A stretch of DNA of 64,000 bases from Streptomyces sp. NBC_01788 (GTDB lineage Bacteria > Actinomycetota > Actinomycetes > Streptomycetales > Streptomycetaceae): contig NZ_CP109090.1 of NCBI RefSeq assembly GCF_035917575.1, positions 1,054,001 through 1,118,000 of the forward strand, written 5' to 3'. The notes under the pieces are model-generated. The model saw only the letters and a list, made by a program, of their open reading frames with translations. It searched no databases and was not told the DNA's origin. Shown here piece by piece: positions 1-64,000 of the stretch. Both the position numbers and the translations under genes were made by a program. How positions within the stretch are numbered: the stretch's first letter is position 1; every line of letters begins with the position of its first letter.

Positions 1-345
1 AACGCCGAGCGTTCCAAGGTGGGTTGCTCGGCCCTGACCGTGAACGACAAGCTGACCAAGGCCGCTCAGGCGCACAGCGAGGACATGGCGGCCCATCAGA
101 ACATGTCGCACACCGGGTCCGACGGGTCCAACCCGGGCGACCGGATCACGCGGGCCGGCTACAGCTGGCAGAGCTACGGCGAGAACGTCGCCTACGGTTA
201 CGCCACCCCGGAGCAGGTCATGGCGGGCTGGATGGGCAGCCCCGGCCACAAGGCGAACATCCTCAACTGCTCCTTCAAGGAGATCGGCGTCGGTCTCGCC
301 CAGCCCGGCAACTACTGGACGCAGGAGTTCGGAGCCGGCCGCTGA
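1..345 (+). CDS. CAP/SCP1-domain secreted protein, 5' end missing
   Basis: The reading frame is open from base 1, so the gene begins upstream of the window; a GTG at 19 lies inside the domain and is unlikely to be the start. The 114 visible residues form most of a CAP (SCP-like) domain: the early NAER and GCSAL segment, a MSHTG motif, GENVAYGY, and WMGSPGHKANIL near the end. Actinobacterial CAP proteins of this type are normally secreted and end with this domain. The signal peptide and any linker lie outside the window. The molecular role of bacterial CAP proteins is poorly defined, so none is given. Confidence 0.85.
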   Translation, partial: NAERSKVGCSALTVNDKLTKAAQAHSEDMAAHQNMSHTGSDGSNPGDRITRAGYSWQSYGENVAYGYATPEQVMAGWMGSPGHKANILNCSFKEIGVGLAQPGNYWTQEFGAGR

Positions 346-394
346 CCCGCGGCGCGGTCTGGCACCCCGGCCGGACCGCGCCGGCCGTGCGCGG

Positions 395-1324
395 TCATCC
401 GGCGCCTCCTCCGGCCGTCCGCCCGTCCAGCAGGCGCGCGGCCCGTTCGACGTGCGGCGGCAGGGTGCGGCGCCGGGCGACGGCGGCCGGCAGCCGGACG
501 GCGGTCTCCTTGAGCGCCCGGCGGGCGCCGGGCCGGCCCAGGGCGGCGGCCAGGGCCAGGGCGGCGCCGGCCCGCAGGGCGACGGGCCAGGGACGGCGCA
601 GGCAGGTCGTCAGCACCTGGTTGCGGCGGACGACCGCCGGGCGGCCGGTGCGCTCGCCCTGGTCCGGGTGGTGGCAGGCGAGCAGGTCCGGCTCGTAGAC
701 GACGCCCCAGCCGCCGGCGGCCAGGTCGTAGGCGAGCAGGGTCTCCTCGCCCCCGAAGGACAGCAGCGGGTGGTAGCCGCCGACGCGCAGGAAGGCCTCG
801 CGGCGCACTACGCAGGCGCAGCCGAGGAAACCGAGCACCGGGCGGCCGGGTAGGTCCGGCTCGCAGGGCAGGGGCGAGGTGGCGAGGACGGCGTTCAGCG
901 GGTCGTCGGCGGCCTCGTGGCCCACCAGAGTGCGGGCGGCGAGCAGGCCGAGGCGCGGATGGCGGTCCAGGAGGTCGGCCGCGTGGCGCAGGGATCCGGC
1001 CGTCCACCAGGAGTCGTCGTCGCTGAAGGCGACGTAGGGGGTGCGGGCGTGGCGGGCGGCGAGGTTGCGGCCGAGGGCGCCGGTGTTCACGTCGGGGCGC
1101 AGCAGGCGGGTGATCGCCGGGTGGCCCCGTACGGCTCTCCAGGTGCTGTCGCCGCGCGAGTTGTCGACGACGACGACCGGTGGCCGTTCGGGCAGTGCGG
1201 CGAGCGCGTCGAGGGTGCGCAGCAGGCCGGCGCACCGGTCGCGGGTGATCACGGCCACGGTGACCCGGGGATCGGGTCCGGGAGCGGTGCCGGGGGTCGT
1301 GGCGGTGACCGGTTCAGTGGACAC
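395..1324 (-). CDS. Glycosyltransferase family 2
   Basis: A 309-residue GT-A fold glycosyltransferase without membrane segments. After a Pro/Thr-rich start the GT2 core opens with VTVAVITRDR (about 21-30), then the nucleotide-binding VVVVDNS segment, NTGALGRNLA, and a metal-binding acidic cluster SDDDSW at about 101-106. Such enzymes move a sugar from a nucleotide donor to a cell-surface or small-molecule acceptor; donor and acceptor cannot be read here. The GTG start at 1322-1324 lies inside the end of the upstream GT9 gene (11-nt overlap), so the two are probably translationally coupled. Confidence 0.85.
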   Translation of the reverse strand: MSTEPVTATTPGTAPGPDPRVTVAVITRDRCAGLLRTLDALAALPERPPVVVVDNSRGDSTWRAVRGHPAITRLLRPDVNTGALGRNLAARHARTPYVAFSDDDSWWTAGSLRHAADLLDRHPRLGLLAARTLVGHEAADDPLNAVLATSPLPCEPDLPGRPVLGFLGCACVVRREAFLRVGGYHPLLSFGGEETLLAYDLAAGGWGVVYEPDLLACHHPDQGERTGRPAVVRRNQVLTTCLRRPWPVALRAGAALALAAALGRPGARRALKETAVRLPAAVARRRTLPPHVERAARLLDGRTAGGGAG

Positions 1325-2354
1325 GCGTCGCCTCCGCTCCTCGGCGCCGTGTGCGGGGTGCGGCCTGCCGGAGCGAGGCCAGGCAGGCGGCGGCGACCCC
1401 TCCGGGGCCGATGCGCCGCAGCCGGGCGCCGACCGTGCCGCCGTGCGGGTCGCCGGGCGGCCCGGGCTTCCACAGGGCGAGAGGGCGTGAGCCGGGCGGC
1501 GGTCCCCACAGGCGGGGGGAGACCGGTCCGAAGAGGGTGACGGAGCGGGTGCCGTGCGCCACCGCGGGATGGGCGATCCCGGTGTCCCCGCTGAGGACCA
1601 GGGACGCCTGCGCCACCAGCGCGGACAGCTCGTGGAAGGGCAGTCCCCCGGTCAGTGCGGCGGCCGCGCGCAGGCCGCCGTGCCCGGCGACCGAACGCGC
1701 CAGGTCGTCCTCGCCGGGCCCCGCGGTGACCACCACGTGGTGTCCGGCGGCGCGCAGGCACCGTACGACGGCGGCGTACCGCTCGGGCGTCCGGCGGCGG
1801 AAGCCGGACGCCGCCCCCGGGTGCACCACGACCGCGCCGGGCGCCGGGGAGGGCGTGGCCGGACGAGCGAGCAGCAGGTCGGCGGGGATGCCGTAGGCGT
1901 GCAGGAAGGCGCACCGGTGTTCCCGTTCATGGGCGTGGGGCCGCCAGGGCGGGCCGTCCGGGCAGGCGTGGGCGAGCAGCCGGCGCGGGTGCGGGGCGGC
2001 CAGGGCGTCGCGGCTCTCGGGGCCGTTGACGTGCAGGTCGATGGCCGGGTCCGGCGGGGGTCCGGGCCAGTGGGTGAGCGGGGGTACGGTCCTGGCGGGC
2101 GCCTCGGCCGGCAGGACGGCGTCGACCGCGTCGGTGGCGTACGCGGCCTCGGTGAGGCCGGGCGGCGCGGCGAGGACGAGCTGCCGGTCGGGGAGGGCGC
2201 GGCGGACGTCGCGCAGCGCGGGCACGCCGGCCGGCGGGGCGCCGAGGCCCGGGGTCCGCGTCAGCGGCCGCTCGGACAGGTGGGAGTCGAGGAAGCCGGC
2301 ACCGCCGGTCACGAACACCCGACCCCAGGAGAACGGCTGCGTGTCACCAACCAT
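1314..2354 (-). CDS. Chimeric GT9 glycosyltransferase with an epimerase-like N-terminus
   Basis: Residues about 38-346 match glycosyltransferase family 9 (heptosyltransferase-like). They include the PALRDVRRALP opening, VVVHPGAASGFRRR, and the donor-binding SGDTGIAHPAVAHGT and LFGPVSPRLWGPP. The first ~33 residues do not belong to GT9: RVFVTGGAGFLDSHLSER is the NAD-binding opening of an NAD-dependent epimerase/dehydratase (normally GGAGFLGSHL). The conserved GLGDLL of GT9 reads GLGAPP just after the junction. A clear AAGGAG seven bases upstream fixes the ATG at 2354. The best reading is an in-frame deletion that fused the start of an epimerase gene to a GT9 gene. Activity is doubtful because the acceptor-side N-terminus is altered. 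Confidence 0.7.
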   Translation of the reverse strand: MVGDTQPFSWGRVFVTGGAGFLDSHLSERPLTRTPGLGAPPAGVPALRDVRRALPDRQLVLAAPPGLTEAAYATDAVDAVLPAEAPARTVPPLTHWPGPPPDPAIDLHVNGPESRDALAAPHPRRLLAHACPDGPPWRPHAHEREHRCAFLHAYGIPADLLLARPATPSPAPGAVVVHPGAASGFRRRTPERYAAVVRCLRAAGHHVVVTAGPGEDDLARSVAGHGGLRAAAALTGGLPFHELSALVAQASLVLSGDTGIAHPAVAHGTRSVTLFGPVSPRLWGPPPGSRPLALWKPGPPGDPHGGTVGARLRRIGPGGVAAACLASLRQAAPRTRRRGAEATRVH

Positions 2355-2404
2355 CAGGCGCTCCTTGGTGCGTACGTCCATGCCCTGGACCGGGGTGTCG
2401 GGTT

Positions 2405-4216
2405 TCACACGTTGGGGTGGCGACCCCGGTCGCGATGGGTGGGGAGGAATTCCTGGACCTTGGCTTTGAAGCCCTGGCGGACCACCGCCGCACGGTCCGT
2501 GTCGCCCTTGAGGACGGCGGTCGCGGCGGCCTCGATCTGGTCGAGGGTGGCGTGCGGCGGGATGGGCGGTACGGCCGGATCGGTCACGAAGTCCAGCACG
2601 CAGGGCCGGTCCGTCGCGAGGGCGGCCTCCCACGCCCCCGTCACCTCGCCGGGCTTCTCTATCCGGATGGCCTCCAGACCGAGCGAGCGGGCGAAGTCGG
2701 CGTAGGCGACGTCGGGGATGGACTGCGACGGCAGGAACTGCGGTGCGCCCTCCATGGCACGCATCTCCCAGGTCACCTGGTTCAGGTCCCGGTTGTTGAG
2801 GACGGCGACGATCAGTCGCGGATCGGCCCAGTCCCGCCAGTACTTGGCGACGGTGATCAGCTCGGCCATGCCGTTCATCTGCATCGCCCCGTCGCCGACC
2901 AGGGCGATCGCCGGCCGGTCGCCGTGCGCGAACTTCGCGCCGATGGCGTACGGCACACCGGGCCCCATGGTGGCGAGGGTGCCCGACAGCGAACCGCGCA
3001 TGGCACCGCGCAGCTTGAGGTGGCGGGCGTACCAGTTGGCGGCGGACCCGGAGTCCGCGGCCAGGATGGCGTTGTCGGGGAGCAGGTCGTTCAGCGCGTG
3101 GGCGACGTACTCGGGGTTGATGGGGTCGGCCTCGACGGCCGCGCGCCGCCGCATGACCTCCCACCAGTCCGCGGTGTCCCGCTCGATCTTCTGGCGCCAG
3201 CCGTGCTCCCGGGCCACCTTGAGCGACGGCAGCAGCCGGCGCAGCGTCACGGCGGCGTCCCCGACCAGGTTGACCTCGAAGGGGTAGCGCAGGCCGATCA
3301 TGTGGGGGTCGATGTCGATCTGCACGGCCCGCGCCTGGCCGAACTCGGGCAGGAACTGCGTGTACGGGAAGCTGGAGCCGACGACCAGGAGCGTGTCGCA
3401 GTCCCGCATCATCTCGTACGAGGGGCGGGTGCCGAGCAGCCCGATCGCGCCGGTGACGTAGGGCAGTTCGTCGTCGAGGGCGTCCTTGCCCAGCAGTGCC
3501 TTGGCAACGCCGGCGCCGAGGTGTTCGGCGACCTGCATGACCTCCTGCCGTGCGCCGCGGGCGCCCTGGCCGACGAGGATCGCGGGCCTCTGCCCGGAGT
3601 TGAGGACCTCCGCCGCCCGGGCGAGAGCCTCCTCGGAGGGCACCGGCGCGTAGTAGGACATGCCCAGGCTGGACGGCACCATCTTGAAGGCGTGCTCGGG
3701 CGGCGAGTAGTCGAGTTCCTGCACGTCGGCGGGGATGATGACGGCCGTCACCGAACGCCGGGCCAGGGCGGTGCGCATGGCGCGGTCGAGCACGTTGGGC
3801 AGTTGCTCGGGGACGGTGACCGTCTCGCAGAAGTCGGAGGCGACGTCCTTGTAGAGGGCCGGCAGGTCGACCTCCTGCTGGTAGGAGCCGCCCATGGCGC
3901 TGCGGTTGGTCTGGCCGACGACGGCGACCACGGGCACGTGGTCCAGTTTGGCGTCGTACAGGCCGTTGAGCAGGTGGATGGCCCCGGGCCCCGAGGTGGC
4001 CGCGCACACGCCCGGTTTGCCGGAGAACTTGGCGTAGCCGACCGCTTCGAAGGCGGCCATCTCCTCGTGCCGGGCCTGGATGAACCTCGGCCGGTTGTCG
4101 GCCCGGCCCCACGCGGCGAGCAGGCCGTTGATGCCGTCGCCGGGGTAGGCGAAGACGTACTCCACCTCCCACTCGCGCAGGCGCTGGAGAAGGTAGTCGG
4201 AGACCTTGATGGACAT
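2405..4216 (-). CDS. Pyruvate-oxidase-like thiamine pyrophosphate enzyme
   Basis: A 603-residue TPP-dependent enzyme of the pyruvate oxidase/acetolactate synthase superfamily, the usual length. The N-terminal PYR domain has the cofactor-activating glutamate in QARHEEMAAF (Glu51/52) and the SGPG loop (75-78). A central domain spans about 190-330. The C-terminal PP domain carries the TPP motif GDG (441-443) ending in NN (474-475). It most resembles the PoxB group, which oxidatively decarboxylates pyruvate to acetate and CO2, but the substrate cannot be proven. No C-terminal membrane helix is obvious. It lies 39 bp downstream of the truncated FAD oxidase, probably in one transcript. Confidence 0.85.
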   Translation of the reverse strand: MSIKVSDYLLQRLREWEVEYVFAYPGDGINGLLAAWGRADNRPRFIQARHEEMAAFEAVGYAKFSGKPGVCAATSGPGAIHLLNGLYDAKLDHVPVVAVVGQTNRSAMGGSYQQEVDLPALYKDVASDFCETVTVPEQLPNVLDRAMRTALARRSVTAVIIPADVQELDYSPPEHAFKMVPSSLGMSYYAPVPSEEALARAAEVLNSGQRPAILVGQGARGARQEVMQVAEHLGAGVAKALLGKDALDDELPYVTGAIGLLGTRPSYEMMRDCDTLLVVGSSFPYTQFLPEFGQARAVQIDIDPHMIGLRYPFEVNLVGDAAVTLRRLLPSLKVAREHGWRQKIERDTADWWEVMRRRAAVEADPINPEYVAHALNDLLPDNAILAADSGSAANWYARHLKLRGAMRGSLSGTLATMGPGVPYAIGAKFAHGDRPAIALVGDGAMQMNGMAELITVAKYWRDWADPRLIVAVLNNRDLNQVTWEMRAMEGAPQFLPSQSIPDVAYADFARSLGLEAIRIEKPGEVTGAWEAALATDRPCVLDFVTDPAVPPIPPHATLDQIEAAATAVLKGDTDRAAVVRQGFKAKVQEFLPTHRDRGRHPNV

Positions 4217-4255
4217 GCGGGGAACCTTTCCGGTGGAGCGGAGAGGGTGCGGGGG

Positions 4256-5389
4256 CTAGGGGGCACGGCGCAGGCGGCGCACCGCGCCGCGGCCGGCCGC
4301 TGTCACGGCGGTGGCAGCGAGGGCGGCGGCGACGGCGGTGGCCGTCCGACCGCCGGCCCGTGACGGCTTCGCGGGGCGCCCGCGAGACGTTCGGGCAGGT
4401 GGGCGGGGAGTGCCCCGTCGAGTCCGAGTGCCAGTGCCTCGGCCAGGTGCAGGGCCTCGCGGCCGGTGCCGGAGTTGGCTGGGCTCGCTGTGTTCCAGGA
4501 GGCGCGGGACGTCGTCGGCGGCAGTGCAGATGTCGTCGTACCCGAGGACGAGCAGCGACTGGAACGGCGGTACGGGCACGAGGTCGAGCTCGGCGCGCAG
4601 CACGGTCACGAGGGTGCCCTCGCTGCCCACCAGGGCCCTGGCGACGTCGAAGCCCTTCTCCGGCAGCAGGGAGTCCAGGTTGTAGCCGGAGACGCGGCGC
4701 GGAATGTCCGGGTAGCCGTGACACACGTCCGCGAGGTACTCGGTGATGATGTGGTCGAGGCCGGCGTGGATCTCGGCCCTGCGGCCGCCCTCCTCCGCGA
4801 TTCGCTCCCGCTCGGCCTTCGGGGTGGGCCCCACCCACATCCGTGTGCCGTCGTAGGTGAGGATCTCCAGGCGGCGTACGTTGTCCACGGTCTTGCCGTA
4901 CGCCTGCGCGGAGGCGCCGCAGGAGTTGTTGCCGATCATTCCGCCCAGCGCACGGTGGGTGTGCGTCGACGGCTTGGGCCCGAACTGGAGTCGGGGGCCG
5001 GACAGTCGGCGGTTGAGCTCGTCCAGGACGATCCCCGGCTCCACGACGCAGGTGCGGGCGCCGGGATCGACCGACACGAGCCGGTGGCAGTACTTCGTCC
5101 AGTCGACGATCACCGCCGCGTTGGTCGCCTGACCGGCCAGGCTGGTCCCGCCGCCCCGGGACAGGACCGGGGCGCCGAACCGTGCGCACACCTCGACGGC
5201 CCGGGCACCGGACTCGATGTCACGTGGGACGACGACCCCGATCGGGACCTGCCGGTAGTTGGAGCCGTCGGTGGCGTACGCGCCCCTGCTGCCGGCGTCG
5301 AAGCGGACTTCGGCCTCGGTCTCGGCGAGCAGCGCGGCTTCGAGGCCGGCCGCGTTCGACGCGGCCGGCTGCACGGGTGTGGGAGTCAC
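4256..5389 (-). pseudogene. FAD-linked oxidase (FAD plus Fe-S type) with a large internal deletion
   Basis: Residues 1-303 from the GTG at 5389 are a good FAD-binding type-4 domain: PP-loop SRGGGTSLAGQ (78-87), GGMIGNNSCG (149-158), GSEGTL (255-260). After LEHSEPSQ the match stops near base 4480. A different frame (about 4478-4380) then reads NSGTGREALHLAEAL and LPAHLPERLAG, resembling from memory the extreme C-terminus of the ~950-residue FAD plus 4Fe-4S oxidases. The original frame resumes with an Ala/Thr/Arg tail. The simplest explanation is loss of the central ~600 residues, including the Fe-S domain, with frame disruption. The gene starts 13 bp after the small gene upstream and is probably inactive. 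Confidence 0.7.
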
Positions 5390-5402
5390 GGGTGGGCAGG
5401 AG

Positions 5403-5636
5403 TCAGCCGGCGAGCCGGCCGCGGAGCAGTTCCTTGCCCATCTCGGCACCCTTGCGACTGTCGGCCTGCGCCTTGCGGAAGAGTTCGACCAGGTCGGCGT
5501 CGTGCTCGCGCTCGGCGTCGTCGATGTAGGTCTCCAGGCGCAGGGCGTTGCCCAGGCACTCCTCGACGTACCAGAGCAGGTTGTAGTCCTTGTCCAGGGT
5601 GCCGGTGACCTTGCCGGTCTCGGTGTTCCTCGCCAT
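5403..5636 (-). CDS. Small acidic soluble protein, unknown function
   Basis: A 77-residue protein beginning MARNTETGKVTGTLDKDYN. A GGAGGAGAG sequence seven bases upstream selects the ATG at 5636 over one five codons earlier. It is rich in Glu, Asp and Leu and probably helical (ECLGNALRLETYIDDAEREHD, in part), with no signal peptide or membrane segment. I recognise it only as a conserved-looking Streptomyces small protein. It is the first gene of the leftward set running into the FAD oxidase relic and the pyruvate-oxidase-like gene, which suggests, weakly, a stress-related context. Confidence 0.7.
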   Translation of the reverse strand: MARNTETGKVTGTLDKDYNLLWYVEECLGNALRLETYIDDAEREHDADLVELFRKAQADSRKGAEMGKELLRGRLAG

Positions 5637-5959
5637 CACGCTCTCCTCCACCGTCGGAATCCGTGGGGCCGGATGCGCGGCCAGTGATCGTCACGGTCCG
5701 TGGCGCGGTCACTGACCGCGGCCGTCCGCCCCTCGATGACGAGGCCCGAGTGCCCAAGAGCGGCAAGGGGTATGCGATCTCCCGGCCATTGGGGGCGGCC
5801 GTGTTCGCGAGGCCTTGAGGGCGGGCCCTGCGCGGGGCCTGACGCACGGCCTTGCGCGAGGCGCTCCGCCACCGTGGCGCATGACCTCGCGCGGGGGACT
5901 CGCGGGGGACTTCGGCCCCCGCGCGATTCGTACCCAAGACTGGGGGAACCCGGCCCGAC
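5637..5959. other. Divergent intergenic region with a G/C hairpin
   Basis: This 323-bp stretch separates two outward-facing genes and must carry both promoters, though I cannot place a convincing -35/-10 pair. CGCGGGGG at 5901-5908 pairs with CCCCCGCG at 5916-5923 across a 7-nt loop, about 35 bp before the rightward gene. The hairpin could act in the leader of that gene. I see no RNA gene or coding frame here. Confidence 0.4.
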
Positions 5960-6427
5960 ATGATCGGGAGCATGGTGCGTGGTGGCGTGGCCGGTGCCGC
6001 CGGAACGACCGTACTGAACGCCGTGACCTACGCCGACATGGCGTGGCGGGGAAGGCCGGCCAGCCAGGTCCCCGCGCAGGTGGTGGACAAGCTCGCGGAG
6101 GACCTGGGCCATCCGGTCGCCGGACCGGACGACAGCCGGGACAACCGGCTCTCCGGCCTCGGCGCGCTGTCCGGCATCGCCGTGGGCGTCGGCACGGGCA
6201 CGGCCGTCGCGCTGGCCCGTCGGGCGGGGGTCAGGATGCCCTGGTGGCTGGGAGGTGTGGTCACCGGCGCCCTGGCCATGGCCGCGACGGACGTGCCGAT
6301 GGCCCGGCTGGGAGTGAGCGACCCGGCTGACTGGCCGGCCAAGGACTGGCTGTCGGACGCGGTGCCGCACCTGCTGTACGGACTGGTCACCCACGGCCTT
6401 GTGACGGCCGCGGAACGTCGCCCGTGA
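5960..6427 (+). CDS. Small integral membrane protein, unknown function
   Basis: A 155-residue protein with alternating Gly/Ala-rich hydrophobic stretches: VRGGVAGAAGTTVLNAV near the start, LGALSGIAVGVGTGTAVALA in the middle, and WWLGGVVTGALAMAA, giving about three membrane segments. A loop of about 45 residues with DDSRDNR lies between the first two. The start may be ATG 5960 or ATG 5972; neither has a strong ribosome-binding site. It is not assigned to a functional family. It stands divergent from the small acidic gene at 5403-5636 and is followed by a leftward single-span membrane protein. Confidence 0.65.
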   Translation: MIGSMVRGGVAGAAGTTVLNAVTYADMAWRGRPASQVPAQVVDKLAEDLGHPVAGPDDSRDNRLSGLGALSGIAVGVGTGTAVALARRAGVRMPWWLGGVVTGALAMAATDVPMARLGVSDPADWPAKDWLSDAVPHLLYGLVTHGLVTAAERRP

Positions 6428-6441
6428 GCAGGCCGCCCTGC

Positions 6442-6475
6442 GTCAGATGAGCGTCACGGTCAGATGAGCGTCACG
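6442..6475. repeat. 17-bp perfect tandem duplication
   Basis: The 17-mer GTCAGATGAGCGTCACG occurs at 6442-6458 and again directly at 6459-6475. The second copy holds the last codons and stop of the leftward small membrane gene, so the duplication left a spare copy of the gene's 3' end. It looks like a recent replication-slippage event. Confidence 0.9.
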
Positions 6476-6639
6476 AACATGATCACGATCACCACCGCCA
6501 CCACGACGTACAGGACCCAGAAGGACCCGAGCGCACCGTTGCCGGCGGGCTCGCCGCCGCCACCGCGCGGGCGGTCCTCCTCGAGGTCGGGGTTCTCCGG
6601 ACGATCCCGGGTGTAGAAGTCGTCGTCGTCTCCTGCCAT
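6460..6639 (-). CDS. Small acidic single-span membrane protein
   Basis: A 59-residue protein that is easy to miss. It opens with an acidic, charged stretch (MAGDDDDFYTRDRPENPD), passes through a GGGGEPAGNGALGS linker, and ends in one hydrophobic helix (FWVLYVVVAVVIVIMFVTLI, residues 40-59) that stops at the C-terminus. The layout fits a tail-anchored or N-in single-pass membrane protein. AAGGAG lies 10 bp upstream of the ATG. Third-position G/C bias supports coding. Function is unknown. Its stop codon is in the second copy of the 17-bp tandem repeat. Confidence 0.7.
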   Translation of the reverse strand: MAGDDDDFYTRDRPENPDLEEDRPRGGGGEPAGNGALGSFWVLYVVVAVVIVIMFVTLI

Positions 6640-6771
6640 GAGCCCATCACTCCTTCACCTTCACCGGGAGGCCTTCCGAGTACCCGGTCCACCGGCCGCC
6701 GCACCGGTTCGCCACGGCCGGAAAGCGGTGCTCCGTCCGGCGTAGGCTGGAGGCCTGCCCAGGAGGACACC

Positions 6772-7272
6772 ATGGAGTTCGACGTGATCGTGGAGATCCC
6801 CCAGGGGTCCCGGAACAAGTACGAGATGGATCACGAACTGCACCGCATCCGGCTGGACCGGCTGCTGTTCACCTCCACCCAGTATCCGGCGGACTACGGC
6901 TACATCGACGGCACCCTGGGGCGTGACGGCGACCCGCTGGACGCGCTCGTGCTGACCGGCGAGCCGACGTTCCCCGGCTGCCTCGTCGAGTGCCGGGCGG
7001 TGGGCATGTTCGCCATGAAGGACGAGCGCGGCCCCGACGAGAAGATCCTCTGCGTGCCCGCCCACGATCCCCGGTACGCGGGCGTGCAGGACATCGACGA
7101 CATCTCCCTCTTCGACCGGCTGGAGATCACCCACTTCTTCGAGGTGTACAAGGACCTGGAACCCGGCAAGTCCGTCGAGGGCTCGCACTGGGAGTGCCGC
7201 GAGCAGGCCTACGCGGAGATCGACGCCTCCCGCGCCCGTGCCACCGGCGGGCACACGCCGGTCCACAGCTGA
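6772..7272 (+). CDS. ppa: Inorganic pyrophosphatase, family I
   Basis: A cytosolic enzyme that hydrolyses pyrophosphate to two phosphates and so drives nucleotide and polymer synthesis. The 166-residue length suits bacterial family I enzymes. The Mg-binding signature DGDPLDALVL is present at about 49-58. Further conserved segments are IPQGSRNKYE near the start, DYGYIDGT, KIL...VPAHDPR and HFFEVYKDLEPGK. AGGAGG five bases before the ATG fixes the start. It is a monocistronic-looking gene, closed by a strong hairpin 30 bp after its stop. Confidence 0.96.
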   Translation: MEFDVIVEIPQGSRNKYEMDHELHRIRLDRLLFTSTQYPADYGYIDGTLGRDGDPLDALVLTGEPTFPGCLVECRAVGMFAMKDERGPDEKILCVPAHDPRYAGVQDIDDISLFDRLEITHFFEVYKDLEPGKSVEGSHWECREQAYAEIDASRARATGGHTPVHS

Positions 7273-7302
7273 CGGGACTGCGGAACCCCATCGCCGGCCG
7301 GC

Positions 7303-7339
7303 GCCCGCGCGCTTGATGTACCGCCGTCAACGCGCGGGC
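7303..7339 (+). terminator. Hairpin terminator after ppa
   Basis: GCCCGCGCGCTTGA (7303-7316) pairs with TCAACGCGCGGGC (7327-7339) with a single bulged base and a 10-nt loop. There is no T-run, as is usual for Streptomyces terminators. It lies 30 bp after the ppa stop. Confidence 0.75.
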
Positions 7340-7477
7340 TCATCGCGTCACGGGGCCGGCAATGCGCGACCCCGAAACGATCCGAACCACTCAGTACGGG
7401 CCATTGACGGATAAAAGCACTTTCACGCCGCCTGCTCATGGCATGTTGACCTCCCTACTTCTCCCCCGGAGGCACAT

Positions 7478-10136
7478 GTGCCCAACTCGCCCGGCCCCAG
7501 GGACTCGACGCCGGGGTACCCCAGGTGGTCGGACCGTCTGATACGCCAGCTGGATGCCTTCGCGGCCAGAAGGTCAGGGGCCGAGAGGGTGCCCGCCCTG
7601 GTGCTCAGCAGACAGGACGGCGGTGATGCCACATGGCCCGCCTTCATGATCCGGGAGTACGAGAGCCGACTGGCACGAGGCCACGGCAACGCGCGCTGGC
7701 GGGTGCCGCATGCGGTCGTCGACGACGCGGAACCGATCGACGGCTTCCTCCCGGCGATCGACCATGTGGCACGGACGTTCCAGCGCACCATGCCCTCGGG
7801 GCATCTACGGCTGCGGGCCTTCCACACGTGCCGGGCCGTACTGGAAGCGGAACGCGGCGCGGGAGACGTCCAGGCCGAGCAGCAGCCCATCGTCGAGACC
7901 CTCTACGCGGAAATGCTGCAGAGGCGGAGGTCGCTGCGCGCCGGCGCGTACGTGGCGGACTTCCTGGGTCAGCATGCTCTGACCGGCTGGCTCCAAGGAC
8001 TCGTCGCCGCCGTGATCGTCGGCCTTCCCAAGCTGTGTTACCGGTTCCATCTGCGGCACTGGGGCCTGCGCTGGGTGGCCGGCGAATGCAACCGGCGCAG
8101 CTTCCTGGACGCCGCGCTCGACTTCTGCCGTGACGGCGAACTGGGTCGCGAGGACCAGCGCGTGCGGCGCATCCTGTTGCGGGCGCTCCTGACCGACCTG
8201 CGCAGGGCGACCCGGGGCAGGACCTGGCTGAGTCACCTGCGGGACCGGCGCCGGTGGTCCTTCGTCGTTCTCATCCCGGAGATCGACGACCCGGACGGCC
8301 CCGGTCGGGCGTTCCTCGGCACCTTCGAGGAACTGGCCGGCGACCATCCGACCAGGCCGCTGCTCGTCCTGGCCGCCTGCGCGGGCCCACCGCCGGACTA
8401 CGCCATCCCGCTCGACGCCGACCTCGACCGGCCGAACGGCATCGCCGACAAGGTCTGCACCGTCCTCGGCGAAGACAGTGCCGAGCCCGTACGCCTCGTC
8501 ACGCTGCCGGCCGCGGACGACTCGGACGGTACGGCGAAGTACAAGATCGAGAACGGTCCGGGAGTCATGGCCCGCAAGGACCACCCCCTGGACTGGCTCC
8601 GTCCGTCGGTCCTGCCCGTCGTGGGCGTGGCGACCGCGGGACTCCTGCTGGCCCCGAGCCACCCCTGGTCCCCACCGGTCGGCGCGCCTCCCTCGTGCCT
8701 GACCGTGGGGACCGGTGAGCGGGTGGGTGTCACCGACGGCGAGCAATGCCATCTGGGCGTGCCGGGAGACCGCGGGCAGGAACTGCGGGACCTGGAGCAT
8801 CGGGTTGCCGTGGAGAACGCCCGGATTCCCGACGGGCCGTACCGCACCTTGGTCTTTCTCGCTCCCCTGAGTCTGCAGGACGGTGTGTACGACGATCCGC
8901 CGCTCGGACTGCAGATCCTGCGCGGCGTGATCGCCCAGCAGCACAAGCTGAACTCCGGTGTCCGCCAGAACAAGATGCCGATCCGCCTGCTCATCGCCAA
9001 CACCGGCCAGTACTTCCAGTACGGCGCCCACAACGCCGCGGCGCCGAAGAACCCGGACGTCGCGCAGATGATCATCGACCGGCAGCGCACGGACCACATC
9101 GCGGCGGTCATCGGCATCACGCAGAGCCGTCCCGAGTCGTTGAAGGCGGTCCAGGAGTTCGACCGTGCCGGGACTCCCGTCGTCGCGAGCGGCGTCTCCG
9201 GCAGCACCATGGTCGGACCCGACTCCCCGCAGCGCTACTTCCAGATCTCGGCGCCCGACACACGCCTGGGTCCGATCCTCGCGGACTTCATCCGCCGCTC
9301 CCCCGAGATTCACCGCCTCACCAGCGACAGGCCCCACGCCGTCGTCGTCTATGACCCGACCGACACCTCCTTCAGCACGGACCTGAGGAACGTCTTCGTA
9401 CGCGCCTACCGTGCGCACGGCGACATCGACGGGGTCACCTACAGCGAGAAGCCCGGCGCGACCACGCCGGACAGCATCGCCACCGACGTGTGCAACAAGG
9501 TCACCGCGACCCACGGCATCGTCGTCTACCTGGCACGGTCCGGAGTACTGCCCAGTCTTCTCAACGCCATGCGGAGTGCCGGTGGCCAGTGCCAGCCACC
9601 GGCGGGAACGACCATTCCCCTGATCTCGGAAAGCGCCCCCCTCGACTTCCAGCTCCGTCCGGCGGAGACGCGCCTACCCGTACATGAATCTCTTCTACGA
9701 GACGACGAACGCCCCCACGCGGGACCCCCGGGATCCCTACGCGCAGTTCACCCAGGACTTCGCCGACGTCTTCGACCACCACAGCGCCGACGCGGACGCG
9801 GCCAGCGGATTCGACAGCGTGGGCATCGTCTCCAAGGTCGTCGAGAACCTCCTGCCCGCCTCCCCCGACGTCCAGCCCAACGACATCTACCTGTGGCTCA
9901 CCGCCCATGGCGTGTCCCAGTACCCCGGCGCGTCGGGCGTGCTGCAACTGGACGCCAGGAACAAGTTCCCACCCGACAAGGCCGTCTACATCCGTGAGAT
10001 CGCCCAGCCGGGCGGCGCCACGACGACACTGCTCAGCTGCGGAATCCTGCCCGACCGGCAGGACCCCGAGAAGTGGGGCACCCCGCCCGACACCTTCCCC
10101 TGCCTCCGCGAGGACACCCGGTCACCGTCCGGCTGA
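7478..10136 (+). pseudogene. ATPase-like domain fused to a periplasmic-binding domain, frameshifted
   Basis: Two overlapping frames make one protein of about 885 residues. The GTG at 7478 has GGAGG five bases upstream. Residues 1-375 look cytoplasmic and ATPase-like: ALVLSRQDGGDATWP (40-54) sits where a P-loop would be but lacks GxxxxGK[ST], and FVVLIPEIDD (262-271) resembles Walker B. One membrane helix follows (about 376-393). The rest resembles a type-1 periplasmic-binding protein (AVIGITQS, GTPVVASGVSG, YFQISAPDTRLG). Near 9671 the frame shifts: residue 731 continues as AYPYMNLFYETTN in the next frame, as one extra base would cause. Role unknown; a membrane sensor is possible. Confidence 0.6.
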
Positions 10137-10192
10137 GGGACCCCCGGCCGTCACCGGGCACGGAGCATGCCGTCCCGCAGACGGGCCAGGAG

Positions 10193-10212
10193 CCTCGTGA
10201 TCAGGCACGAGG
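10193..10212. terminator. Short hairpin between convergent genes
   Basis: CCTCGTG (10193-10199) pairs with CACGAGG (10206-10212) over a 6-nt loop. It lies between the ends of two converging genes and includes the stop codon of the MFS gene. It may serve transcription from both sides, but the stem is only 7 bp. Confidence 0.4.
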
Positions 10213-11478
10213 ACGTGACGTGGTGGGGCCGTGGCGGCGGCCGCGTACGGCGACGGCCGCGAGCAGCGCGAGGACGACGACGGAGAACCACGTCGTCGCG
10301 TCGGACAGGTTCATGGCGCTGCTGGCGGCGCCCAGGCCGACGGGAAGCAGCGCCAGGCCGAAGTAGGAGGCGAGGAACAGACCGGCCAGGGCCTCGCCGC
10401 ACCGGGCCGGCGCAGCCGCGTCGGCGACCTGTTCGACGGCGGACTTGAACAGCAGGCCGGCGCCCGCTCCGGCGATGATCCCGGCGAGCAGGAACAGAGG
10501 CAGGCTGACGAGGCGGATACCGGCCGTGAGGACGGCCATGCCCACGGCCTGGGCGAGCAGCCCGGCGTACCAGCGTGTGCGGGCGCGGAGCCGGCCGGTG
10601 CCCGTCTGGGCAGCCGCCGCGGCCGCGAACACCGCGGAGACGACCAGTCCGGCGAGTGCCCGGGACGGGTGGTGCAGGGTGCCGCCGACGAAGCCGGGCA
10701 CCACCGAGGTGAACAGGCCGAACACGGCCATGGAGGTGAAACCGGCCGCGGCGGGGGCGAGGAATCCGGGGTCGCGGAGGGCGGTCCCGGCCCGCTGCGG
10801 GTGGTAGGCGGGCCTGACCGCGGGCTTGGTGACGGTCTCGGGCATCAGCGCGACGGCGGCCGCCCCGGCCACCAGCAGCACGACGAAGACCGCGTACGGC
10901 AGCCGGAGCGGCGCACCGAAGTACTGGGCGAGCACTCCCGCGGCGACGGGCCCGAGGCCGAGTCCGCCGATGTTGGCCGCGGTCGAAACGATCTCGAACC
11001 TCCGTGCCGAGGTGCCGGGCCGGTGGGCGCTGTGCAGCTCCTGGAGGTACGCGGTGGCGGTCGCCGTCAGCATGCCGACGCCGAGACCGGTGACCAGCCG
11101 GGCTGCGATCAGTACGGGCAGGGCCGTGGCGGACAGGAACAGGACGGCGGCGAGCAGTTCGAGTCCCAGCGCCGCCGCCATGACCTTCTTGCGGCCCAGC
11201 CAGTCCGATACGTGCCCGGCGAGCAGCAGGCTGATCAGCACTCCGACCGCGTAGACGGCGAACACGACGGTGACCGTGAACGTGGAGAACCCGTCGTGGG
11301 CCTTGTACACGGGATACAGCGGGGTGGGAACGGTGGAGAACGCCATGGCCGTCACGAACACCGCGGCGACCGTCCAGAACCCCGCACCGTACCGGAGTAC
11401 GGAGTTCGGGCGCCCGCCCTCTCCGGTCCTTTCCTCGGACGCGCGGCCCGTACGCGGACCCGTCGACGTCAGCGGCAT
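10201..11478 (-). CDS. Major facilitator superfamily transporter
   Basis: A 425-residue, 12-helix permease. After a hydrophilic N-terminus of about 35 residues, the first helix and the loop 2-3 signature GHVSDWLGRKKVMAAAL are clear, followed by RLVTGLGVGMLTATATAYL. Helices continue to the C-terminal LSDATTWFSVVVLALLAAVAV. This is the layout of sugar-efflux or drug-efflux MFS proteins, but no substrate can be read. The ATG at 11478 has GGGAG seven bases upstream; upstream in-frame codons have poor third-position G/C, so longer starts are rejected. It converges on the ATPase-like/binding-protein gene. Confidence 0.85.
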   Translation of the reverse strand: MPLTSTGPRTGRASEERTGEGGRPNSVLRYGAGFWTVAAVFVTAMAFSTVPTPLYPVYKAHDGFSTFTVTVVFAVYAVGVLISLLLAGHVSDWLGRKKVMAAALGLELLAAVLFLSATALPVLIAARLVTGLGVGMLTATATAYLQELHSAHRPGTSARRFEIVSTAANIGGLGLGPVAAGVLAQYFGAPLRLPYAVFVVLLVAGAAAVALMPETVTKPAVRPAYHPQRAGTALRDPGFLAPAAAGFTSMAVFGLFTSVVPGFVGGTLHHPSRALAGLVVSAVFAAAAAAQTGTGRLRARTRWYAGLLAQAVGMAVLTAGIRLVSLPLFLLAGIIAGAGAGLLFKSAVEQVADAAAPARCGEALAGLFLASYFGLALLPVGLGAASSAMNLSDATTWFSVVVLALLAAVAVRGRRHGPTTSRPRA

Positions 11479-11653
11479 CGGAGAACTCCCATCCTCGACG
11501 GTGGATTCCGTCGGCGGTGGGACCGGCCCGGCCCGTCGTTCACCGCCTGCTTGTGCCAACAGGCGAGCGGAGACGTTTTTTCCCATGCGCGGGGATTGCG
11601 TGGAGAGTTTCCAAGAAGATGACTGTTCATCCAGGAATCCTTGGTGGGCCACG

Positions 11654-12808
11654 TCAGGCAGCGCCGTGCACCCGATGGCTGAGGTGCAGACCGCTGTGCG
11701 GCGCGGTGGTGCGCCGGATGGCGAGGAGGGCGGCGTCGTCACCGAGAGCGCCGTCGGCGTGGGCGAGAAGATCCTGTTCCACGTGCTGCACCAGGGTCCT
11801 GGGGCCGCACCTGGCCCACTGGGCGATCCGTTCCTCCAGCGGGTAGAAGGCCCGGCTGCTGTCGCGGGCCTCCACCACACCGTCGGTGTAGAGGAGCAGC
11901 GTGTCACCGGGCCGGAACGAGAAGGCGTGCGTGTCGTAGGCGCCCGGCCGCAGCCCCGACATGCCCAGCGGAGGCGCCGGGCGGGGACTCGTCAGCGAGA
12001 CGACGTGCCCCTGCCTGATCAGGAAGGGCGGCGGGTGCCCGCAGTGGACGACCCGGGCCACGGGGCCGTGCTCGGGGATCTCCAGCAGCAGCGCGGTGAT
12101 GAAGTGCTCCTGGACTTCCCCGTCGGCTTCCGGGAATTCGGTGAGGTACCGGCAGACGCTGCGGTCCAGGGCCTCCGCGAGGGCGGGCAGCGTGGGGTAG
12201 TGGTGGGCGGCCTCCTGGAACGAGCCGAGCAGCGTGGCCGCCTCTCCGATCGCGGCCAGCCCTTTCCCCCGTACGTCACCGACGATCACCCGTGTACGGT
12301 CACCGGTGCGCGCCACCGCGTACAGGTCGCCGCCGATGCACGCCTCCTTCTCGGCGGCCAGGTACGAGCAGGCGATGTGCAGGCCGCCGAGATGGTCGGG
12401 CAGCGGGCGGAGCAGGGCTCGCTGGGCGGCCTCGGAGACGGACCGCACCTGGGCCAGTTCCGCCTTCCGCCGGTCCCGGAAGAAGCACACGACCATGCAG
12501 AAGGCCGTGAGGATCGTGAGCGCGATGAGCTGCGAGATGTGGTTGGGGGCGGTCATTCCCCCGTGGAGCATGGCGAGGAGCACCTGCGCCCCCACCGCAA
12601 GGGCCCCGATCAGCCCGGTCAGCAGGTAGCCGCCGAACGAGGTGGTGAGGGCGGGGGCCACGACGAGCAGTGGGCCGAGGTGGACTGATTCCGGCGAGTG
12701 GATGTCCGCCAGGGTGATCGCGACGATCAGCACCAGCGGAATCGCCACCAAGGCGCGCCGCGACCGCCACGGCTGCAGCGGCCGGGCGAGGCGCTGCCGG
12801 ATGTGCAT
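11654..12808 (-). CDS. Membrane-anchored SpoIIE/PP2C-type serine phosphatase
   Basis: A 384-residue protein with an N-terminal membrane module of about four helices (about 20-110), a short coiled linker (RDRRKAELAQVRSVSEAAQR), and a C-terminal PP2C/SpoIIE domain. The metal-binding residues are in CIGGDLYAV (158-165), IVGDVRGKG (175-183), LLYTDGVVEARD and LGDDAALLAI. Enzymes of this class dephosphorylate anti-sigma-factor antagonists in partner-switching pathways. The start could be ATG 12808 or ATG 12826; a GGAGGA lies 14 bases before the latter. It is divergent from the MerR-type regulator. Confidence 0.88.
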   Translation of the reverse strand: MHIRQRLARPLQPWRSRRALVAIPLVLIVAITLADIHSPESVHLGPLLVVAPALTTSFGGYLLTGLIGALAVGAQVLLAMLHGGMTAPNHISQLIALTILTAFCMVVCFFRDRRKAELAQVRSVSEAAQRALLRPLPDHLGGLHIACSYLAAEKEACIGGDLYAVARTGDRTRVIVGDVRGKGLAAIGEAATLLGSFQEAAHHYPTLPALAEALDRSVCRYLTEFPEADGEVQEHFITALLLEIPEHGPVARVVHCGHPPPFLIRQGHVVSLTSPRPAPPLGMSGLRPGAYDTHAFSFRPGDTLLLYTDGVVEARDSSRAFYPLEERIAQWARCGPRTLVQHVEQDLLAHADGALGDDAALLAIRRTTAPHSGLHLSHRVHGAA

Positions 12809-12914
12809 GGTTCCAATGTGCCCCATCCGAGTCGAACAGTTCCTCCGGAGATCACCGCCATACTGGATAGTCGCGCGATCCGTTGTCCCGTTCATCCCGT
12901 GAGTGAGTGAATCG

Positions 12915-13622
12915 ATGAAGATCTCGGAACTCAGCCGACGCAGTGGGGTGACCATCCCCACGATCAAGTACTACCTGCGGGACGGGCTGCTGCCCCCGGG
13001 CCACGCGACGGCCGCCAACCAGGCCGTCTACGACGAGGACCACCTGCGTCGGCTCCGGCTGATCCGCACCCTGATCAGCGTGCGGCACCTGTCGGTCAGC
13101 GCGACGAAGGAGATTCTGTCGGCGATCACTCACGAGGGCGACCTGCATCAGATCCTCGGGATCGTGATCAACGCCCGTCCCGCCGCGCTCACGGCCGAGG
13201 AGGAGCAGTCGCAGCAGCCCGCGCCGCCCGGCGCCGCCGACGCGCTCCGGCTGGTGGCCGAGATGGGGTGGGACGTGGAGGAGAAGACGTCCGCGATCGG
13301 GGAGCTGGGCGGCGTGCTGGCCGCCCTCGCCGACCTGGGGGCGGGCATCGACTGGCGGACGCTGCTGCCGTACGCCGAGCTGGTCGACAAGATGTCGAAG
13401 CTCGACCTGGAGCAGCTCAACGGCTTGTCCGGCCCGCTGGAGCAGGCCGAACGCGCCGTGGTGGTGACCGTCCTCCTGGAGCCCGCCCTGCTCGCCCTGC
13501 GCCGCCTCGCCCAGGAGGACAAGTCCGGGCGCCTGTTCGGAACCACCACGTGCGACCAGGAACAAGCGCGGCCGGAGCACGGCAAGCCGGGCCCCCACGG
13601 CCCCGGCCGGTCGAGCGACTGA
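12915..13622 (+). CDS. MerR-family transcriptional regulator
   Basis: A 235-residue regulator. The N-terminal winged helix-turn-helix reads MKISELSRRSGVTIPTIKYY with LRDGLLPPG, the standard MerR recognition module, and an effector domain of about 160 residues follows. No cysteine cluster of the metal-sensing type is seen. Its only evident cysteine is in the Pro/Gly-rich tail, which looks disordered. A GTG start at 12903, four codons earlier, is equally possible. It is transcribed away from the membrane phosphatase across about 100 bp, so it may control both. Confidence 0.88.
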   Translation: MKISELSRRSGVTIPTIKYYLRDGLLPPGHATAANQAVYDEDHLRRLRLIRTLISVRHLSVSATKEILSAITHEGDLHQILGIVINARPAALTAEEEQSQQPAPPGAADALRLVAEMGWDVEEKTSAIGELGGVLAALADLGAGIDWRTLLPYAELVDKMSKLDLEQLNGLSGPLEQAERAVVVTVLLEPALLALRRLAQEDKSGRLFGTTTCDQEQARPEHGKPGPHGPGRSSD

Positions 13623-13647
13623 CCGGGGGCCCGTCAGGCGGCCGTGC

Positions 13648-14082
13648 TCACGCCGAGCGGTCTTCGGAGCGGCGGTCCCGCGAGGCGGCGCCCCGCCGCC
13701 GGTAGGCGCCCGGGCTGACGCCGAACTCGCGCTTGAGAGCGCGGTTGAAGGCGACCTCGGAGCGGTAGCCCACGCGCTCGGCGACGCTCTGGAGCGGTGC
13801 GTCGTCGTCGCTGCGGAGGATCCGGCCGGCCGTGGTCATCCGCCACCAGCTCAGGCGTTGAGCGCGACGCGCCGGCCCACCGTCCGCGGAAGGTGGATCA
13901 AGGCGGGGAGCTCGGCGAGCAACGGGTGGGCGCCGGCCCGGTCGAGCTGGTTCTCCGAGGTCTCCCAAGTCCCCGCTGTGGTAGAGGTCCTCCACGAGCC
14001 GGAGTGCCTCCCGGGGGCCGTCGGGACGGGAGATGTCGACGGCGGCCAGGAGCCGCCGGAGTCGGAGGGGCGTCGTCACCAT
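13648..14082 (-). pseudogene. AraC-family regulator relic with internal deletion
   Basis: The C-terminal part is a recognisable second half of an AraC DNA-binding domain: LSWWRMTTAGRIL, PLQSVAERVGYRSEVAFNRA and KREFGVSPGAYRRRG. Upstream, another frame reads LDRAGAHPLLAELPALIHLP, the typical mid-part of cupin-type AraC proteins, and ends at a stop. The first helix-turn-helix, the cupin barrel and most of the ~300-residue length are missing. The frame joining these pieces starts at ATG 14082. This is best read as a gene broken by a frameshift and at least one deletion, with no function expected. Confidence 0.75.
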
Positions 14083-14224
14083 GTCGCTCCGGGGACGGGT
14101 GAGTTCAGCGCGCGGTGGCCGGGGGCCCGGCGTCGTGACATTCACGGTCTCATGGAGTCGCCGCGCATACGCCCAAACTGCGCCGATCCCCTGCATATGA
14201 GGCTGACCTGCGTGTTCCTCCCGT

Positions 14225-16483
14225 GTGCCGGCATCCGCCGGCACCCGCGGCCTCCCTCACCGTCCGCTCCCCCGGCAGCCGGCGGTGCGGCGGTCGTCGG
14301 ACGGCTTCGGGGGAAGCTGCGGGGCGGCCGGTCCGGAGGGACGATGGACGTGTCGGCCGGAACGGGCCGGACCAGCACGAGAGCCCCGCCGCGGTGGGCG
14401 TGTCGCCGAATCCGTCCGGACCGACCTCGGACCGGTCGGGGGCTTCCCCTCGCTGCCGGGCGCTCTCCTGGACGTCCTGAATCTCGCCGCGGTGGTCCTG
14501 GACACGGACGGGAAGATCATCTGGTGGAGCCCGCAGGCGGCGCAGCTGTTCGACTACACCGCGGAGGAGGCCCTGGGCCGGTCCGCGCGCCGGCTGCTGG
14601 TCGACGGCAAGCACCTGGAGCAGGTGACGGGCCTGTTCGCCCGGGTGAGGGCGCAGGAGGGGGCGGCGGGGGTCTTCCCCGCCCGGCACAAGGACGGCAG
14701 CACGCGGCTGATGGAGTGCCACAGCGTGCAGCTCCAGGGAGAGCGCGGTGAGCACTGCAGGCTCGGCGTGATCACGGAGCACGAGATCCTGCAACGCGTG
14801 CAGCGGGACCTCGCCCTGTCCTCGCAGCTGATCGCCCAGTCCCCGATCGGGCCTGCGGTCCTGGACACGGACCTGCGGTACATCGTGGTCAACCCGGCCC
14901 TGGAGCGCATCAACGGAGTGCCTGCCCGGGACCATGTCGGCCGCACCGTCCGCCAGGTCCTCACTTTCCTGGACGCGGACCCCATCGAGTCCGCGATGCG
15001 GCAGGTGCTGACCACGGGCACACCGGTACTGGCCCAGGTCGTCGTCACCCCCACCCCTTCCGACCCCGGCCGGGACCACTCGTGGTCGGCCTCGTACTAC
15101 CGGATGGAGGACGCCGCCGGGCGGGTGCTGGGCCTGGCCGTGTCGCTGGTGGACATCACCGAGCAGCATCTCGCGGCCACCGAGGCCATCGCGGCGCGGC
15201 AGCGCCTGGCCCGCATCGCCGACGCCTCCGCGTGCATCGGCACCACCCTCGATCTGGACACCACCGCCGGAGAACTGGCCGAGATGTGCGTGCCGGCCCT
15301 GGCGGACCTGGCCGCGGTCGACGTGCTCGACGCCGTTCTGGAGGGCAAGGGCCCCTCCAAGGTGCTTTCCGGCGGCGGCGACCTCCTCTTCCGCGCCCTC
15401 GCGGTGGCAGCGGCCTATCCCACACCCGCCACCGGCGCCGCCGACCGCGCCGGCCAGATCGCCCGCTACGGCCCCGACCGTCTGGTCACCCAATGCGCGG
15501 CCTCCGGGCGCCCCCTGCTCGTCCCCCACGTGGACAGCGCGGACCTGGGCCGCATCGCCGCCGACCAGAGCGCGGCCACGGTTCTGGCCCGCGCCGGGGT
15601 GCACTCCTATCTGGCGGTGCCCATGATCGTGCGCGGCCGGGTGCTCGGCGTCCTGGACCTGGCGCGCGCCCGCAACCCGGTCCCGTTCAACGGCGACGAC
15701 GTACTCCTGGCCGTCGAACTGGCCGCCCGCGCCGCGGTGTGCATCGACCACGCGCTGTGGTACCAGCAGCAGCGGCAGACCGCCGAGACCCTCCAGCGCA
15801 GCCTGCTGCCGCTGCGACCGCCCCACCGGCCCGGCCTGGAGATCGCCTGCCGCTACCGGGCCGCCGGAGCCGCCTACGAGGTCGGCGGCGACTGGTACGA
15901 CGTCGTCCCGCTGCCCGGCGGAAAGACCGCCCTGGTGATCGGCGACGTCATGGGCAGCGGCATAGACGCCGCCGCCACCATGGGCCAACTGCGCACCGCC
16001 ACGCGCACCCTGGCCACGCTCGACCTCGACCCCGCCGCCCTCCTCCAGCACCTGGACCGCACGACCTCGGACCTCGACCACCGCTTCGCCACCTGCGTCT
16101 ACGCCGTGCACGACCCGCACCGGTCCCGCTGCCACCTCTCCTCCGCCGGCCATCTGCCGCCGGTCCTGATCCGCCGGGACCGCGCACCCGCACTGCTGGA
16201 CCTGCCCACCGGCGCGCCCCTCGGCGTCGGGGGCGTCTCCTTCAGGTCCACCTGCATCGCGCTGTCCCCCGGGGACCGGCTGGCGCTCTACACCGACGGC
16301 CTGGTCGAGGTGCGTGACCAGGCCCTCGACACCCGGCTCGAGGCGCTGCTCGACCGGCTTGCCGGTCCCCAGCCCCCGCTGGAGGACACCTGCGATCTGC
16401 TGCTGGACGCCTTGCACCACCCCGACTCCCACGACGACGTCGCGCTGCTGATCGCCCGCGTCCGCCAGGCCTGCCCCCAGTGA
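14225..16483 (+). CDS. PAS-PAS-GAF-SpoIIE/PP2C phosphatase
   Basis: A soluble multi-domain signalling phosphatase of up to 752 residues. Order: PAS (about 80-195, with VVLDTDGKIIWWSP), PAS (about 205-320, AVLDTDLRYIVVNPALERIN), GAF (about 335-515, HSYLAVPMIVRGRVLGVLDL), and PP2C (about 530-750: YEVGGDWYDVV, IGDVMGSGIDAAA, LYTDGLVEVRD, HDDVALLIAR). It should dephosphorylate an anti-sigma antagonist in response to ligands sensed by PAS/GAF. The first ~75 residues from GTG 14225 are of low quality, so the true start may be an internal GTG. No transmembrane segment is seen. Confidence 0.85.
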   Translation: MPASAGTRGLPHRPLPRQPAVRRSSDGFGGSCGAAGPEGRWTCRPERAGPAREPRRGGRVAESVRTDLGPVGGFPSLPGALLDVLNLAAVVLDTDGKIIWWSPQAAQLFDYTAEEALGRSARRLLVDGKHLEQVTGLFARVRAQEGAAGVFPARHKDGSTRLMECHSVQLQGERGEHCRLGVITEHEILQRVQRDLALSSQLIAQSPIGPAVLDTDLRYIVVNPALERINGVPARDHVGRTVRQVLTFLDADPIESAMRQVLTTGTPVLAQVVVTPTPSDPGRDHSWSASYYRMEDAAGRVLGLAVSLVDITEQHLAATEAIAARQRLARIADASACIGTTLDLDTTAGELAEMCVPALADLAAVDVLDAVLEGKGPSKVLSGGGDLLFRALAVAAAYPTPATGAADRAGQIARYGPDRLVTQCAASGRPLLVPHVDSADLGRIAADQSAATVLARAGVHSYLAVPMIVRGRVLGVLDLARARNPVPFNGDDVLLAVELAARAAVCIDHALWYQQQRQTAETLQRSLLPLRPPHRPGLEIACRYRAAGAAYEVGGDWYDVVPLPGGKTALVIGDVMGSGIDAAATMGQLRTATRTLATLDLDPAALLQHLDRTTSDLDHRFATCVYAVHDPHRSRCHLSSAGHLPPVLIRRDRAPALLDLPTGAPLGVGGVSFRSTCIALSPGDRLALYTDGLVEVRDQALDTRLEALLDRLAGPQPPLEDTCDLLLDALHHPDSHDDVALLIARVRQACPQ

Positions 16484-16522
16484 CACGGACCGGCGAATGC
16501 CCAGCTCAGGCCGTACAGGGGT

Positions 16523-16535
16523 GGGGGCAACCCCC
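16523..16535 (+). terminator. G/C hairpin after the PAS/PP2C gene
   Basis: GGGGG (16523-16527) and CCCCC (16531-16535) flank a CAA loop, and further G-run/C-run pairing follows to about 16561. It lies 40 bp after the phosphatase stop, where a terminator is expected. No T-run follows. Confidence 0.45.
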
Positions 16536-16619
16536 GGGGTGGGCGGGGGCCCGGCCCCCCACGAGGCCTCCGGCTGACAGGCTGGTGGCGAGGGAACGGC
16601 CGCAGCCAGACTCGCCCGC

Positions 16620-17696
16620 ATGACGATTTCCTCCGACGCCCCGGTCACGACCGCACCGGCCGCCGTGCGTGACCGCAGATCCCGCCCCGACGCCGGCAGC
16701 GACTTCGCCCGGTTGTCGCAGCGCATCACCGAGGCGGGTCTGCTGCGGCGGCGGCCCGGCTACTACACGGTGCGGCTCGGTCTGGTGATCGGGCTGCTGG
16801 CGGCGGGCTGGGCGGCCTTCGTCGCGCTGGGCGACACCTGGTGGCAACTGGCGGTCGCCGCCTTCATGGCCCTGATGTTCGGCCAGGTCGCCCTGGTGGC
16901 CCACGACTTGGCGCACCGGCAAGTGTTCCCGAAGCGTCGCGCGAGCGCGATCTGGGGCCGGCTCTTCGGCAACCTCGGCATCGGCATGAGCTACGGCTGG
17001 TGGATGAACAAGCACACCCGCCACCATGCCAACCCCAACCACGAGGAACTCGACCCCGATGTCGCCCCGGACATCCTGGTGTGGTCCACCGAGCAGGCCC
17101 GCGACAGCAACGGCCTGGCCCGCTTCATCGGCGGCCACCAGGCGTTCCTGTTCTTCCCGCTGCTGACGCTGGAGGGTTTCAACCTGCATGTGGCGAGCGT
17201 GCGGGCGCTGCGCTCACCGTCGATGAAGAGCCGCCTGCTGGAGGGCACTCTGCTCTTCCTTCACATGGCGGCCTACCTGTCCGCGCTGTTCCTGGTGCTC
17301 TCCCCCGGCAGGGCCGTGGCGTTCCTCGTCCTGCACCAGTGCCTGTTCGGTGTGTATCTCGGCTGCACGTTCGCCCCGAACCACAAGGGCATGCCCACCT
17401 TCACCGGCGACGACCGCCCCGACTTCCTGCGCCGCCAGGTGCTCACGTCCCGCAACGTGCGGGGCGGCCGGCTCACCGACGTGATGCTCGGCGGGCTCAA
17501 CTACCAGATAGAGCACCACCTGTTCCCGAGCATGCCCACCCCTCATCTGCGACGGGCCCAGGTCGTCGTACGCGCGTACTGCGCGGAGATCGACGTGCCG
17601 TACCACGAGACGGGCCTGTTCCAGTCCTACCGCGAGGCACTCACCCACCTGCACCGGGTGGGCGAGCCCATCAGGCGTCGGCGCGAGGCGTCCTGA
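16620..17696 (+). CDS. Membrane fatty acid desaturase
   Basis: A 358-residue member of the membrane-bound desaturase family, which puts a double bond into acyl chains using a di-iron centre and an electron donor. The three histidine boxes are present: HDLAH (95-99), HTRHH (132-136) and, near the C-terminus, QIEHH in NYQIEHHLFPSMP. Four hydrophobic segments surround them. The QIEHH form is typical of front-end or acyl-lipid desaturases, so regiospecificity is left open. No fused cytochrome b5 is seen and no ferredoxin gene is adjacent. It starts at ATG 16620 and ends before a strong bidirectional terminator. Confidence 0.92.
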   Translation: MTISSDAPVTTAPAAVRDRRSRPDAGSDFARLSQRITEAGLLRRRPGYYTVRLGLVIGLLAAGWAAFVALGDTWWQLAVAAFMALMFGQVALVAHDLAHRQVFPKRRASAIWGRLFGNLGIGMSYGWWMNKHTRHHANPNHEELDPDVAPDILVWSTEQARDSNGLARFIGGHQAFLFFPLLTLEGFNLHVASVRALRSPSMKSRLLEGTLLFLHMAAYLSALFLVLSPGRAVAFLVLHQCLFGVYLGCTFAPNHKGMPTFTGDDRPDFLRRQVLTSRNVRGGRLTDVMLGGLNYQIEHHLFPSMPTPHLRRAQVVVRAYCAEIDVPYHETGLFQSYREALTHLHRVGEPIRRRREAS

Positions 17697-17710
17697 CGGC
17701 AGGCGAACGG

Positions 17711-17751
17711 CGCTGCCCGGCCCCCCGCTCGACGCGCGGGGCCGGGCAGCG
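17711..17751. terminator. Strong bidirectional hairpin terminator
   Basis: CGCTGCCCGGCCCC (17711-17724) pairs perfectly with GGGGCCGGGCAGCG (17738-17751), giving a 14-bp stem and 13-nt loop. It lies between the converging desaturase and FKBP genes and can serve both. Confidence 0.9.
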
Positions 17752-17762
17752 GTGACGTCCCG

Positions 17763-18134
17763 TCAGACGCCGAGCAGGTCCACGACGAAGATGAGCGTCG
17801 AGCCCGGCGGGATCAGCGGGCTGGGCGACTGGTCGCCGTAGGCGAGGTGCGGGGGAATGATGAGCTCGCGTCGGCCGCCGACCCGCATCCCCTCGACACC
17901 TTGGTCCCAGCCCTTGATGACCCTGCCGCCCCCCAGCGGGAACCGGAAGGGCTGACCCCGGTTCCAGGAGGCGTCGAACTCTTCTCCGGACGCGAAGGTG
18001 ACGCCGACGTAGTGGACCTCGACCATGCCGCCGGCCTTCGCCTCGGCTCCGTCCCCGACGACGATGTCCCTGATCTGCAAGTCGTCGGGAGCGTCGCCTC
18101 CGGGGAAGTCGACCTCGGGCTTCGTCAGGCTCAT
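17763..18134 (-). CDS. FKBP-type peptidyl-prolyl cis-trans isomerase
   Basis: A 123-residue single-domain FKBP, the usual size for the Streptomyces cytosolic form. It speeds proline isomerisation during protein folding. The fold-defining segments are all present: VEVHYVGVTFASGEEFDAS, PFRFPLGGGRVIKGWDQGV, RRELIIPPHLAYGD, and IPPGSTLIFVVDLLGV. GAGG five bases upstream supports ATG 18134, which excludes a Ser/Arg-rich extension from 18191. No signal peptide is present. The gene stands alone. Confidence 0.94.
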   Translation of the reverse strand: MSLTKPEVDFPGGDAPDDLQIRDIVVGDGAEAKAGGMVEVHYVGVTFASGEEFDASWNRGQPFRFPLGGGRVIKGWDQGVEGMRVGGRRELIIPPHLAYGDQSPSPLIPPGSTLIFVVDLLGV

Positions 18135-18284
18135 CGCAACCTCGTTTCTTTCGGCCGGAGATCTCCGTGCGGACGCACCGGCCATGATCACTCCGTGCAG
18201 TTACCCGCATACGCTACAAGGCCGCGGTGCGACGCGGCGGTCGGCGCGGCCCGTCAGGGATGGACGGACCGCACCGGGCCGGTC

Positions 18285-20129
18285 CTACTGCGCCGCCGTG
18301 AGCGCCTCCAGGGCACTGGCCTGGGTGCGCCAGTCCGATTGGTTCGGGCCGGTGCCCGCCCAGCGCTGGCCGAGCCGGTTCAGCGGGTCCCGGTCGGTGC
18401 GCCACAGGGAGTCGGCCTGCTTGGCGATGTACGCCCGGTAGGCCGCAGAGCCGGTGGCGTCCGCGAGGTCGGCCAGGTGCCGGACGAAGATGCCCTTGAA
18501 CTGCTTCTGGTTGTCGTCGCACGCGCGGGTGCCGGTGTCGCAGGACTCGGTCAGCACCCCGTCGCGGGTCAGTTCCGGCGCCGACAGCGCGGCGTCGGCG
18601 AGGCGCCGGGCGGTGGTCAGGTACCGGCTCTCGCCGGTGGCGCGCCAGAGCTGGGTGAAGGCGCCGATGGCCAGTCCCTGGTTGTAACTCCATACGGTCT
18701 GGCCGTTGTTGGCGCAGCCCGAGGTCAGTCCGTCGTTGACCAGGCCGGCGGCGTCGATCAGCCCGCTGTTCAGGTACCAGTCGGCCGCCGTACGCGCCCG
18801 GCCGCCCCACAGCGTGTCACCGGCGAGCCGTTGGTGCAGTGCCGTCGTCAACACCAGGTACAGCCCGTTGGTCACCGCGTTCTTGTAGGTGCGCTCCCGG
18901 TCCCACCAGACACCGCCGCCGCAAGTGCCCGGGTCCCAGTACTGCTGGACGTAGGACGTGATGGTGACCGCCTCGTCCAGATAGCGCCGCTGATGGGTGT
19001 GGTCGTAGGCCGCCACCCAGGCCACCGCCCACCACGCCGCGTCGTCAATGGCCCGGCTGACGAAGTGCCCCTCGACCGGATCCGAACTGCGCCCGCCCGC
19101 GGGGAAGACGCCGTTGTTCTGTTCGAAGGTGCGCGCGACGGCCCAGTCGTAATCGTGCCGCCCGGTGTGCTGGGCGAAGTCGACCAGCGCAGTGATCGCC
19201 ACCGCAGAGTTCCACCAACTGCTCCGCCACCAGCCCTCGTTGGTCTGGTACGAGGCCATGAGCGCATCGGCCGCCGCGGCGGCCCGGGTGGGCACCGGCC
19301 TGGCCCACGCCGTGCAGCTGCCCTCCTGGTGGGCCGCCTCACGGCCGCAGGCGCGGACCGCTCCGCCGTAGAGCAGGCCGCGCGGGTCGCGGGTGGCGAA
19401 CATGGCCGTCCGGGTGCCCGTCCGCCCGGACGGCACCGAGGTGCGGCCCAGGGAGGAGCCCTCGGGCCAGGTCGCGCCCTCGTCCCAGGAGCGGTCCAGC
19501 CAGATCTCGTCGCCCGCGCCGCCGTTGCCGATGACGCCCCAGGCCATGCCGCCTCGCTGGTCCATGTGAAGGCTTATGGCGCGCCCGAACAGGGTCGTCG
19601 CCGGTACGGGCTGCTCGTCGCCGGCCGCGGTGGCCGGGTCGGCGCCGTCGCAGGAGGTGCCGTCGCAGACCTGCGGGCGGAACCAGTCGGTGCAGGTGAC
19701 CGCGTTCGCGTCGCCGCAGGCCCGGACCCAGCCGCGCCTGTGTCCCACCGGGTCGGTGACGTTGTACATGAGGGTGCGCGTCCCGGTCCAGGTGCCGGGG
19801 ATGGCGGCCTTGCCCAGCAGTCCGTCCCAGGTGGCGCCCCGGTCCCAGGAGCGGTCCAGCCAGACCGCGTCACCGGTGACGCCGTTGTCGACACTGGCCC
19901 AGGCCATGTCGTCGGCCTCGGAGACATGCAGTCGAAGGATCCGGCCGTTGATGTTCCGGTCGGGGACCGGGAAGGTCTCCTGGGCCGCCTTGGAGGGGGC
20001 GAGGGTGTCGCAGGCCAGCGCGCACACCGGCGTCGCGGCCCGCGCTTCACAGGGCAGGGCGAGCAGCCCGGACAGGGCCAGCACCAGGGCCACCAGTCCG
20101 CGGGGTACGCGGTGTTGACTTACTGACAT
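18285..20129 (-). CDS. Secreted GH76 glycosidase with two N-terminal repeat domains
   Basis: A 614-residue exported protein with a signal peptide (1-31, ending CEARA). The C-terminal ~340 residues match glycoside hydrolase family 76 (alpha-1,6-mannanase): NEGWWRSSWWNSAVAIT, the catalytic aspartate pair in RAIDDAAWWA (about 372-373), and GQTVWSYNQGLAIGA. Between signal and catalytic domain lie two similar units of about 100 residues. Both contain GRI/AL-LH, MAW, LDRSWD-GATW and GTRT, and I do not recognise them as a named binding module. It lies 39 bp downstream of the GH2 gene, in the same probable operon. Likely substrate is fungal mannan or another alpha-mannan. Confidence 0.88.
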   Translation of the reverse strand: MSVSQHRVPRGLVALVLALSGLLALPCEARAATPVCALACDTLAPSKAAQETFPVPDRNINGRILRLHVSEADDMAWASVDNGVTGDAVWLDRSWDRGATWDGLLGKAAIPGTWTGTRTLMYNVTDPVGHRRGWVRACGDANAVTCTDWFRPQVCDGTSCDGADPATAAGDEQPVPATTLFGRAISLHMDQRGGMAWGVIGNGGAGDEIWLDRSWDEGATWPEGSSLGRTSVPSGRTGTRTAMFATRDPRGLLYGGAVRACGREAAHQEGSCTAWARPVPTRAAAAADALMASYQTNEGWWRSSWWNSAVAITALVDFAQHTGRHDYDWAVARTFEQNNGVFPAGGRSSDPVEGHFVSRAIDDAAWWAVAWVAAYDHTHQRRYLDEAVTITSYVQQYWDPGTCGGGVWWDRERTYKNAVTNGLYLVLTTALHQRLAGDTLWGGRARTAADWYLNSGLIDAAGLVNDGLTSGCANNGQTVWSYNQGLAIGAFTQLWRATGESRYLTTARRLADAALSAPELTRDGVLTESCDTGTRACDDNQKQFKGIFVRHLADLADATGSAAYRAYIAKQADSLWRTDRDPLNRLGQRWAGTGPNQSDWRTQASALEALTAAQ

Positions 20130-20168
20130 GTCTGTTCCGTCCTCTTCGCGTCGGGGCGGTGGCCGGAC

Positions 20169-22538
20169 TCAGGGGGCCCAGGGCGCCTCGATCGCCCAGG
20201 TGGTGTCCTCGGTGAAGGTGGCCGGGTTGTCCCAGGCGTGCGAACCGCCGGCCTGGGCCAGCCACAGTTCGGCGCTGATGTGCCGCAGGTACTGCCCGGG
20301 GAAGTTGGACGCCGCCAGCCGGACGCCGCTGCCGCTGCGGACCGGGCACCAGGTCGCGTCCTCCCGGTAGACGGTGTCGCCGCCGCCCTCGCGCCGGACG
20401 CGGAAGTCGCGGTGGCGCAGGTACTCGCCGGGGTAGTTGCGGGACTCGAAGGAGTAGCAGAGCCTGTTCGCCAGCCCCGGCGTCACCTTCCAGGTGGCGT
20501 CCTGCTTGAGCACCGTCCCGCTGCCCGCGTCCACGGCCTCCGTGTAGCCGAGCCCGTCGTAGTGCCGGACGTAGCGGTTGGTGTAGCCGCTGGTGGTGAC
20601 GCGGATCGACACGTACTGCCCCACCGGCAGCCCGACCGGCGGGCCCGCCGTGCGGGAGGCCGCGACGAGCGCCTGGTTGGCGGCGCGGACGCGGGCCTGG
20701 TCGACCTTGACGACCTGCCGGTCGTAGGTCATCAGGCCGTTGGTCTCGTTCTCGACGTCGGTGATCTGCGTGTAGACGGCCGCCGACAGCCCGGCCGCGG
20801 GCATGGAGTTCTCCCGCATTCCGTCCAGCAGCCCGACCAGCCGGTCGTTGAGGGCGGCCTGGCTCGGCTGGTCCTCGTAGCCCCAGCCGCCGCCGGGGTA
20901 CCACTCGTGGCCGGGGACCCGGTAGCCGAGGCCGCCGTACTCGCCGAGCACCGAGGCACGCACCGTTTCGGCGGGGGTGTTGCCGGGGCCGACGTAGTTG
21001 TGGTTGTCGATCACGTCGCCGTTGCCGCCGTCCTTGGCCGCGCAGCAGTTGACGCCGCTCATGTTGTCGACCAGGCGGGAGGGGTCGTAGGCCTTGACCA
21101 TGTCGGCGACGCGGGCCTGGTCGTACTGGCCCCATCCCTCGTTCTGGTCCACCCACTGGATGAGCGCGGGGGAGCTGCGGTGCTGGTCGATGATGGCGCG
21201 GTACTCGTTCTCCCACTGGGTGCGGGCCGCGCTGTCCGGGCTCTTGGAGCTGTCCATGGAGGGCATGTCCTGCCACACCAGCAGCCCGAGCCGGTCCGCC
21301 CAGTAGAACCAGCGCTGCGGTTCGACCTTGATGTGCTTGCGGACCATGTTGAAGCCGAGGTCCTTGTGTTTCTGGAGGTCGAACCGGAGGGCGTCGTCCG
21401 TGGGCGCGGTCTGGATGCCGTCCGGCCAGAAGCCCTGGTCCAGGGTGCCCGTCTGGAAGACGAACCGGCCGTTGAGGACCGGCCGGCGCACACCGTCGAC
21501 GTCCTTGACGGCGATGGACCGCATACCGGCGTAACTGCCGACCCGGTCGCCGCCGGCGCCGCCGGTCAGCTCGGCGGTGACGTCGTAGAGGAAGGGGTCC
21601 TCGGGCGTCCACAGGTGGGCGCCGGGCACGGGCACCGCGAACTCGGTGCCGACTGTGCCGGTGGCGCTGCCGACGGGCGTTCCGCCGGAGGAGACGGTGA
21701 CCTTGACGCCCGCCCCGTCGGCTCCGGCGGCGCGCACGGTCACCCGCAGGGTGTTGTCCTCCAGGCGCGGCACCATGTCGAGCCGGGTGATACGGGCCAC
21801 CGCGGTGGGCTCCAGCCAGACGGTCTGCCAGATTCCCGACGAGGCGGTGTAGACGATGCTGTGCCCGGAGTGCGGGGTGACGTCCTGGATGCGCTGTTTG
21901 CCGATGGCCTGGCCGCCGGTCTCGGTCGGGTCGTACGCGGAGACGACGATCGTGTTGGTGCCGCCGTTGAGCAGCGGGGTGATGTCGTAGCTGAAGGCGT
22001 CGTAACCGCCGCGGTGGACGGCTCCGGCCTGCTGTCCGTTCACCCGGACGGTGGTCTCCCAGTCGGAGGCGCCGAAGTTGAGCTGGACGCGTCGGCCGCT
22101 CCAGCCCGTGGGCACGGTGAAGGTGCGCCGGTACCAGAGCCGGTCGTTCTGGGTGATCTTGCGCTGGATACCGGAGAGCGCGGACTCGGGGACGAAGGGG
22201 ACGCGGATCTGTTCACCGAAGACGGCGGGCTGTCCGGCGTCGCGGGAGGTGACCGCGAAGTCCCAGATGCCGTTGAGGTTGAGCCAGTCGGGGCGGGTGA
22301 GCTGCGGCCGGGGGTATTCCGGCAGCGGGGCGTCGACCCGGACCTGGTTGGTCCAGGGCGTCGTCATCGGCGCGGGTTTGGGGGCCCAGGCCGCGGTGGC
22401 GGCACGGCTCGGCGCCGCGCCGTCCACGACGAGCACGGCGGCGGCCACCACCAGAGCCGCGCCGCAGGCCGCCAGGCGCCGCAGGGCCTGCCGCGGGCGG
22501 GGGAACGGGAATTTCGAGGGGGTCAGGCGTCTCGCCAC
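20169..22538 (-). CDS. Secreted GH2 glycosidase with C-terminal AbfB domain
   Basis: A 789-residue exported enzyme. The signal sequence (about 1-48) includes the helix LRRLAACGAALVVAAAVLVV. The GH2 parts follow: sugar-binding domain (LNLNGIWDFAV, WYRRTFTVP), immunoglobulin-like domain, and catalytic barrel with acid/base Glu467 in WVDQNEGWG and probable nucleophile Glu533 in LGEYGG. The last ~150 residues form an AbfB-like beta-trefoil (NYPGEYLRHRDF, NFPGQYLRHIS), an arabinose-binding module. GGGAG eight bases upstream selects GTG 22538 over GTG 22547. The exact sugar cleaved is unknown. A LacI-type operator lies 214 bp upstream. Confidence 0.88.
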   Translation of the reverse strand: MARRLTPSKFPFPRPRQALRRLAACGAALVVAAAVLVVDGAAPSRAATAAWAPKPAPMTTPWTNQVRVDAPLPEYPRPQLTRPDWLNLNGIWDFAVTSRDAGQPAVFGEQIRVPFVPESALSGIQRKITQNDRLWYRRTFTVPTGWSGRRVQLNFGASDWETTVRVNGQQAGAVHRGGYDAFSYDITPLLNGGTNTIVVSAYDPTETGGQAIGKQRIQDVTPHSGHSIVYTASSGIWQTVWLEPTAVARITRLDMVPRLEDNTLRVTVRAAGADGAGVKVTVSSGGTPVGSATGTVGTEFAVPVPGAHLWTPEDPFLYDVTAELTGGAGGDRVGSYAGMRSIAVKDVDGVRRPVLNGRFVFQTGTLDQGFWPDGIQTAPTDDALRFDLQKHKDLGFNMVRKHIKVEPQRWFYWADRLGLLVWQDMPSMDSSKSPDSAARTQWENEYRAIIDQHRSSPALIQWVDQNEGWGQYDQARVADMVKAYDPSRLVDNMSGVNCCAAKDGGNGDVIDNHNYVGPGNTPAETVRASVLGEYGGLGYRVPGHEWYPGGGWGYEDQPSQAALNDRLVGLLDGMRENSMPAAGLSAAVYTQITDVENETNGLMTYDRQVVKVDQARVRAANQALVAASRTAGPPVGLPVGQYVSIRVTTSGYTNRYVRHYDGLGYTEAVDAGSGTVLKQDATWKVTPGLANRLCYSFESRNYPGEYLRHRDFRVRREGGGDTVYREDATWCPVRSGSGVRLAASNFPGQYLRHISAELWLAQAGGSHAWDNPATFTEDTTWAIEAPWAP

Positions 22539-22913
22539 GGTTGTCACTCCCGTTGTGTGCTGTGGGGGGGTTGATGCGCCAGTGCTGTCCCGTACATGAC
22601 AGTAGAAACGGCAGGTCGCCCCACTCCCGCGCGGCGGCGTAGGCCCGGACTCGCCGGAGGGGTTTCCCTGTCCGGGTCGTGAGCCCGAATCCCGCCCGGT
22701 GCGGTGCGATGGGGTGCGATGCGGTGCGGGGGGACGTGGGCGGGCGCGCTGTGAGAGCGCTCTCAAACGGTAGTACCGAGCACAGGGGGCGTCAACGGGA
22801 CTGACAGGCAACGGAGTTGAGGAACAAGCGACGAGCATGAACGGACCGGCCCCAGCCGCGCGCATTGTCGAACATCGGCTTCGGTTCGACCGGCTCGCCG
22901 CTGGGGCGGTGTG
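22539..22913. other. Promoter region of the glycosidase operon
   Basis: This 375-bp region lies upstream of the leftward GH2-GH76 operon and downstream of the leftward methyltransferase gene. It contains the LacI-type palindrome at 22752-22765, a low-complexity run of GTGCGATG/GTGCGGTG-like words at about 22697-22731, and no convincing coding frame. Confidence 0.5.
22752..22765. promoter_or_regulatory. LacI-family operator palindrome
   Basis: TGAGAGCGCTCTCA is a perfect 14-bp palindrome with the central CG typical of LacI/GalR operators (compare the CebR-type TGGGAGCGCTCCCA). It lies upstream of the GH2-GH76 operon and is the obvious site of sugar-responsive repression. No LacI-family gene is present in this window, so the repressor acts from elsewhere. 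Confidence 0.85.
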
Positions 22914-23768
22914 TCAGCGCGCGGTGACCGAATACGCGGCGAGCGCACGGTTGCCGCGCGGCTTCGCCAGGGCCCGGAGGACGTCGGCCTGACTCAGGAC
23001 GAGCTGTCGCACCGGCTCGGGCAGCACGGCCAGGCGCTCCTGTGATCCGGCCAGTTCGAGGCATGCCGCGACTTCCCAGTCGCCGTCCTGAAGTTCTCCG
23101 GTGTCGACAGGACCGCTGCCGTCCGCCGTCCAGCCGGCCTCGGGCAGGAGCCGCAGCAACGCCTCACGGGAGAAGGGCGTGCGGACGTTGCCCTCGCCGC
23201 GCGAGCCCCCGGCCTCGATCTGGCCCTGGATCAGCACGGCGAGCAGGTGGGCCAGCTGCCCGTCGGAGGCCGGCGTCATGTCCCACTCGGTGAACCACAG
23301 CCGCCGCGCCCACGGACGCACCCGAACCAGGGTGTCCCGCAGTTGCCCGAGTGAGGCGAAGTACCAGGAGCAGTGCGCGAGCACCACGTGGTCGAAGGCG
23401 CCCTCAGGGAAGCCGACCGACGGGTCGAGAACGTCCGTGCCGAAGCGGAAGTCGATACGCGGCCCGAGGGGGCCCGCCGTGAGCCGGGCCGCCGATTCCC
23501 CGAGCGTGACCGGCGCCCCGTAGGAGGGCTCGGCCACGTCGACGGCCACCACGCGCCCCTCGGGTCCGACCGCCTCCGCCAGGACGGCGGTCATGTCGCC
23601 CTGCCCGCAGCCCAGTTCGAGAACGGTCGAGCCGGGAGGGATGCGCCAGCCCGCCACCAGCGCGGCACGGTGGCGGGTCTGGGACAACTGGACGTCCGGG
23701 CTGTGCTCGGCGGCGGCCATGCCGGCCGCGAGCGAAGGGACTTTGGCGCGGAGATCGGAGTGGTTCAC
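22914..23768 (-). CDS. Class I SAM-dependent methyltransferase
   Basis: A 284-residue cytosolic methyltransferase. Motif I, VLELGCGQGD, is at about 49-58, followed by the acidic end of strand 2 (VVAVDVAEPSY) and motif IV-like FDHVVLAHCSWYF. An unusual segment of about 30 residues between strands 2 and 3 may be a substrate lid. The acceptor is unknown; small-molecule methyltransferases share these features. AAGGA four bases upstream supports the GTG start. It has no close operon partner. Confidence 0.82.
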   Translation of the reverse strand: MNHSDLRAKVPSLAAGMAAAEHSPDVQLSQTRHRAALVAGWRIPPGSTVLELGCGQGDMTAVLAEAVGPEGRVVAVDVAEPSYGAPVTLGESAARLTAGPLGPRIDFRFGTDVLDPSVGFPEGAFDHVVLAHCSWYFASLGQLRDTLVRVRPWARRLWFTEWDMTPASDGQLAHLLAVLIQGQIEAGGSRGEGNVRTPFSREALLRLLPEAGWTADGSGPVDTGELQDGDWEVAACLELAGSQERLAVLPEPVRQLVLSQADVLRALAKPRGNRALAAYSVTAR

Positions 23769-23972
23769 AAGATCCTTGGTGGTACTCGGCAGTGGTACTC
23801 GACGGTCGGTGCGCGCCGATCGTACGAGACACCGGGCGGCGGCGCCTCCGAGTTTCCGCGCCCCCGCGACCCGCCCCCGCCGAGCACGAGCAGCAGTGCG
23901 AGAGCCCTGCCGGTTCCTGTCGGACCGCAGGGCTCTCGCGCTGGTGCGTCATCGTGCGACGGTGCTGGGCCC

Positions 23973-25592
23973 TCAGCCGCCGGCCGGGGCCGCGCCGGCC
24001 GTCGCCGCCTGGTCGTCCAGGGCCGCTCCGGGCTTCGCGGCGGTGTCGCCACCGGCCGGGGCGTCGAAGCCCCGCAGCGGTACGTGGCGGATGAACAGGG
24101 CGATCAGCAGGCCCACGCAGGCCACCACGGCGCCCCAGGTGAAGACGGAGCTGACACCGTCGGTGACGGCCCGCTGGAACACCTGGCGGGCCGCCTCGGG
24201 CAGGCTCTTGAGCACCTCCGGCGTCATCTGCGACACCGAGGCCGAGCCACCCGAGCCCGCCGCCATTCCGCCGTGGGAGACGACGGAGTCGGTGAGGGTG
24301 GTGGCGTAGACCGAGCCCAGCAGCGAGACACCCAGGGAACCGCCCATGTTGCGCAGGAAGGTGGCGGCGCCGGTGGCGGCGCCCATGTCCTTCAGCGGGG
24401 CGTTGTTCTGCGCGATCAGCATGGTGGTCTGCATCAGACAGCCCATGCCGGCACCGAGGACGACCATGTACAGCGAGGTGACGGTGCGGGAGGTACCGGT
24501 GTCCATGGTGGCGAACAGGCCGAGACCGACGGCCATCAGGACACTGCCGGCGATCGGCAGGCTGCGGTAGCGGCCGGTGCGGCTGATCACGGCACCGCCG
24601 GCCAGCGAGAGCACCATCGAGGAGAGCATCATCGGCATCAGCAGCAGGCCGCTGTTGGTGGCGGAGGAGCCCTGCACGAACTGCTGGAACTGCGGCAGGA
24701 AGGTCACTCCACCGAAGAGGGCGAAGCCGACGATGAAGCTGAGCGCCCCGGCCAGGGAGAAGTTGCGGTTGCCGAAGACCGACAGCGGCATGATCGGCTC
24801 AGCGGCGCGGCGTTCGACGAGCACGAAGGCGGCGAAGGCCACCACGGTGAGTACCGCCAGGCCGATGATCATCGCCGAGGACCAGTCGTACTCGTTGCCG
24901 CCCCAGCTGGTGATCAGGACCAGCGCGGTGATCCAGACGGTGAGCAGGGCGGCCCCGGTCCAGTCGATGCGCACGCGGCCGGTGCCGCGCGGCAGCCTGG
25001 CCAGGGTGAACCAGCACACCAGCAGCGCGACCACGCCGAGCGGCAGGTTGACGTAGAAGGCCCAGCGCCAGCTGAGGTGGTCGGTGATGTAACCGCCGGC
25101 CAGCGGACCGCCGATCATGGCGACCGGCATCACGGCCATCATCACGCCCTGGTACTTCCCGCGCTCACGCGGCGGCACGATCTCGGCCACCACCGCCATG
25201 ACGCCCACCATCAGGCCGCCCGCGCCCAGGCCCTGGAGCGCACGGAAGCCGACCAGTTCCCCCATGTTCTGCGACATGCCGCACAGCGCCGAGCCGATGA
25301 GGAAGATCACGATGGAGGACAGGAAGGTGATCCGGCGGCCGAGCAGGTCGCCGAGCTTGCCCCAAATGGGAGTGGCCGCGGTGGAGGCCAGGATGTAGCC
25401 GGTGGTCACCCATGCCAGGTGATTGAGCCCGCCCAGGTCGCCCACGATCGTCGGCAGGGCGGGAGCCACGATCATGTTGTCGAGCATGGCCAGCAGCAGC
25501 GCGATGACCAGACCGCTCATCGTCACCATGATCTCGCGGTGGGTGAAGCGGGGCGGTGACTCCTGGTCGGGATGGGCTGCGGTCGACGACAT
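23973..25592 (-). CDS. DHA2-family (EmrB/QacA-like) drug exporter
   Basis: A 539-residue, 14-helix proton-coupled exporter. Family motifs are clear: LDNMIVAPALPTI in helix 1 (motif D1), GKLGDLLGRR in loop 2-3 (motif A), RALQGLGAGGLM in helix 4 (motif B), and GGPLAGGYITDHLSWRWAFY in helices 5-6 (motif C), then NLPLG. The C-terminal tail is Ala/Gly-rich and probably flexible. AAAGG seven bases upstream supports ATG 25592. The divergent TetR gene and the palindrome between them indicate repression relieved by an exported compound. Confidence 0.92.
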   Translation of the reverse strand: MSSTAAHPDQESPPRFTHREIMVTMSGLVIALLLAMLDNMIVAPALPTIVGDLGGLNHLAWVTTGYILASTAATPIWGKLGDLLGRRITFLSSIVIFLIGSALCGMSQNMGELVGFRALQGLGAGGLMVGVMAVVAEIVPPRERGKYQGVMMAVMPVAMIGGPLAGGYITDHLSWRWAFYVNLPLGVVALLVCWFTLARLPRGTGRVRIDWTGAALLTVWITALVLITSWGGNEYDWSSAMIIGLAVLTVVAFAAFVLVERRAAEPIMPLSVFGNRNFSLAGALSFIVGFALFGGVTFLPQFQQFVQGSSATNSGLLLMPMMLSSMVLSLAGGAVISRTGRYRSLPIAGSVLMAVGLGLFATMDTGTSRTVTSLYMVVLGAGMGCLMQTTMLIAQNNAPLKDMGAATGAATFLRNMGGSLGVSLLGSVYATTLTDSVVSHGGMAAGSGGSASVSQMTPEVLKSLPEAARQVFQRAVTDGVSSVFTWGAVVACVGLLIALFIRHVPLRGFDAPAGGDTAAKPGAALDDQAATAGAAPAGG

Positions 25593-25765
25593 GGGACTGC
25601 CTTTCTTGAAAGCTGGAGTTCTGGCAGGTGGCGGGCCGCACGTGGCACACCGCCCCCAGCGCCCGCGAAGACGGACGGTGCACGGGGAGAACCTCGCTCC
25701 GGATGGTGCCCGAGGAGGGCCGAGGAGCGGAGGTGTGCGACAGCGACGGCCGACGAAGGGTCACC

Positions 25766-25800
25766 TACCGGCCGTTAAGTAAATTACTTGCCGGACGGTA
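25766..25800. promoter_or_regulatory. TetR-type operator between exporter and regulator
   Basis: A 35-bp imperfect palindrome: TACCGGCCGTTAAGTAA (25766-25782), one central A, then TTACTTGCCGGACGGTA (25784-25800). The arms match at 14 of 17 positions. It is AT-rich in its centre, unlike the surroundings, and lies between the divergent DHA2 exporter and TetR genes. Confidence 0.82.
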
Positions 25801-25864
25801 AGCTGGCAAGCGAGATCCCGGGCGACGGCGATCGGTCGGGCGTGGCACAGCAGGAAGAAGGCGG

Positions 25865-26491
25865 ATGGAGATGGCGGGCGCGGGACACCGGCGAGGCAGC
25901 GACACCAAGGCCGAGATCCGCAAGGTGGCCCTGGAACTGTTCGCCGCCCAGGGCTACGACGCCACCTCCCTGCGGGAGATCGCCGAGCGCCTGGGCATCA
26001 CCAAGGCGGCGCTGTACTACCACTTCGACGGCAAGGAAGACATCGTCCGCTCGCTGTTCACCGAACACCTGGCGGCCCTCGACGACCTGGTCGAATGGGC
26101 CCGCACGCAGCCTCCCGGCCCACGACTGCGCGCGCAGGTCATCGACCGGATGATCGACCTGATCTCCCAGCAGGGCCTGCAGGCCATCCGGTTCGCCTTC
26201 GCCAACCAGCACGTCGTCAAGGAACTGCATCCCGGCCGGGAGAACGTCTTCGAGCGGCTCACCGCCCTCTTCGAAGCCCTCACAGGCCCGGACGCCTCCG
26301 TGGAGGAGGCGCTGCGCATCCGCATGGCCCTGTTCAGCGTCAACCTCGCCTTCTTCGCGGCCCAGGGACTGGACGCGACCGACGAGGAGGTCACCGCCGC
26401 CGCCCGCGACGTCGCCCACCTGCTGAACCCGCCGAACGCCGCCCCCTTCCCGCCGTCGGCCGACCGCGTCGCGGGCGCAGGTCCCGTCTGA
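25865..26491 (+). CDS. TetR-family repressor
   Basis: A 208-residue regulator. The N-terminal helix-turn-helix is standard: IRKVALELFAAQGYDATSLR, EIAERLGITKAALYYHF, then GKEDIVRSL (about 19-70). A variable ligand-binding helical domain follows, ending near 190, and the tail is Pro/Ala-rich. It should bind the palindrome at 25766-25800 and control the divergent exporter and itself; the ligand is unknown. The start is ATG 25865 or ATG 25871. A perfect 10-bp hairpin follows the gene. Confidence 0.9.
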   Translation: MEMAGAGHRRGSDTKAEIRKVALELFAAQGYDATSLREIAERLGITKAALYYHFDGKEDIVRSLFTEHLAALDDLVEWARTQPPGPRLRAQVIDRMIDLISQQGLQAIRFAFANQHVVKELHPGRENVFERLTALFEALTGPDASVEEALRIRMALFSVNLAFFAAQGLDATDEEVTAAARDVAHLLNPPNAAPFPPSADRVAGAGPV

Positions 26492-26514
26492 TTCCGCCCG
26501 CTCCCCCGGGCCGG

Positions 26515-26540
26515 CCCCGTACGCCCGCTCGCGTACGGGG
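26515..26540. terminator. Bidirectional hairpin terminator
   Basis: CCCCGTACGC (26515-26524) pairs perfectly with GCGTACGGGG (26531-26540) over a 6-nt loop, between the converging TetR and PucR-type genes. Confidence 0.88.
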
Positions 26541-26541
26541 G

Positions 26542-28482
26542 TCAGCTCCGCGCCGGTGCCGACAGGCGGTGCAGGCGCAGGGCGAGCTGGATCTCCAGGG
26601 CACGGGCCGGGGTCTGCCAGTCCTGGCCCAGCAGCCGGCCGACGCGCTCCAGCCGCTGGGCGACGGTGTTCACATGGACGTGCAGCGCGTCCTTGGTGCG
26701 GGCCGGGCTCATGCCGCGGGCGAAGTACGCCTCCAGCGTGCGTATGAGCTCCGTGCCGCGCCGCTCGTCGTAGGCGACGACCGGGCCGACGGTGCGGTCC
26801 ACGAAGCCGGCGATGTCCCGGTCGCCGGCCAGCAGCAGGCCAAGGAAGCCGAAGTCCTGGGCGGCGGCGCCGTCGCCGGTGCGGCCGAGCAGCCGCAGGG
26901 CGTCGAGACAGCGCCGCCCCTCCTCGTAGGCGGCGGCGACGGTCTCGGGGTGGGCGGCGGGGTTCTCGACGGGGGCGGAGGCGCCCACGGTGACCGCCTC
27001 GCGCACCGTGGTGCCGAGGTGACGGGCGGTGCGGCGGGCCAGCTGGGTCGCGCTGTCCCCGCGGCGAAGCGGCAGCAGCAGGACCGTGCCGCCGTCGCGG
27101 GCGGCGGCCAGTCCGTGCCGGGTCGCGGCCAGGTGGAAGGCCGCCGACCACAGACGGTGGCGGGCGGCGGCCTCCTGCTCGGCGTCGGCGGACGGGGCGC
27201 CGAGGCAGGCGGCGAGCACGACGTGTGTGGCGTCGAGGTCGGCGTGCAGCCGGGCGGCGCGCTCGCGCAGCAGGCGGGGATCGCGGTCGCGGGCGTCCAG
27301 GAGGTCGTCGAGCAGTTCGCCTCGGACGCGCTGTTCGGCCTCGGCGGCGGACCGCCGGGCGAGCAGCAGCAGCGAGGTGACCATCGCGGCTCGCTCCAGC
27401 GTGCGCTGGTCGACGGGGTCGAGGCCGGGGTGGCCGCGCAGCACGAGCGCCCCGAGCAGTTCGCCGCCCGCGGCGACGGCGGCGATCCAGTCCGGGCCGT
27501 GCGGCACCGCGTGTCCCTCGGCCCGGGAGGCCTCCAGGGCGTCGGCGGGTGCGGCGGCGGCCTCGGTGAACTCGACGGCGCCGTCGAGCACCTGGGAGAC
27601 GGCGGCGGCCACGTCGTGCACTCCGCCGCCGCGCAGGACCAGTTCGGCGAGCCGGTCGTGGACGTCCGAGGCGCGCTCGATGACGCCGCTGCGGTCGCGG
27701 ATGATCTCGTTGGCGCGCTCCAGGCCGGCGAGTGCCGAGCGGGTCTCGGTGAGCAGGTTGGCGCTGTCGATGGCCGCCGCGGCGAGGGCGGCGAAGGAGC
27801 CGAGCAGGGCGATCTGCTCCCGTTCGAAGACGCGGGCCCGCCGGTCGGCCGCGAACAGCACGCCGATCACCTGCGGTCCGAGCATGAGCGGCACGCCGAG
27901 GATCGCGACCAGTCCCTCGTCCCGCACGCCCGCGTCGATGCTTCCGGTGTGCTGGAAGCGTGCGTCCTTGAAGTAGTCGTCGGTGACGTAGGGGCGGGCC
28001 GTCTGCGCGACCAGGCCGCCCAGCCCCTCCCCCATGCCCAGGCGCAGTTGCTGGAAGGCGGCGGCCACCGAGCCCTCGGTGACGCGCATATAGGTGTCGC
28101 CGCGTGCGGGGTCGTTGAGGGTGAGGTAGGCGACGTCCGTGCCGAGCAGCGAGCGCGCGCGCTGCACGATGGCCGGGAGCACCGCGTCCAGGTCGCGCAG
28201 GCCGGCCAGATCGTGGGCGGTCTCGAACAGCGCCGACAGCTCCGCCTCGCGGCGCCGCCGGCCCTCCAGTTCCGCACGGACGCGCAGGGCGTGCTGTCTG
28301 GCCCGTTCGAGCGCGTCGATCCACTCGGCCGGCCGGCCCTCGGCGCGGGCGAGCAGCACGGGCTGTTCGTAGGCGGCGGTGGGCGCGCCCCGGGCCAGCA
28401 GCTCGAGAAACGGGGTCTCGGCGCTGCCGGCCGGAATCCTGGCGGCGGGTCGCCGGGCGGACTGCACGTGATCGCTGGACAT
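26542..28482 (-). CDS. GAF-domain PucR/CdaR-type transcriptional regulator
   Basis: A 646-residue regulator. A leading helical stretch (to about 85) is followed by a GAF domain (about 85-245: LGMGEGLGGLVAQT, ILGVPLMLGPQVIGVLFAA), a coiled connector, a middle GGDEF/CdaR-like region, and the C-terminal PucR helix-turn-helix. The latter is visible in LEAYFARGMSPARTKDALHV and HVNTVAQRLERV. Such proteins activate genes in response to small catabolites. It lies 100 bp downstream of the 3-hydroxybutyrate dehydrogenase gene on the same strand, so that gene is a plausible target. The ribosome-binding site is weak. Confidence 0.85.
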   Translation of the reverse strand: MSSDHVQSARRPAARIPAGSAETPFLELLARGAPTAAYEQPVLLARAEGRPAEWIDALERARQHALRVRAELEGRRRREAELSALFETAHDLAGLRDLDAVLPAIVQRARSLLGTDVAYLTLNDPARGDTYMRVTEGSVAAAFQQLRLGMGEGLGGLVAQTARPYVTDDYFKDARFQHTGSIDAGVRDEGLVAILGVPLMLGPQVIGVLFAADRRARVFEREQIALLGSFAALAAAAIDSANLLTETRSALAGLERANEIIRDRSGVIERASDVHDRLAELVLRGGGVHDVAAAVSQVLDGAVEFTEAAAAPADALEASRAEGHAVPHGPDWIAAVAAGGELLGALVLRGHPGLDPVDQRTLERAAMVTSLLLLARRSAAEAEQRVRGELLDDLLDARDRDPRLLRERAARLHADLDATHVVLAACLGAPSADAEQEAAARHRLWSAAFHLAATRHGLAAARDGGTVLLLPLRRGDSATQLARRTARHLGTTVREAVTVGASAPVENPAAHPETVAAAYEEGRRCLDALRLLGRTGDGAAAQDFGFLGLLLAGDRDIAGFVDRTVGPVVAYDERRGTELIRTLEAYFARGMSPARTKDALHVHVNTVAQRLERVGRLLGQDWQTPARALEIQLALRLHRLSAPARS

Positions 28483-28552
28483 GCCCACAGGATCACCCAT
28501 CGGCCGGTTCTCCGCTGGAGCCTGTGGACAACCCGGCCGCGAAGAGGAACCG

Positions 28553-28588
28553 GGGCGGCCGGTCAGTGGGCCGGGCGGCCGGTCAGTG
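28553..28588. repeat. 16-bp repeat, period 20, at a gene 3' end
   Basis: GGGCGGCCGGTCAGTG occurs at 28553-28568 and 28573-28588. The second copy includes the stop codon of the dehydrogenase gene, so the spacer holds a duplicate of that gene end. Confidence 0.85.
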
Positions 28589-29377
28589 CGCGGTCCAGCC
28601 GCCGTCCAGGACCAGCGAGGTGCCCGTGGCGAAGGAGGCCTGCGGGCCGCACAAGTACGCCACTGCCTCGGCGACCTCCTCCGGTTCGAGCAGCCGTTTG
28701 ACGGCGCTGTCCTTCAACAGGACCTCGGACAGCACGCGTTCCTCGGAGATGCCGTGGGCCCGCGCCTGATCGGCGACCTGCGCCTCGACCAGGGGCGTGC
28801 GCACATAGCCGGGGTTGACGCAGTTGGAGGTGACGCCGTGCGGGGCGCCTTCGAGGGCGGTGGTCTTGGACAGTCCCTCCAGGCCGTGCTTGGCGGCCAC
28901 GTAGGCCGACTTGTAGGCGGAGGCGCGCAGGCCGTGCACCGAGGAGATGTTGACGATCCGGCCCCACCCCTGACCGTACATGTGCGGCAGGGCGCCGCGG
29001 ATGAGCCGGAAGGGCGCCTCCAGCATCACGGTGAGCACGGTGTGGAAGACCTCGGGCGGGAACTCCTCGATGGGGCGGACGAGTTGCAGCCCGGCGTTGT
29101 TGACGAGCACATCGGTGCCCGCGGCCGCCCGCTCGGCGGCGTCGAGGTCGGTGAGGTCGAGCACCAGCGGTTCCAGGGAGCCGGCCAGCCCGCCCGCCCG
29201 TTCGGCGAGCGCGTCCAGGCCCGGCGCGTCCCGGTCGACGGCTCTGACCCTCGCCCCGGCGGCGGCCAGCCGCAGCGCGCAGGCGCGGCCGATGCCGCCG
29301 GCGGCGCCGGTGACGAGCGCGGTGCGGCCGCCGAGGTCGAGCGAGGGGGTGTGCGGAGCGGGGAGCGGCGAGGTCAT
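28583..29377 (-). CDS. 3-hydroxybutyrate dehydrogenase-like SDR
   Basis: A 264-residue short-chain dehydrogenase. The NAD-binding TGAAGGIG lies near 24-31, NNAG near 91, and the catalytic Ser in IVNISSVHG with YxxxK in SAYVAAKHGLEG. The segment VLLKDSAVKRLLEPEEVAEA and the LDGG end are typical of D-3-hydroxybutyrate dehydrogenases, which interconvert 3-hydroxybutyrate and acetoacetate with NAD and serve poly-hydroxybutyrate or ketone-body use. Assignment to this subgroup is by resemblance only. The PucR-type regulator lies immediately downstream. Confidence 0.85.
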   Translation of the reverse strand: MTSPLPAPHTPSLDLGGRTALVTGAAGGIGRACALRLAAAGARVRAVDRDAPGLDALAERAGGLAGSLEPLVLDLTDLDAAERAAAGTDVLVNNAGLQLVRPIEEFPPEVFHTVLTVMLEAPFRLIRGALPHMYGQGWGRIVNISSVHGLRASAYKSAYVAAKHGLEGLSKTTALEGAPHGVTSNCVNPGYVRTPLVEAQVADQARAHGISEERVLSEVLLKDSAVKRLLEPEEVAEAVAYLCGPQASFATGTSLVLDGGWTAH

Positions 29378-29431
29378 GGGGTGACCCTAGGCAGGTCGCC
29401 CGCCACACCACATATGGGCACGGCCCATACT

Positions 29432-29911
29432 TCAGGCCAATTCAATGGGGTCGAACCACGTGGGTGCGTCGGACATGGCCTGCTTGATCCGGAACACGCT
29501 GAACTCCTCCAGGTCGGGCAGCGCGTCCACCGCGAACCAGCCAACCTCCAGCGACTCGTCGTCGTTGACCCGTGCCTCGCCGCCCACGGCACGGCAGCGG
29601 AAGGTGATGTCCATGTACTGGCAGACGTCGCCGTTGCCATAGGTGACGGGCTCCAGCGCCTGGACGAGGACCACCCGCTCGGCGACGCAGTGCACCGCGG
29701 TCTCCTCGTGGACCTCCCGCACGGCGCAGGCGGCCGGCTGCTCGCCCGGGTCCGGGATGCCGCCGATCACCGACCACCTGCCGGTGTCGGAGCGGCGGCC
29801 CAGCAGCACTCTGCCGTCGTCGTCGAAGACGATGGCGGTGACTCCGGGCAGCCACAGCAACTGGCTGCCGGCCGAGGCCCGGAGCGTACGGATGAAGTCG
29901 GGAATGGCCAT
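29432..29911 (-). CDS. Nudix hydrolase
   Basis: A 159-residue Nudix protein. The box starts at GGIPDPGEQP and continues AACAVREVHEETAV, matching GX5EX7REUXEEXGU except that the last glycine is alanine. The catalytic REXXEE glutamates are intact. The core strands VTAIVFDDDGRVLLGRRSD precede it. Substrates of this family are nucleoside diphosphates linked to another group; which one is unknown. It lies between the dehydrogenase and Lnt genes on the same strand but is separated by a promoter-sized gap. Confidence 0.88.
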   Translation of the reverse strand: MAIPDFIRTLRASAGSQLLWLPGVTAIVFDDDGRVLLGRRSDTGRWSVIGGIPDPGEQPAACAVREVHEETAVHCVAERVVLVQALEPVTYGNGDVCQYMDITFRCRAVGGEARVNDDESLEVGWFAVDALPDLEEFSVFRIKQAMSDAPTWFDPIELA

Positions 29912-29998
29912 GGAGCCGACCCTAACGGGCGGGCCCCGGGGGGCTTGGCCCGGTCCGGGGCATCCGGGGGGCGTACGTCCGGCGTACGGTTACATGTG

Positions 29999-30144
29999 CC
30001 GGGCGCGCCACCCGCGCAGTCCGGCGCGCCACACGAGCCGGGAACGCCACCCGCGCGGTCCGGGGCGCCACACTTTCCGGGCACGCCCCCCGCAGTCCGG
30101 CGCTACACGGTCCCGGCGCGTCGCCGACGCAGTCCGGCGCCGAC
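29999..30144. repeat. Degenerate ~39-bp tandem repeat running into the lnt 3' end
   Basis: Four units share CCGGG-CGCC-CCGC-CAGTCCGG. They lie at 29999-30037 and 30038-30076 (39 bp each, best matched), about 30077-30111, and a weaker one at 30112-30144. The last unit overlaps the final codons of lnt, so the array appears to have grown from or into the coding end. No hairpin or operator is obvious in it. Confidence 0.65.
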
Positions 30145-31800
30145 GGCCCAGCCCAGTCCTCCGGCCGCGACCAGGACCAGGGCGATCTCCGGCAGGGTGC
30201 CCAGCCGGGTGGCGGGCGTCTCGGAGGAGCGCAGTGGCACCTTCTGGACCAGGTAGCCGGGCACGAACATGCCGGTCTTCTGCGTGATCCGCCCGTCGGG
30301 CATGATGATCGCGCTGACGCCGCTGGTCACCGGGACGGTGACGGTGCGGCTGTGCTCGACCGCGCGGATCCGGGACATGGCGAGCTGCTGGTAGGTCATC
30401 TCGCTGCGGTCGAAGGTCGCGTTGTTGCTCGGTACGGAGATCATCTGCGCGCCGGACGTGACGGTGTCGCGCACGGCCCAGTCGAAGGCCGCCTCGTAGC
30501 AGGTGGCCAGGCCCACCTTCGTGCCGTCGATGGTGAACACACCCGGCCTGGTGCCCCGGCTGAAGTCCTGCCGGACCATCGACGTCCAGTTCTTGTTGAT
30601 CGCCCCGAGCAGGGGGCGCAGCGGAAGGTACTCGCCGAAGGGCTGGATCTGCCGTTTGTCGTACGTCTGGACGGGGCCCTTGGCCGGATCCCACAGGATC
30701 TGCTCGTTGAACAGTTCGCCGCCCCGCTCCACGACGCCGCCGACGGAGACCGGCACCGCGACCTCCTTGGCGGCCATGCTGATCACGGCACTCGCGTCGG
30801 GGTTGACGAAGGGGTCGATGTCGGAGGAGTTCTCCGGCCAGAGCACGAAGTCCGGCTTGGGGGCCTTGCCCGCCTTCACCGCCTGGGCCAGCCGCTCCGT
30901 CTCACGCGCGTGGTAGTCGAGGACCGCGCGCCGCTGGGCGTTGAACTCCAGGCCCGCCCGGGGCACGTTGCCCTGGATGAGGGCGACGGTCGCCGTGCCG
31001 GTCTCGGCCTTGTCGCTCACCAGCGGCCGGGCGGCCACCGCGCCCGCCACCGGGACGGCGACGCTCAGCAGGGCCGCGGCCGCGGCCGGACCCCGTACCG
31101 CGTCTCCGCGCCTCCTCCGCACCACAAGGCGCACGGCCTCGCACAGACCGAAGCCGCACAGGGCGACCGCGAAGCCCAGCACCGGGGTGCCGCCCACCGC
31201 GGCCAGCGGCAGGAACACGCCGTCGGCCTGCCCGAAGGCGATCTTGCCCCAGGGGAAGCCGTGGAACGGTACGCGTGCGCGTACCGCCTCGCCTGCGGTC
31301 CACAGGGCCGCCGCCCACAGCGGCCAGAGGGGCAGCCGGGACACGGCCGCGACACCCGCTCCCACCAGCCCGACGAAGACCGCCTCGACGGCGGCGAGCG
31401 CCAGCCACGGACCGGGGCCGACCTCCACGCCGGTCCACACCAGCAGCGGCAGCAGGAATCCGAGGCCGAAGAGGTACCCGAGGCCGAGGGCCGCCTTCCA
31501 GGTGCGTCCGCGCAGCGCCCCGCCGAAGACCGCGAGGGCGGGCAGGGCCAGCCACCACAGGGGGCGCGGGGGGAAGCTGAGGTAGAGCAGGACGCCGGAC
31601 AGGGCGGAAGCGGCGGCGGGCACGAGCCGGAGGAGCCTCGCCCTCCGGGGCGCGGGCGCGGGCGCGGTTTGCGGTCGCAGCGGGTCCGACGCGTCGACGG
31701 AAGTTGCGGTGACGGTCACTCCGGGAGTGTACGGCCGGTCGTCCTCGCCGTTCCGATCAGGCCGGTCGTCGTCCGCGTGCTGGTCAGGCCGGTCAGGCAC
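30103..31800 (-). CDS. lnt: Apolipoprotein N-acyltransferase
   Basis: A 565-residue membrane enzyme that N-acylates the lipid-modified cysteine of lipoproteins. About eight hydrophobic helices (from about 60 to 275) surround a nitrilase-type extracytoplasmic domain with the expected catalytic triad: Glu in LWPENSSD, Lys in YDKRQIQPFGEYLP, and Cys in GLATCYEAAF. A final helix lies near the C-terminus (LGTLPEIALVLVAAGG). The first ~55 residues are polar and Asp/Pro-rich; a shorter start is possible. GTG 31800 overlaps the end of the DUF3093 gene by 8 bp, implying co-translation. Confidence 0.92.
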   Translation of the reverse strand: MPDRPDQHADDDRPDRNGEDDRPYTPGVTVTATSVDASDPLRPQTAPAPAPRRARLLRLVPAAASALSGVLLYLSFPPRPLWWLALPALAVFGGALRGRTWKAALGLGYLFGLGFLLPLLVWTGVEVGPGPWLALAAVEAVFVGLVGAGVAAVSRLPLWPLWAAALWTAGEAVRARVPFHGFPWGKIAFGQADGVFLPLAAVGGTPVLGFAVALCGFGLCEAVRLVVRRRRGDAVRGPAAAAALLSVAVPVAGAVAARPLVSDKAETGTATVALIQGNVPRAGLEFNAQRRAVLDYHARETERLAQAVKAGKAPKPDFVLWPENSSDIDPFVNPDASAVISMAAKEVAVPVSVGGVVERGGELFNEQILWDPAKGPVQTYDKRQIQPFGEYLPLRPLLGAINKNWTSMVRQDFSRGTRPGVFTIDGTKVGLATCYEAAFDWAVRDTVTSGAQMISVPSNNATFDRSEMTYQQLAMSRIRAVEHSRTVTVPVTSGVSAIIMPDGRITQKTGMFVPGYLVQKVPLRSSETPATRLGTLPEIALVLVAAGGLGWAVGAGLRRRRAGTV

Positions 31801-32335
31801 GTCCGGAGGACGAGGGGTGCAGGCGGTCCCTGATCACGTGCACCGCCGTCTCGGCGTTGTCGATCGTGATCGTGAACGTATGGCCGTCCCACAGGCGCAG
31901 CACGACGCCCTCGCCGCGTCGTACGACGACCGCGGTGCCCTTCTCGGGCCGCCACCGGTATCCCCAGCCGCCCCAGTGGCGCGGGGTGACGTGGGGGGCG
32001 AACTCGGCGCCCGCGACATGGGCGAGCGGGATGCGGCGGCGCGGCAGGCCGATGTGCCCGCAGCGCACCTCCAGGCACTCGTGGTCGACCCGCACGGCGA
32101 CGTGCACGAAGGCGAGGGTGCCGAAGAGGACCAGCAGTCCGGCCGCGATGCAGCCCACGACGGACATCACCAGCGGGGCGACGCCCGAGTTCCAGGCGGA
32201 GTCGACGGCCAGCTCGATGCCCAGTGCCATGCAGGCGGCGCCGACGAGCGCCAGCAGCCACTGCATCCGGTTGGTGGCCCGTCCGGTCCACACCTCGGAA
32301 TGGGAACTGTTCTCGGGGTGGTCCCTCATACCCAT
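31793..32335 (-). CDS. DUF3093 membrane protein
   Basis: A 180-residue protein with two adjacent membrane helices (WLLALVGAACMALGIELAV and VMSVVGCIAAGLLVLFGTLA) and a C-terminal PH-like beta domain (FVHVAVRVDHECLEVRCG onward, ending with FTITIDNAETAVHVI). This matches my knowledge of actinobacterial DUF3093 proteins, whose function is unknown. The start may be ATG 32335 or ATG 32329. It overlaps the lnt start by 8 bp and so is probably co-transcribed with it. Confidence 0.8.
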   Translation of the reverse strand: MGMRDHPENSSHSEVWTGRATNRMQWLLALVGAACMALGIELAVDSAWNSGVAPLVMSVVGCIAAGLLVLFGTLAFVHVAVRVDHECLEVRCGHIGLPRRRIPLAHVAGAEFAPHVTPRHWGGWGYRWRPEKGTAVVVRRGEGVVLRLWDGHTFTITIDNAETAVHVIRDRLHPSSSGRA

Positions 32336-32431
32336 GAGGTTACTCAGGTTTCGCTGCCCCGGTAGCGCGTCGCGCAGAGTGACCGGACCGGGCGGCCGTC
32401 CGGGACGGACGAGTCCGGTGGCCCGCCCGGG

Positions 32432-33217
32432 TCAGCGGACGGGGGCGGCCTGCTGGAGGAGGCGGCCTTCCGCGTAGGCCAGGGCCGGGGCGGGCAGGGC
32501 GCCCTCCCGTCCGTTCAGCAGCACGGTCACCCGGCCCTCGGTCCCGGCCTCCGGTTCGGGCCGGGCGCCGATCCGGCGCAGCGCCTGCGCGACGACGGCG
32601 CCCGCCGAGCCGAGCAGGGCCGGCGGCGGGCCGTCCGGTCGCCGGACCGCGGCCCGGATCCGCTCGGAGACCAGTTCGTAGTGGGTGCAGCCCAGGACGA
32701 CGGTCGTCACGTCCGCGGGGGTGAGTGCGGCGGCCGCGGCGACGGCCTCGTCGATCGCCGTCTGGTCCGCGTGCTCCACGGCCTCGGCGAGGCCCCAGCA
32801 GGGCACCTCGGTGACCGGCACGCCGTCGGCGAAGTCGCGGATGAGGTTCCGCTGGTAGGCGCTGCCGGTGGTGGCGGGCGTCGCCCAGATGGCGACGGGC
32901 CCGCCGCCGGCCGCGGCCGGTTTGATCGCCGGCACCGTGCCGATGACCGGCAGGTCCGGTTCCAGGGAGGCGCGCAGGGCGGTGAGCGCGTGCACGGTCG
33001 CGGTGTTGCAGCCGACGATCAGGGCGTCCGGGCTGTGCGCGGCGGCGGCCTCGGCGACGGCCAGGGCGCGCTCGGTCAGGTTCTCCGGCGTACGCGCGCC
33101 CCACGGCATGCCCGCGGGATCCAGGGAGAGCACGAGTTCCGCGTCGGGGCGCAGCCGCCGTACCGCGGCCGCGGCCGCCAGCAGCCCGATCCCTGAGTCC
33201 ATGAGCGCGATCTTCAC
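32432..33217 (-). CDS. Aspartate/glutamate racemase family protein
   Basis: A 261-residue MurI-like protein. Both catalytic cysteines are present, in VGCNTATVHAL and VLGCTHYELV. The opening DSGIGL resembles the DSGxGG of glutamate racemase but lacks the second glycine. Glutamate racemase makes D-glutamate for peptidoglycan; whether this is the essential MurI or a second paralogue is unclear from this window. It starts with GTG 33217 and lies divergent from the HpnB-like gene. Confidence 0.8.
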   Translation of the reverse strand: MKIALMDSGIGLLAAAAAVRRLRPDAELVLSLDPAGMPWGARTPENLTERALAVAEAAAAHSPDALIVGCNTATVHALTALRASLEPDLPVIGTVPAIKPAAAGGGPVAIWATPATTGSAYQRNLIRDFADGVPVTEVPCWGLAEAVEHADQTAIDEAVAAAAALTPADVTTVVLGCTHYELVSERIRAAVRRPDGPPPALLGSAGAVVAQALRRIGARPEPEAGTEGRVTVLLNGREGALPAPALAYAEGRLLQQAAPVR

Positions 33218-33274
33218 CCGGTCACGATAGTCGATCCCCTCGAACCGGCCGCCCGGGTGGGGCAGACTGCGCGG

Positions 33275-34456
33275 GTGAGCGTGATCGAGTGGAGTGCCGT
33301 CGGATCACTCGCCGCCTGGCTGTGGCTGCTGCTCGGCCAGGGCTTCTTCTGGCGTACGGACGTCAGACTCCCGCCCCGTGAGGACCCGCCGCCCGACGAC
33401 TGGCCGTCGGTGTGCGTCGTCGTTCCCGCGCGGGACGAGGCCGCCGTCCTGCCGGAGAGCCTGCCCTCCCTGCTCGCCCAGGACTACCCGGGCCGCGCGG
33501 AGGTCTTCCTGATCGACGACGGCAGCCACGACGGCACCGGGGAGCTGGCCCGCGAACTGGCTCGGCGCCACGGCGGGCTGCCGCTGACCGTGGCCTCACC
33601 GGGTGAGCCGCCCGCCGGCTGGACGGGCAAGCTGTGGGCGGTACGGCACGGCATCGGCCTGGCACGCGCGCATGGCCCCGCCTACCTCCTGCTGACGGAC
33701 GCCGACATCGCCCATGCGCCGGACAGCCTGCGCGAGCTGGTGGCGGCGGCGCGCACCGGCGGCTTCGACCTCGTCTCGCAGATGGCCCGGCTGCGGGCGG
33801 AGAGCCGGTGGGAGCGGCTCGTGGTGCCGGCCTTCGTCTATTTCTTCGCGCAGCTGTACCCGTTCCGCCGGATCGGCCGCCGCGGCGCGCGGACGGCGGC
33901 GGCCGCGGGCGGTTGTGTGCTGCTGCGCGCCGAGGCCGCCGAGCGGGCGCGGATCCCGGACGCGATCCGGCAGGCGGTGATCGACGACGTGGCCCTCGCC
34001 CGGGCCGTCAAGGCGGGCGGCGGCCACATCTGGCTGGGACTGGCCGAGCGGGTGGACAGTGTGCGCCCCTATCCGCGGCTGCGTGACCTGTGGCGGATGG
34101 TCTCGCGCAGCGCCTACGCGCAGCTGCGCCACAACCCGCTGCTGCTGCTCGGCACGGTCGCCGGGCTGGCGCTGGTGTACCTGGTGCCGCCGGTGGCCCT
34201 GGCCGTGGGCCTGGCGGCGGGCGACGCGGTGACGGCGCTCCCCGGCGGTGCGGCCTGGCTGGTGATGACGGCGACGTACGTCCCGATGCTCCGTCACTAC
34301 CGGCAGCGGTTGTGGCGCGCTCCCCTGCTGCCGTTCACCGCGTTCCTCTATCTGCTGATGACGGTCGACTCGGCGGTGCAGCACTACCGGGGCCGCGGTG
34401 CGGCCTGGAAGGGCCGCACGTACGCGCGTCCGGACGCCGTGTCCGACGAGGGGTGA
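33275..34456 (+). CDS. HpnB-like membrane glycosyltransferase (GT2)
   Basis: A 393-residue family 2 glycosyltransferase with one N-terminal helix (GSLAAWLWLLLGQGFFW) and about three C-terminal helices. The catalytic core holds VCVVVPARDEAAVLPESLPS, FLIDDGSHDGT, LLTDADIAH (metal-binding DAD) and the acceptor-side AVIDDVALARAV. Length and topology match the proteins called hopene-associated glycosyltransferase HpnB. No other hopanoid gene is nearby, so the acceptor is uncertain. GTG 33275 is preferred over GTG 33257. It ends 12 bp from the converging TerD gene. Confidence 0.83.
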   Translation: MSVIEWSAVGSLAAWLWLLLGQGFFWRTDVRLPPREDPPPDDWPSVCVVVPARDEAAVLPESLPSLLAQDYPGRAEVFLIDDGSHDGTGELARELARRHGGLPLTVASPGEPPAGWTGKLWAVRHGIGLARAHGPAYLLLTDADIAHAPDSLRELVAAARTGGFDLVSQMARLRAESRWERLVVPAFVYFFAQLYPFRRIGRRGARTAAAAGGCVLLRAEAAERARIPDAIRQAVIDDVALARAVKAGGGHIWLGLAERVDSVRPYPRLRDLWRMVSRSAYAQLRHNPLLLLGTVAGLALVYLVPPVALAVGLAAGDAVTALPGGAAWLVMTATYVPMLRHYRQRLWRAPLLPFTAFLYLLMTVDSAVQHYRGRGAAWKGRTYARPDAVSDEG

Positions 34457-34468
34457 GCCGACGCCCGT

Positions 34469-35854
34469 TCACTTGCGGCCGGGGGTCCAGTTCATGCCCC
34501 AGCCGTAGGCGCGGTCGATAGTCCGCTGCGGGCTCACCCCGCGTTCGGTCACCAGGTAGCGGGCCTCCCGCTGGACCACGAGGTCGCCGCCATTGTTGGT
34601 GATCAGGGCGAGGGCGCACACCGTCGAGGGCACCGTGCACTCGTCGAGGGAGAAGTCGACGGGGGCGCCGTGCTGCGGCTGGAGGGTGACCGTGGCGTGC
34701 AGGTCGGCGAACGAGCGGGCACCCTCGTAGATGGTCACGAAGACGAGGATGCGGCGGAAGTCGCCGCTGCGGTCGAGGTTGATGGTGAGGTTCTCACCGT
34801 CGGCGGCGGCGCCGGTGCGATCGTCGCCGTCGAGGTGGATGTACGGCGGCCGGTGCAGCGCGCCGAAGGCGTTACCGAGGGCCTGGACGACGCCCTTGCG
34901 GCCGTCCGACAGCTCGTAGAGGGCGCACAGGTCGAGGTCGAGGTCCCTGTGCATGGCGACCGCCCGGCCGCGCTTGCCGCCCCAGCCGGAGAACTGTTTG
35001 CGCACCTGCCAGTTGAGGTTCACGCGCATGGCGCCCCCGGTTCCGCCCTGCTTGGCCAGCGACACCGAGGGGGCCGCCTTGGTGAGCGTCACCTTGCTCA
35101 GGCGGACCGGGGCGGCAGCGGGCGCGGGCGTGACAGGCGCGGGTGCGGGGGATGCGGGCATCGCGGGCGCGGGAGTGCCGGAGGCGGGCAGGGTGACCGG
35201 GTCCGCGGCCGGTGGCGGCAGGGGAACCGGCGGGCCGACCGGCGGCGGGAGCGTGGCCGGGAAGGGGGCCGGCGCGGGCGGCGGCGCCATGACGGGTGCC
35301 CGCGGGGCCGGCGCCGGGGGCGGCGGCGTGTGCTGGGGCTCGTCCACGGTGATGCCGAAGTCCGTGGCCAGGCCCTCGAGTCCGCTGCCGTAGCCCTGCC
35401 CCACGGCCCGGAACTTCCAGGCGCCCTGGCGGCGGTAGAACTCACCGAGCACGAACGCGGTCTCCACGGTCGCGCCGGTGCTGTCGAACCGCGCGGCCAC
35501 CGTCCCCACGGCGGCGTCCCGTACCTCGACGTGGAGGCCGGGCACCTGTCCGAAGGTGCCGCCGTCCGCGGAGGCGGCGAGCACCACCTTCTCGATCGAG
35601 GGCTCCACGCGCGCGAGGTCGACGAGCAGGGTGTCGGTCACCTGGTCGCCGAGGGTGTCCTTGCCCTCGTGCCGGACCGCGCCGGAGGGGTGGGCCGGCT
35701 GGTTGTAGAAGACAAAGTCCGCGTCGGACCGCACCTTTCCGCCCGCCAGCAGCAGCGCCGAGACGTCCGCGTCGGGAACGCCCGGACCGCGGCGCCAGCC
35801 CACCTCGACGCGCAGGGCGGTGGCGGGCACCGGCGTGTTCGACCCCTTCGGCAT
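34469..35854 (-). CDS. Two-domain TerD-family protein with proline-rich linker
   Basis: A 461-residue protein with two TerD domains. The first (about 1-190) reads [30 protein letters not shown] and [21 protein letters not shown] linker of about 90 residues is almost only Pro, Ala and Val. The second (about 280-461) has [23 protein letters not shown] and HLDGDDRTG with Asp clusters that in TerD proteins bind calcium. TerD proteins act in tellurite and stress responses, possibly at the membrane. GAAGG seven bases upstream supports ATG 35854. Confidence 0.88.
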
Positions 35855-36021
35855 GGACATCCTTCGCCCCCATCACGTGTCGGACAGGCCGTGCCCGGCA
35901 GTCCGTCGGCTCGCTACCCGACCAACCTAGTCCCGGTCCCGCCGAACTCCCATGACAAGGACCGGAACACGCTGGCCGACCGCCGGTAACCCGGCCTCAA
36001 GATCGGCCCATACACCATTCA

Positions 36022-36044
36022 GGCATCGCCTGATGCCCCTTTTT
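36022..36044 (+). terminator. Intrinsic terminator with U-tract upstream of a gene
   Basis: GGCATC (36022-36027), loop GCCT, GATGCC (36032-36037), then CCTTTTT to 36044. This is a textbook rho-independent terminator, rare in such G/C-rich DNA. It points rightward, about 100 bp before the proline-rich protein gene, with no rightward gene before it in this intergenic region. It may end a small RNA or act in the leader of that gene. Confidence 0.65.
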
Positions 36045-36147
36045 AGCCAAGTTCGCTCAGATTGGCGACCTCACGTCACCGCCGACACGGAAAACAACCC
36101 TCTTATCGGTCTCCCCAACCAGCACATCGTGGGCTTTACTTATGGCC

Positions 36148-36615
36148 ATGACCTCCCCCCGCTCCAGTTATGGCGGCGGCTACTACTCCGCCTCCTTCCC
36201 GGACACTCCGATCTACGACTCGCTCGTGGCCGAGCGAGGTACCCCGCAGATCGCTCCCATCCGTGTTCCGGCCCCGTACGACACGGGGAGCCACCTGAGC
36301 CCGGGCAGCCAGATGAGCACCGGCAGCCACCTGCCCGCGCTGCCCTCGGCGCTGCCCGCCCTCCCGGCGGCCCCGTCCCAGCCCTCCTACGGCTACCCGC
36401 AGGCGGCGCAGCCCGTTCCACCGCAGCCGGCGCCCACGGCCTACATCCCGCAACAGGCCTCCGCGCCACGCGGGTACCCCGGCCCGCAGCAGCCGCAGCC
36501 ACCGCGCCCGATGGCGAACGGCACCGGCTACGAGGCCATGCGTCCCGCCACCCCGCGGCCCGCCCCGGCGCCCTACCAGGACCCGTACGGGAACCAGCAG
36601 TACCGCGGCTACTGA
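36148..36615 (+). CDS. Proline/tyrosine-rich low-complexity protein (DUF6643-like)
   Basis: A 155-residue soluble protein. After a conserved-looking N-terminus (SYGGGYYSASFPDTPIYDSL, about 7-26) it is dominated by Pro, Ala, Gln and Tyr: GSHLSPGSQMSTGSHL, then PQPAPTAYIPQQ and repeated PQQPQPP, ending DPYGNQQYRGY. It is probably disordered. It resembles the Streptomyces family I know as DUF6643; no function is known. No clear ribosome-binding site precedes ATG 36148 or ATG 36142. Confidence 0.7.
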   Translation: MTSPRSSYGGGYYSASFPDTPIYDSLVAERGTPQIAPIRVPAPYDTGSHLSPGSQMSTGSHLPALPSALPALPAAPSQPSYGYPQAAQPVPPQPAPTAYIPQQASAPRGYPGPQQPQPPRPMANGTGYEAMRPATPRPAPAPYQDPYGNQQYRGY

Positions 36616-36655
36616 TCCGTTCCCCGTTGTCCGTGCCTCCTGTCAGGATGAGGTC

Positions 36656-37480
36656 ATGGGGAACGCGGAACTGCACGCGCTGCACATCCACCCGGTCAAG
36701 GCGCTGCGAGCCGTCACGCTCGCGGAAGCCGTCGTCCAGCCCTGGGGGCTGTCCGGGGACCGGCGCTGGGCGCTGATCGACGACGGGGGAAAGGTCGTCA
36801 CGCAACGCCAGCAGCCACACCTCGCGTTGGCCGCCGCCGAGCCCGAGCCCGACGGCGGTCTGCGTCTTTCCGCGCCCGGACGGGCCCCGGTCACGGTCGC
36901 CGTCCCCCAACCGGGCGAGACGGTGACCGTGGACATCTTCGGCGAGAAGGTGGAGGCAGTCCCGGCGGACGAGGCCGCCCACGCCTGGTGCGGCGCCCTC
37001 GCCGGGGACGGAGTCCGCCTGGTCCACCTGGACGACCCCGCCACGCGCCGGCCCGTCGACCCGGACTACGCCCTGCCGGGCGAGACGGTGAGCTTCGCCG
37101 ACGCCTTCCCGCTGCTGCTCACCGCGGTCTCCTCCCTGGCCTCCCTCAACTCCCTGATCGCCGAGGGGGATCACGCCGCCGAGGGCCCGCTCCCCATGAA
37201 CCGCTTCCGGCCCAACGTGGTGGTGGCAGGGACCCCCGCCTGGGCCGAGGACGACTGGACGCGCATCGCGATCGGAGAGGTCGCCTTCCGGGTCGTCAAG
37301 ATGTGCGGCCGCTGCGTGGTGACCACCACCGACCAGGACACCGGCGTCCGCGGCAAGGAGCCGCTGCGCACCCTCGGCCGCCACCGCCGCTTCGGCGGCG
37401 AGCTGATCTTCGGCCAGAACCTGGTGCCCGAGTCCACCGGCACCATCCGGCTCGGCGACCCGGTCACCGTCCTCGAATGA
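36656..37480 (+). CDS. MOSC domain protein
   Basis: A 274-residue protein with a MOSC N-terminal beta-barrel (ALHIHPVKALRAV, WGLSGDRRWALID) and a MOSC domain ending in NRFRPNVVVAG, VAFRVVKMCGRCVVTTTDQD and GQNLVPESTGTIRLGDPV. The cysteine in KMCGRC corresponds to the molybdenum-ligating Cys of mARC/YiiM-type proteins, which reduce N-hydroxylated compounds using molybdenum cofactor. Substrate and electron donor are unknown here. It follows the proline-rich protein gene by 40 bp. Confidence 0.88.
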   Translation: MGNAELHALHIHPVKALRAVTLAEAVVQPWGLSGDRRWALIDDGGKVVTQRQQPHLALAAAEPEPDGGLRLSAPGRAPVTVAVPQPGETVTVDIFGEKVEAVPADEAAHAWCGALAGDGVRLVHLDDPATRRPVDPDYALPGETVSFADAFPLLLTAVSSLASLNSLIAEGDHAAEGPLPMNRFRPNVVVAGTPAWAEDDWTRIAIGEVAFRVVKMCGRCVVTTTDQDTGVRGKEPLRTLGRHRRFGGELIFGQNLVPESTGTIRLGDPVTVLE

Positions 37481-37662
37481 CCACCGGCCGCGGGCGGGAA
37501 CCCGGGAGCGGGGCCCGGTCGTTGGGCTTTCGTGAGGAAGGGATGAGATCCACCGGCTCGAGGTGATTTCCCTCTCTCTTCGGCCGACGAGGGGGCGAAC
37601 GGTTCCGTCCGGAGTTATCACGGACCGGAGTCGTCGCGGAGGGGAAGGGGGGTGCGACAACG

Positions 37663-38262
37663 GTGCGAGCGATTGCCGGACTCTGGCGCTGGCGGCACAA
37701 CCCGCTGCGGCGCGGGACGGATCTCGCCGAGGCCTGGGTGGCCCTGGTCGCGCTGCTGCTCGTCCTCGTCGCCGCCCCCGTGGTCGGCTGCGTCGTCGGA
37801 TTCCTCGCCCAGGACGCCCTTCAGCAGTCCGTCCGCGAACAGGGCAGCTCCCGGCACCCGGTGACGGCCAGGGTGGTGCAGAGGCTGAACCGGCTCGATC
37901 CGGATCCGGAGATCACCACGGGACGGGACCCGCGCAGCCGCGTCCTCGCCGACTGGACGGCCCCGGACGGCACCCGCCGGCACGGCCCGGTCACGACGAC
38001 CCTGAGATCCCCCCGCCCCGGCGACCACTTCACGCTGTGGACGGACGAGCACGGCCGGACGGTGACCCGCCCCCTGGACTCCACGACGGCCACGACCCAT
38101 GCCGTGCTGGCCGGCTGCGGCGCAGGCATGCTGACCGCACTCCTGGTGGAGGGGATACGCCGGCTGATCGTCTGGCGCCTGGACCGCCGGCGGGACGCGC
38201 TCTGGGACCAGGCCTGGGACCGCGCGGGCCCGGACTGGGGGCGTACCGGCACCGGCAGCTGA
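37663..38262 (+). CDS. Rv1733c-like two-helix membrane protein
   Basis: A 199-residue protein with a distinctive start, LWRWRHNPLRRGTDLAEAW, followed by one helix (VALVALLLVLVAAPVVGCVVG). An extracytoplasmic domain of about 85 residues follows (VTARVV, DWTAPDGTRRHG, GDHFTLWTDEHG). A second helix (HAVLAGCGAGMLTALLVEGI) and a short basic tail complete it. This is the layout of Rv1733c family proteins of unknown function. A paralogue with the same motif lies at 58069-58641. GGAGGGG lies upstream of the GTG start, though 18 bases away. Confidence 0.78.
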   Translation: MRAIAGLWRWRHNPLRRGTDLAEAWVALVALLLVLVAAPVVGCVVGFLAQDALQQSVREQGSSRHPVTARVVQRLNRLDPDPEITTGRDPRSRVLADWTAPDGTRRHGPVTTTLRSPRPGDHFTLWTDEHGRTVTRPLDSTTATTHAVLAGCGAGMLTALLVEGIRRLIVWRLDRRRDALWDQAWDRAGPDWGRTGTGS

Positions 38263-38373
38263 CGGCCTTTGGGCTCTGGTCAACCGAGCGTCCGCGCGCA
38301 CGCTACGGTGGACCGGCCGACGCACTCGGCATCAACCAACCCGCGTACCACGAGGTGGGGGCTCAGCAGCGCC

Positions 38374-40812
38374 ATGGCACAGGGCACGGTCCAGGTGACG
38401 CACACCGGTACATCGCGGTGGCGGCGCCGCACGGGTGAGTACGCATCGCTCGCCGCCGCCCTGGAGGCCGCGGCCGACGGTGACGTGCTCACCGTCGCCC
38501 CGGGCACCTACCGGGAGAACCTCGTCGTACAGCGGGCGGTGACCCTGCGCGGCCCCGAGGGCGCCCCGGGCTCGGTGCGCATCGCCCCCACGGAGGGGGT
38601 ACCGCTGACCGTGCGCGCCTCCGCGGTGGTCCAGGACCTGCACGTCGAGGGCCAGGACTCCACCGCGCCCGCCCTGTTGGTGGAGGAGGGCGCGCCGGAA
38701 CTCAGGGACGTGCGGATCGTGACCCGGTCCGCGGCCGGCATCGAGGTGCGCGGCGGCGCCCGGCCCACCGTGCGCCGCTGCTCGGTCGACAATCCGGCCG
38801 GCATCGGCATCGCCGTACTCGACGGCGCCGGTGGGGTGTTCGAGGAGTGCGAGGTCGTCGCGGCCGGGCAGTCGGGCGTGACGGTCCGCGGAGGCGCCCA
38901 CCCCCGGCTGGAGAACTGCCGTGTCCACCACGTCTCCGGCGCGGGCCTGACCGCGACGGGCGACAACTCAGCCCTGGAGGCGGTGGGTTGCGAGGTCTAC
39001 GAAGTCCGGGGCAGCGGTGTCCAGATCACCGGCCGCGCCACCGCGCACCTCACCGACTGCGATGTGCACCGCACCGCCGGGGACGGCATCACGCTCGACA
39101 CCGACGCCGTGCTGACCCTGGCCGACTGCCGCATCCACGACATCCCGGAGAACGCGGTGGACCTGCGTTCCCGCTCCGTGCTCACCCTGACCCGGACGAC
39201 AGTGCGTCAGTTCGGTCGCAACGGCCTCTCGGTGTGGGACCCGGGCACGCGCGTGGACGCCAACCAGTGCGAGATCTTCGACAGCACCGGCGACTACCCG
39301 GCGGTGTGGATCAGCGACGGCGCCACCGCGGTGCTCGACTCCTGCCGGGTGCACGACGTGCCCGACGCGCTGTTCGTGCTGGACCGCGGCTCCCGCGCGG
39401 ACGTCGTCGACAGCGACCTGTCGCAGGTGCGCAACACGGCGGTGTCGGTGAGCGACGGCGCCACCGCGCAGCTCGACGACTGCCGGATCAAGGACGCGGC
39501 CACGGGTGCCTGGTTCCGCGACCACGGCAGCGGCGGCACCCTCAACAACTGCACCCTGGACGACATCCAGACCGGAGTGATCGTCACCAAGGGCGCCGAC
39601 CCGACCATCGAGCGGTGCACGGTCGCCTCCCCCGCCGAGGCCGGTTTCTACGTCTCCGCCGGGGGGCGCGGCAGTTTCCTGGACTGCCGGGTGACGGGCA
39701 GCGGCGGCTACGGCTTCCATGTGATCGACGGCTGTCGTACGACGCTCAGGAAGTGCCGTACGGAGCGATGCGCCCGCGGCGGTTACGAGTTCGCGGACGG
39801 CGGGCCGGACACCGGGAACGGTTCGGGCCCCGTGGTCGAGGACTGCACCAGCGACGAGAGCGGCGGCGTACGCCCACCGACTGCCCGGGAGACGGCTGTG
39901 CAGACCGCGCTCCCGACCGCCGGTCTGCTGGGCGCGATCCCCGGACAGCGCGCCACCGAGCAGGAGCCGCTGGTGGCCGCCGCCGAACCGGAGGCGTCCG
40001 CGCGGACGGCGAAGGACGTCCTCGGCGAACTCGACACACTGGTCGGCCTGGACAGCGTCAAGCGGGAGGTGCGCGCCCTGACCGACATGATCGAGGTGGG
40101 CAGGCGCCGTCAGCAGGCCGGTCTGAAGGCCGCCTCGGTCAAGCGTCATCTGGTCTTCACCGGCTCCCCCGGCACCGGCAAGACCACGGTCGCCCGGCTG
40201 TACGGCGAGATCCTGGCCTCCCTCGGTGTCCTGGAGAAGGGCCATCTGGTGGAGGTGTCCCGCGTCGACCTGGTCGGCGAGCACATCGGCTCCACCGCGA
40301 TCCGCACCCAGGAGGCCTTCGAACGGGCCCGTGGCGGCGTGCTGTTCATCGACGAGGCGTACGCGCTCTCCCCGGAGGACGCCGGGCGCGACTTCGGCAA
40401 GGAGGCCATCGACACGCTGGTGAAGCTGATGGAGGACCAGCGGGACGCGGTGGTGGTGATCGTCGCCGGCTACACGGCGGAGATGGAGCGCTTCCTGTCC
40501 GTCAACCCGGGTGTGGCCTCCCGTTTCTCCCGCACCATCACCTTCAGCGACTACGGCCCCGACGAACTGCTGAGGATTGTGGAGCAGCAGGCGGAGGAGC
40601 ACGAGTACCGACTGGCCCCGGACACGGCCGAGGCCCTCCTGGCGTACTTCTCCGCGATCCCCAAGGGACCCGCGTTCGGCAACGGCCGTACGGCGCGGCA
40701 GACCTTCGAGGCGATGGTGGAGCGGCACGCCGGGCGGGTCGCCCAGCTCGCCGAGCCGAGCACGGACGATCTGACGCTCCTCTACGCCGAGGACCTGCCC
40801 GCGCTGCCCTGA
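38374..40812 (+). CDS. Right-handed beta-helix fused to CbxX/EccA-like AAA+ ATPase
   Basis: An 812-residue protein. Residues about 20-500 are a long right-handed parallel beta-helix. Many ~23-residue turns carry patterns such as [32 protein letters not shown] and [16 protein letters not shown]. After a linker (about 500-545), residues 545-812 are an AAA+ domain of the CbbX/SpoVK/EccA type: Walker [10 protein letters not shown] (597-605), Walker [11 protein letters not shown], then a sensor region and the [20 protein letters not shown] lid. No signal peptide is present, so it is likely cytosolic. Related modules remodel protein complexes. Its end overlaps the opposite-strand membrane gene by 31 nt. 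Confidence 0.88.
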
Positions 40813-43199
40813 GAGGCGGGATCGTCGGGTGGCTCGGGGCCGTTGTGCGGTTCTCCGGCCGGGACGTCGGGCTGCCCGTCGCGGGGTGCCGGCAGGTCCG
40901 GGCGCAGCCGGGCGAGCAGCCACCGGCGTTCCTCGTCGAAGGCCGGGTCCGCCTGGTAGTCGGAGTGGCCCAGGATCGGGGCGGGCAGCGGATGGCGTGC
41001 GGTGCGGCCGTAGGCGAGCGGGTCCTTGAGCGGGGCGCGGTCCACCTCGGGGCCGCAGTCGCCGGGCAGCTGGACGGGGCCGCCGATGGGGTCGGTGAGC
41101 CGGTACAGGTTGCGCCAGCAGTCCACGTCCCGGTGCAGGGCGCCGAGCGCGGCCGGGCCGAAGTGGGCCGGGAACCAGCGGCCGTAGAGCCGTTCCAGCG
41201 GGGATCCGTAGGTCAGCAGGGCGACCCGCTTGCGGACCGGCGGGGTGAGCTGCCAGGCCGCGGCGGCGGCCAGCACACTGCCCTGGGAGTGCCCGGACAG
41301 CACAAGGCGTCCGCCGCTGGCCCGGATCCAGGTCGCCATCCGCCAGGTGAGGTCGGGTACGGCTCGTTCGGCGTAGCAGGGCGGGGCGAAGGGGTGGGCG
41401 GCGCGCGGCCAGAAGGTGCCGACGTCCCACAGGATGCCGATGGTGCGCCGGGCTGAGGGGTCCTTGTAGGCGCGCCGGCCCCAGGTGACGAAGAGTATGA
41501 AGCCCAGTCCGATGAGCCAGGAGCCCAGTGCCTCCGCGGTCTGGGCCGCGCCGTGCAGGACGGGGTGGGTTCCCGCCGCGGCCCCGGCCGGTGTCCGGTC
41601 GGTGCCGAGGGCGCCGACGAGTGCGCCGGCGCCGAGGAGGAGGGTGACGGCGGAGGTGGCTCCGACCAGGAGGGGCCCGTCGTCGGTGAGGGTGGCCATC
41701 GCGCGGGTGCGGGCGATCCGGCGGGTGCGCTCGGGGTCGGACGGTTCGCCGGGGTGGTCGCGTTCCACCGTGGGGCGCTCGGCGCGGGCCAGCCGCCGGG
41801 CGCGCAGGGCCGGCCGGCCGCAGAGTGCCAGCAGCACGACGAGCAGCGGCGGGATGACGGATGCCTGCCAGGTGAGCAGGACCGGCGGGCCCGGGATCGA
41901 GGCGCCGGTGCCGTCCAGCCAGTCGGCCACGCGCTGGCAGACCCCGCCGGACATCACGCCGCCGAGCGCGCAGGCCAGCATCGCGACCGCGGGTCCGCCC
42001 AGGCCCCGGAGCGCGGCCCGGGGCTCGGGCCGGGTGCGGTACAGGACGTGGGCGACGACGGCGAGGGCGACGACCAGGAGGCCCTGGCCCAGTGCGATGC
42101 CGCCGAAGGCGGTGTCGCCCGCCAGCCGGCCGGCCGACTCCCAGCCGGGGCGCGACCATCCGGCGTACACCGCGGTGAGCAGGAGCAGCAGGAGGGCGCC
42201 GAGCGGCAGCCGCCGGACGAGGTGGCGGTCCAGTTGCCGGTCGAGCAGGTGCTCGGTGCGGCCGCGGCGGCAGACGACCCAGATCACGGCGGCGGACCAG
42301 ACGAGCAGTGCGGTGAGCAGGAGCCGGCCCGCCATGTCGAGGGCCCCGTCGCCGCCGGGGCCGCGGTCGAGCGCCGCCGTGGGCACGGCGATCGTCGCGG
42401 CCACCGTCAGCAGGCCCGCGGCGGTGTGCGCGGCACGCAGCCGGGCCACCAGGCGACGCCCGTACCAGAAGCCGGGGCGGCTCAGGGATCCGCTGCCGGT
42501 GCCGTCCTCCGGCTCCGGGTCGCGGGAGATCGGCTGGGTGGACTCGTAGGCGCTCCAGGTGCGGTGCGCCAGGTACCACAGGAGCCCGGTGAGCGCGGCG
42601 GGCACCAGGGCGGCCAGGGCGAGGCGGCGGCCGGGCGTGCTCCACCAGCCGCCGGCCGCGGGCGACAGGAAGCCCAGCCAGGAGTGCCGTGCGGCACACG
42701 CGTGCGTGCCCGCGCACTGCCAGGCCGTGAGGTCGAGGGCGACCTCGCAGGCGGCGGCGACGAGCAGCACCGTCAGGGTCAGGCCCGCCAGCCGCACCAG
42801 CAGTCCGTACAGGCTCACCACGCGTGGGCGGCCCGGTGCGCCGGGGCGCATCCAGTGGGCGAGGTTGACGACCATGAACGGCAGCAGCAACAGCCACAGG
42901 GCGCGGGCGCCGTTGCCGGAGGTGAGGTTGCACCAGACGTACGCCTCGGGCACCGGTGTGCCAGGGCGCTCACGCTGCTCCCGCGAACGGTTCTCGGCGT
43001 CGACGTCCTCGGCGCGCCGGAAGACGGCCGCGGTGTCGTCGCCGGTGATCCGCACCGTGCGCGGGGCGTCGAGCATCTTCTCGGGCGTGGTGCCGCCGAC
43101 GCCGTGGACCAGGAGCTCCAGGGCGCATCCGGTCGGCTCGCCGGGTGCGGTGGGGGCGTCCGGCCCGGCGGTCTCCGGGTGCCGCTGCGCACGTTCCAC
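40782..43199 (-). CDS. Multi-pass membrane protein with alpha/beta-hydrolase serine motif
   Basis: About 805 residues. The N-terminus contains [18 protein letters not shown], an HGxGG oxyanion-type opening of alpha/beta hydrolases. About ten hydrophobic helices follow (about 110-575). The C-terminal soluble part has [18 protein letters not shown], with the lipase nucleophile elbow GxSxG at Ser638, and a late conserved [13 protein letters not shown] whose His could complete a triad. So one hydrolase fold seems to be split by a large membrane insertion. Substrate unknown. GTG 43199 (GGGAG 11 bases upstream) is preferred to GTG 43208. The 3' end overlaps the AAA+ gene. Confidence 0.75.
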
Positions 43200-43491
43200 T
43201 GTTCGCACTTCTCCCCTGACGCGTCCGTCGGTCCGTGTCCGTGCGGACACCAGGATCGCCTCACGCGGCACACGGCACACCCCTCGTCACCGAATCTCCC
43301 CGATCCGGGTGACGGGAGCCGCGCACGGGGGCGAAGGCGGCATGTGCGCGTGGGTCGGGTGCCGACGCGGTGGGAACCGCCCCATGACAGGATGGGACGT
43401 CCACGCCCCGGAGGGCATGACGGTCCTTCTCGTCGCCGGCGGGTGAGCGGGGCGGGTCGGACGGCTTGAGGCGAAAGGAACCGGAGCACAC

Positions 43492-44319
43492 GTGAGTGAG
43501 AATCAGAACCTCCTCGCGGAGCAGCGGCGCGCCCTGATCCTGGACGAGGTCCGGCGCCGCGGCGGTGTCCGGGTGAACGAGCTGACCCGGAAGCTCGGCG
43601 TGTCCGACATGACGGTGCGCCGCGACCTGGACGCGCTGGCCCGGCAGGGTGTGCTGGAGAAGGTGCACGGCGGCGCGGTCCCAGTGGTCGAGGCCAGTAC
43701 GCACGAGCCGGGTTTCGAGGCCAAGTCGGGTCTGGAGCTGACGGCCAAGGAAGACATCGCACGGGCGGCGGCCCGGCTGGTCGCGCCGGGCACGGCGATC
43801 GCCCTCTCGGGCGGTACGACGACGTACGCGCTGGCCCAGCACCTGCTCGACGTGCCGGATCTGACCGTGGTCACCAACTCGGTCCGGGTCGCCGACGTCT
43901 TCCACTCGGCGCAGCGCACCTCCGGTCAGCGGCAGGGCGCGGCGACGGTCGTGCTGACCGGCGGGGTGCGCACGCCGTCCGACTCGCTGGTGGGCCCGGT
44001 GGCCGACCAGGCGATCGCCGCGCTCCACTTCGACGTGCTGTTCCTGGGTGTGCACGGGATATCGGCCGAGGCGGGCCTGTCCACGCCGAACCTGGCGGAG
44101 GCCGAGACCAACCGGCGTCTTGTGCAGTCGGCGCGCCGGGTGGTGGTGGTCGCCGATCACACCAAGTGGGGTGTGGTGGGCCTGAGTTCCTTCGCCGCGC
44201 TGGACCGGATCGACACACTGGTGACGGACGCGGGGCTGCCCGCGGAGGCACGCGCCGAGATCGCGGAGCACCTGCGGCTGGTGGTGGCGGGCGAGCCCGA
44301 GGACGAGACCGACATCTGA
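43492..44319 (+). CDS. DeoR-family transcriptional regulator
   Basis: A 275-residue repressor. The N-terminal DeoR helix-turn-helix is intact (RRALILDEVRRRGGVRVNEL, then GVSDMTVRRDLDALARQGVL). The sugar-phosphate-binding domain is typical: VAPGTAIALSGGTTTYALA, TVVTNSVRVADVF, VLTGGVRTPSDSLVGPVA and VVVVADHTKWG. Inducers of this family are usually phosphorylated sugars. GGAG five bases upstream supports the GTG start. No sugar genes adjoin it, so targets may be distant; it converges on the cysteine-synthase-like gene. Confidence 0.92.
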   Translation: MSENQNLLAEQRRALILDEVRRRGGVRVNELTRKLGVSDMTVRRDLDALARQGVLEKVHGGAVPVVEASTHEPGFEAKSGLELTAKEDIARAAARLVAPGTAIALSGGTTTYALAQHLLDVPDLTVVTNSVRVADVFHSAQRTSGQRQGAATVVLTGGVRTPSDSLVGPVADQAIAALHFDVLFLGVHGISAEAGLSTPNLAEAETNRRLVQSARRVVVVADHTKWGVVGLSSFAALDRIDTLVTDAGLPAEARAEIAEHLRLVVAGEPEDETDI

Positions 44320-44341
44320 GGGCCCGTCGTCGAGAGCCGCC

Positions 44342-45466
44342 TCAGCCCGGCCACACCCCGGTCGTCAGGAACGACTCCAGCGTCCGCGTGTACGGGGCGC
44401 TGTCGAGGCCCTGTTCGGCCAGCCAGGCGTCGGAGTAGTACTTGTCGAGGTAGCGGTCGCCCGGGTCGCACAGGAGGGTCACCACGCTGCCCCGACGGCC
44501 CTGCTGGAGCATCTCGGCGACGATCTTCAGGGCGCTCCACAGGCCGGTCCCGGTGGAGCCGCCCGCCTTGCGGCCGATGGCCCCCTCCAGGGCGCGTACG
44601 GCGGCCACGGCGGCGGCGTCCGGCACCTTCATCATGCGGTCGACGGCCCCGGGTACGAAGCTCGGTTCCATGCGCGGACGCCCGATGCCCTCGATGCGCG
44701 AGCCGCTGTCGCAGGTGACGTCCGGATTGCCGGTGGTCCAGCCCTCGAAGAAGCACGAGTTGTCGGGGTCGGCGACGCAGATACGGGTGTCGTACTGCAT
44801 GTAGTGGACGTAGCGAGCGATGGTCGCGGAGGTGCCGCCGGTGCCCGCGGTGGCGACGATCCACGCCGGCTCCGGGAAGCGCTCCAACTCGAGCTGCCGG
44901 AAGATGGATTCGGCGATGTTGTTGTTGCCGCGCCAGTCCGTGGCGCGCTCGGCGTAGGTGAACTGGTCCATGTAGTGGCCTCCGGTCTCGGCCGCGAGGG
45001 CGGCGGAGGCCTCGTACATGGTGCGCGGGTCGTCCACGAAGTGGCACCGCCCGCCGTGGAACTCGATCAGGCGGCACTTCTCCGCGCTGGTCGTGCGCGG
45101 CATGACCGCGATGAAAGGCACGCCGATCAACTTCGCGAAGTACGCCTCCGAGACGGCCGTCGAGCCGCTGGAGGCCTCGATGACCGGGCGGCCCGGGCGG
45201 ATCCAGCCATTGCACAGGCCGTACAGGAACAGCGACCGCGCCAGCCGGTGCTTGAGGCTGCCGGTCGGGTGCGTCGACTCGTCCTTCAGGTACAGGTCGA
45301 TGCCCCACGCCTCGGGCAGCGGGAAGCGCAGCAGATGGGTGTCGGCCGAGCGGTTGGCGTCGGCCTGCACCTTGCGGACGGCTTCTTTCAGCCAGTCCCG
45401 GTAGCCGCTGTCGCTGCGGTCGACGTCGAGGGTGTCGCCGGTCCTGTGCTGCTCGGTAGTGCTCAC
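44342..45466 (-). CDS. PLP-dependent cysteine synthase/desulfhydrase family protein
   Basis: A 374-residue fold-type II PLP enzyme. The PLP-binding lysine is in [14 protein letters not shown] (near 73). Other family segments are [17 protein letters not shown], the phosphate-binding [12 protein letters not shown] and [13 protein letters not shown]. The N-terminus is about 50 residues longer than in classical CysK. This layout fits the actinobacterial Cds1-like group, known to degrade cysteine to H2S, pyruvate and ammonia; that assignment is from memory of the family. AAGGAG eight bases upstream supports GTG 45466. Confidence 0.83.
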
Positions 45467-45848
45467 GGCGGGGCTCCTTACGCTGTGCGCCGACGGCGTC
45501 GCGCGCGGCCGGACGCCCTCGATGATAGACACCTTCAACACGCTTCTCACCTGCATAAACGCACCTTTGAGCGGCTCAAGGAGACGCTTGGGAGCGCCTC
45601 TCGCCCGAGCTGGCCGACGACAAGGGGGCGCACGGGCCGGGGGCGCATGCGCGCGAGTGCTCCGGGTGCCGCCCGCGAGCGCTCCCCGCGCACTGGTGCT
45701 GCGTGCCGAAGGCGTGCAGACTGCACCGCGGCGGGACAAAGGGCCCGACGGGGCACAGCAATCTGGAACGAGCCGGGCCGGCTCGTGGACCGGGCGGAAC
45801 GGGAGCCGGCGACAGGCACGAAGGCGACACGCACGAAGGGGCGGGGAG
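45467..45848. promoter_or_regulatory. Divergent intergenic region with a 13-bp palindrome
   Basis: A 382-bp gap between the cysteine-synthase-like gene and a small rightward gene. TTGAGC-G-GCTCAA at 45567-45579 is a perfect inverted repeat about 100 bp upstream of the leftward GTG and is a candidate operator. The local A/T-richer stretch 45520-45570 is the likely promoter zone. No coding frame with Streptomyces-like bias is seen. Confidence 0.5.
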
Positions 45849-46172
45849 ATGGCCGAACCGGAGTTCACGGCCACGGGCGTACGGATCGACAAGCGGCTGC
45901 GCTCACTCACCCGGGCCGGACGGGTCCGGATCCGGGACGGCAGGCTGGAGCTGCTGACCAGCTACGGCAGCGAGATCGACAGCGCGCCGGTGCAGTCGGT
46001 GCGCGCGTCCCAGCCCTGGTACGCCCCGGACGACCGGGCGCTGGCCGACCTGGGCGGCAACCGGTACCTGCTGACCCTGGGCGAGCACGACCCCGCACCG
46101 GGCGAACCGGGGCCGCCTGCGGCCCGCCGGTTCGTCGAGGCCGTCCGCCGGGCGGCGGGGCGCGGCGGCTGA
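45849..46172 (+). CDS. Small protein, unknown function
   Basis: A 107-residue soluble protein beginning [20 protein letters not shown]. The middle ([20 protein letters not shown], then [11 protein letters not shown]) looks like an all-beta, PH-like fold, followed by [11 protein letters not shown] and a helix [12 protein letters not shown]. No known catalytic motif is seen and I do not recognise the family. AAGGGG seven bases upstream supports ATG 45849. It is divergent from the cysteine-synthase-like gene. Confidence 0.65.
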
Positions 46173-46354
46173 GCAAGGCGAGTTGCGTGACATCACCCCG
46201 TGGGTCACGCTGGTCTCACGTCACTCAGGGTTTACCGGCGATAACGCTGCGAACCAGCCCGCCGGTCAGACAGCAGGCGGCAATGTCACGCAGGCGTCCT
46301 GCTGCATCCGAAACGTCGTGTTCTTCCGGACCTCAACGTCGGGGAGTCGCAGCC

Positions 46355-46906
46355 GTGATCAGTCACCCAAGCAGGCACTGCACGGTGGAGCTCCAAGCCC
46401 TGCCGTCGCGGATCGGCCAGGTCCGCAGAATCGTATCGGCGCATCTGCGCTACTGGCATCTTGACGCTCTGATAGACCGGGCCGCGCTCGGTGTGACGGA
46501 GCTGTTGACCAACGTCCACCAGCACGCCCGGCCCGACAAGCTGTGCACCGTGGAGCTCGAACTGCTACTCGAGCGGCTCACGGTGTCCGTGCGCGACCAC
46601 GACCCACGTCTTCCCGTGGTGGAGGAGATGGGCGACATCGCGCCGCTGGCCACCGAAGGGCGGGGGCTGGCGATGGTGGCCGCGATGAGCGAGAGCTGGG
46701 GCGCGCGGCCGGAGGGCGAGCAGGGGAAGGTCGTCTGGTTCATCCTGCCGACCGCCGCCCCTTCGATCGCGGTGCCGGCCCGGGTGCCGGCGCTCGTGAC
46801 CGGGGAGCACTCCTCGCGCCGCCTGGCCGAAGCCGCCTCCGCGCTCGACGGCATACGGCCCGTCCGGCCCGTCCACGCCCCGGCCGGATCGGCCGTGGTC
46901 GGCTGA
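46355..46906 (+). CDS. Anti-sigma-factor-like HATPase (serine kinase) protein
   Basis: A 183-residue protein with a single HATPase_c_2 domain (about 10-130) of the RsbW/SpoIIAB class. The N-box is VTELLTNVHQHA (47-58), the middle motif DHDP (81-84) and the G-box EGRGLAMVAAMSESWGA (101-117). Such proteins bind sigma factors or phosphorylate STAS-domain antagonists; the PP2C phosphatases at 12 and 15 kb belong to the same type of pathway, though no link is shown. The C-terminal ~50 residues are Ala/Pro-rich. GGGGAG eight bases upstream supports the GTG start. A 7-bp hairpin covers the stop. Confidence 0.88.
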   Translation: MISHPSRHCTVELQALPSRIGQVRRIVSAHLRYWHLDALIDRAALGVTELLTNVHQHARPDKLCTVELELLLERLTVSVRDHDPRLPVVEEMGDIAPLATEGRGLAMVAAMSESWGARPEGEQGKVVWFILPTAAPSIAVPARVPALVTGEHSSRRLAEAASALDGIRPVRPVHAPAGSAVVG

Positions 46907-46911
46907 CCACG
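46894..46911 (+). terminator. Hairpin over the HATPase stop codon
   Basis: CGTGGTC (46894-46900) pairs with GACCACG (46905-46911) with a GGCT loop. The stem is perfect but lies partly inside the last codons. It is a plausible terminator, without a T-run. Confidence 0.5.
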
Positions 46912-46975
46912 TCCACATCCGCATCCCCGCCGTCGCCCGAACGGGCGACAGCGGGAGCGCTGGTGCCGGGACCGT

Positions 46976-47500
46976 GACGGCTGACGGCCCGCGGACGGCG
47001 ACCGGACCGTGACCGGACCGCGGACCTATAACCGTGACCGGACCACGGGCCACGACCGCGACCGGACCGCGGGCCATGACCGCGACACAGGCCGTGACCA
47101 GGCTCCGGACCGAGACCGGGACGCGGCCGAGACCGGGACGCGGCCGAGACCGGGACGCGGCCGAGACCGGGACGCGGCCGAGATCGGGACGCGGGCCATG
47201 ACCGCGCCACGGACCGAGACCGCACCCCAGGCCAAAACCGGCCCCCGGGCCGAGACCGGGACGCGGCCGTGACCGGACCGCGGACCGAAACCGCGACGCG
47301 GCCGAGACCGGACCGCGCACCGAGACCGGCCCCCGGACCGAGACCGGGACGCGGCCGTGACCGGACCGCGCACCGAGACCGCGCCACGGGCCGAGACCGG
47401 ACCGTGGACCGAAACCGGGACGCGGACCGGGACCAGGACACGGCCGTGACCGGATCGCGGACCCTGACCGGGCCCCGGACCATAAACGCGGCGCGGGCCG
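46976..47500. repeat. GACCG-rich degenerate repeat tract
   Basis: About 525 bp are built from short words around GACCG, GAGACCGG and GACGCGG. A clear core has five tandem 17-bp units (CGAGACCGGGACGCGGC) at 47111-47195: four identical, the fifth with two mismatches (CGAGATCGGGACGCGGG). Related units recur at about 47250, 47300, 47340 and 47410. All six frames are nearly open only because stop codons are absent from the words. I judge it non-coding. It fills the gap between the HATPase and ABC permease genes, which converge on it. Confidence 0.85.
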
Positions 47501-47584
47501 GTCACGGTCACGGGGTCGCTGCCCGGTGGTGTGGTCGGAGTCCTGCGGTGGACGCCGGGGGCACGGTGGCACCGGTCCCGGCGC

Positions 47585-50146
47585 TCACTCGGTGGCGACG
47601 GCCCGTAGCACGTCCAGCCGGGCCGCGCGCCGGGCCGGGCGCAGACCGGCGAGCCCGCCCGCCGCGATCCCCACCAGTGCCACGACGAGCAGTTGCGTCG
47701 GCGGTACGGCGAAGGCGAACGCGGTGCCGCTCTCGCCGTCCGACGCCTTCACCAGGACCCAGCCGAGGAAGGCGCCCAGGGCAAGCCCGCCCGCCGTGCC
47801 GAACGCGGCGACCAGGACCGATTCCCAGCGGACCATGGCCCGCAGCTGGGACCGGGTCTGGCCGACGGCCCTGAGCAGACCGAGTTCGCGGGTCCGCTCG
47901 TGAATCGCCAGGGTGAGGGTGTTGGCGATGCCGAGGAGCGCGATGAACACCGCGAGGGCGAGCAGCGCGTAGACCAGCGTCAGCATCATGTCGATCGCGC
48001 CCGCCGAGGACCGCGCGTACTCGTCCCGGGTCTGCACCTGCGGGTCGCCGTACCGGGCGGCGACCCGTTCGACGGCCGCCTTGCCCGCCTCCGCGCTCAC
48101 ACCGGACCGGAGGGAGACGGCGACGAGCCTGTCGGAGTCCTGGGTACGGTGCGGGGCCCAGGCGGAGTGGCTGACGACGTAGTCGCCGGCGAGTTCGGAC
48201 CGGCCGTAGACCGCGCGGACGGTGAACGTCTCCGTGGTGCCGTCGGTGAAGGTGAGCCGTGTCCGGTCCCCCGTCTTCAGGCCCCGCCGCCCGGCCTCGT
48301 CACGGGTGATGGCGATGCCGTCGGCGCCCAGGCCGTTCAGGGAGCCGCGCACGGTTCCGAGGTCGAAGGTGCGGGCGAGCGCGGCCGGGTCGGTGACGGT
48401 CAGGGCCCGCCCCTCGCCGTCGACCTTGGCGACACCCCGGCCGAGTCCGACGGCCGTGTCCACCTCCGGCAGCCGCTGGATCGCCCCGGCCAGCCGGGTG
48501 CTCAGGCCGCTGCCGCCGGCCCCGAAGGAGGGGGTGCTCACGGCGAGGTCGCCCGCGAAGGACCGGGAGACGGTCTGGTCCATGGTGGCCTTGAGTGAGG
48601 CGCCGAAGACCGTGAACAGCGACACCACGGCCACCCCGATCATCAGCGCGCTCGCGGTGGCCGCGGTGCGTCTCGGGTTGCGCAGCGCGTTGCGCCGGGC
48701 CAGAGCACCGGTGACGCCGCGCAGCCGGCCGAGGGGGCTGCCGAGCAGGCGTACGGCGGTGGAGGAGGCGACCGGGCCGAGCACCACGAAGGCGGCCAGG
48801 GCGAGGACGGCGCCGACTCCGGCCGCCCATATGGACGGGGAGACCAGGACTCCGGCGAGGGTCACCGCGACGGCCGTCGCGGCGAGGACCGCTCCCGCCA
48901 CGGCGCGCGGGCGGGAGGCGCCGGAGGTGTCGACGGCCGTCTCGCGCAACGCGGCCATGGGTGCGGTGCGGCCGGCCCGTACGGCGGGCGTCAGCGCGGA
49001 GCCGAGGCAGACCACGACACCGACCACCAGCGGCAGTGCCATGGACAGCGGCCGGACGACCAGGCTGCCCTGCGGGAAGGGGAATCCGATCGCCGGGAAC
49101 AGCGCCTGAAGCCCGGCGGCGATGCCGATGCCGCCCGCCAGCCCGGCGGCGGACGCGGTCAGCGCGACGGCGCTCGCCTCGACGAGGGTGGCGGCGGTGA
49201 CCTGACGGCGGGAGGCGCCCAGCGCGCGCAGCAGCGCGTTCTCGCGGGTGCGCTGGGCCACGACGATCGCGAACGTGTTGTGGATGGAGAAGGTCGCCAC
49301 CAGCAGCGCGACGCCGGAGAACACCAGCAGGAACGTGGTGAAGACGGTCAGGAACTGGCTGGAGACCATGTCGGTGTTCTCCTGCGCGGCCGCCTGTCCG
49401 GTGAGCGCCTCGATGCCCTTGGGCAGCACGGGAGTCAGCCTCCGCACCAGCTCGGCCTGGCTCACCCCGGGCCCGGCCCGCACCTGGATGCTCGCCGCCT
49501 CACCGGGCCGTGCGGTCAGGTACTTCTCGGCGTCGGCCCGGGTCAGCCCGGTGAAGGTCACCTGCGCCATGCCGTCCTCGCCGCCGAAGGTCGCGAGGCC
49601 CACGATCGTCACCCTGACCGGGTCGGGGGTGCGCAGGGTCGTGGTGTCGCCGATCCGCAGGCCGCCCTTCTTCGCGGCGCCGCGGTTGACGACGGCCTCG
49701 CCCGGCTTCGCGGGGGCGCGTCCCTCGGCGAGCCGGTACGGGTTGAGTTCCGGGTCGGTGATCCAGTTACCGGCGAGGGTGGGCGGCCCCTGGCCGCCGA
49801 TGGGCTCGCCGCCGCGGCCGAGGAGCTGGCCCGCGCCCTGGATGTCCGGGGTGGCGGCCGCGACTCCGGGGAGCCGCTCGATGGTCCTCACCAGCTCGGT
49901 GTCCACCGGCCGGCGTACGCCCTGGCCCTCGCCGGGCGCGGTGATGACGTCGGCGCTGCGGACGACGGCGTCCGTGCCGTCCGTCGCCTTGCCGAACATG
50001 GAGTCGAAGCTGGCGCGCAGGGTGTCCCCCATGACCAGGGTCCCGGCCAGGAAGGCGACGCCGAGGAGGACGGCGAGGAAGGTGCCGGCGAAGCGCCGCC
50101 TGTGGGCCCGCAGGGAGGAGAGGCTCAGACGGAGGGAGGCGTTCAT
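47585..50146 (-). CDS. FtsX-like ABC transporter permease
   Basis: An 853-residue permease of the MacB/FtsX-LolCDE class. It has a first helix (FAGTFLAVLLGVAFLAGTLV), a long extracytoplasmic domain (about 40-265), three helices with the FtsX core (ALLVATFSIHNTFAIVVAQR, ENALLRALGASRRQV), then a repeat of the whole unit with a second domain and final helices (LGIANTLTLAIHERTRELGL, LLRAVGQTRSQ). Such duplicated permeases usually export lipids, peptides or antibiotics, or do mechanotransduction. Its ATG overlaps the ATPase stop by 4 bp. Confidence 0.93.
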   Translation of the reverse strand: MNASLRLSLSSLRAHRRRFAGTFLAVLLGVAFLAGTLVMGDTLRASFDSMFGKATDGTDAVVRSADVITAPGEGQGVRRPVDTELVRTIERLPGVAAATPDIQGAGQLLGRGGEPIGGQGPPTLAGNWITDPELNPYRLAEGRAPAKPGEAVVNRGAAKKGGLRIGDTTTLRTPDPVRVTIVGLATFGGEDGMAQVTFTGLTRADAEKYLTARPGEAASIQVRAGPGVSQAELVRRLTPVLPKGIEALTGQAAAQENTDMVSSQFLTVFTTFLLVFSGVALLVATFSIHNTFAIVVAQRTRENALLRALGASRRQVTAATLVEASAVALTASAAGLAGGIGIAAGLQALFPAIGFPFPQGSLVVRPLSMALPLVVGVVVCLGSALTPAVRAGRTAPMAALRETAVDTSGASRPRAVAGAVLAATAVAVTLAGVLVSPSIWAAGVGAVLALAAFVVLGPVASSTAVRLLGSPLGRLRGVTGALARRNALRNPRRTAATASALMIGVAVVSLFTVFGASLKATMDQTVSRSFAGDLAVSTPSFGAGGSGLSTRLAGAIQRLPEVDTAVGLGRGVAKVDGEGRALTVTDPAALARTFDLGTVRGSLNGLGADGIAITRDEAGRRGLKTGDRTRLTFTDGTTETFTVRAVYGRSELAGDYVVSHSAWAPHRTQDSDRLVAVSLRSGVSAEAGKAAVERVAARYGDPQVQTRDEYARSSAGAIDMMLTLVYALLALAVFIALLGIANTLTLAIHERTRELGLLRAVGQTRSQLRAMVRWESVLVAAFGTAGGLALGAFLGWVLVKASDGESGTAFAFAVPPTQLLVVALVGIAAGGLAGLRPARRAARLDVLRAVATE

Positions 50147-50922
50147 GCGCGCACCTCGAAGGCCTTCATACGGTCCAGGACCCGGTCGGCGGTCGGGGAC
50201 GCCATACGGTCGACCAGGCGTCCGTCGGCGAGGAAGAGCACCTCGTCGGCGTGGGCGGCGGCGACCGGGTCGTGGGTGACCATGACGACCGTTCGGTCCA
50301 TCTGCCGCACCGCGCGGCCGAGCAGGCCGAGCACCTCCTGGCCGGAGCGTGAGTCGAGGTTGCCGGTGGGCTCGTCGGCGAAGACCACGTCCGGGCGGGC
50401 GGCGAACGCGCGGGCCACCGCGACGCGTTGCTGCTGTCCGCCGGAGAGTTCGGCGGGCCGGTGGTGCAGGCGGTCGCGGAGGCCGACGACCTCGACGAGC
50501 GCGTCGATCCACTCGGGGTCGCCCCGTCGGCCCGCCAGGTCGAGCGGCAGCGTGATGTTCTCGGCGACGGTCAGGGTCGGCACCAGGTTGAACGCCTGGA
50601 AGACGAAGCCGATGCGGTCGCGGCGCAGCAGGGTCAGCCGGCGGTCGTCGAGGCCGGCCAGTTCGGTGTCGCCGATGTACGCGCTGCCGGAGGTGAGCGT
50701 GTCGAGCCCGGCCGCGCAGTGCATCAGCGTGGATTTGCCGGAGCCCGAGGGGCCCATGATCGCGGTGAAGCGCCCGGCGGGGAAGCCGACGCTCACGCCG
50801 TCCAGGGCGCGTACGGCGGTCTCGCCGGCGCCGTGGACCTTCACGGCGTCGACGACCCGCGCGGCCGTCCCGGTGGCGGACGTGATGGTGGAGGAGGCGG
50901 TGGAGGCGGGCGTGGTGGTCAC
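50143..50922 (-). CDS. ABC transporter ATP-binding protein
   Basis: A 259-residue ATPase of the MacB/LolD type. Walker A is GPSGSGKST (57-65), the Q-loop lies in FVFQAFNLVPTLTV, the signature is LSGGQQQRVAVARAF, Walker B is PDVVFADEPTGNLDS, and the switch His is in VTHDP. It energises the downstream permease. GTG 50922 overlaps the stop of the SHOCT gene by 4 bp, and its own stop overlaps the permease start by 4 bp, so the three genes form a tightly coupled operon. Confidence 0.95.
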   Translation of the reverse strand: MTTTPASTASSTITSATGTAARVVDAVKVHGAGETAVRALDGVSVGFPAGRFTAIMGPSGSGKSTLMHCAAGLDTLTSGSAYIGDTELAGLDDRRLTLLRRDRIGFVFQAFNLVPTLTVAENITLPLDLAGRRGDPEWIDALVEVVGLRDRLHHRPAELSGGQQQRVAVARAFAARPDVVFADEPTGNLDSRSGQEVLGLLGRAVRQMDRTVVMVTHDPVAAAHADEVLFLADGRLVDRMASPTADRVLDRMKAFEVRA

Positions 50923-51230
50923 CGGGCACCGCCGTTGCCGGTGCGGCCGAACTGCTCCTCCAGCACTGACAGCCGGCGCCAGTACTCGTCCTCGTCGATC
51001 TCGCCGGAGGCGAAGCGCCGGCCGAGGACGGCGAGCGGCGAGTCGGAGGCGGGTCGCCCGTCCGGACCGCGCCAGGGCCCGGTGTCCATGCCGCGCCAGG
51101 GGGTGCCGCGGCCGCGTCCGGCGGTGCGGCGCAGCAGGGTGACGACGCCGACGGCGACGGCCGCCCAGAACAGCGGGAAGAGGAGGATCCACGGCCCGGG
51201 GCCGCCGTCCCAGTTCGCCAGGGTCTGCAT
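50919..51230 (-). CDS. SHOCT-domain small membrane protein
   Basis: A 103-residue protein with one N-terminal helix (PWILLFPLFWAAVAVGVVTL), a basic Gly/Arg linker, and a C-terminal SHOCT domain (PLAVLGRRFASGEIDEDEYW followed by RRLSVLEEQF). SHOCT domains are short interaction or oligomerisation modules. Its place as first gene of the ABC operon suggests an accessory role in that transporter, for example in assembly or sensing. GGGAG lies ten bases before the ATG. Confidence 0.85.
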   Translation of the reverse strand: MQTLANWDGGPGPWILLFPLFWAAVAVGVVTLLRRTAGRGRGTPWRGMDTGPWRGPDGRPASDSPLAVLGRRFASGEIDEDEYWRRLSVLEEQFGRTGNGGAR

Positions 51231-51593
51231 CTTGGTTCATCTCCCTCGAGGGGTCCGCCGAGAAAGCCGCGGAGAGTTCTCCGGTGCTGCATCGACAGTG
51301 GCCCGGGGAGGGGCTCCGGGTCGTCGTACGGCCAGCGGCAGTGCGGCTACCTCCCGGGGAGTACGGGGGCGTGTGGCGGCTGCTCCGTGCGGCATGCCCC
51401 GGCTGATCCGGCGCGGGCCGCGGTCCGGCGGGCGGGGAAATGCGGCCTGCCGCGCGGGAAGTACAAGGGCCCGGTGACCGCACGCCCAGCAACGGGCCGG
51501 GGCGCGGGGGCATCCGGGGCGCGTGGAGGAGCGCGGTCACCAGGCGCCGTACGCGGGTCCGCGCCCCCGTCGCTCCAGGGCGCCGGGGCCGGT
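51231..51593. other. Promoter region of the ABC/SHOCT operon
   Basis: A 363-bp gap between the leftward SHOCT gene and the end of the leftward ROK gene. It should hold the operon promoter and the ROK gene terminator. I see no clear hairpin with T-run, no operator palindrome and no convincing coding frame. Confidence 0.4.
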
Positions 51594-52832
51594 TCAGGTC
51601 AGGGCTGTCAGTGGGTCGTCGAGGACCGGTTGCCAGGCCAGTTCGGCGGCGCCGACCAGGCTGTTGTGGTCGAGGGTGCAGGAGAGGACCGGGACGACGC
51701 CGCTCTGGCCCCACAGGCTGCGGTCGGCGACGACGGCGCGCAGACGGTCGGGGGCGGCGTCGAGCAGGGTGCGGTGCAGTCCGCCGAGGATGATCCGGTC
51801 CGGGTTGAGGATGTTCACCAGCCCGGCCAGGCCCAGGCCCAGGCGGTCGACGAGGGTCTCGACGGCCCCGCGGACGGCCGGGTCGTCGTAGTGGTCGCGG
51901 ACCAGGTCCTCGGCCTGCCGCAGCAGGGACACCTCGGGGCCGGTCTCGCGGCCGGCGGCGGTCAGGAACGCCAGCGGATCCGTCTCGACGTCCAGGCAGC
52001 CGCGGCTGCCGCAGTGGCAGGGACGGCCCTCGGGGTTGACGGTGACGTGGCCGACCTCGAGTGCCAGGCCCGAACTGCCCGTGTGCAGCCGCCCGTCCAG
52101 GACCAGCGCGCCGCCGACGCCCCGGTGCCCGGTCGCCACGCACAGCAGATCGCGCGCGCCGCGCCCGGCGCCGTGCCGGTGCTCGGCGAGCGCGGCGAGG
52201 TTGACGTCGTTGGCGGCGAAGGCCGGACCGGTGATCCCGGCGGCGCGCACGTACTGCGCGAAGATACGGCGGACCGGCGCTCCGGCGGGCCAGTCCAGAT
52301 GGAGCGGGTTGAGGGCGAGGCCGTCCGGTTCGGCGACCGCGGACGGCACGGCGAGTCCGGCACCGACGCAGCGCAGGCCGGTCGTGCGCAGCAGTTCGGC
52401 GCCGGCCTCGACGACGGAGCCGAGCACTTTCGCGGGGTCGGCGTCGACGGTCCCGCAGCCGGGCGCGGTCGCCACGATCCGGCCGCCGAGACCCACCAGC
52501 GCGGCGCGGAAGCCGTCGGCGTGGACCTGCGCGGCGAGGGCGACGGGCCCGTCCTCGGCGACCGCCAGGCGGTGCGAGGGGCGTCCCTGGGAACCGGCCG
52601 CCGCGGCGGGCCGGGCGTCGACCCGGATCAGGCCCAGCGCCTCCAGTTCGGCGGCCACCGCGCCGGCCGTCGCCCGGGTCACCCCCAGCTCGGCGGTGAG
52701 GACCGCGCGGGTGGGGGCACGGCCGGTGTGCACGAGCTCCAACGCGGGCCCGAGCGCGCCGCGCCCCCGGTCCAGCCGTGTCCTGGAGGTGCTCCCTTCC
52801 CCCGGCGTCCGGGGGTCCGCCTTGCCGCTCAT
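51594..52832 (-). CDS. ROK-family transcriptional regulator
   Basis: A 412-residue ROK regulator. A winged helix-turn-helix (about 38-80: TRAVLTAELGVTRATAGAVA, LEALGLIRVD) precedes the sugar-kinase-like ROK fold. Notable are VGAGLAVPSAV, FAANDVNLAALAEHRHG and the zinc motif GHVTVNPEGRPCHCGSRGCL with CxCGxxGC. It probably represses a sugar-uptake or catabolism operon and releases DNA on binding a sugar. No transporter genes for sugar adjoin it; the aldolase/SIS operon 2 kb away is one possible target. Confidence 0.9.
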   Translation of the reverse strand: MSGKADPRTPGEGSTSRTRLDRGRGALGPALELVHTGRAPTRAVLTAELGVTRATAGAVAAELEALGLIRVDARPAAAAGSQGRPSHRLAVAEDGPVALAAQVHADGFRAALVGLGGRIVATAPGCGTVDADPAKVLGSVVEAGAELLRTTGLRCVGAGLAVPSAVAEPDGLALNPLHLDWPAGAPVRRIFAQYVRAAGITGPAFAANDVNLAALAEHRHGAGRGARDLLCVATGHRGVGGALVLDGRLHTGSSGLALEVGHVTVNPEGRPCHCGSRGCLDVETDPLAFLTAAGRETGPEVSLLRQAEDLVRDHYDDPAVRGAVETLVDRLGLGLAGLVNILNPDRIILGGLHRTLLDAAPDRLRAVVADRSLWGQSGVVPVLSCTLDHNSLVGAAELAWQPVLDDPLTALT

Positions 52833-52892
52833 GGGGGTGAGTCTCCCATGATCCGCACATCCGTCGACCAGCGACTCGTCCGGCGGTCCCGG

Positions 52893-53543
52893 TCAGAGGC
52901 CGCTCACCCTGAGGGTGAGGTTCAGCCGTCCAGTCAGCCCCAACTCGGGCGGTGCCGTGCCCGGATGGACGCGAGGCACGCCGTGGTGGGCGAGGCGGGA
53001 CGGGCCGCCGAACACGAACAGGTCACCGCTGCGCAGTTCGACGTCGGTCCAGGGCCGGGTGCGGGTCTCGGGGTTGCCGAAGCGGAACACGCACGTGTCG
53101 CCGAGGCTCAGCGACACCACGGGCGCGCCGGACTTCTCGTCGCTGTCGCGGTGCATTCCCATGTGCGCGTCGGCGTCGTAGAAGTTGATCAGGGCGATGT
53201 CGTACGGCGCCGGACCGGCCGCGCCGGGGCCCAGGGCATCGCTCACGGCGCCGCGGGCCAGCTCGTCCAGCCATGCGGGGAACGGCTTCACCGGGGCGCC
53301 GTCGCCGTCGACGACGGTGTCGGCGTAACCGTACGGGTACCAGTGCCGGCCCAGGCAGACCTGCCGGGCGGTCATCGTGCCGCCGCCGGGCGTGCGCACC
53401 GTGCGCAGGCCGGCCGGCGGGCGGGCCCACTCGCGGCAGGCGGCGAGCAACGCGTGCTGCCGGCCCGGATCGAGCCAGTCCGGCAGGTGCACGGCGCCCG
53501 GCGCTATCTGCCTCCGGTCGCGCGGGAACAGCTCGGCGTCCAT
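52893..53543 (-). CDS. AlkB-like 2-oxoglutarate/Fe(II) dioxygenase
   Basis: A 216-residue protein of the AlkB family, which reverses alkylation damage of DNA or RNA bases by oxidative demethylation. The iron ligands are His131 and Asp133 in MGMHRDSDE and the distal His (186/187) in LAHHGV. The 2-oxoglutarate-binding arginines are in GRLNLTLRVS. YDIALINFYDADAHMG matches the substrate/iron entry segment. The start is ATG 53543, with ATG 53552 possible. It is divergent from the rRNA methyltransferase-like gene across 56 bp. Confidence 0.9.
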   Translation of the reverse strand: MDAELFPRDRRQIAPGAVHLPDWLDPGRQHALLAACREWARPPAGLRTVRTPGGGTMTARQVCLGRHWYPYGYADTVVDGDGAPVKPFPAWLDELARGAVSDALGPGAAGPAPYDIALINFYDADAHMGMHRDSDEKSGAPVVSLSLGDTCVFRFGNPETRTRPWTDVELRSGDLFVFGGPSRLAHHGVPRVHPGTAPPELGLTGRLNLTLRVSGL

Positions 53544-53599
53544 GGTTCCCATCCTGCCGGACGCGGCGTGAGCTGGGGCTCCGCTAGCCTTGACGAGCG

Positions 53600-54745
53600 A
53601 TGAACGACCGTATGACCACACCGTGGGGCGAGCTGGAGCTCGCCCGGTTCCCGCAGGACCCGCGTGACCGGCTCCGGGCCTGGGACGCCTCCGACGAGTA
53701 CCTGCTGGGGCACCTCGACGAGCAGGGCACCGATCTGTCCGGGACCGTCGTGGTCGTCGGCGACCGCTGGGGCGCCCTGGTCACGACGCTGGCCGCGCAC
53801 CGGCCGGTGCAGATCACCGACTCCTTCCTCACCCAGGAGGCGACCCGCGCGAACCTCGCCCGGTGCGGTGCGGAGCCCGGCGCGGTGCGCCTGCTGACCA
53901 CGCAGGATCCGCCGCCCGGCCGGATCGACGTGCTGCTGGTGCGGGTGCCCAAGAGCCTGGCGCTGCTGGAGGACCAGTTGCTGCGCCTGGCGCCCGCGCT
54001 GCACGAGGGCACGGTCGTCGTCGGCACCGGGATGGTGAAGGAGATCCACACCTCCACGCTGGCGCTGTTCGAGCGGATCCTGGGCCCCACCCGGACCTCG
54101 CTCGCGCGGCGCAAGGCCCGTCTGATCCTCTGTACGCCGGATCCCTCACTGGAGCGGCCCGCGAACCCGTGGCCGCACACCTACACGCTGCCCGGCGGCA
54201 TCGGCGCCGCCTCCGGGCGGACCGTCGTCAACCACGCGGGCGTCTTCTGCGCCGACCGACTCGACATCGGCACCCGGTTCTTCCTGGGGCACCTGCCGGA
54301 AGCCGGCGATGCCCGCCGGGTGGTGGACCTGGGTTGCGGCAACGGCGTCGTCGGTACGGCGCTGGCGCTGGCGAACCCCGGCGCCGAAGTGCTGTTCACG
54401 GACGAGTCGTTCCAGGCCGTCGCCTCCGCGCAGGACACGTACAAGGCGAACGGCGTGCCGGGGCAGGCCGAGTTCAGGGTCGGCGACGCGCTGGCCGGGG
54501 TGCCGGCCGGCAGCGTGGACCTGGTGCTGAACAACCCGCCCTTCCACTCGCACCAGGCGACCACGGACGAGGCGGCCTGGCGGATGTTCACCGGGGCGCG
54601 GCGCGCGCTGCGCCCCGGCGGCGAGCTGTGGGTGATCGGCAACCGCCACCTCGGCTACCACGTCAAGCTGCGCCGGCTGTTCGGCAACAGCCGGCTCGTC
54701 GCGAGCGATCCGAAGTTCGTGGTGCTGCGGGCCGTCAAGAGGTAG
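53600..54745 (+). CDS. RlmG/RsmC-like rRNA guanine-N2 methyltransferase
   Basis: A 381-residue protein made of two methyltransferase folds. The N-terminal half is degenerate (VVVVGDRWGALVTTLAAHRP). The C-terminal half is catalytic: motif I VVDLGCGNGVVGTALA (about 236-251), the acidic LFTDESF, and motif IV LVLNNPPFHSHQ, the NPPF form used for exocyclic amines of guanine. This layout is that of RsmC/RlmG, which methylate G1207 of 16S or G1835 of 23S rRNA in E. coli; which one applies is not clear. It converges on the aldolase gene with an 11-bp overlap. Confidence 0.88.
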   Translation: MNDRMTTPWGELELARFPQDPRDRLRAWDASDEYLLGHLDEQGTDLSGTVVVVGDRWGALVTTLAAHRPVQITDSFLTQEATRANLARCGAEPGAVRLLTTQDPPPGRIDVLLVRVPKSLALLEDQLLRLAPALHEGTVVVGTGMVKEIHTSTLALFERILGPTRTSLARRKARLILCTPDPSLERPANPWPHTYTLPGGIGAASGRTVVNHAGVFCADRLDIGTRFFLGHLPEAGDARRVVDLGCGNGVVGTALALANPGAEVLFTDESFQAVASAQDTYKANGVPGQAEFRVGDALAGVPAGSVDLVLNNPPFHSHQATTDEAAWRMFTGARRALRPGGELWVIGNRHLGYHVKLRRLFGNSRLVASDPKFVVLRAVKR

Positions 54746-55607
54746 GAGCGGTACGGCGTGAGCCGATCACGTCGATGAGGCGTTCCACCTCCCCCACCAT
54801 GGCCTCGCGGCCCACGCTGAGGTACTTGCGGGAGTCGACGGCCTCCGGGTGGGCGGCGAGGAAGTCACGGATCGCGGCGGTCATCGCGATGTTGAGGGCG
54901 GTGCCGACGTTGACCTTGGCGATGCCCCCGGTGACGGCGGCGGTCAGTTCGCCGTCGGGGACGCCGGAGGAACCGTGCAGGACGAGCGGCACGTCCAGCG
55001 CTCCGGCGAGCCGTTTGATGAGGTCGTGGTCGAGGGCCGCGGTGCGTTCGGTCATGGCGTGGGCGTTGCCGACGGCCACGGCCAGGGCGTCCACCCCGGA
55101 GTCGGCGACGAACGCGTGCGCCTCGGCGGGGTCGGTGCGCGCTCCGGGGGCGTGGGCGTCCAGCGGCGGCGCGCCGTTCTTGCCGCCGACCTCGCCCAAC
55201 TCGGCCTCGATCCACAGCCCTTGGGCGTGTGCCCAGGCCGCGGCGGCGCTGGTCGCGGCAAGGTTCCGCGTGTAGGGCAGCCGGGAGGCGTCGTACATCA
55301 CGGAGCTGAAGCCGGCGTCGGCCGCCTGGCGCAGCAGGTCGTCGCTCTGCACATGGTCGAGGTGCAACGCGACGGGTACCGTGGCGCGTTCGGCCGCCGT
55401 GACGGCGGCGCGGGCGAGCGGCAGCAGCCGTCCGTAGCGGAACGAGACGGCGTTCTCACTGACTTGAAGGACGACGGGTGCGCCGGCCGCCTCGGCCCCG
55501 GCGACGACGGCCTCGACGTGTTCCAGCGTGATGATGTTGAAGGCGACGACTGCGGAGCGCGCGGCGGCGGCGCGGGCGACCAGCTCGCCGGTGGCTGCAA
55601 GCGGCAC
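54735..55607 (-). CDS. Class II ketose-bisphosphate aldolase
   Basis: A 290-residue zinc-dependent aldolase. The zinc ligands are His85 in LHLDHVQS (catalytic Asp84), His183 in VGNAHAM and His211 in VLHGSSGVPD. AFNIITLEHVEAVV and KVNVGTALNIA are also family typical. Fructose- or tagatose-bisphosphate aldolases share these; the neighbouring SIS protein favours a tagatose/amino-sugar route over central glycolysis. AAAGGA six bases upstream supports GTG 55607. It follows the SIS gene by 38 bp and forms an operon with it. Confidence 0.9.
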   Translation of the reverse strand: MPLAATGELVARAAAARSAVVAFNIITLEHVEAVVAGAEAAGAPVVLQVSENAVSFRYGRLLPLARAAVTAAERATVPVALHLDHVQSDDLLRQAADAGFSSVMYDASRLPYTRNLAATSAAAAWAHAQGLWIEAELGEVGGKNGAPPLDAHAPGARTDPAEAHAFVADSGVDALAVAVGNAHAMTERTAALDHDLIKRLAGALDVPLVLHGSSGVPDGELTAAVTGGIAKVNVGTALNIAMTAAIRDFLAAHPEAVDSRKYLSVGREAMVGEVERLIDVIGSRRTAPTS

Positions 55608-55645
55608 GGTCTGTCCTTTCCGGTGCTGGATCGGGTGACGGTGCG

Positions 55646-56527
55646 TCAGGGGGTGAGGATCACCGAGCGGGTGAGGTGGCGGGGCCGGTCCGGGTCGAGG
55701 CCGCGAGCGGCGGCGACGGCGACGGCGAGCCGCTGGGCACGGATCAGTTCGGCGAGTGGATCGAGTTCGCCCTCGATCCACAACCCGCCCGTGGCGCGGA
55801 CCTGTTCGGCGAGCCCTTCCGGTGCCCGGCCGAGCATCCATGTGGCCGTGCCGTCCGTGGTGACGCTGATGGGGCCGTGCCGGTACTCCATCGCCGGGTA
55901 CGCCTCGGTCCAGGACAGCGAGGCCTCGCGCATCTTCAGCCCGGCCTCGTTGGCCAGTCCGACGGTCCAGCCCCGGCCCAGGAAGGTGAACTGCGCGCAG
56001 GCGAGGAGTTGTTCGGGCAGCGGGGCGGACAGAGCCGTGCGGGCGTCGACGACCACCTCGTCGGTGTGCAGGCCGAGGTGGGCACGCAGCAGGGTGAGGG
56101 CGGTGGTCGCGAACCGGGTCTGCACCACGGAGCGTTCGTCCGCGAAGTCCAGGACCACGATCTCGTCGGCGGCGTCCATCACGGGGGTGGCGGGGTCGGC
56201 GGTGACCGCCGTCGTGCGGGTGCGTCCCTTCAGCTCCCGCAGCACGTCGAGCACCTCGGTGGTGGTGCCGGAGCGGGTGAGGGCGAGGACCCGGTCGTAG
56301 GAGCGTTCACACGGGAACTCCGAGGCGGCGAAGGCATCGGTCTCCCCCTGCCCGGAGCCCTCGCGCAGCGCGGCGGCGGCCTGGGCCATGAAGTACGACG
56401 TGCCGCAGCCGACGATCGCGACCCGCTCCCCCTGCGCGGGCAGTGCCCGGCCGTGGACGGCGACGTCGGCCGCGACGCGGGCCCAGCACTCGGGCTGACT
56501 GGTCAGTTCGTCCTCGACATGGCTCAC
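55646..56527 (-). CDS. SIS-domain sugar-phosphate isomerase/deaminase
   Basis: A 293-residue protein with two SIS domains, like the isomerase half of GlmS and AgaS. Sugar-phosphate-binding segments are VAIVGCGTSYFMAQAAAAL, LALTRSGTTTEVLDVLREL and FLGRGWTVGLANEAGLKMRE. EAYPAMEYRHGP matches the conserved GlmS/AgaS segment. It should isomerise or deaminate an aldose/hexosamine phosphate for the aldolase. AGGAGGAGG lies just upstream of GTG 56527. It is the first gene of the operon and is divergent from the DeoR regulator. Confidence 0.88.
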   Translation of the reverse strand: MSHVEDELTSQPECWARVAADVAVHGRALPAQGERVAIVGCGTSYFMAQAAAALREGSGQGETDAFAASEFPCERSYDRVLALTRSGTTTEVLDVLRELKGRTRTTAVTADPATPVMDAADEIVVLDFADERSVVQTRFATTALTLLRAHLGLHTDEVVVDARTALSAPLPEQLLACAQFTFLGRGWTVGLANEAGLKMREASLSWTEAYPAMEYRHGPISVTTDGTATWMLGRAPEGLAEQVRATGGLWIEGELDPLAELIRAQRLAVAVAAARGLDPDRPRHLTRSVILTP

Positions 56528-56591
56528 GGCCCCTCCTCCTGCTCGCACCGGATGCGTTTTCCTGCAAGATAGCGCTGAATTTCGAGCACAA

Positions 56592-56604
56592 TCAAGCATC
56601 TTGA
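56592..56604. promoter_or_regulatory. Candidate DeoR operator in the divergent promoter region
   Basis: TCAAG-CAT-CTTGA is a 13-bp inverted repeat. A second CAAGAT lies at 56565-56570, facing ATCTTG at 56598-56603. The area is A/T-richer than its surroundings and separates the SIS/aldolase operon from its DeoR-type regulator. Confidence 0.6.
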
Positions 56605-56656
56605 GGTGTTCCCGGTGCGTTAGGGTCACGAAGGATCGAGGGAACGGAGAAGGCGC

Positions 56657-57436
56657 ATGTCACGCGACGCCCGCTGGAAGGCGCTGCTGGAGCTGCTCGT
56701 GGAGCGCGGCCGGCTGGACGTCGAGGACGCGGCGTCCGAACTGGGGGTGTCGGCCGCGACGATCCGGCGGGACTTCGACCAGCTCGCCGAGCAGCAGATG
56801 CTGGTCCGCACCCGGGGCGGGGCTGTGGTGCACGGCGTCTCCTACGAGCTGCCGCTGCGGTACAAGACAGCCCGCCACGCCTCCGAGAAGCAGCGGATCG
56901 CGAAGGCGGTCGCGGAACTCGTGGCGCCCGGCGAGGCGGTCGGCCTGACCGGCGGCACGACGACCACGGAAGTGGCCCGCGCCCTTGCGGTGCGCGCCGA
57001 CCTGGCCGCCGGCTCCCCCGCGCTGACCGTGGTGACCAACGCGCTCAACATCGCCAACGAGCTCGCCGTCCGGCCCCAGTTCAAGATCGTGCTGACCGGA
57101 GGAGTCGCGCGGCCGCAGTCGTACGAACTCATCGGGCCGCTGGCGGACGGGGTGCTGAGTCAGATCACGCTCGACGTGGCGGTGCTCGGCGTGGTCGGCT
57201 TCGATGTCGCGCACGGCGCGGCGGCACACGACGAGGCCGAGGCCGCCGTCAACCGGCTGCTGTGCGAGCGCGCCGAGCGTGTCGTCGTGGCCGCCGACTC
57301 CAGCAAGCTGGGCCGGCGGGCCTTCGCCCGCATCTGCGCCGCCGAGTCGGTGGACACCCTGGTCACGGACACGGCGGCGGGGCCGGAGACGGTGCGCGCG
57401 TTCGAGGAGGCGGGCCTGCGGGTGCTGACCGTCTGA
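56657..57436 (+). CDS. DeoR-family regulator of the SIS/aldolase operon
   Basis: A 259-residue DeoR protein. The helix-turn-helix is RLDVEDAASELGVSAATIRR with DFDQLAEQQMLVRTRGGA. The sensor domain has VAPGEAVGLTGGTTTTEVAR, TVVTNALNIANEL, VLTGGVARPQSYELIGPLA and VVVAADSSKLG. GGAG seven bases upstream supports ATG 56657. By position it controls the divergent sugar operon, with a sugar phosphate as the likely inducer. It is clearly a paralogue of the DeoR protein at 43492-44319. Confidence 0.93.
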   Translation: MSRDARWKALLELLVERGRLDVEDAASELGVSAATIRRDFDQLAEQQMLVRTRGGAVVHGVSYELPLRYKTARHASEKQRIAKAVAELVAPGEAVGLTGGTTTTEVARALAVRADLAAGSPALTVVTNALNIANELAVRPQFKIVLTGGVARPQSYELIGPLADGVLSQITLDVAVLGVVGFDVAHGAAAHDEAEAAVNRLLCERAERVVVAADSSKLGRRAFARICAAESVDTLVTDTAAGPETVRAFEEAGLRVLTV

Positions 57437-57458
57437 CAGCGCCGGTCCCGCCTCCGGA

Positions 57459-57839
57459 TCACAGCCGCACGAAGCCCACGCCTCGGACGTCGTTGCAGCC
57501 GCAGGGGGTGGTCCGGCCGTCGTCCGGTGGACCCTGCTGGGCCTTGAGCGCCACGCTCGTCAGACTCATCAGCAGATCGACGTCGGCCGAGCCGTCGAGG
57601 CGGACCGTCACCCACGAGGAGCCCGGCACGACGCGGACCGCGGCGAAGCGCCGCAGGTCGCGTTCCAGGCGGCGGATCGCCCGGACGGTCAGACGGAGGT
57701 CGACGTCGCGGTCGGAGTGGAAGTGGGCGATCTCCCCGCCCGCCGAGCTGAGCGCCTGCCCGTTGCCGCAGCTCGGCACCGCCTCCGAGAGGTCCGGCCA
57801 GGTTGCCAGCTGGGCGAGAGCGCGCGCGGCGAGCGTCAT
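57459..57839 (-). CDS. DUF5519 (luciferase-domain) small protein
   Basis: A 126-residue soluble protein. GEIAHFHSDRDVDLRLTVRA and VVPGSSWVTVRLDGSADVDL are the conserved parts of the small family annotated as luciferase domain or DUF5519. Despite the name no enzymatic activity is established for it. The C-terminus is Cys/Gly-rich (TTPCGCNDVRG). It converges on the DeoR gene, with 22 bp between stops. Confidence 0.75.
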   Translation of the reverse strand: MTLAARALAQLATWPDLSEAVPSCGNGQALSSAGGEIAHFHSDRDVDLRLTVRAIRRLERDLRRFAAVRVVPGSSWVTVRLDGSADVDLLMSLTSVALKAQQGPPDDGRTTPCGCNDVRGVGFVRL

Positions 57840-58068
57840 GGTTCCATCATGGCGTGCTCACCGTACGGCAACGGCCCGGTGAGAAAGCCTTAACCGATCC
57901 GTGTCCGAAAGGCCCGGAGCGGCCCTCGGCCGTGCGTTCCACGGCGGTCCCACGGGGGCCGTGCCTCCGGCCCCGCCCGTCCCTTTCCGGGCTCCCCGCA
58001 GGCCTTGGACCGCCTCTGGGGGGACACTGGCAGTAGGGACCGTCGATGCTCACGAGGGGGTGTCGAAG

Positions 58069-58641
58069 GTGGCACGTCGTGCGGGAGTGTGGCTGTGGCG
58101 CTGGCGGCGCAATCCGCTCAGGCGCACCAGTGACGTGGTCGAGGCGTGGATCCTGCTCGTCGCCTGGGTCCTGGCCGTGGCCGGCGGTGTCCTCGCGGGC
58201 GTGCTGACGGCGGGCGCGATGCAGCAGGCCGCGCAGCGGGTCCGCGCCGACACCCACTCGGTGCGGGCCGTGGTGACACAGGAGGCTGCCCGCGGGGCGG
58301 TCCGGCCGGTGGGCAGCGTCCTGGGGTGGGGGACGGTCCGCTGGACCGACGCGGACGGCTCGTCGCACACGGGCCGGACCAGGGTCCCGGTCTCCGCGGC
58401 ACCCGGCGACCACGTCACGGTGTGGACGAACGGGCGGGACATGCCGGCGCCGCCGCCGGCCTCACCGGCCGACATCGCCTTCCAGACGACCCTGGGCGGC
58501 CTCTGGGCGGGAACGACCACCGCGGGTGTCGTCATCGGCGGTGCCAAGCTGGCCCGGATCCGGCTCGACCGCCGGCGCTTCTCCCAGTGGGACGAGGAGT
58601 GGGCGCGCGTGGACACGCCCTGGGGATGGAAGACCGGCTGA
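58069..58641 (+). CDS. Rv1733c-like two-helix membrane protein, second copy
   Basis: A 190-residue protein sharing plan and motifs with the one at 37663-38262. It has the start WLWRWRRNPLRRTSDVVEAW, helix ILLVAWVLAVAGGVLAGVL, an extracytoplasmic domain with VRWTDADGSSHTG and GDHVTVWTNGRD, a second helix (TTLGGLWAGTTTAGVVIGGA) and a basic tail. GAGGGGG about nine bases upstream supports GTG 58069; GTG 58060 is an alternative. It precedes the MarR-type gene by 47 bp and may share its transcript. Function unknown. Confidence 0.78.
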   Translation: MARRAGVWLWRWRRNPLRRTSDVVEAWILLVAWVLAVAGGVLAGVLTAGAMQQAAQRVRADTHSVRAVVTQEAARGAVRPVGSVLGWGTVRWTDADGSSHTGRTRVPVSAAPGDHVTVWTNGRDMPAPPPASPADIAFQTTLGGLWAGTTTAGVVIGGAKLARIRLDRRRFSQWDEEWARVDTPWGWKTG

Positions 58642-58688
58642 CGGCGGGTGGAGGACGAGGGAAGGCCGCCTCGCCCCAGGGAGTGCCC

Positions 58689-59261
58689 GTGCCCGGCCAC
58701 CGTTCCATCACCGACGCGGAGAGGCTCGCGCAGGCCGAGCTCGGCGGCATCCACCTGCGGCGGGAGCAGATGGCGGCGGTCGCCGGCATCCACCGGGCCG
58801 CCTCCGCGGTCCGCCAGCACCTGGAGAACTCGGTGCTGCGCGGCTCGGACCTGACCTGGACCGCGTTCGTCGTGCTGTGGGTGGTCTGGGTGTGGGGCGA
58901 GTCGGAGACCCGGCACGTGGCCGAGGAGGCCGGCATCTCCAAGGGCACCCTGACGGGCGTCTCCCGCACGCTGGAGTCGCGCGGGCTGCTGCGCCGCACC
59001 GGGCACCCCACCGACGGCCGGCTCGTCCTGCTGTCGCTCAGCGCCGAGGGCGAGCAGTTCATGAGCCGGGTCTTCCTCGAGTTCAACGAGGAAGAGGCCT
59101 TCGTCACCTCACGGTTGAGCGGCGAGGAGTGCCGGAGTCTGGCGGAGATGCTGGGCCGTGTGGTCCTCCAGGTCGAGGAGCACGGCGAACAACGCCGCCG
59201 GTCGCTGCTGGACGGCGCGGATCCGGCGCCGCGCCGCAGCGGGCGCCGCGCCAAGGGCTGA
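58689..59261 (+). CDS. MarR-family transcriptional regulator
   Basis: A 190-residue regulator. The winged helix-turn-helix is visible in RHVAEEAGISKGTLTGVSRT, LESRGLLRRTGHPTDGRLVL and LSLSAEGEQF, the MarR recognition helix and beta-wing. The helical N- and C-terminal parts form the dimer interface; the extended N-terminus (about 40 residues) and basic tail (RRSGRRAKG) are additions. AGGGAG five bases upstream selects GTG 58689. The ligand and targets are unknown; the preceding membrane protein is one possibility. Confidence 0.88.
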   Translation: MPGHRSITDAERLAQAELGGIHLRREQMAAVAGIHRAASAVRQHLENSVLRGSDLTWTAFVVLWVVWVWGESETRHVAEEAGISKGTLTGVSRTLESRGLLRRTGHPTDGRLVLLSLSAEGEQFMSRVFLEFNEEEAFVTSRLSGEECRSLAEMLGRVVLQVEEHGEQRRRSLLDGADPAPRRSGRRAKG

Positions 59262-59291
59262 CCCCGGCCGTCCCCGCGCCGGCCTGCCCCA

Positions 59292-61802
59292 TCAGGTCAT
59301 CCGGCCGGGCACCTCCGGGTGTTCGACCCGGCAGACCAGGGCGTCCTTCACGACGTCCGCGACGATCGTGTCACCGGGGTCGGCCGAATCGCTCAGCAGC
59401 AGGGAGGCGATGCGGTTGTCGAGTTCGGACTGGATGGTGCGGCGCAGCGGACGGGCGCCGAACTCGGGCTGGTGACCGTGGGCGATCAGCAGCTTCTTCG
59501 CGGCGTCGGTGACCTCCAGGTCCAGGCCCTGCGCGCGCACGCGCCGGCGGCTGTGGTCGAGGAGCAGGTCCAGGATCCGGCCGAGGTCGTCCTCGCTGAG
59601 GCCGTGGAAGATGATGATGTCGTCGATGCGGTTGAGGAACTCCGGCAGGAACCGTGCGCGCAGATCCTCCATCAGCTGGTCCTTGATCGCGGCGACGTTC
59701 CCGTGGTGGACGAGGATCCGCTGCGCGCCGATGTTGGAGGTCATGATGACCACGGTGTTGCGGAAGTCGACGGTACGGCCCTGGGCGTCGGTGAGGCGGC
59801 CGTCGTCGAGGACCTGGAGCAGGGTGTTGAAGACGTCCGGGTGGGCCTTCTCCACCTCGTCGAAGAGCAGCACGCTGTAGGGCTGGCGGCGCACCTTCTC
59901 GGTGAGCTGGCCGGCCTCCTCGTGGCCGACGTAGCCGGGAGGGGCCCCGACGAGCCGGGAGACGGTGTGCTTCTCCTGGAACTCGCTCATGTCGAAGCGG
60001 ACCATCCGGTCCTCGTCCCCGAACAGCAGCTCGGCAAGCGCCTTGGCCAGTTCGGTCTTGCCGACCCCGGTGGGGCCGAGGAACAGGAAGGAGCCGACGG
60101 GCCGGTTGGGGTCGCTCATGCCGGCGCGGCTGCGGCGCACCGCCTGCGCGATCGCGGTGACGGCCTCGTCCTGGCCGACGACCCGTGAGTGCAGCGCGTC
60201 CTCCAGCTTCAGCAGCCGCTGCTTCTCGCTCTCGGTGAGCTGGGCGACGGGGATGCCGGTGCGCCGGGACAGCACGTCGGCGATGTCGTCGACGGTCACC
60301 TCAAGCACGCCCTCGCGGCGTTCGGCGAGCCCCTCCAGTTCCGTCTCCGCCTCGGCGATCCGGTCCTTGATCTCGGAGGCCCGTTCGAAGGCCTCGGCGG
60401 CGATGGCCTGATCCTTCTCGCGGCGCAGCTTGGCCAGCCGGTCCTCGCGCTCGACGACCTCGGTGGACCGGCCAAGGGACCGCAGGCGCACCCGGGCGCC
60501 GGCCTGGTCGAGCAGGTCGATGGCCTTGTCGGGCAGGAACCGGTCGGTGACGTAGCGGTCCGACAGCTCGGCCGCGGCGACAAGGGCGTCGTCGCTGTAG
60601 CGGACCTGGTGGTGGGCCTCGTAGGAGTCGCGCAGCCCCTCCAGGATCTGCACGGTCTCCTCGACGCTCGGCTCGGGCACCATGACGGGCTGGAAGCGGC
60701 GCTCCAGGGCGGCGTCCTTCTCCACGTACCGCCGGTACTCATCGAGGGTGGTGGCGCCGACGACGTGCAGCTCACCGCGGGCGAGGGCCGGTTTGAGGAT
60801 GTTGCCCGCGTCCATGGCGCCCTCGCCGGTGGCACCGGCGCCGACGACGGTGTGTAGTTCGTCCAGGAACAGGATCGTCGACTCGGAGGCCGCCTTGACC
60901 TCGTCGATGACGTTCTTCAGCCGCTCCTCGAACTGGCCCCGGTACTGGGCGCCCGCCACCAGGCCGGTGAGGTCCAGGGCGACCACCCGCTTGTTCTCCA
61001 GGGTCTTCGGCACGTCCTCGTTGACTATGCGCTGGGCCAGCCCCTCGACGATCGCGGTCTTGCCGACGCCGGGCTCGCCGATCAGCACGGGGTTGTTCTT
61101 CGTGCGGCGGGAGAGCACCTCGACGGTCTGCTCGATCTCCGCGGCCCGCCCCACCACCGGGTCCAGCTTCGCGGCACGGGCCTCCTCGGTCAGGTCGCGT
61201 CCGTACTGGTCCAGGGTCGGGGTCTTGCTCGGGGGTTCGGCGCCGCCGGGTGCCGTGTCGGGGCGGGAGGCGGTGTCGGCGCTGCGGCGCAGCTGGTCCG
61301 TCTCGATGCCCTGGGCGCTGAGGGCACGTACCGCCGCTGCGCCCGGGGTGTCAAGCAGCGCGCCGAGGATGTGCTCGGGGCCGATGTACGACACTCCGGC
61401 CGCCCGGGAGTGCTCGTAGGCGCGCAGCAGCACCCGCTTGGCGGCCGGGGTGAGGCCGGGCTGCGCGGAGGGGATGCCGCTCTCGCCGGGCAGCGCCTCG
61501 GCGAGGGCCGCGCCGAGGCGGTCCGGGTCGGCTCCGGCCTGGGCGAGCAGGCCGCGGGCCGGCTCCACCTGTGTGCACGCCCAGAGCAGGTGCTCGGTGT
61601 CCAGGTCGGAGCTGCCGTCCTCGGCCGCCCGCCCGGTGGCCTGGTTGATCAGCTCGCGCGCGGAGTCGGTCAGCAGCCGTCCGATCGGCACCCGCTGCAC
61701 CTGCGGGGGCGCCGCGCCCGGCGTCATGCCGAAGAAACGGTTGAGGATCTCGGAGAACGGGTCCGGGCCGCCGAAGGAGGCGCCGAAAGGGGACATCGTC
61801 AT
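59292..61802 (-). CDS. ClpC-like AAA+ unfoldase (Clp ATPase)
   Basis: An 836-residue Hsp100 ATPase. A 40-residue Gly/Phe/Pro-rich extension precedes two Clp N-repeats (about 42-175), then AAA-1 with Walker A GEPGVGKT (242-249) and [13 protein letters not shown] short middle region with a UVR-like helix ([19 protein letters not shown]) follows instead of the long ClpB coiled coil, then AAA-2 with [16 protein letters not shown] and [14 protein letters not shown]. The UVR motif points to a ClpC-type partner of ClpP rather than a ClpB disaggregase. ATG 61802 or 61796 is the start; the ribosome-binding site is weak. Confidence 0.88.
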
Positions 61803-62177
61803 GATCGCCGTCCGGAACGTGGGCAATGAGTCACCTTCCAGCCCAACCCGCCGAATGGAGTATCGCAACGCGACCTACGCCGGTCCAGTGCAGTTGCCTC
61901 CGGCGGAGACCGCGGCGCACCGTCCCGCCAGGGCCTGCCGCCGGACCGGCACCCACGCCGAGCGGACGGGCCCGGCACCGGGGCTCCGGCGTGCCCGGGG
62001 GGCACGGCGGCTGCCGCAGCACGGGCACGGTGCGCAGCCGGGCTGCAGGCCCCGCACCCCCCACCCCACCTCGCCCGGGGGCGACGCCGAGGCCGCTCGC
62101 GGCGGCGCCCCGGACACGTTCGGGACGGCCTCCGCCATGGACGGCGCCGACGAGCCGCCGCGCGCCGCTGCGGGTGG
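61803..62177. other. Region upstream of the Clp ATPase gene
   Basis: A 375-bp gap between the Clp gene start and the end of the leftward response-regulator gene. It must carry the Clp promoter. I looked for an HspR-type inverted repeat (CTTGAGT-N7-ACTCAAG) and a CtsR-type heptad and found neither. No convincing coding frame is seen. Confidence 0.4.
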
Positions 62178-62843
62178 TCAGCCCAGCCAGCCCGGGCGTA
62201 CGAGGCCCGATTCGTAGGCCAGGACGACCAGTTGGGCACGGTCGCGGGCGCCGAGTTTGACCATGGTGCGGCTGACGTGGGTCTTGGCGGTCAGGGGGCT
62301 GACGACGAGGCGGCGGGCGATCTCCTCGTTGGACAGGCCGATACCGACCAGAGCCATCACCTCGCGTTCGCGTTCGGTGAGCTGAGCGAGGGCGCCGGCG
62401 GCGGCCGGTTCCTTGGAGCGGGCGGCGAACTCGGCGATCAGGCGCCGCGTCACGCCGGGAGAGAGCAGGGCGTCGCCGTCGACCACCGCCCGTACCGCGC
62501 GCAGGAGTTCGTCGGGTTCCGTGTCCTTGACCAGGAAGCCGGAGGCACCCGAGCGGATCGCCTCGAAGACGTACTCGTCGAGCTCGAAGGTGGTGAGCAT
62601 GACGACCTTGACGTCCTTCAGCCGCGGCTCGCCGGTGATACGGCGGGTCGCGGCGAGTCCGTCGAGCAGCGGCATGCGGATGTCCATGAGCACCACGTCG
62701 GGGCTCAGCTCGCGCACCTTGCGCAGGGCCTCCTCCCCGTCCGCGGCCTCCCCGGCGACCTCGATGTCCGGCTGGGCGTCGAGCAGCGCCTTGAAGCCTG
62801 CCCGTACCAGCGACTGGTCGTCGGCCAGCAGTACCCGTATCAC
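62178..62843 (-). CDS. NarL-type response regulator
   Basis: A 221-residue two-component regulator. The receiver domain (1-120) has acidic residues Asp8/Asp9, the phosphorylated Asp54 in VVLMDIRMP, Thr in MLTTFE and the conserved Lys in FLVKD. The C-terminal LuxR/GerE helix-turn-helix reads LTEREREVMALVGIGLSNEE, IARRLVVSPLTAKTHVSRTM and VKLGARDRAQLVV. Its GTG start overlaps the stop of the histidine kinase gene by 4 bp, marking them as partners. The signal and targets are not visible. Confidence 0.95.
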   Translation of the reverse strand: MIRVLLADDQSLVRAGFKALLDAQPDIEVAGEAADGEEALRKVRELSPDVVLMDIRMPLLDGLAATRRITGEPRLKDVKVVMLTTFELDEYVFEAIRSGASGFLVKDTEPDELLRAVRAVVDGDALLSPGVTRRLIAEFAARSKEPAAAGALAQLTEREREVMALVGIGLSNEEIARRLVVSPLTAKTHVSRTMVKLGARDRAQLVVLAYESGLVRPGWLG

Positions 62844-64000
62844 CGGTTCTCCTCCTCGGTCGTCAGGGGCAGTACGGCCAGCACCCGCCAGCCGCCGTCG
62901 GGGCGCGCGCCCGCGTCGATGGTGCCGCCGAGGGCGGCGGCCCGCTCCCGCATCCCGGCCAGGCCGTTGCCGCTGCCGCCGGCGTCCGCCCCGGTGGCGG
63001 GCCCGTCGTCGTCGACGCGCAGCCGCAGCGCGCGGCGGTCGTGGTCGAGGAGCACGCGCGCGTGCCGCGAGCCCGAGTGGCGTACGACGTTGGTGAGCGC
63101 CTCCTGAACGATGCGGAAGGCGGCGAGGTCCGTGCCTGGTGGCAGCCGCGGCGGCGCCCCCTGCACCTCGACGGTGAGCCCGACTGTCGCCGCCTGGTCC
63201 ACCAGCTCGGACAGCCGGCCTAGGCCCGGCGCCGGAGCACGGGGGGCGTCACCGGGGGTACGCAGGGTGTCGAGCACCTGACGCACCTCCCCCAGCGCCT
63301 CCTTGCTGGCCGCCTTGATGGTGGCCAGCGCCGTGCGCGCCTGCTCCGGGTCGGTGTCCAGCAGGGCAAGGCCGACGCCCGCCTGGACGTTGATGACGGA
63401 GATGCTGTGCGCGAGGACGTCGTGCAGCTCACGGGCGATCCGCAGCCGTTCCTCGTCGGCCCGCCGCCGGGCTGCCTGGGCGCGCTCGGCGCGTTCCTTG
63501 GCCCACTGCTCGCGGCGCACACGGGCCAGCTCCGAGACCGCGACGACGGCCACCACCCAGGTGGCGACGGCCAGTTCCTGTCCCCAGGAGGCGGCGGTGT
63601 CCCCGGGCGGGGGCAACCATCGGTACAGCCAGAGCGAGATCAGCGCGTGGGCGGCCCACAGGGTGCCCAGCGCCGTCCACGCGGCCCTGCGGTACCCGGC
63701 GACGACGGCGCTGAAGCAGCTGACCACGACGGCCAGGAAGACGGGTCCGTACGGGTATCCGGCGGCGTAGTAGACGAGGGTGGTCGCCGCCGTGCCGCAC
63801 ACCACGAACGCCGGATACCGCTTGCGCCACAGCAGCATCCCCGAGGTCACGAGCAGCAACGCGAACCCGAAGGCGTCCAGGGGCTCCCGGTGGCCGTGCT
63901 GGTTGTGGGCAGAGAAGTGGGTGCCGACGAGCACGAAGACGGTGAACAGCGCGGTGGAGAGCCACGGCCGATGACGGCCGGGCTCCGCCTCCTCGTCGCC
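62840..64000 (-). CDS. NarL-partner sensor histidine kinase, 5' end missing
   Basis: The frame is open to the window edge, so the true start is beyond 64000; 386 residues are visible. Several N-terminal membrane helices (LSTALFTVFVLVGTHF, ALLLVTSGMLLW, and others to about 160) are followed by a HisKA_3 helix with the phosphorylated His in IARELHDVLAHSISVINVQA, and a HATPase (AFRIVQEALTNVVRHS, LRVDDDGP, GSGNGLAGMRERAAAL). It has no large extracellular sensor domain, so the membrane part probably senses the signal. It overlaps the response regulator gene by 4 bp. Confidence 0.95.
   Translation of the reverse strand, partial: GDEEAEPGRHRPWLSTALFTVFVLVGTHFSAHNQHGHREPLDAFGFALLLVTSGMLLWRKRYPAFVVCGTAATTLVYYAAGYPYGPVFLAVVVSCFSAVVAGYRRAAWTALGTLWAAHALISLWLYRWLPPPGDTAASWGQELAVATWVVAVVAVSELARVRREQWAKERAERAQAARRRADEERLRIARELHDVLAHSISVINVQAGVGLALLDTDPEQARTALATIKAASKEALGEVRQVLDTLRTPGDAPRAPAPGLGRLSELVDQAATVGLTVEVQGAPPRLPPGTDLAAFRIVQEALTNVVRHSGSRHARVLLDHDRRALRLRVDDDGPATGADAGGSGNGLAGMRERAAALGGTIDAGARPDGGWRVLAVLPLTTEEENR

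Follow-up and report, generated by a model that had tools for sequence, protein, structure and literature searches.

The gene at positions 7478–10136 (+ strand) of the window, the 64,000-nucleotide stretch that we analyzed (positions 1054001–1118000 of an 8.27 Mb chromosome), belongs to a modular receptor family that has no name. The sensor domain of this family is found paired with separate ATPases, fused to ATPase domains that keep their P-loop, and fused to TIR, EAD1, DUF4062, or kinase domains; this range of partners indicates a family of modular receptors and makes it probable that the window protein is not part of a transporter. On balance, we favor the explanation that the gene encodes, or encoded until recently, a one-piece membrane receptor with a nucleotide-independent pseudo-ATPase inside the cell, a branch of the ATPase–sensor family. 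The initial annotation had also proposed a sensor rather than a transporter part, and the domain makeup, the exchange of cytoplasmic parts, and the gene neighborhood support that proposal, partly by inference. The features of the gene are:

7468–7472, + strand: GGAGG, a probable ribosome-binding site read from the sequence, 5 bases 5' of the GTG
7478–9670, + strand: first coding part, about 731 residues read in the first frame, with the pseudo-ATPase, the membrane helix, and most of the binding domain
7478–8596, + strand: AAA+/STAND-like domain without working Walker motifs, residues 1–373
7595–7630, + strand: residues 40–51, strand 1 and the loop (ALVLSRQDGGDA) in the place of the P-loop, from the alignment with 29 separate ATPases and the secondary structure of the model
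7979–8035, + strand: second, weaker hydrophobic stretch, residues 168–186 (hydropathy 1.47; helix 170–195 in the model)
8261–8284, + strand: Walker B strand FVVLIPEI, residues 262–269, from the alignment and the model
8597–8653, + strand: predicted membrane helix, residues 374–392 (hydropathy 1.64)
8696–9670, + strand: type I periplasmic-binding-protein domain, residues 407 to about 731, in the first frame, from profile matches
9665–9675, + strand: frame break, a short deletion in the alignment with three relatives; intact copies occur elsewhere
9672–10136, + strand: last part of the binding domain, read in a different frame (stop at 10134–10136), from a match to the homologue profile

The long frame that opens with GTG at 7478 runs to a stop at 9997, and past about 9670 it is out of register with the homologues. 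From about 9672 to 10136, the tail matches the homologue profile on its own, with an E-value of 8.0e-86. The initial annotation had described one membrane protein across 7478–10136; the long GTG frame is there, but the coding sequence is divided between two frames, which we analyzed as they stand. The syntenic copy in Streptomyces sp. CB01373 (L075), flanked by the same pyrophosphatase and MFS-type neighbors as the window gene, is a single intact frame of 887 aa. Programmed frameshifting near 9670 is possible, but such one-frame relatives argue against it.

Given the frame break, the chances are about even that the window copy is a dead gene and that the function, if any, resides in its relatives. 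Compared with the CB01373 copy, the ratio of replacing to silent changes is 0.57 for residues 1–370 (16 and 10 changes) and 0.90 for residues 371–730 (26 and 10 changes), both above the 0.31 obtained between CB01373 and S. alanosinicus. In genome G117 we also found a mere relic of the fused protein, a 164-aa frame (L116, 6547–7041, − strand) that keeps just the first 129 residues at 88% identity. These changes are few, however, and after the break the ratio is 0.19 on only 8 changes (3 and 5); counts this small are compatible with a recent lesion, relaxed constraint, rapid change in the binding cleft, or an error in the sequence, and such an error would count against a dead gene.

The N-terminal half of the protein is homologous to AAA+/STAND ATPases and has their core fold. 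The structure model of residues 1–375 (pLDDT 84) resembles these enzymes, with the defense ATPases RdrA and BrxC among its fold matches; the assignment is based on the families listed in the fold comparison. A fold unrelated to P-loop NTPases, which would have spoken against the initial annotation, is not what the model shows. Profile comparison also links the domain to ATPases, most of them with Walker motifs (hhalign E 1.3e-14). As the annotation had stated, there is no working Walker A, GxxxxGK[ST] being missing from the N-terminal half, and there is a Walker-B-like strand, the hydrophobic FVVLIPEI. In this strand the acidic residue is absent: Pro267 (8276–8278) occupies the position of the Walker B Asp of the separate ATPases. 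An NCBIfam search gave no match, and searches of the PDB gave no relevant match either for the N-terminal profile or for the window protein as a single sequence, including no binding-protein chain for the latter; among 20 fused members, AAA_16 was found in one, with an E-value of 0.065 at best.

The fused protein is not a singleton oddity, an idea that the list of homologues rules out: the protein database holds 38 at E ≤ 0.001, 35 of them 810–913 aa long. Removal of duplicates left 97 fused proteins, including 93 of at least 800 aa. In none of the 97 does GxxxxGK[ST] precede the binding domain; a GxxxxGR[ST] string occurs at another place in three, and a single GKS away from the site in one. 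No P-loop is seen in the aligned 93 full-length proteins either (the loop region is visible in all but P0020), and the Walker B Asp is kept in just 9 of them. Members of the window class are typically about 850–960 aa, and we read their lengths and alignments as suggesting that they have also lost a helical part after the ATPase core. A phylum-wide search with the near-clade profile, in which three candidates per genome were scored, found matches in 4 of 296 genomes; a class-wide search with the N-terminal profile found matches in 4 of 79 genomes, and a plasmid search returned one weak match, in Embleya.

The two halves also occur as separate genes. In 101 Streptomyces genomes, an ATPase profile matched in 83 and the sensor profile in 81; we kept 75 ATPase matches above 100 bits (one second gene piece was removed) and 118 sensor matches, and left weaker rows and second pieces out of the pair count. 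Just upstream of a sensor match and on the same strand lie 71 of the 75 ATPase matches, with gaps between match ends of 27–207 bases in 69 pairs and of 322 and 758 in two; at least one pair is present in 57 of the 101 genomes. Four ATPases are unpartnered, one of them at a contig edge. Another 47 sensor matches have no separate ATPase, and 44 of these lie in open frames of at least 800 codons, like the fused proteins, although only some of the 44 were inspected and one (G095:C6) has no ATPase-like half.

The separate ATPases of at least 640 aa (n = 29) all have the Walker B Asp. The motif [AG]xxxxGK[ST] is present in 17, whereas one has R in place of K, one has G at the last position of the motif, and ten have GPxGSGAS in place of the P-loop; these variants indicate that the P-loop is eroding among the separate ATPases too. 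The group of ten (L103, L128–L132, L140–L142, L145) has an intact Walker B, LLLLDN. A database search with one separate ATPase also found four long fused proteins (P0075–P0078, 1132–1188 aa) with an intact Walker A, the string LVLLDN, and the same binding domain, showing that the fused order exists with a P-loop as well.

The initial annotation had argued that the P-loop would be kept by homologues if this copy were degenerate and missing from all of them if the domain were a new non-ATPase output. The result is split: the P-loop is seen in none of the 93 fused members but is kept in 17 of the 29 separate ATPases and in the four long fused proteins, so that the statement that no relative keeps it is ruled out. 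The window domain is thus neither unrelated to ATPases nor a single copy that degenerated by itself; it belongs to a branch of an ATPase family that has no P-loop. The P-loop was probably lost, rather than gained, in the fused class. The annotation also held that homologues split into two genes with a transporter operon would refute it; homologues are indeed split, but the partner is an ATPase. The domain order, which had been called unusual, is one arrangement within a family that occurs in many Streptomyces genomes.

A profile of the C-terminal half, based on 20 full-length members, finds proteins that bind substrates for amino-acid importers, including the branched-chain amino acid binding protein 3td9 (E 6.4e-7), 4gnr (1.9e-6), and 3hut (3.5e-5). 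These matches bear out the earlier claim of a ligand-binding-like half; the homology to type I periplasmic-binding proteins is detected by the profile, not by the single window sequence. With Pfam, ANF_receptor is found in 6 and Peripla_BP_6 in 2 of the 20 members. The window binding half scores 400.6 bits against the sensor profile, and the full-length family profile finds only the window gene in its own genome (89 candidates scored, E up to 1).

The initial annotation had counted one membrane helix; residues 374–392 are likely to form it, but the weaker stretch at 168–186 is also present. A hydrophobic stretch in the ATPase-like domain with a peak of at least 1.2 occurs in 67 of 93 fused proteins versus 13 of 29 separate ATPases and does not tell the two classes apart. 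The same stretch is seen in L021, L049, L050, L056, and L068, and in some sub-clades its length would suffice for a membrane hairpin. The membrane helix at 374–392 is preceded by basic residues and followed by conserved cysteines, which suggests that the binding domain lies outside and the ATPase-like half inside the cell.

Across the class, where three candidates were scored in each genome, the sensor profile matched in 44 of 246 genomes, and the weakest of these matches may be ordinary binding proteins. We fetched nine sensor proteins, with sensor scores of 60–298 bits, and scanned them with Pfam. Above the cut-off, the sensor is joined to TIR in L176 and L188, to a protein kinase in L180, to EAD1 in L186, and to DUF4062 in L175 and L178. 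L195 (1528–5034, + strand) combines TIR, a protein kinase, and the same sensor in a single chain of 1169 aa, also above the cut-off. L177 (1378–5040, − strand), a frame of 1221 aa, has TIR, NB-ARC/AAA_16 below the cut-off, a membrane helix, and the same sensor; its layout resembles that of plant TIR-NB-ARC receptors, with a sensor added on the outside. In L196 (1797–4349, − strand), the sensor follows an N-terminus that looks like a helix-turn-helix by eye, for which Pfam gives no support. Kinase genes near three split pairs showed no match to the sensor profile (one of these genes is truncated by the end of its stretch).

We also built trees of the sensor domains; these were quick and unrooted and have long branches. 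In the first tree (128 rows), two label changes were needed to part separate from fused sensors. L073 and P0043 had been labeled separate but are fused by eye, and the N-terminus of L035 is a different one. Once seven rows were removed, leaving 121, separate and fused sensors fall on opposite sides of one branch. In a tree of 113 domains, from which seven long or unsure rows were dropped and near-identical fused rows were thinned, one branch (SH-aLRT 99) divides two sides: the first holds the separate pairs, the long fused proteins, and L195, and the second holds the P-loop-less fused proteins together with L175, L176, L177, L180, and L186.

The protein may be a nutrient or developmental sensor, like GlnH acting through GlnX on PknG in Corynebacterium, a reading that we consider possible though unlikely; the kinship of the binding domain with amino-acid binding proteins, the kinase fusions L180 and L195, and the GlnH/GlnX precedent itself speak for it, but according to the available part of PMC9769921, GlnH is a separate protein of another Pfam family, SBP_bac_3. 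It is more doubtful that an NLR-like pathway of immunity or cell death uses the protein as its outward arm, in which case the ligand would be a sign of attack or of neighbors and the pseudo-ATPase would recruit an effector; this idea adds a purpose to the receptor explanation, not another mechanism. The fusions to TIR, to TIR with a sub-threshold NB-ARC, to EAD1, and to DUF4062 agree with it, as do the pairing with AAA_16-like ATPases, the matches to RdrA and BrxC, and a TM-PBP tail in a conflict system described in the accessible text of Kaur et al, 2020 (PMC7159879). The kinase fusions argue the other way, as does PADLOC, which on nine proteins gave just one weak match (mad8, E 0.0028, to the L103 ATPase), and no effector gene was recognized among the ten neighbors of the window gene.

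It is improbable that the altered loop still binds nucleotide in an unusual manner. Although its RQDGGD sequence is well conserved in the near clade, the loop is shorter and has no Lys, the Walker B Asp is replaced, and other sub-clades have different residues at this place.

The ten neighbors (2405–16483) were scanned with Pfam and comprise a TPP enzyme, an FAD-binding protein, an inorganic pyrophosphatase upstream of the gene, an MFS transporter downstream on the other strand, two SpoIIE phosphatases, MerR- and AraC-type regulators, and two genes with no Pfam match. The SpoIIE-type phosphatases (11657–12961, − strand, and 14225–16480, + strand), one of them with PAS and GAF domains, lie near the MerR- and AraC-type regulators. 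The C-terminal end of the FAD_binding_4 protein (4256–5449, − strand) resembles out-of-frame sequence and is perhaps a second frame break in the assembly. As the initial annotation had noted, no ABC permease or ABC ATPase adjoins the gene among these ten, two of which have no Pfam match. In gene maps of the fused relatives, read by eye and without domain searches (ten genome stretches and four named loci), we found no shared partner except in CB01373.

That the protein binds substrate for an ABC importer, a role suggested by the transporter-part labels on most named homologues and by the binding-protein homology, is very improbable and was rejected, because the binding half is fused to a cytoplasmic domain, Peripla_BP_6 misses the window gene in its own genome while picking three other proteins over the cut-off, the ten neighbors include no ABC genes, and six split pairs mapped by eye lie in varied surroundings with ABC-transporter-like genes upstream of L103 only.

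In the receptor that we favor, the extracytoplasmic type I binding domain would close its lobes on a small ligand, and the single helix would relay this closing to the cytoplasmic AAA+/STAND-type domain. In members with a P-loop, the inner domain may be a nucleotide-driven switch; in the window class, we propose that it works without ATP because the Walker residues are lost, perhaps providing a scaffold or an adaptor to a partner whose gene lies at another place. The replacement of the inner domain by TIR, EAD1, or kinase domains in relatives supports such an adaptor or output role. More speculatively, the TM-PBP sensor could be the extracellular-sensing branch of actinomycete NLR-like signaling, a module wired to separate STAND-type ATPases, TIR, TIR-NB-ARC, EAD1, DUF4062, kinases, and, in a fused class that is widespread, a P-loop-less ATPase serving as an adaptor independent of nucleotide. 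Actinomycetes produce many antibiotics; if these proteins are receptors, actinomycetes own a class of small-molecule sensors whose outputs are of the ATPase, TIR, and kinase types. The series from separate ATPase to fused ATPase to fused pseudo-ATPase would make the role of an ATP-free STAND-type domain testable.

A literature search, mostly without full texts and with few subscription journals, turned up no paper in which we recognized a TM-PBP together with an ATPase or pseudo-ATPase, and the available parts of PMC13118837 and PMC4886424 contain nothing on this architecture. The nearest precedents in print, as far as the accessible texts go, are inactive STAND modules and a remark on caspase-TM-PBP proteins in PMC7159879. 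The modules iSTAND and iSTAND2 of MoxR-vWA ternary systems (Kaur et al, 2020, 2021; PMC7159879, PMC8195603) are, in the parts available, STAND-type ATPase domains with eroded NTP-binding motifs and a proposed scaffold or sensor role, like the window domain. In contrast, a membrane helix connects the window domain with a binding domain on the outer side, and neither MoxR nor vWA genes are among its ten scanned neighbors. The remark concerns a membrane conflict system of actinobacteria, encoded by two genes, in which the caspase protein in some cases carries TM helices and an outer PBP at its end. It shares with the window protein a cytoplasmic conflict-type domain, a TM helix, and an outer PBP domain, a likeness in architecture. 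In that system, however, EACC1 is encoded by a gene of its own and the constant part is either a caspase or a cyclase, instead of an ATPase or pseudo-ATPase, and Pfam finds no caspase or cyclase domain in the window protein or its ten neighbors.

The GlnH-GlnX-PknG system of Corynebacterium, in which a binding protein reports to a kinase, resembles the proposed receptor in that an outside binding protein reports to a signaling protein inside, but it consists of three separate proteins and uses another family of binding protein, as the available part of PMC9769921 describes it. Importer binding proteins of the LivJ type are homologous in the binding domain, whereas the window protein is membrane-anchored and fused, with no importer genes found among its ten scanned neighbors. 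In the unnamed Streptomyces pair of an AAA_16-type ATPase and a TM-PBP, both halves are homologous to those of the window protein; the pair is encoded by two genes, with [AG]xxxxGK[ST] in 17 of 29 ATPases, while the window protein joins both halves in one chain with no such motif.
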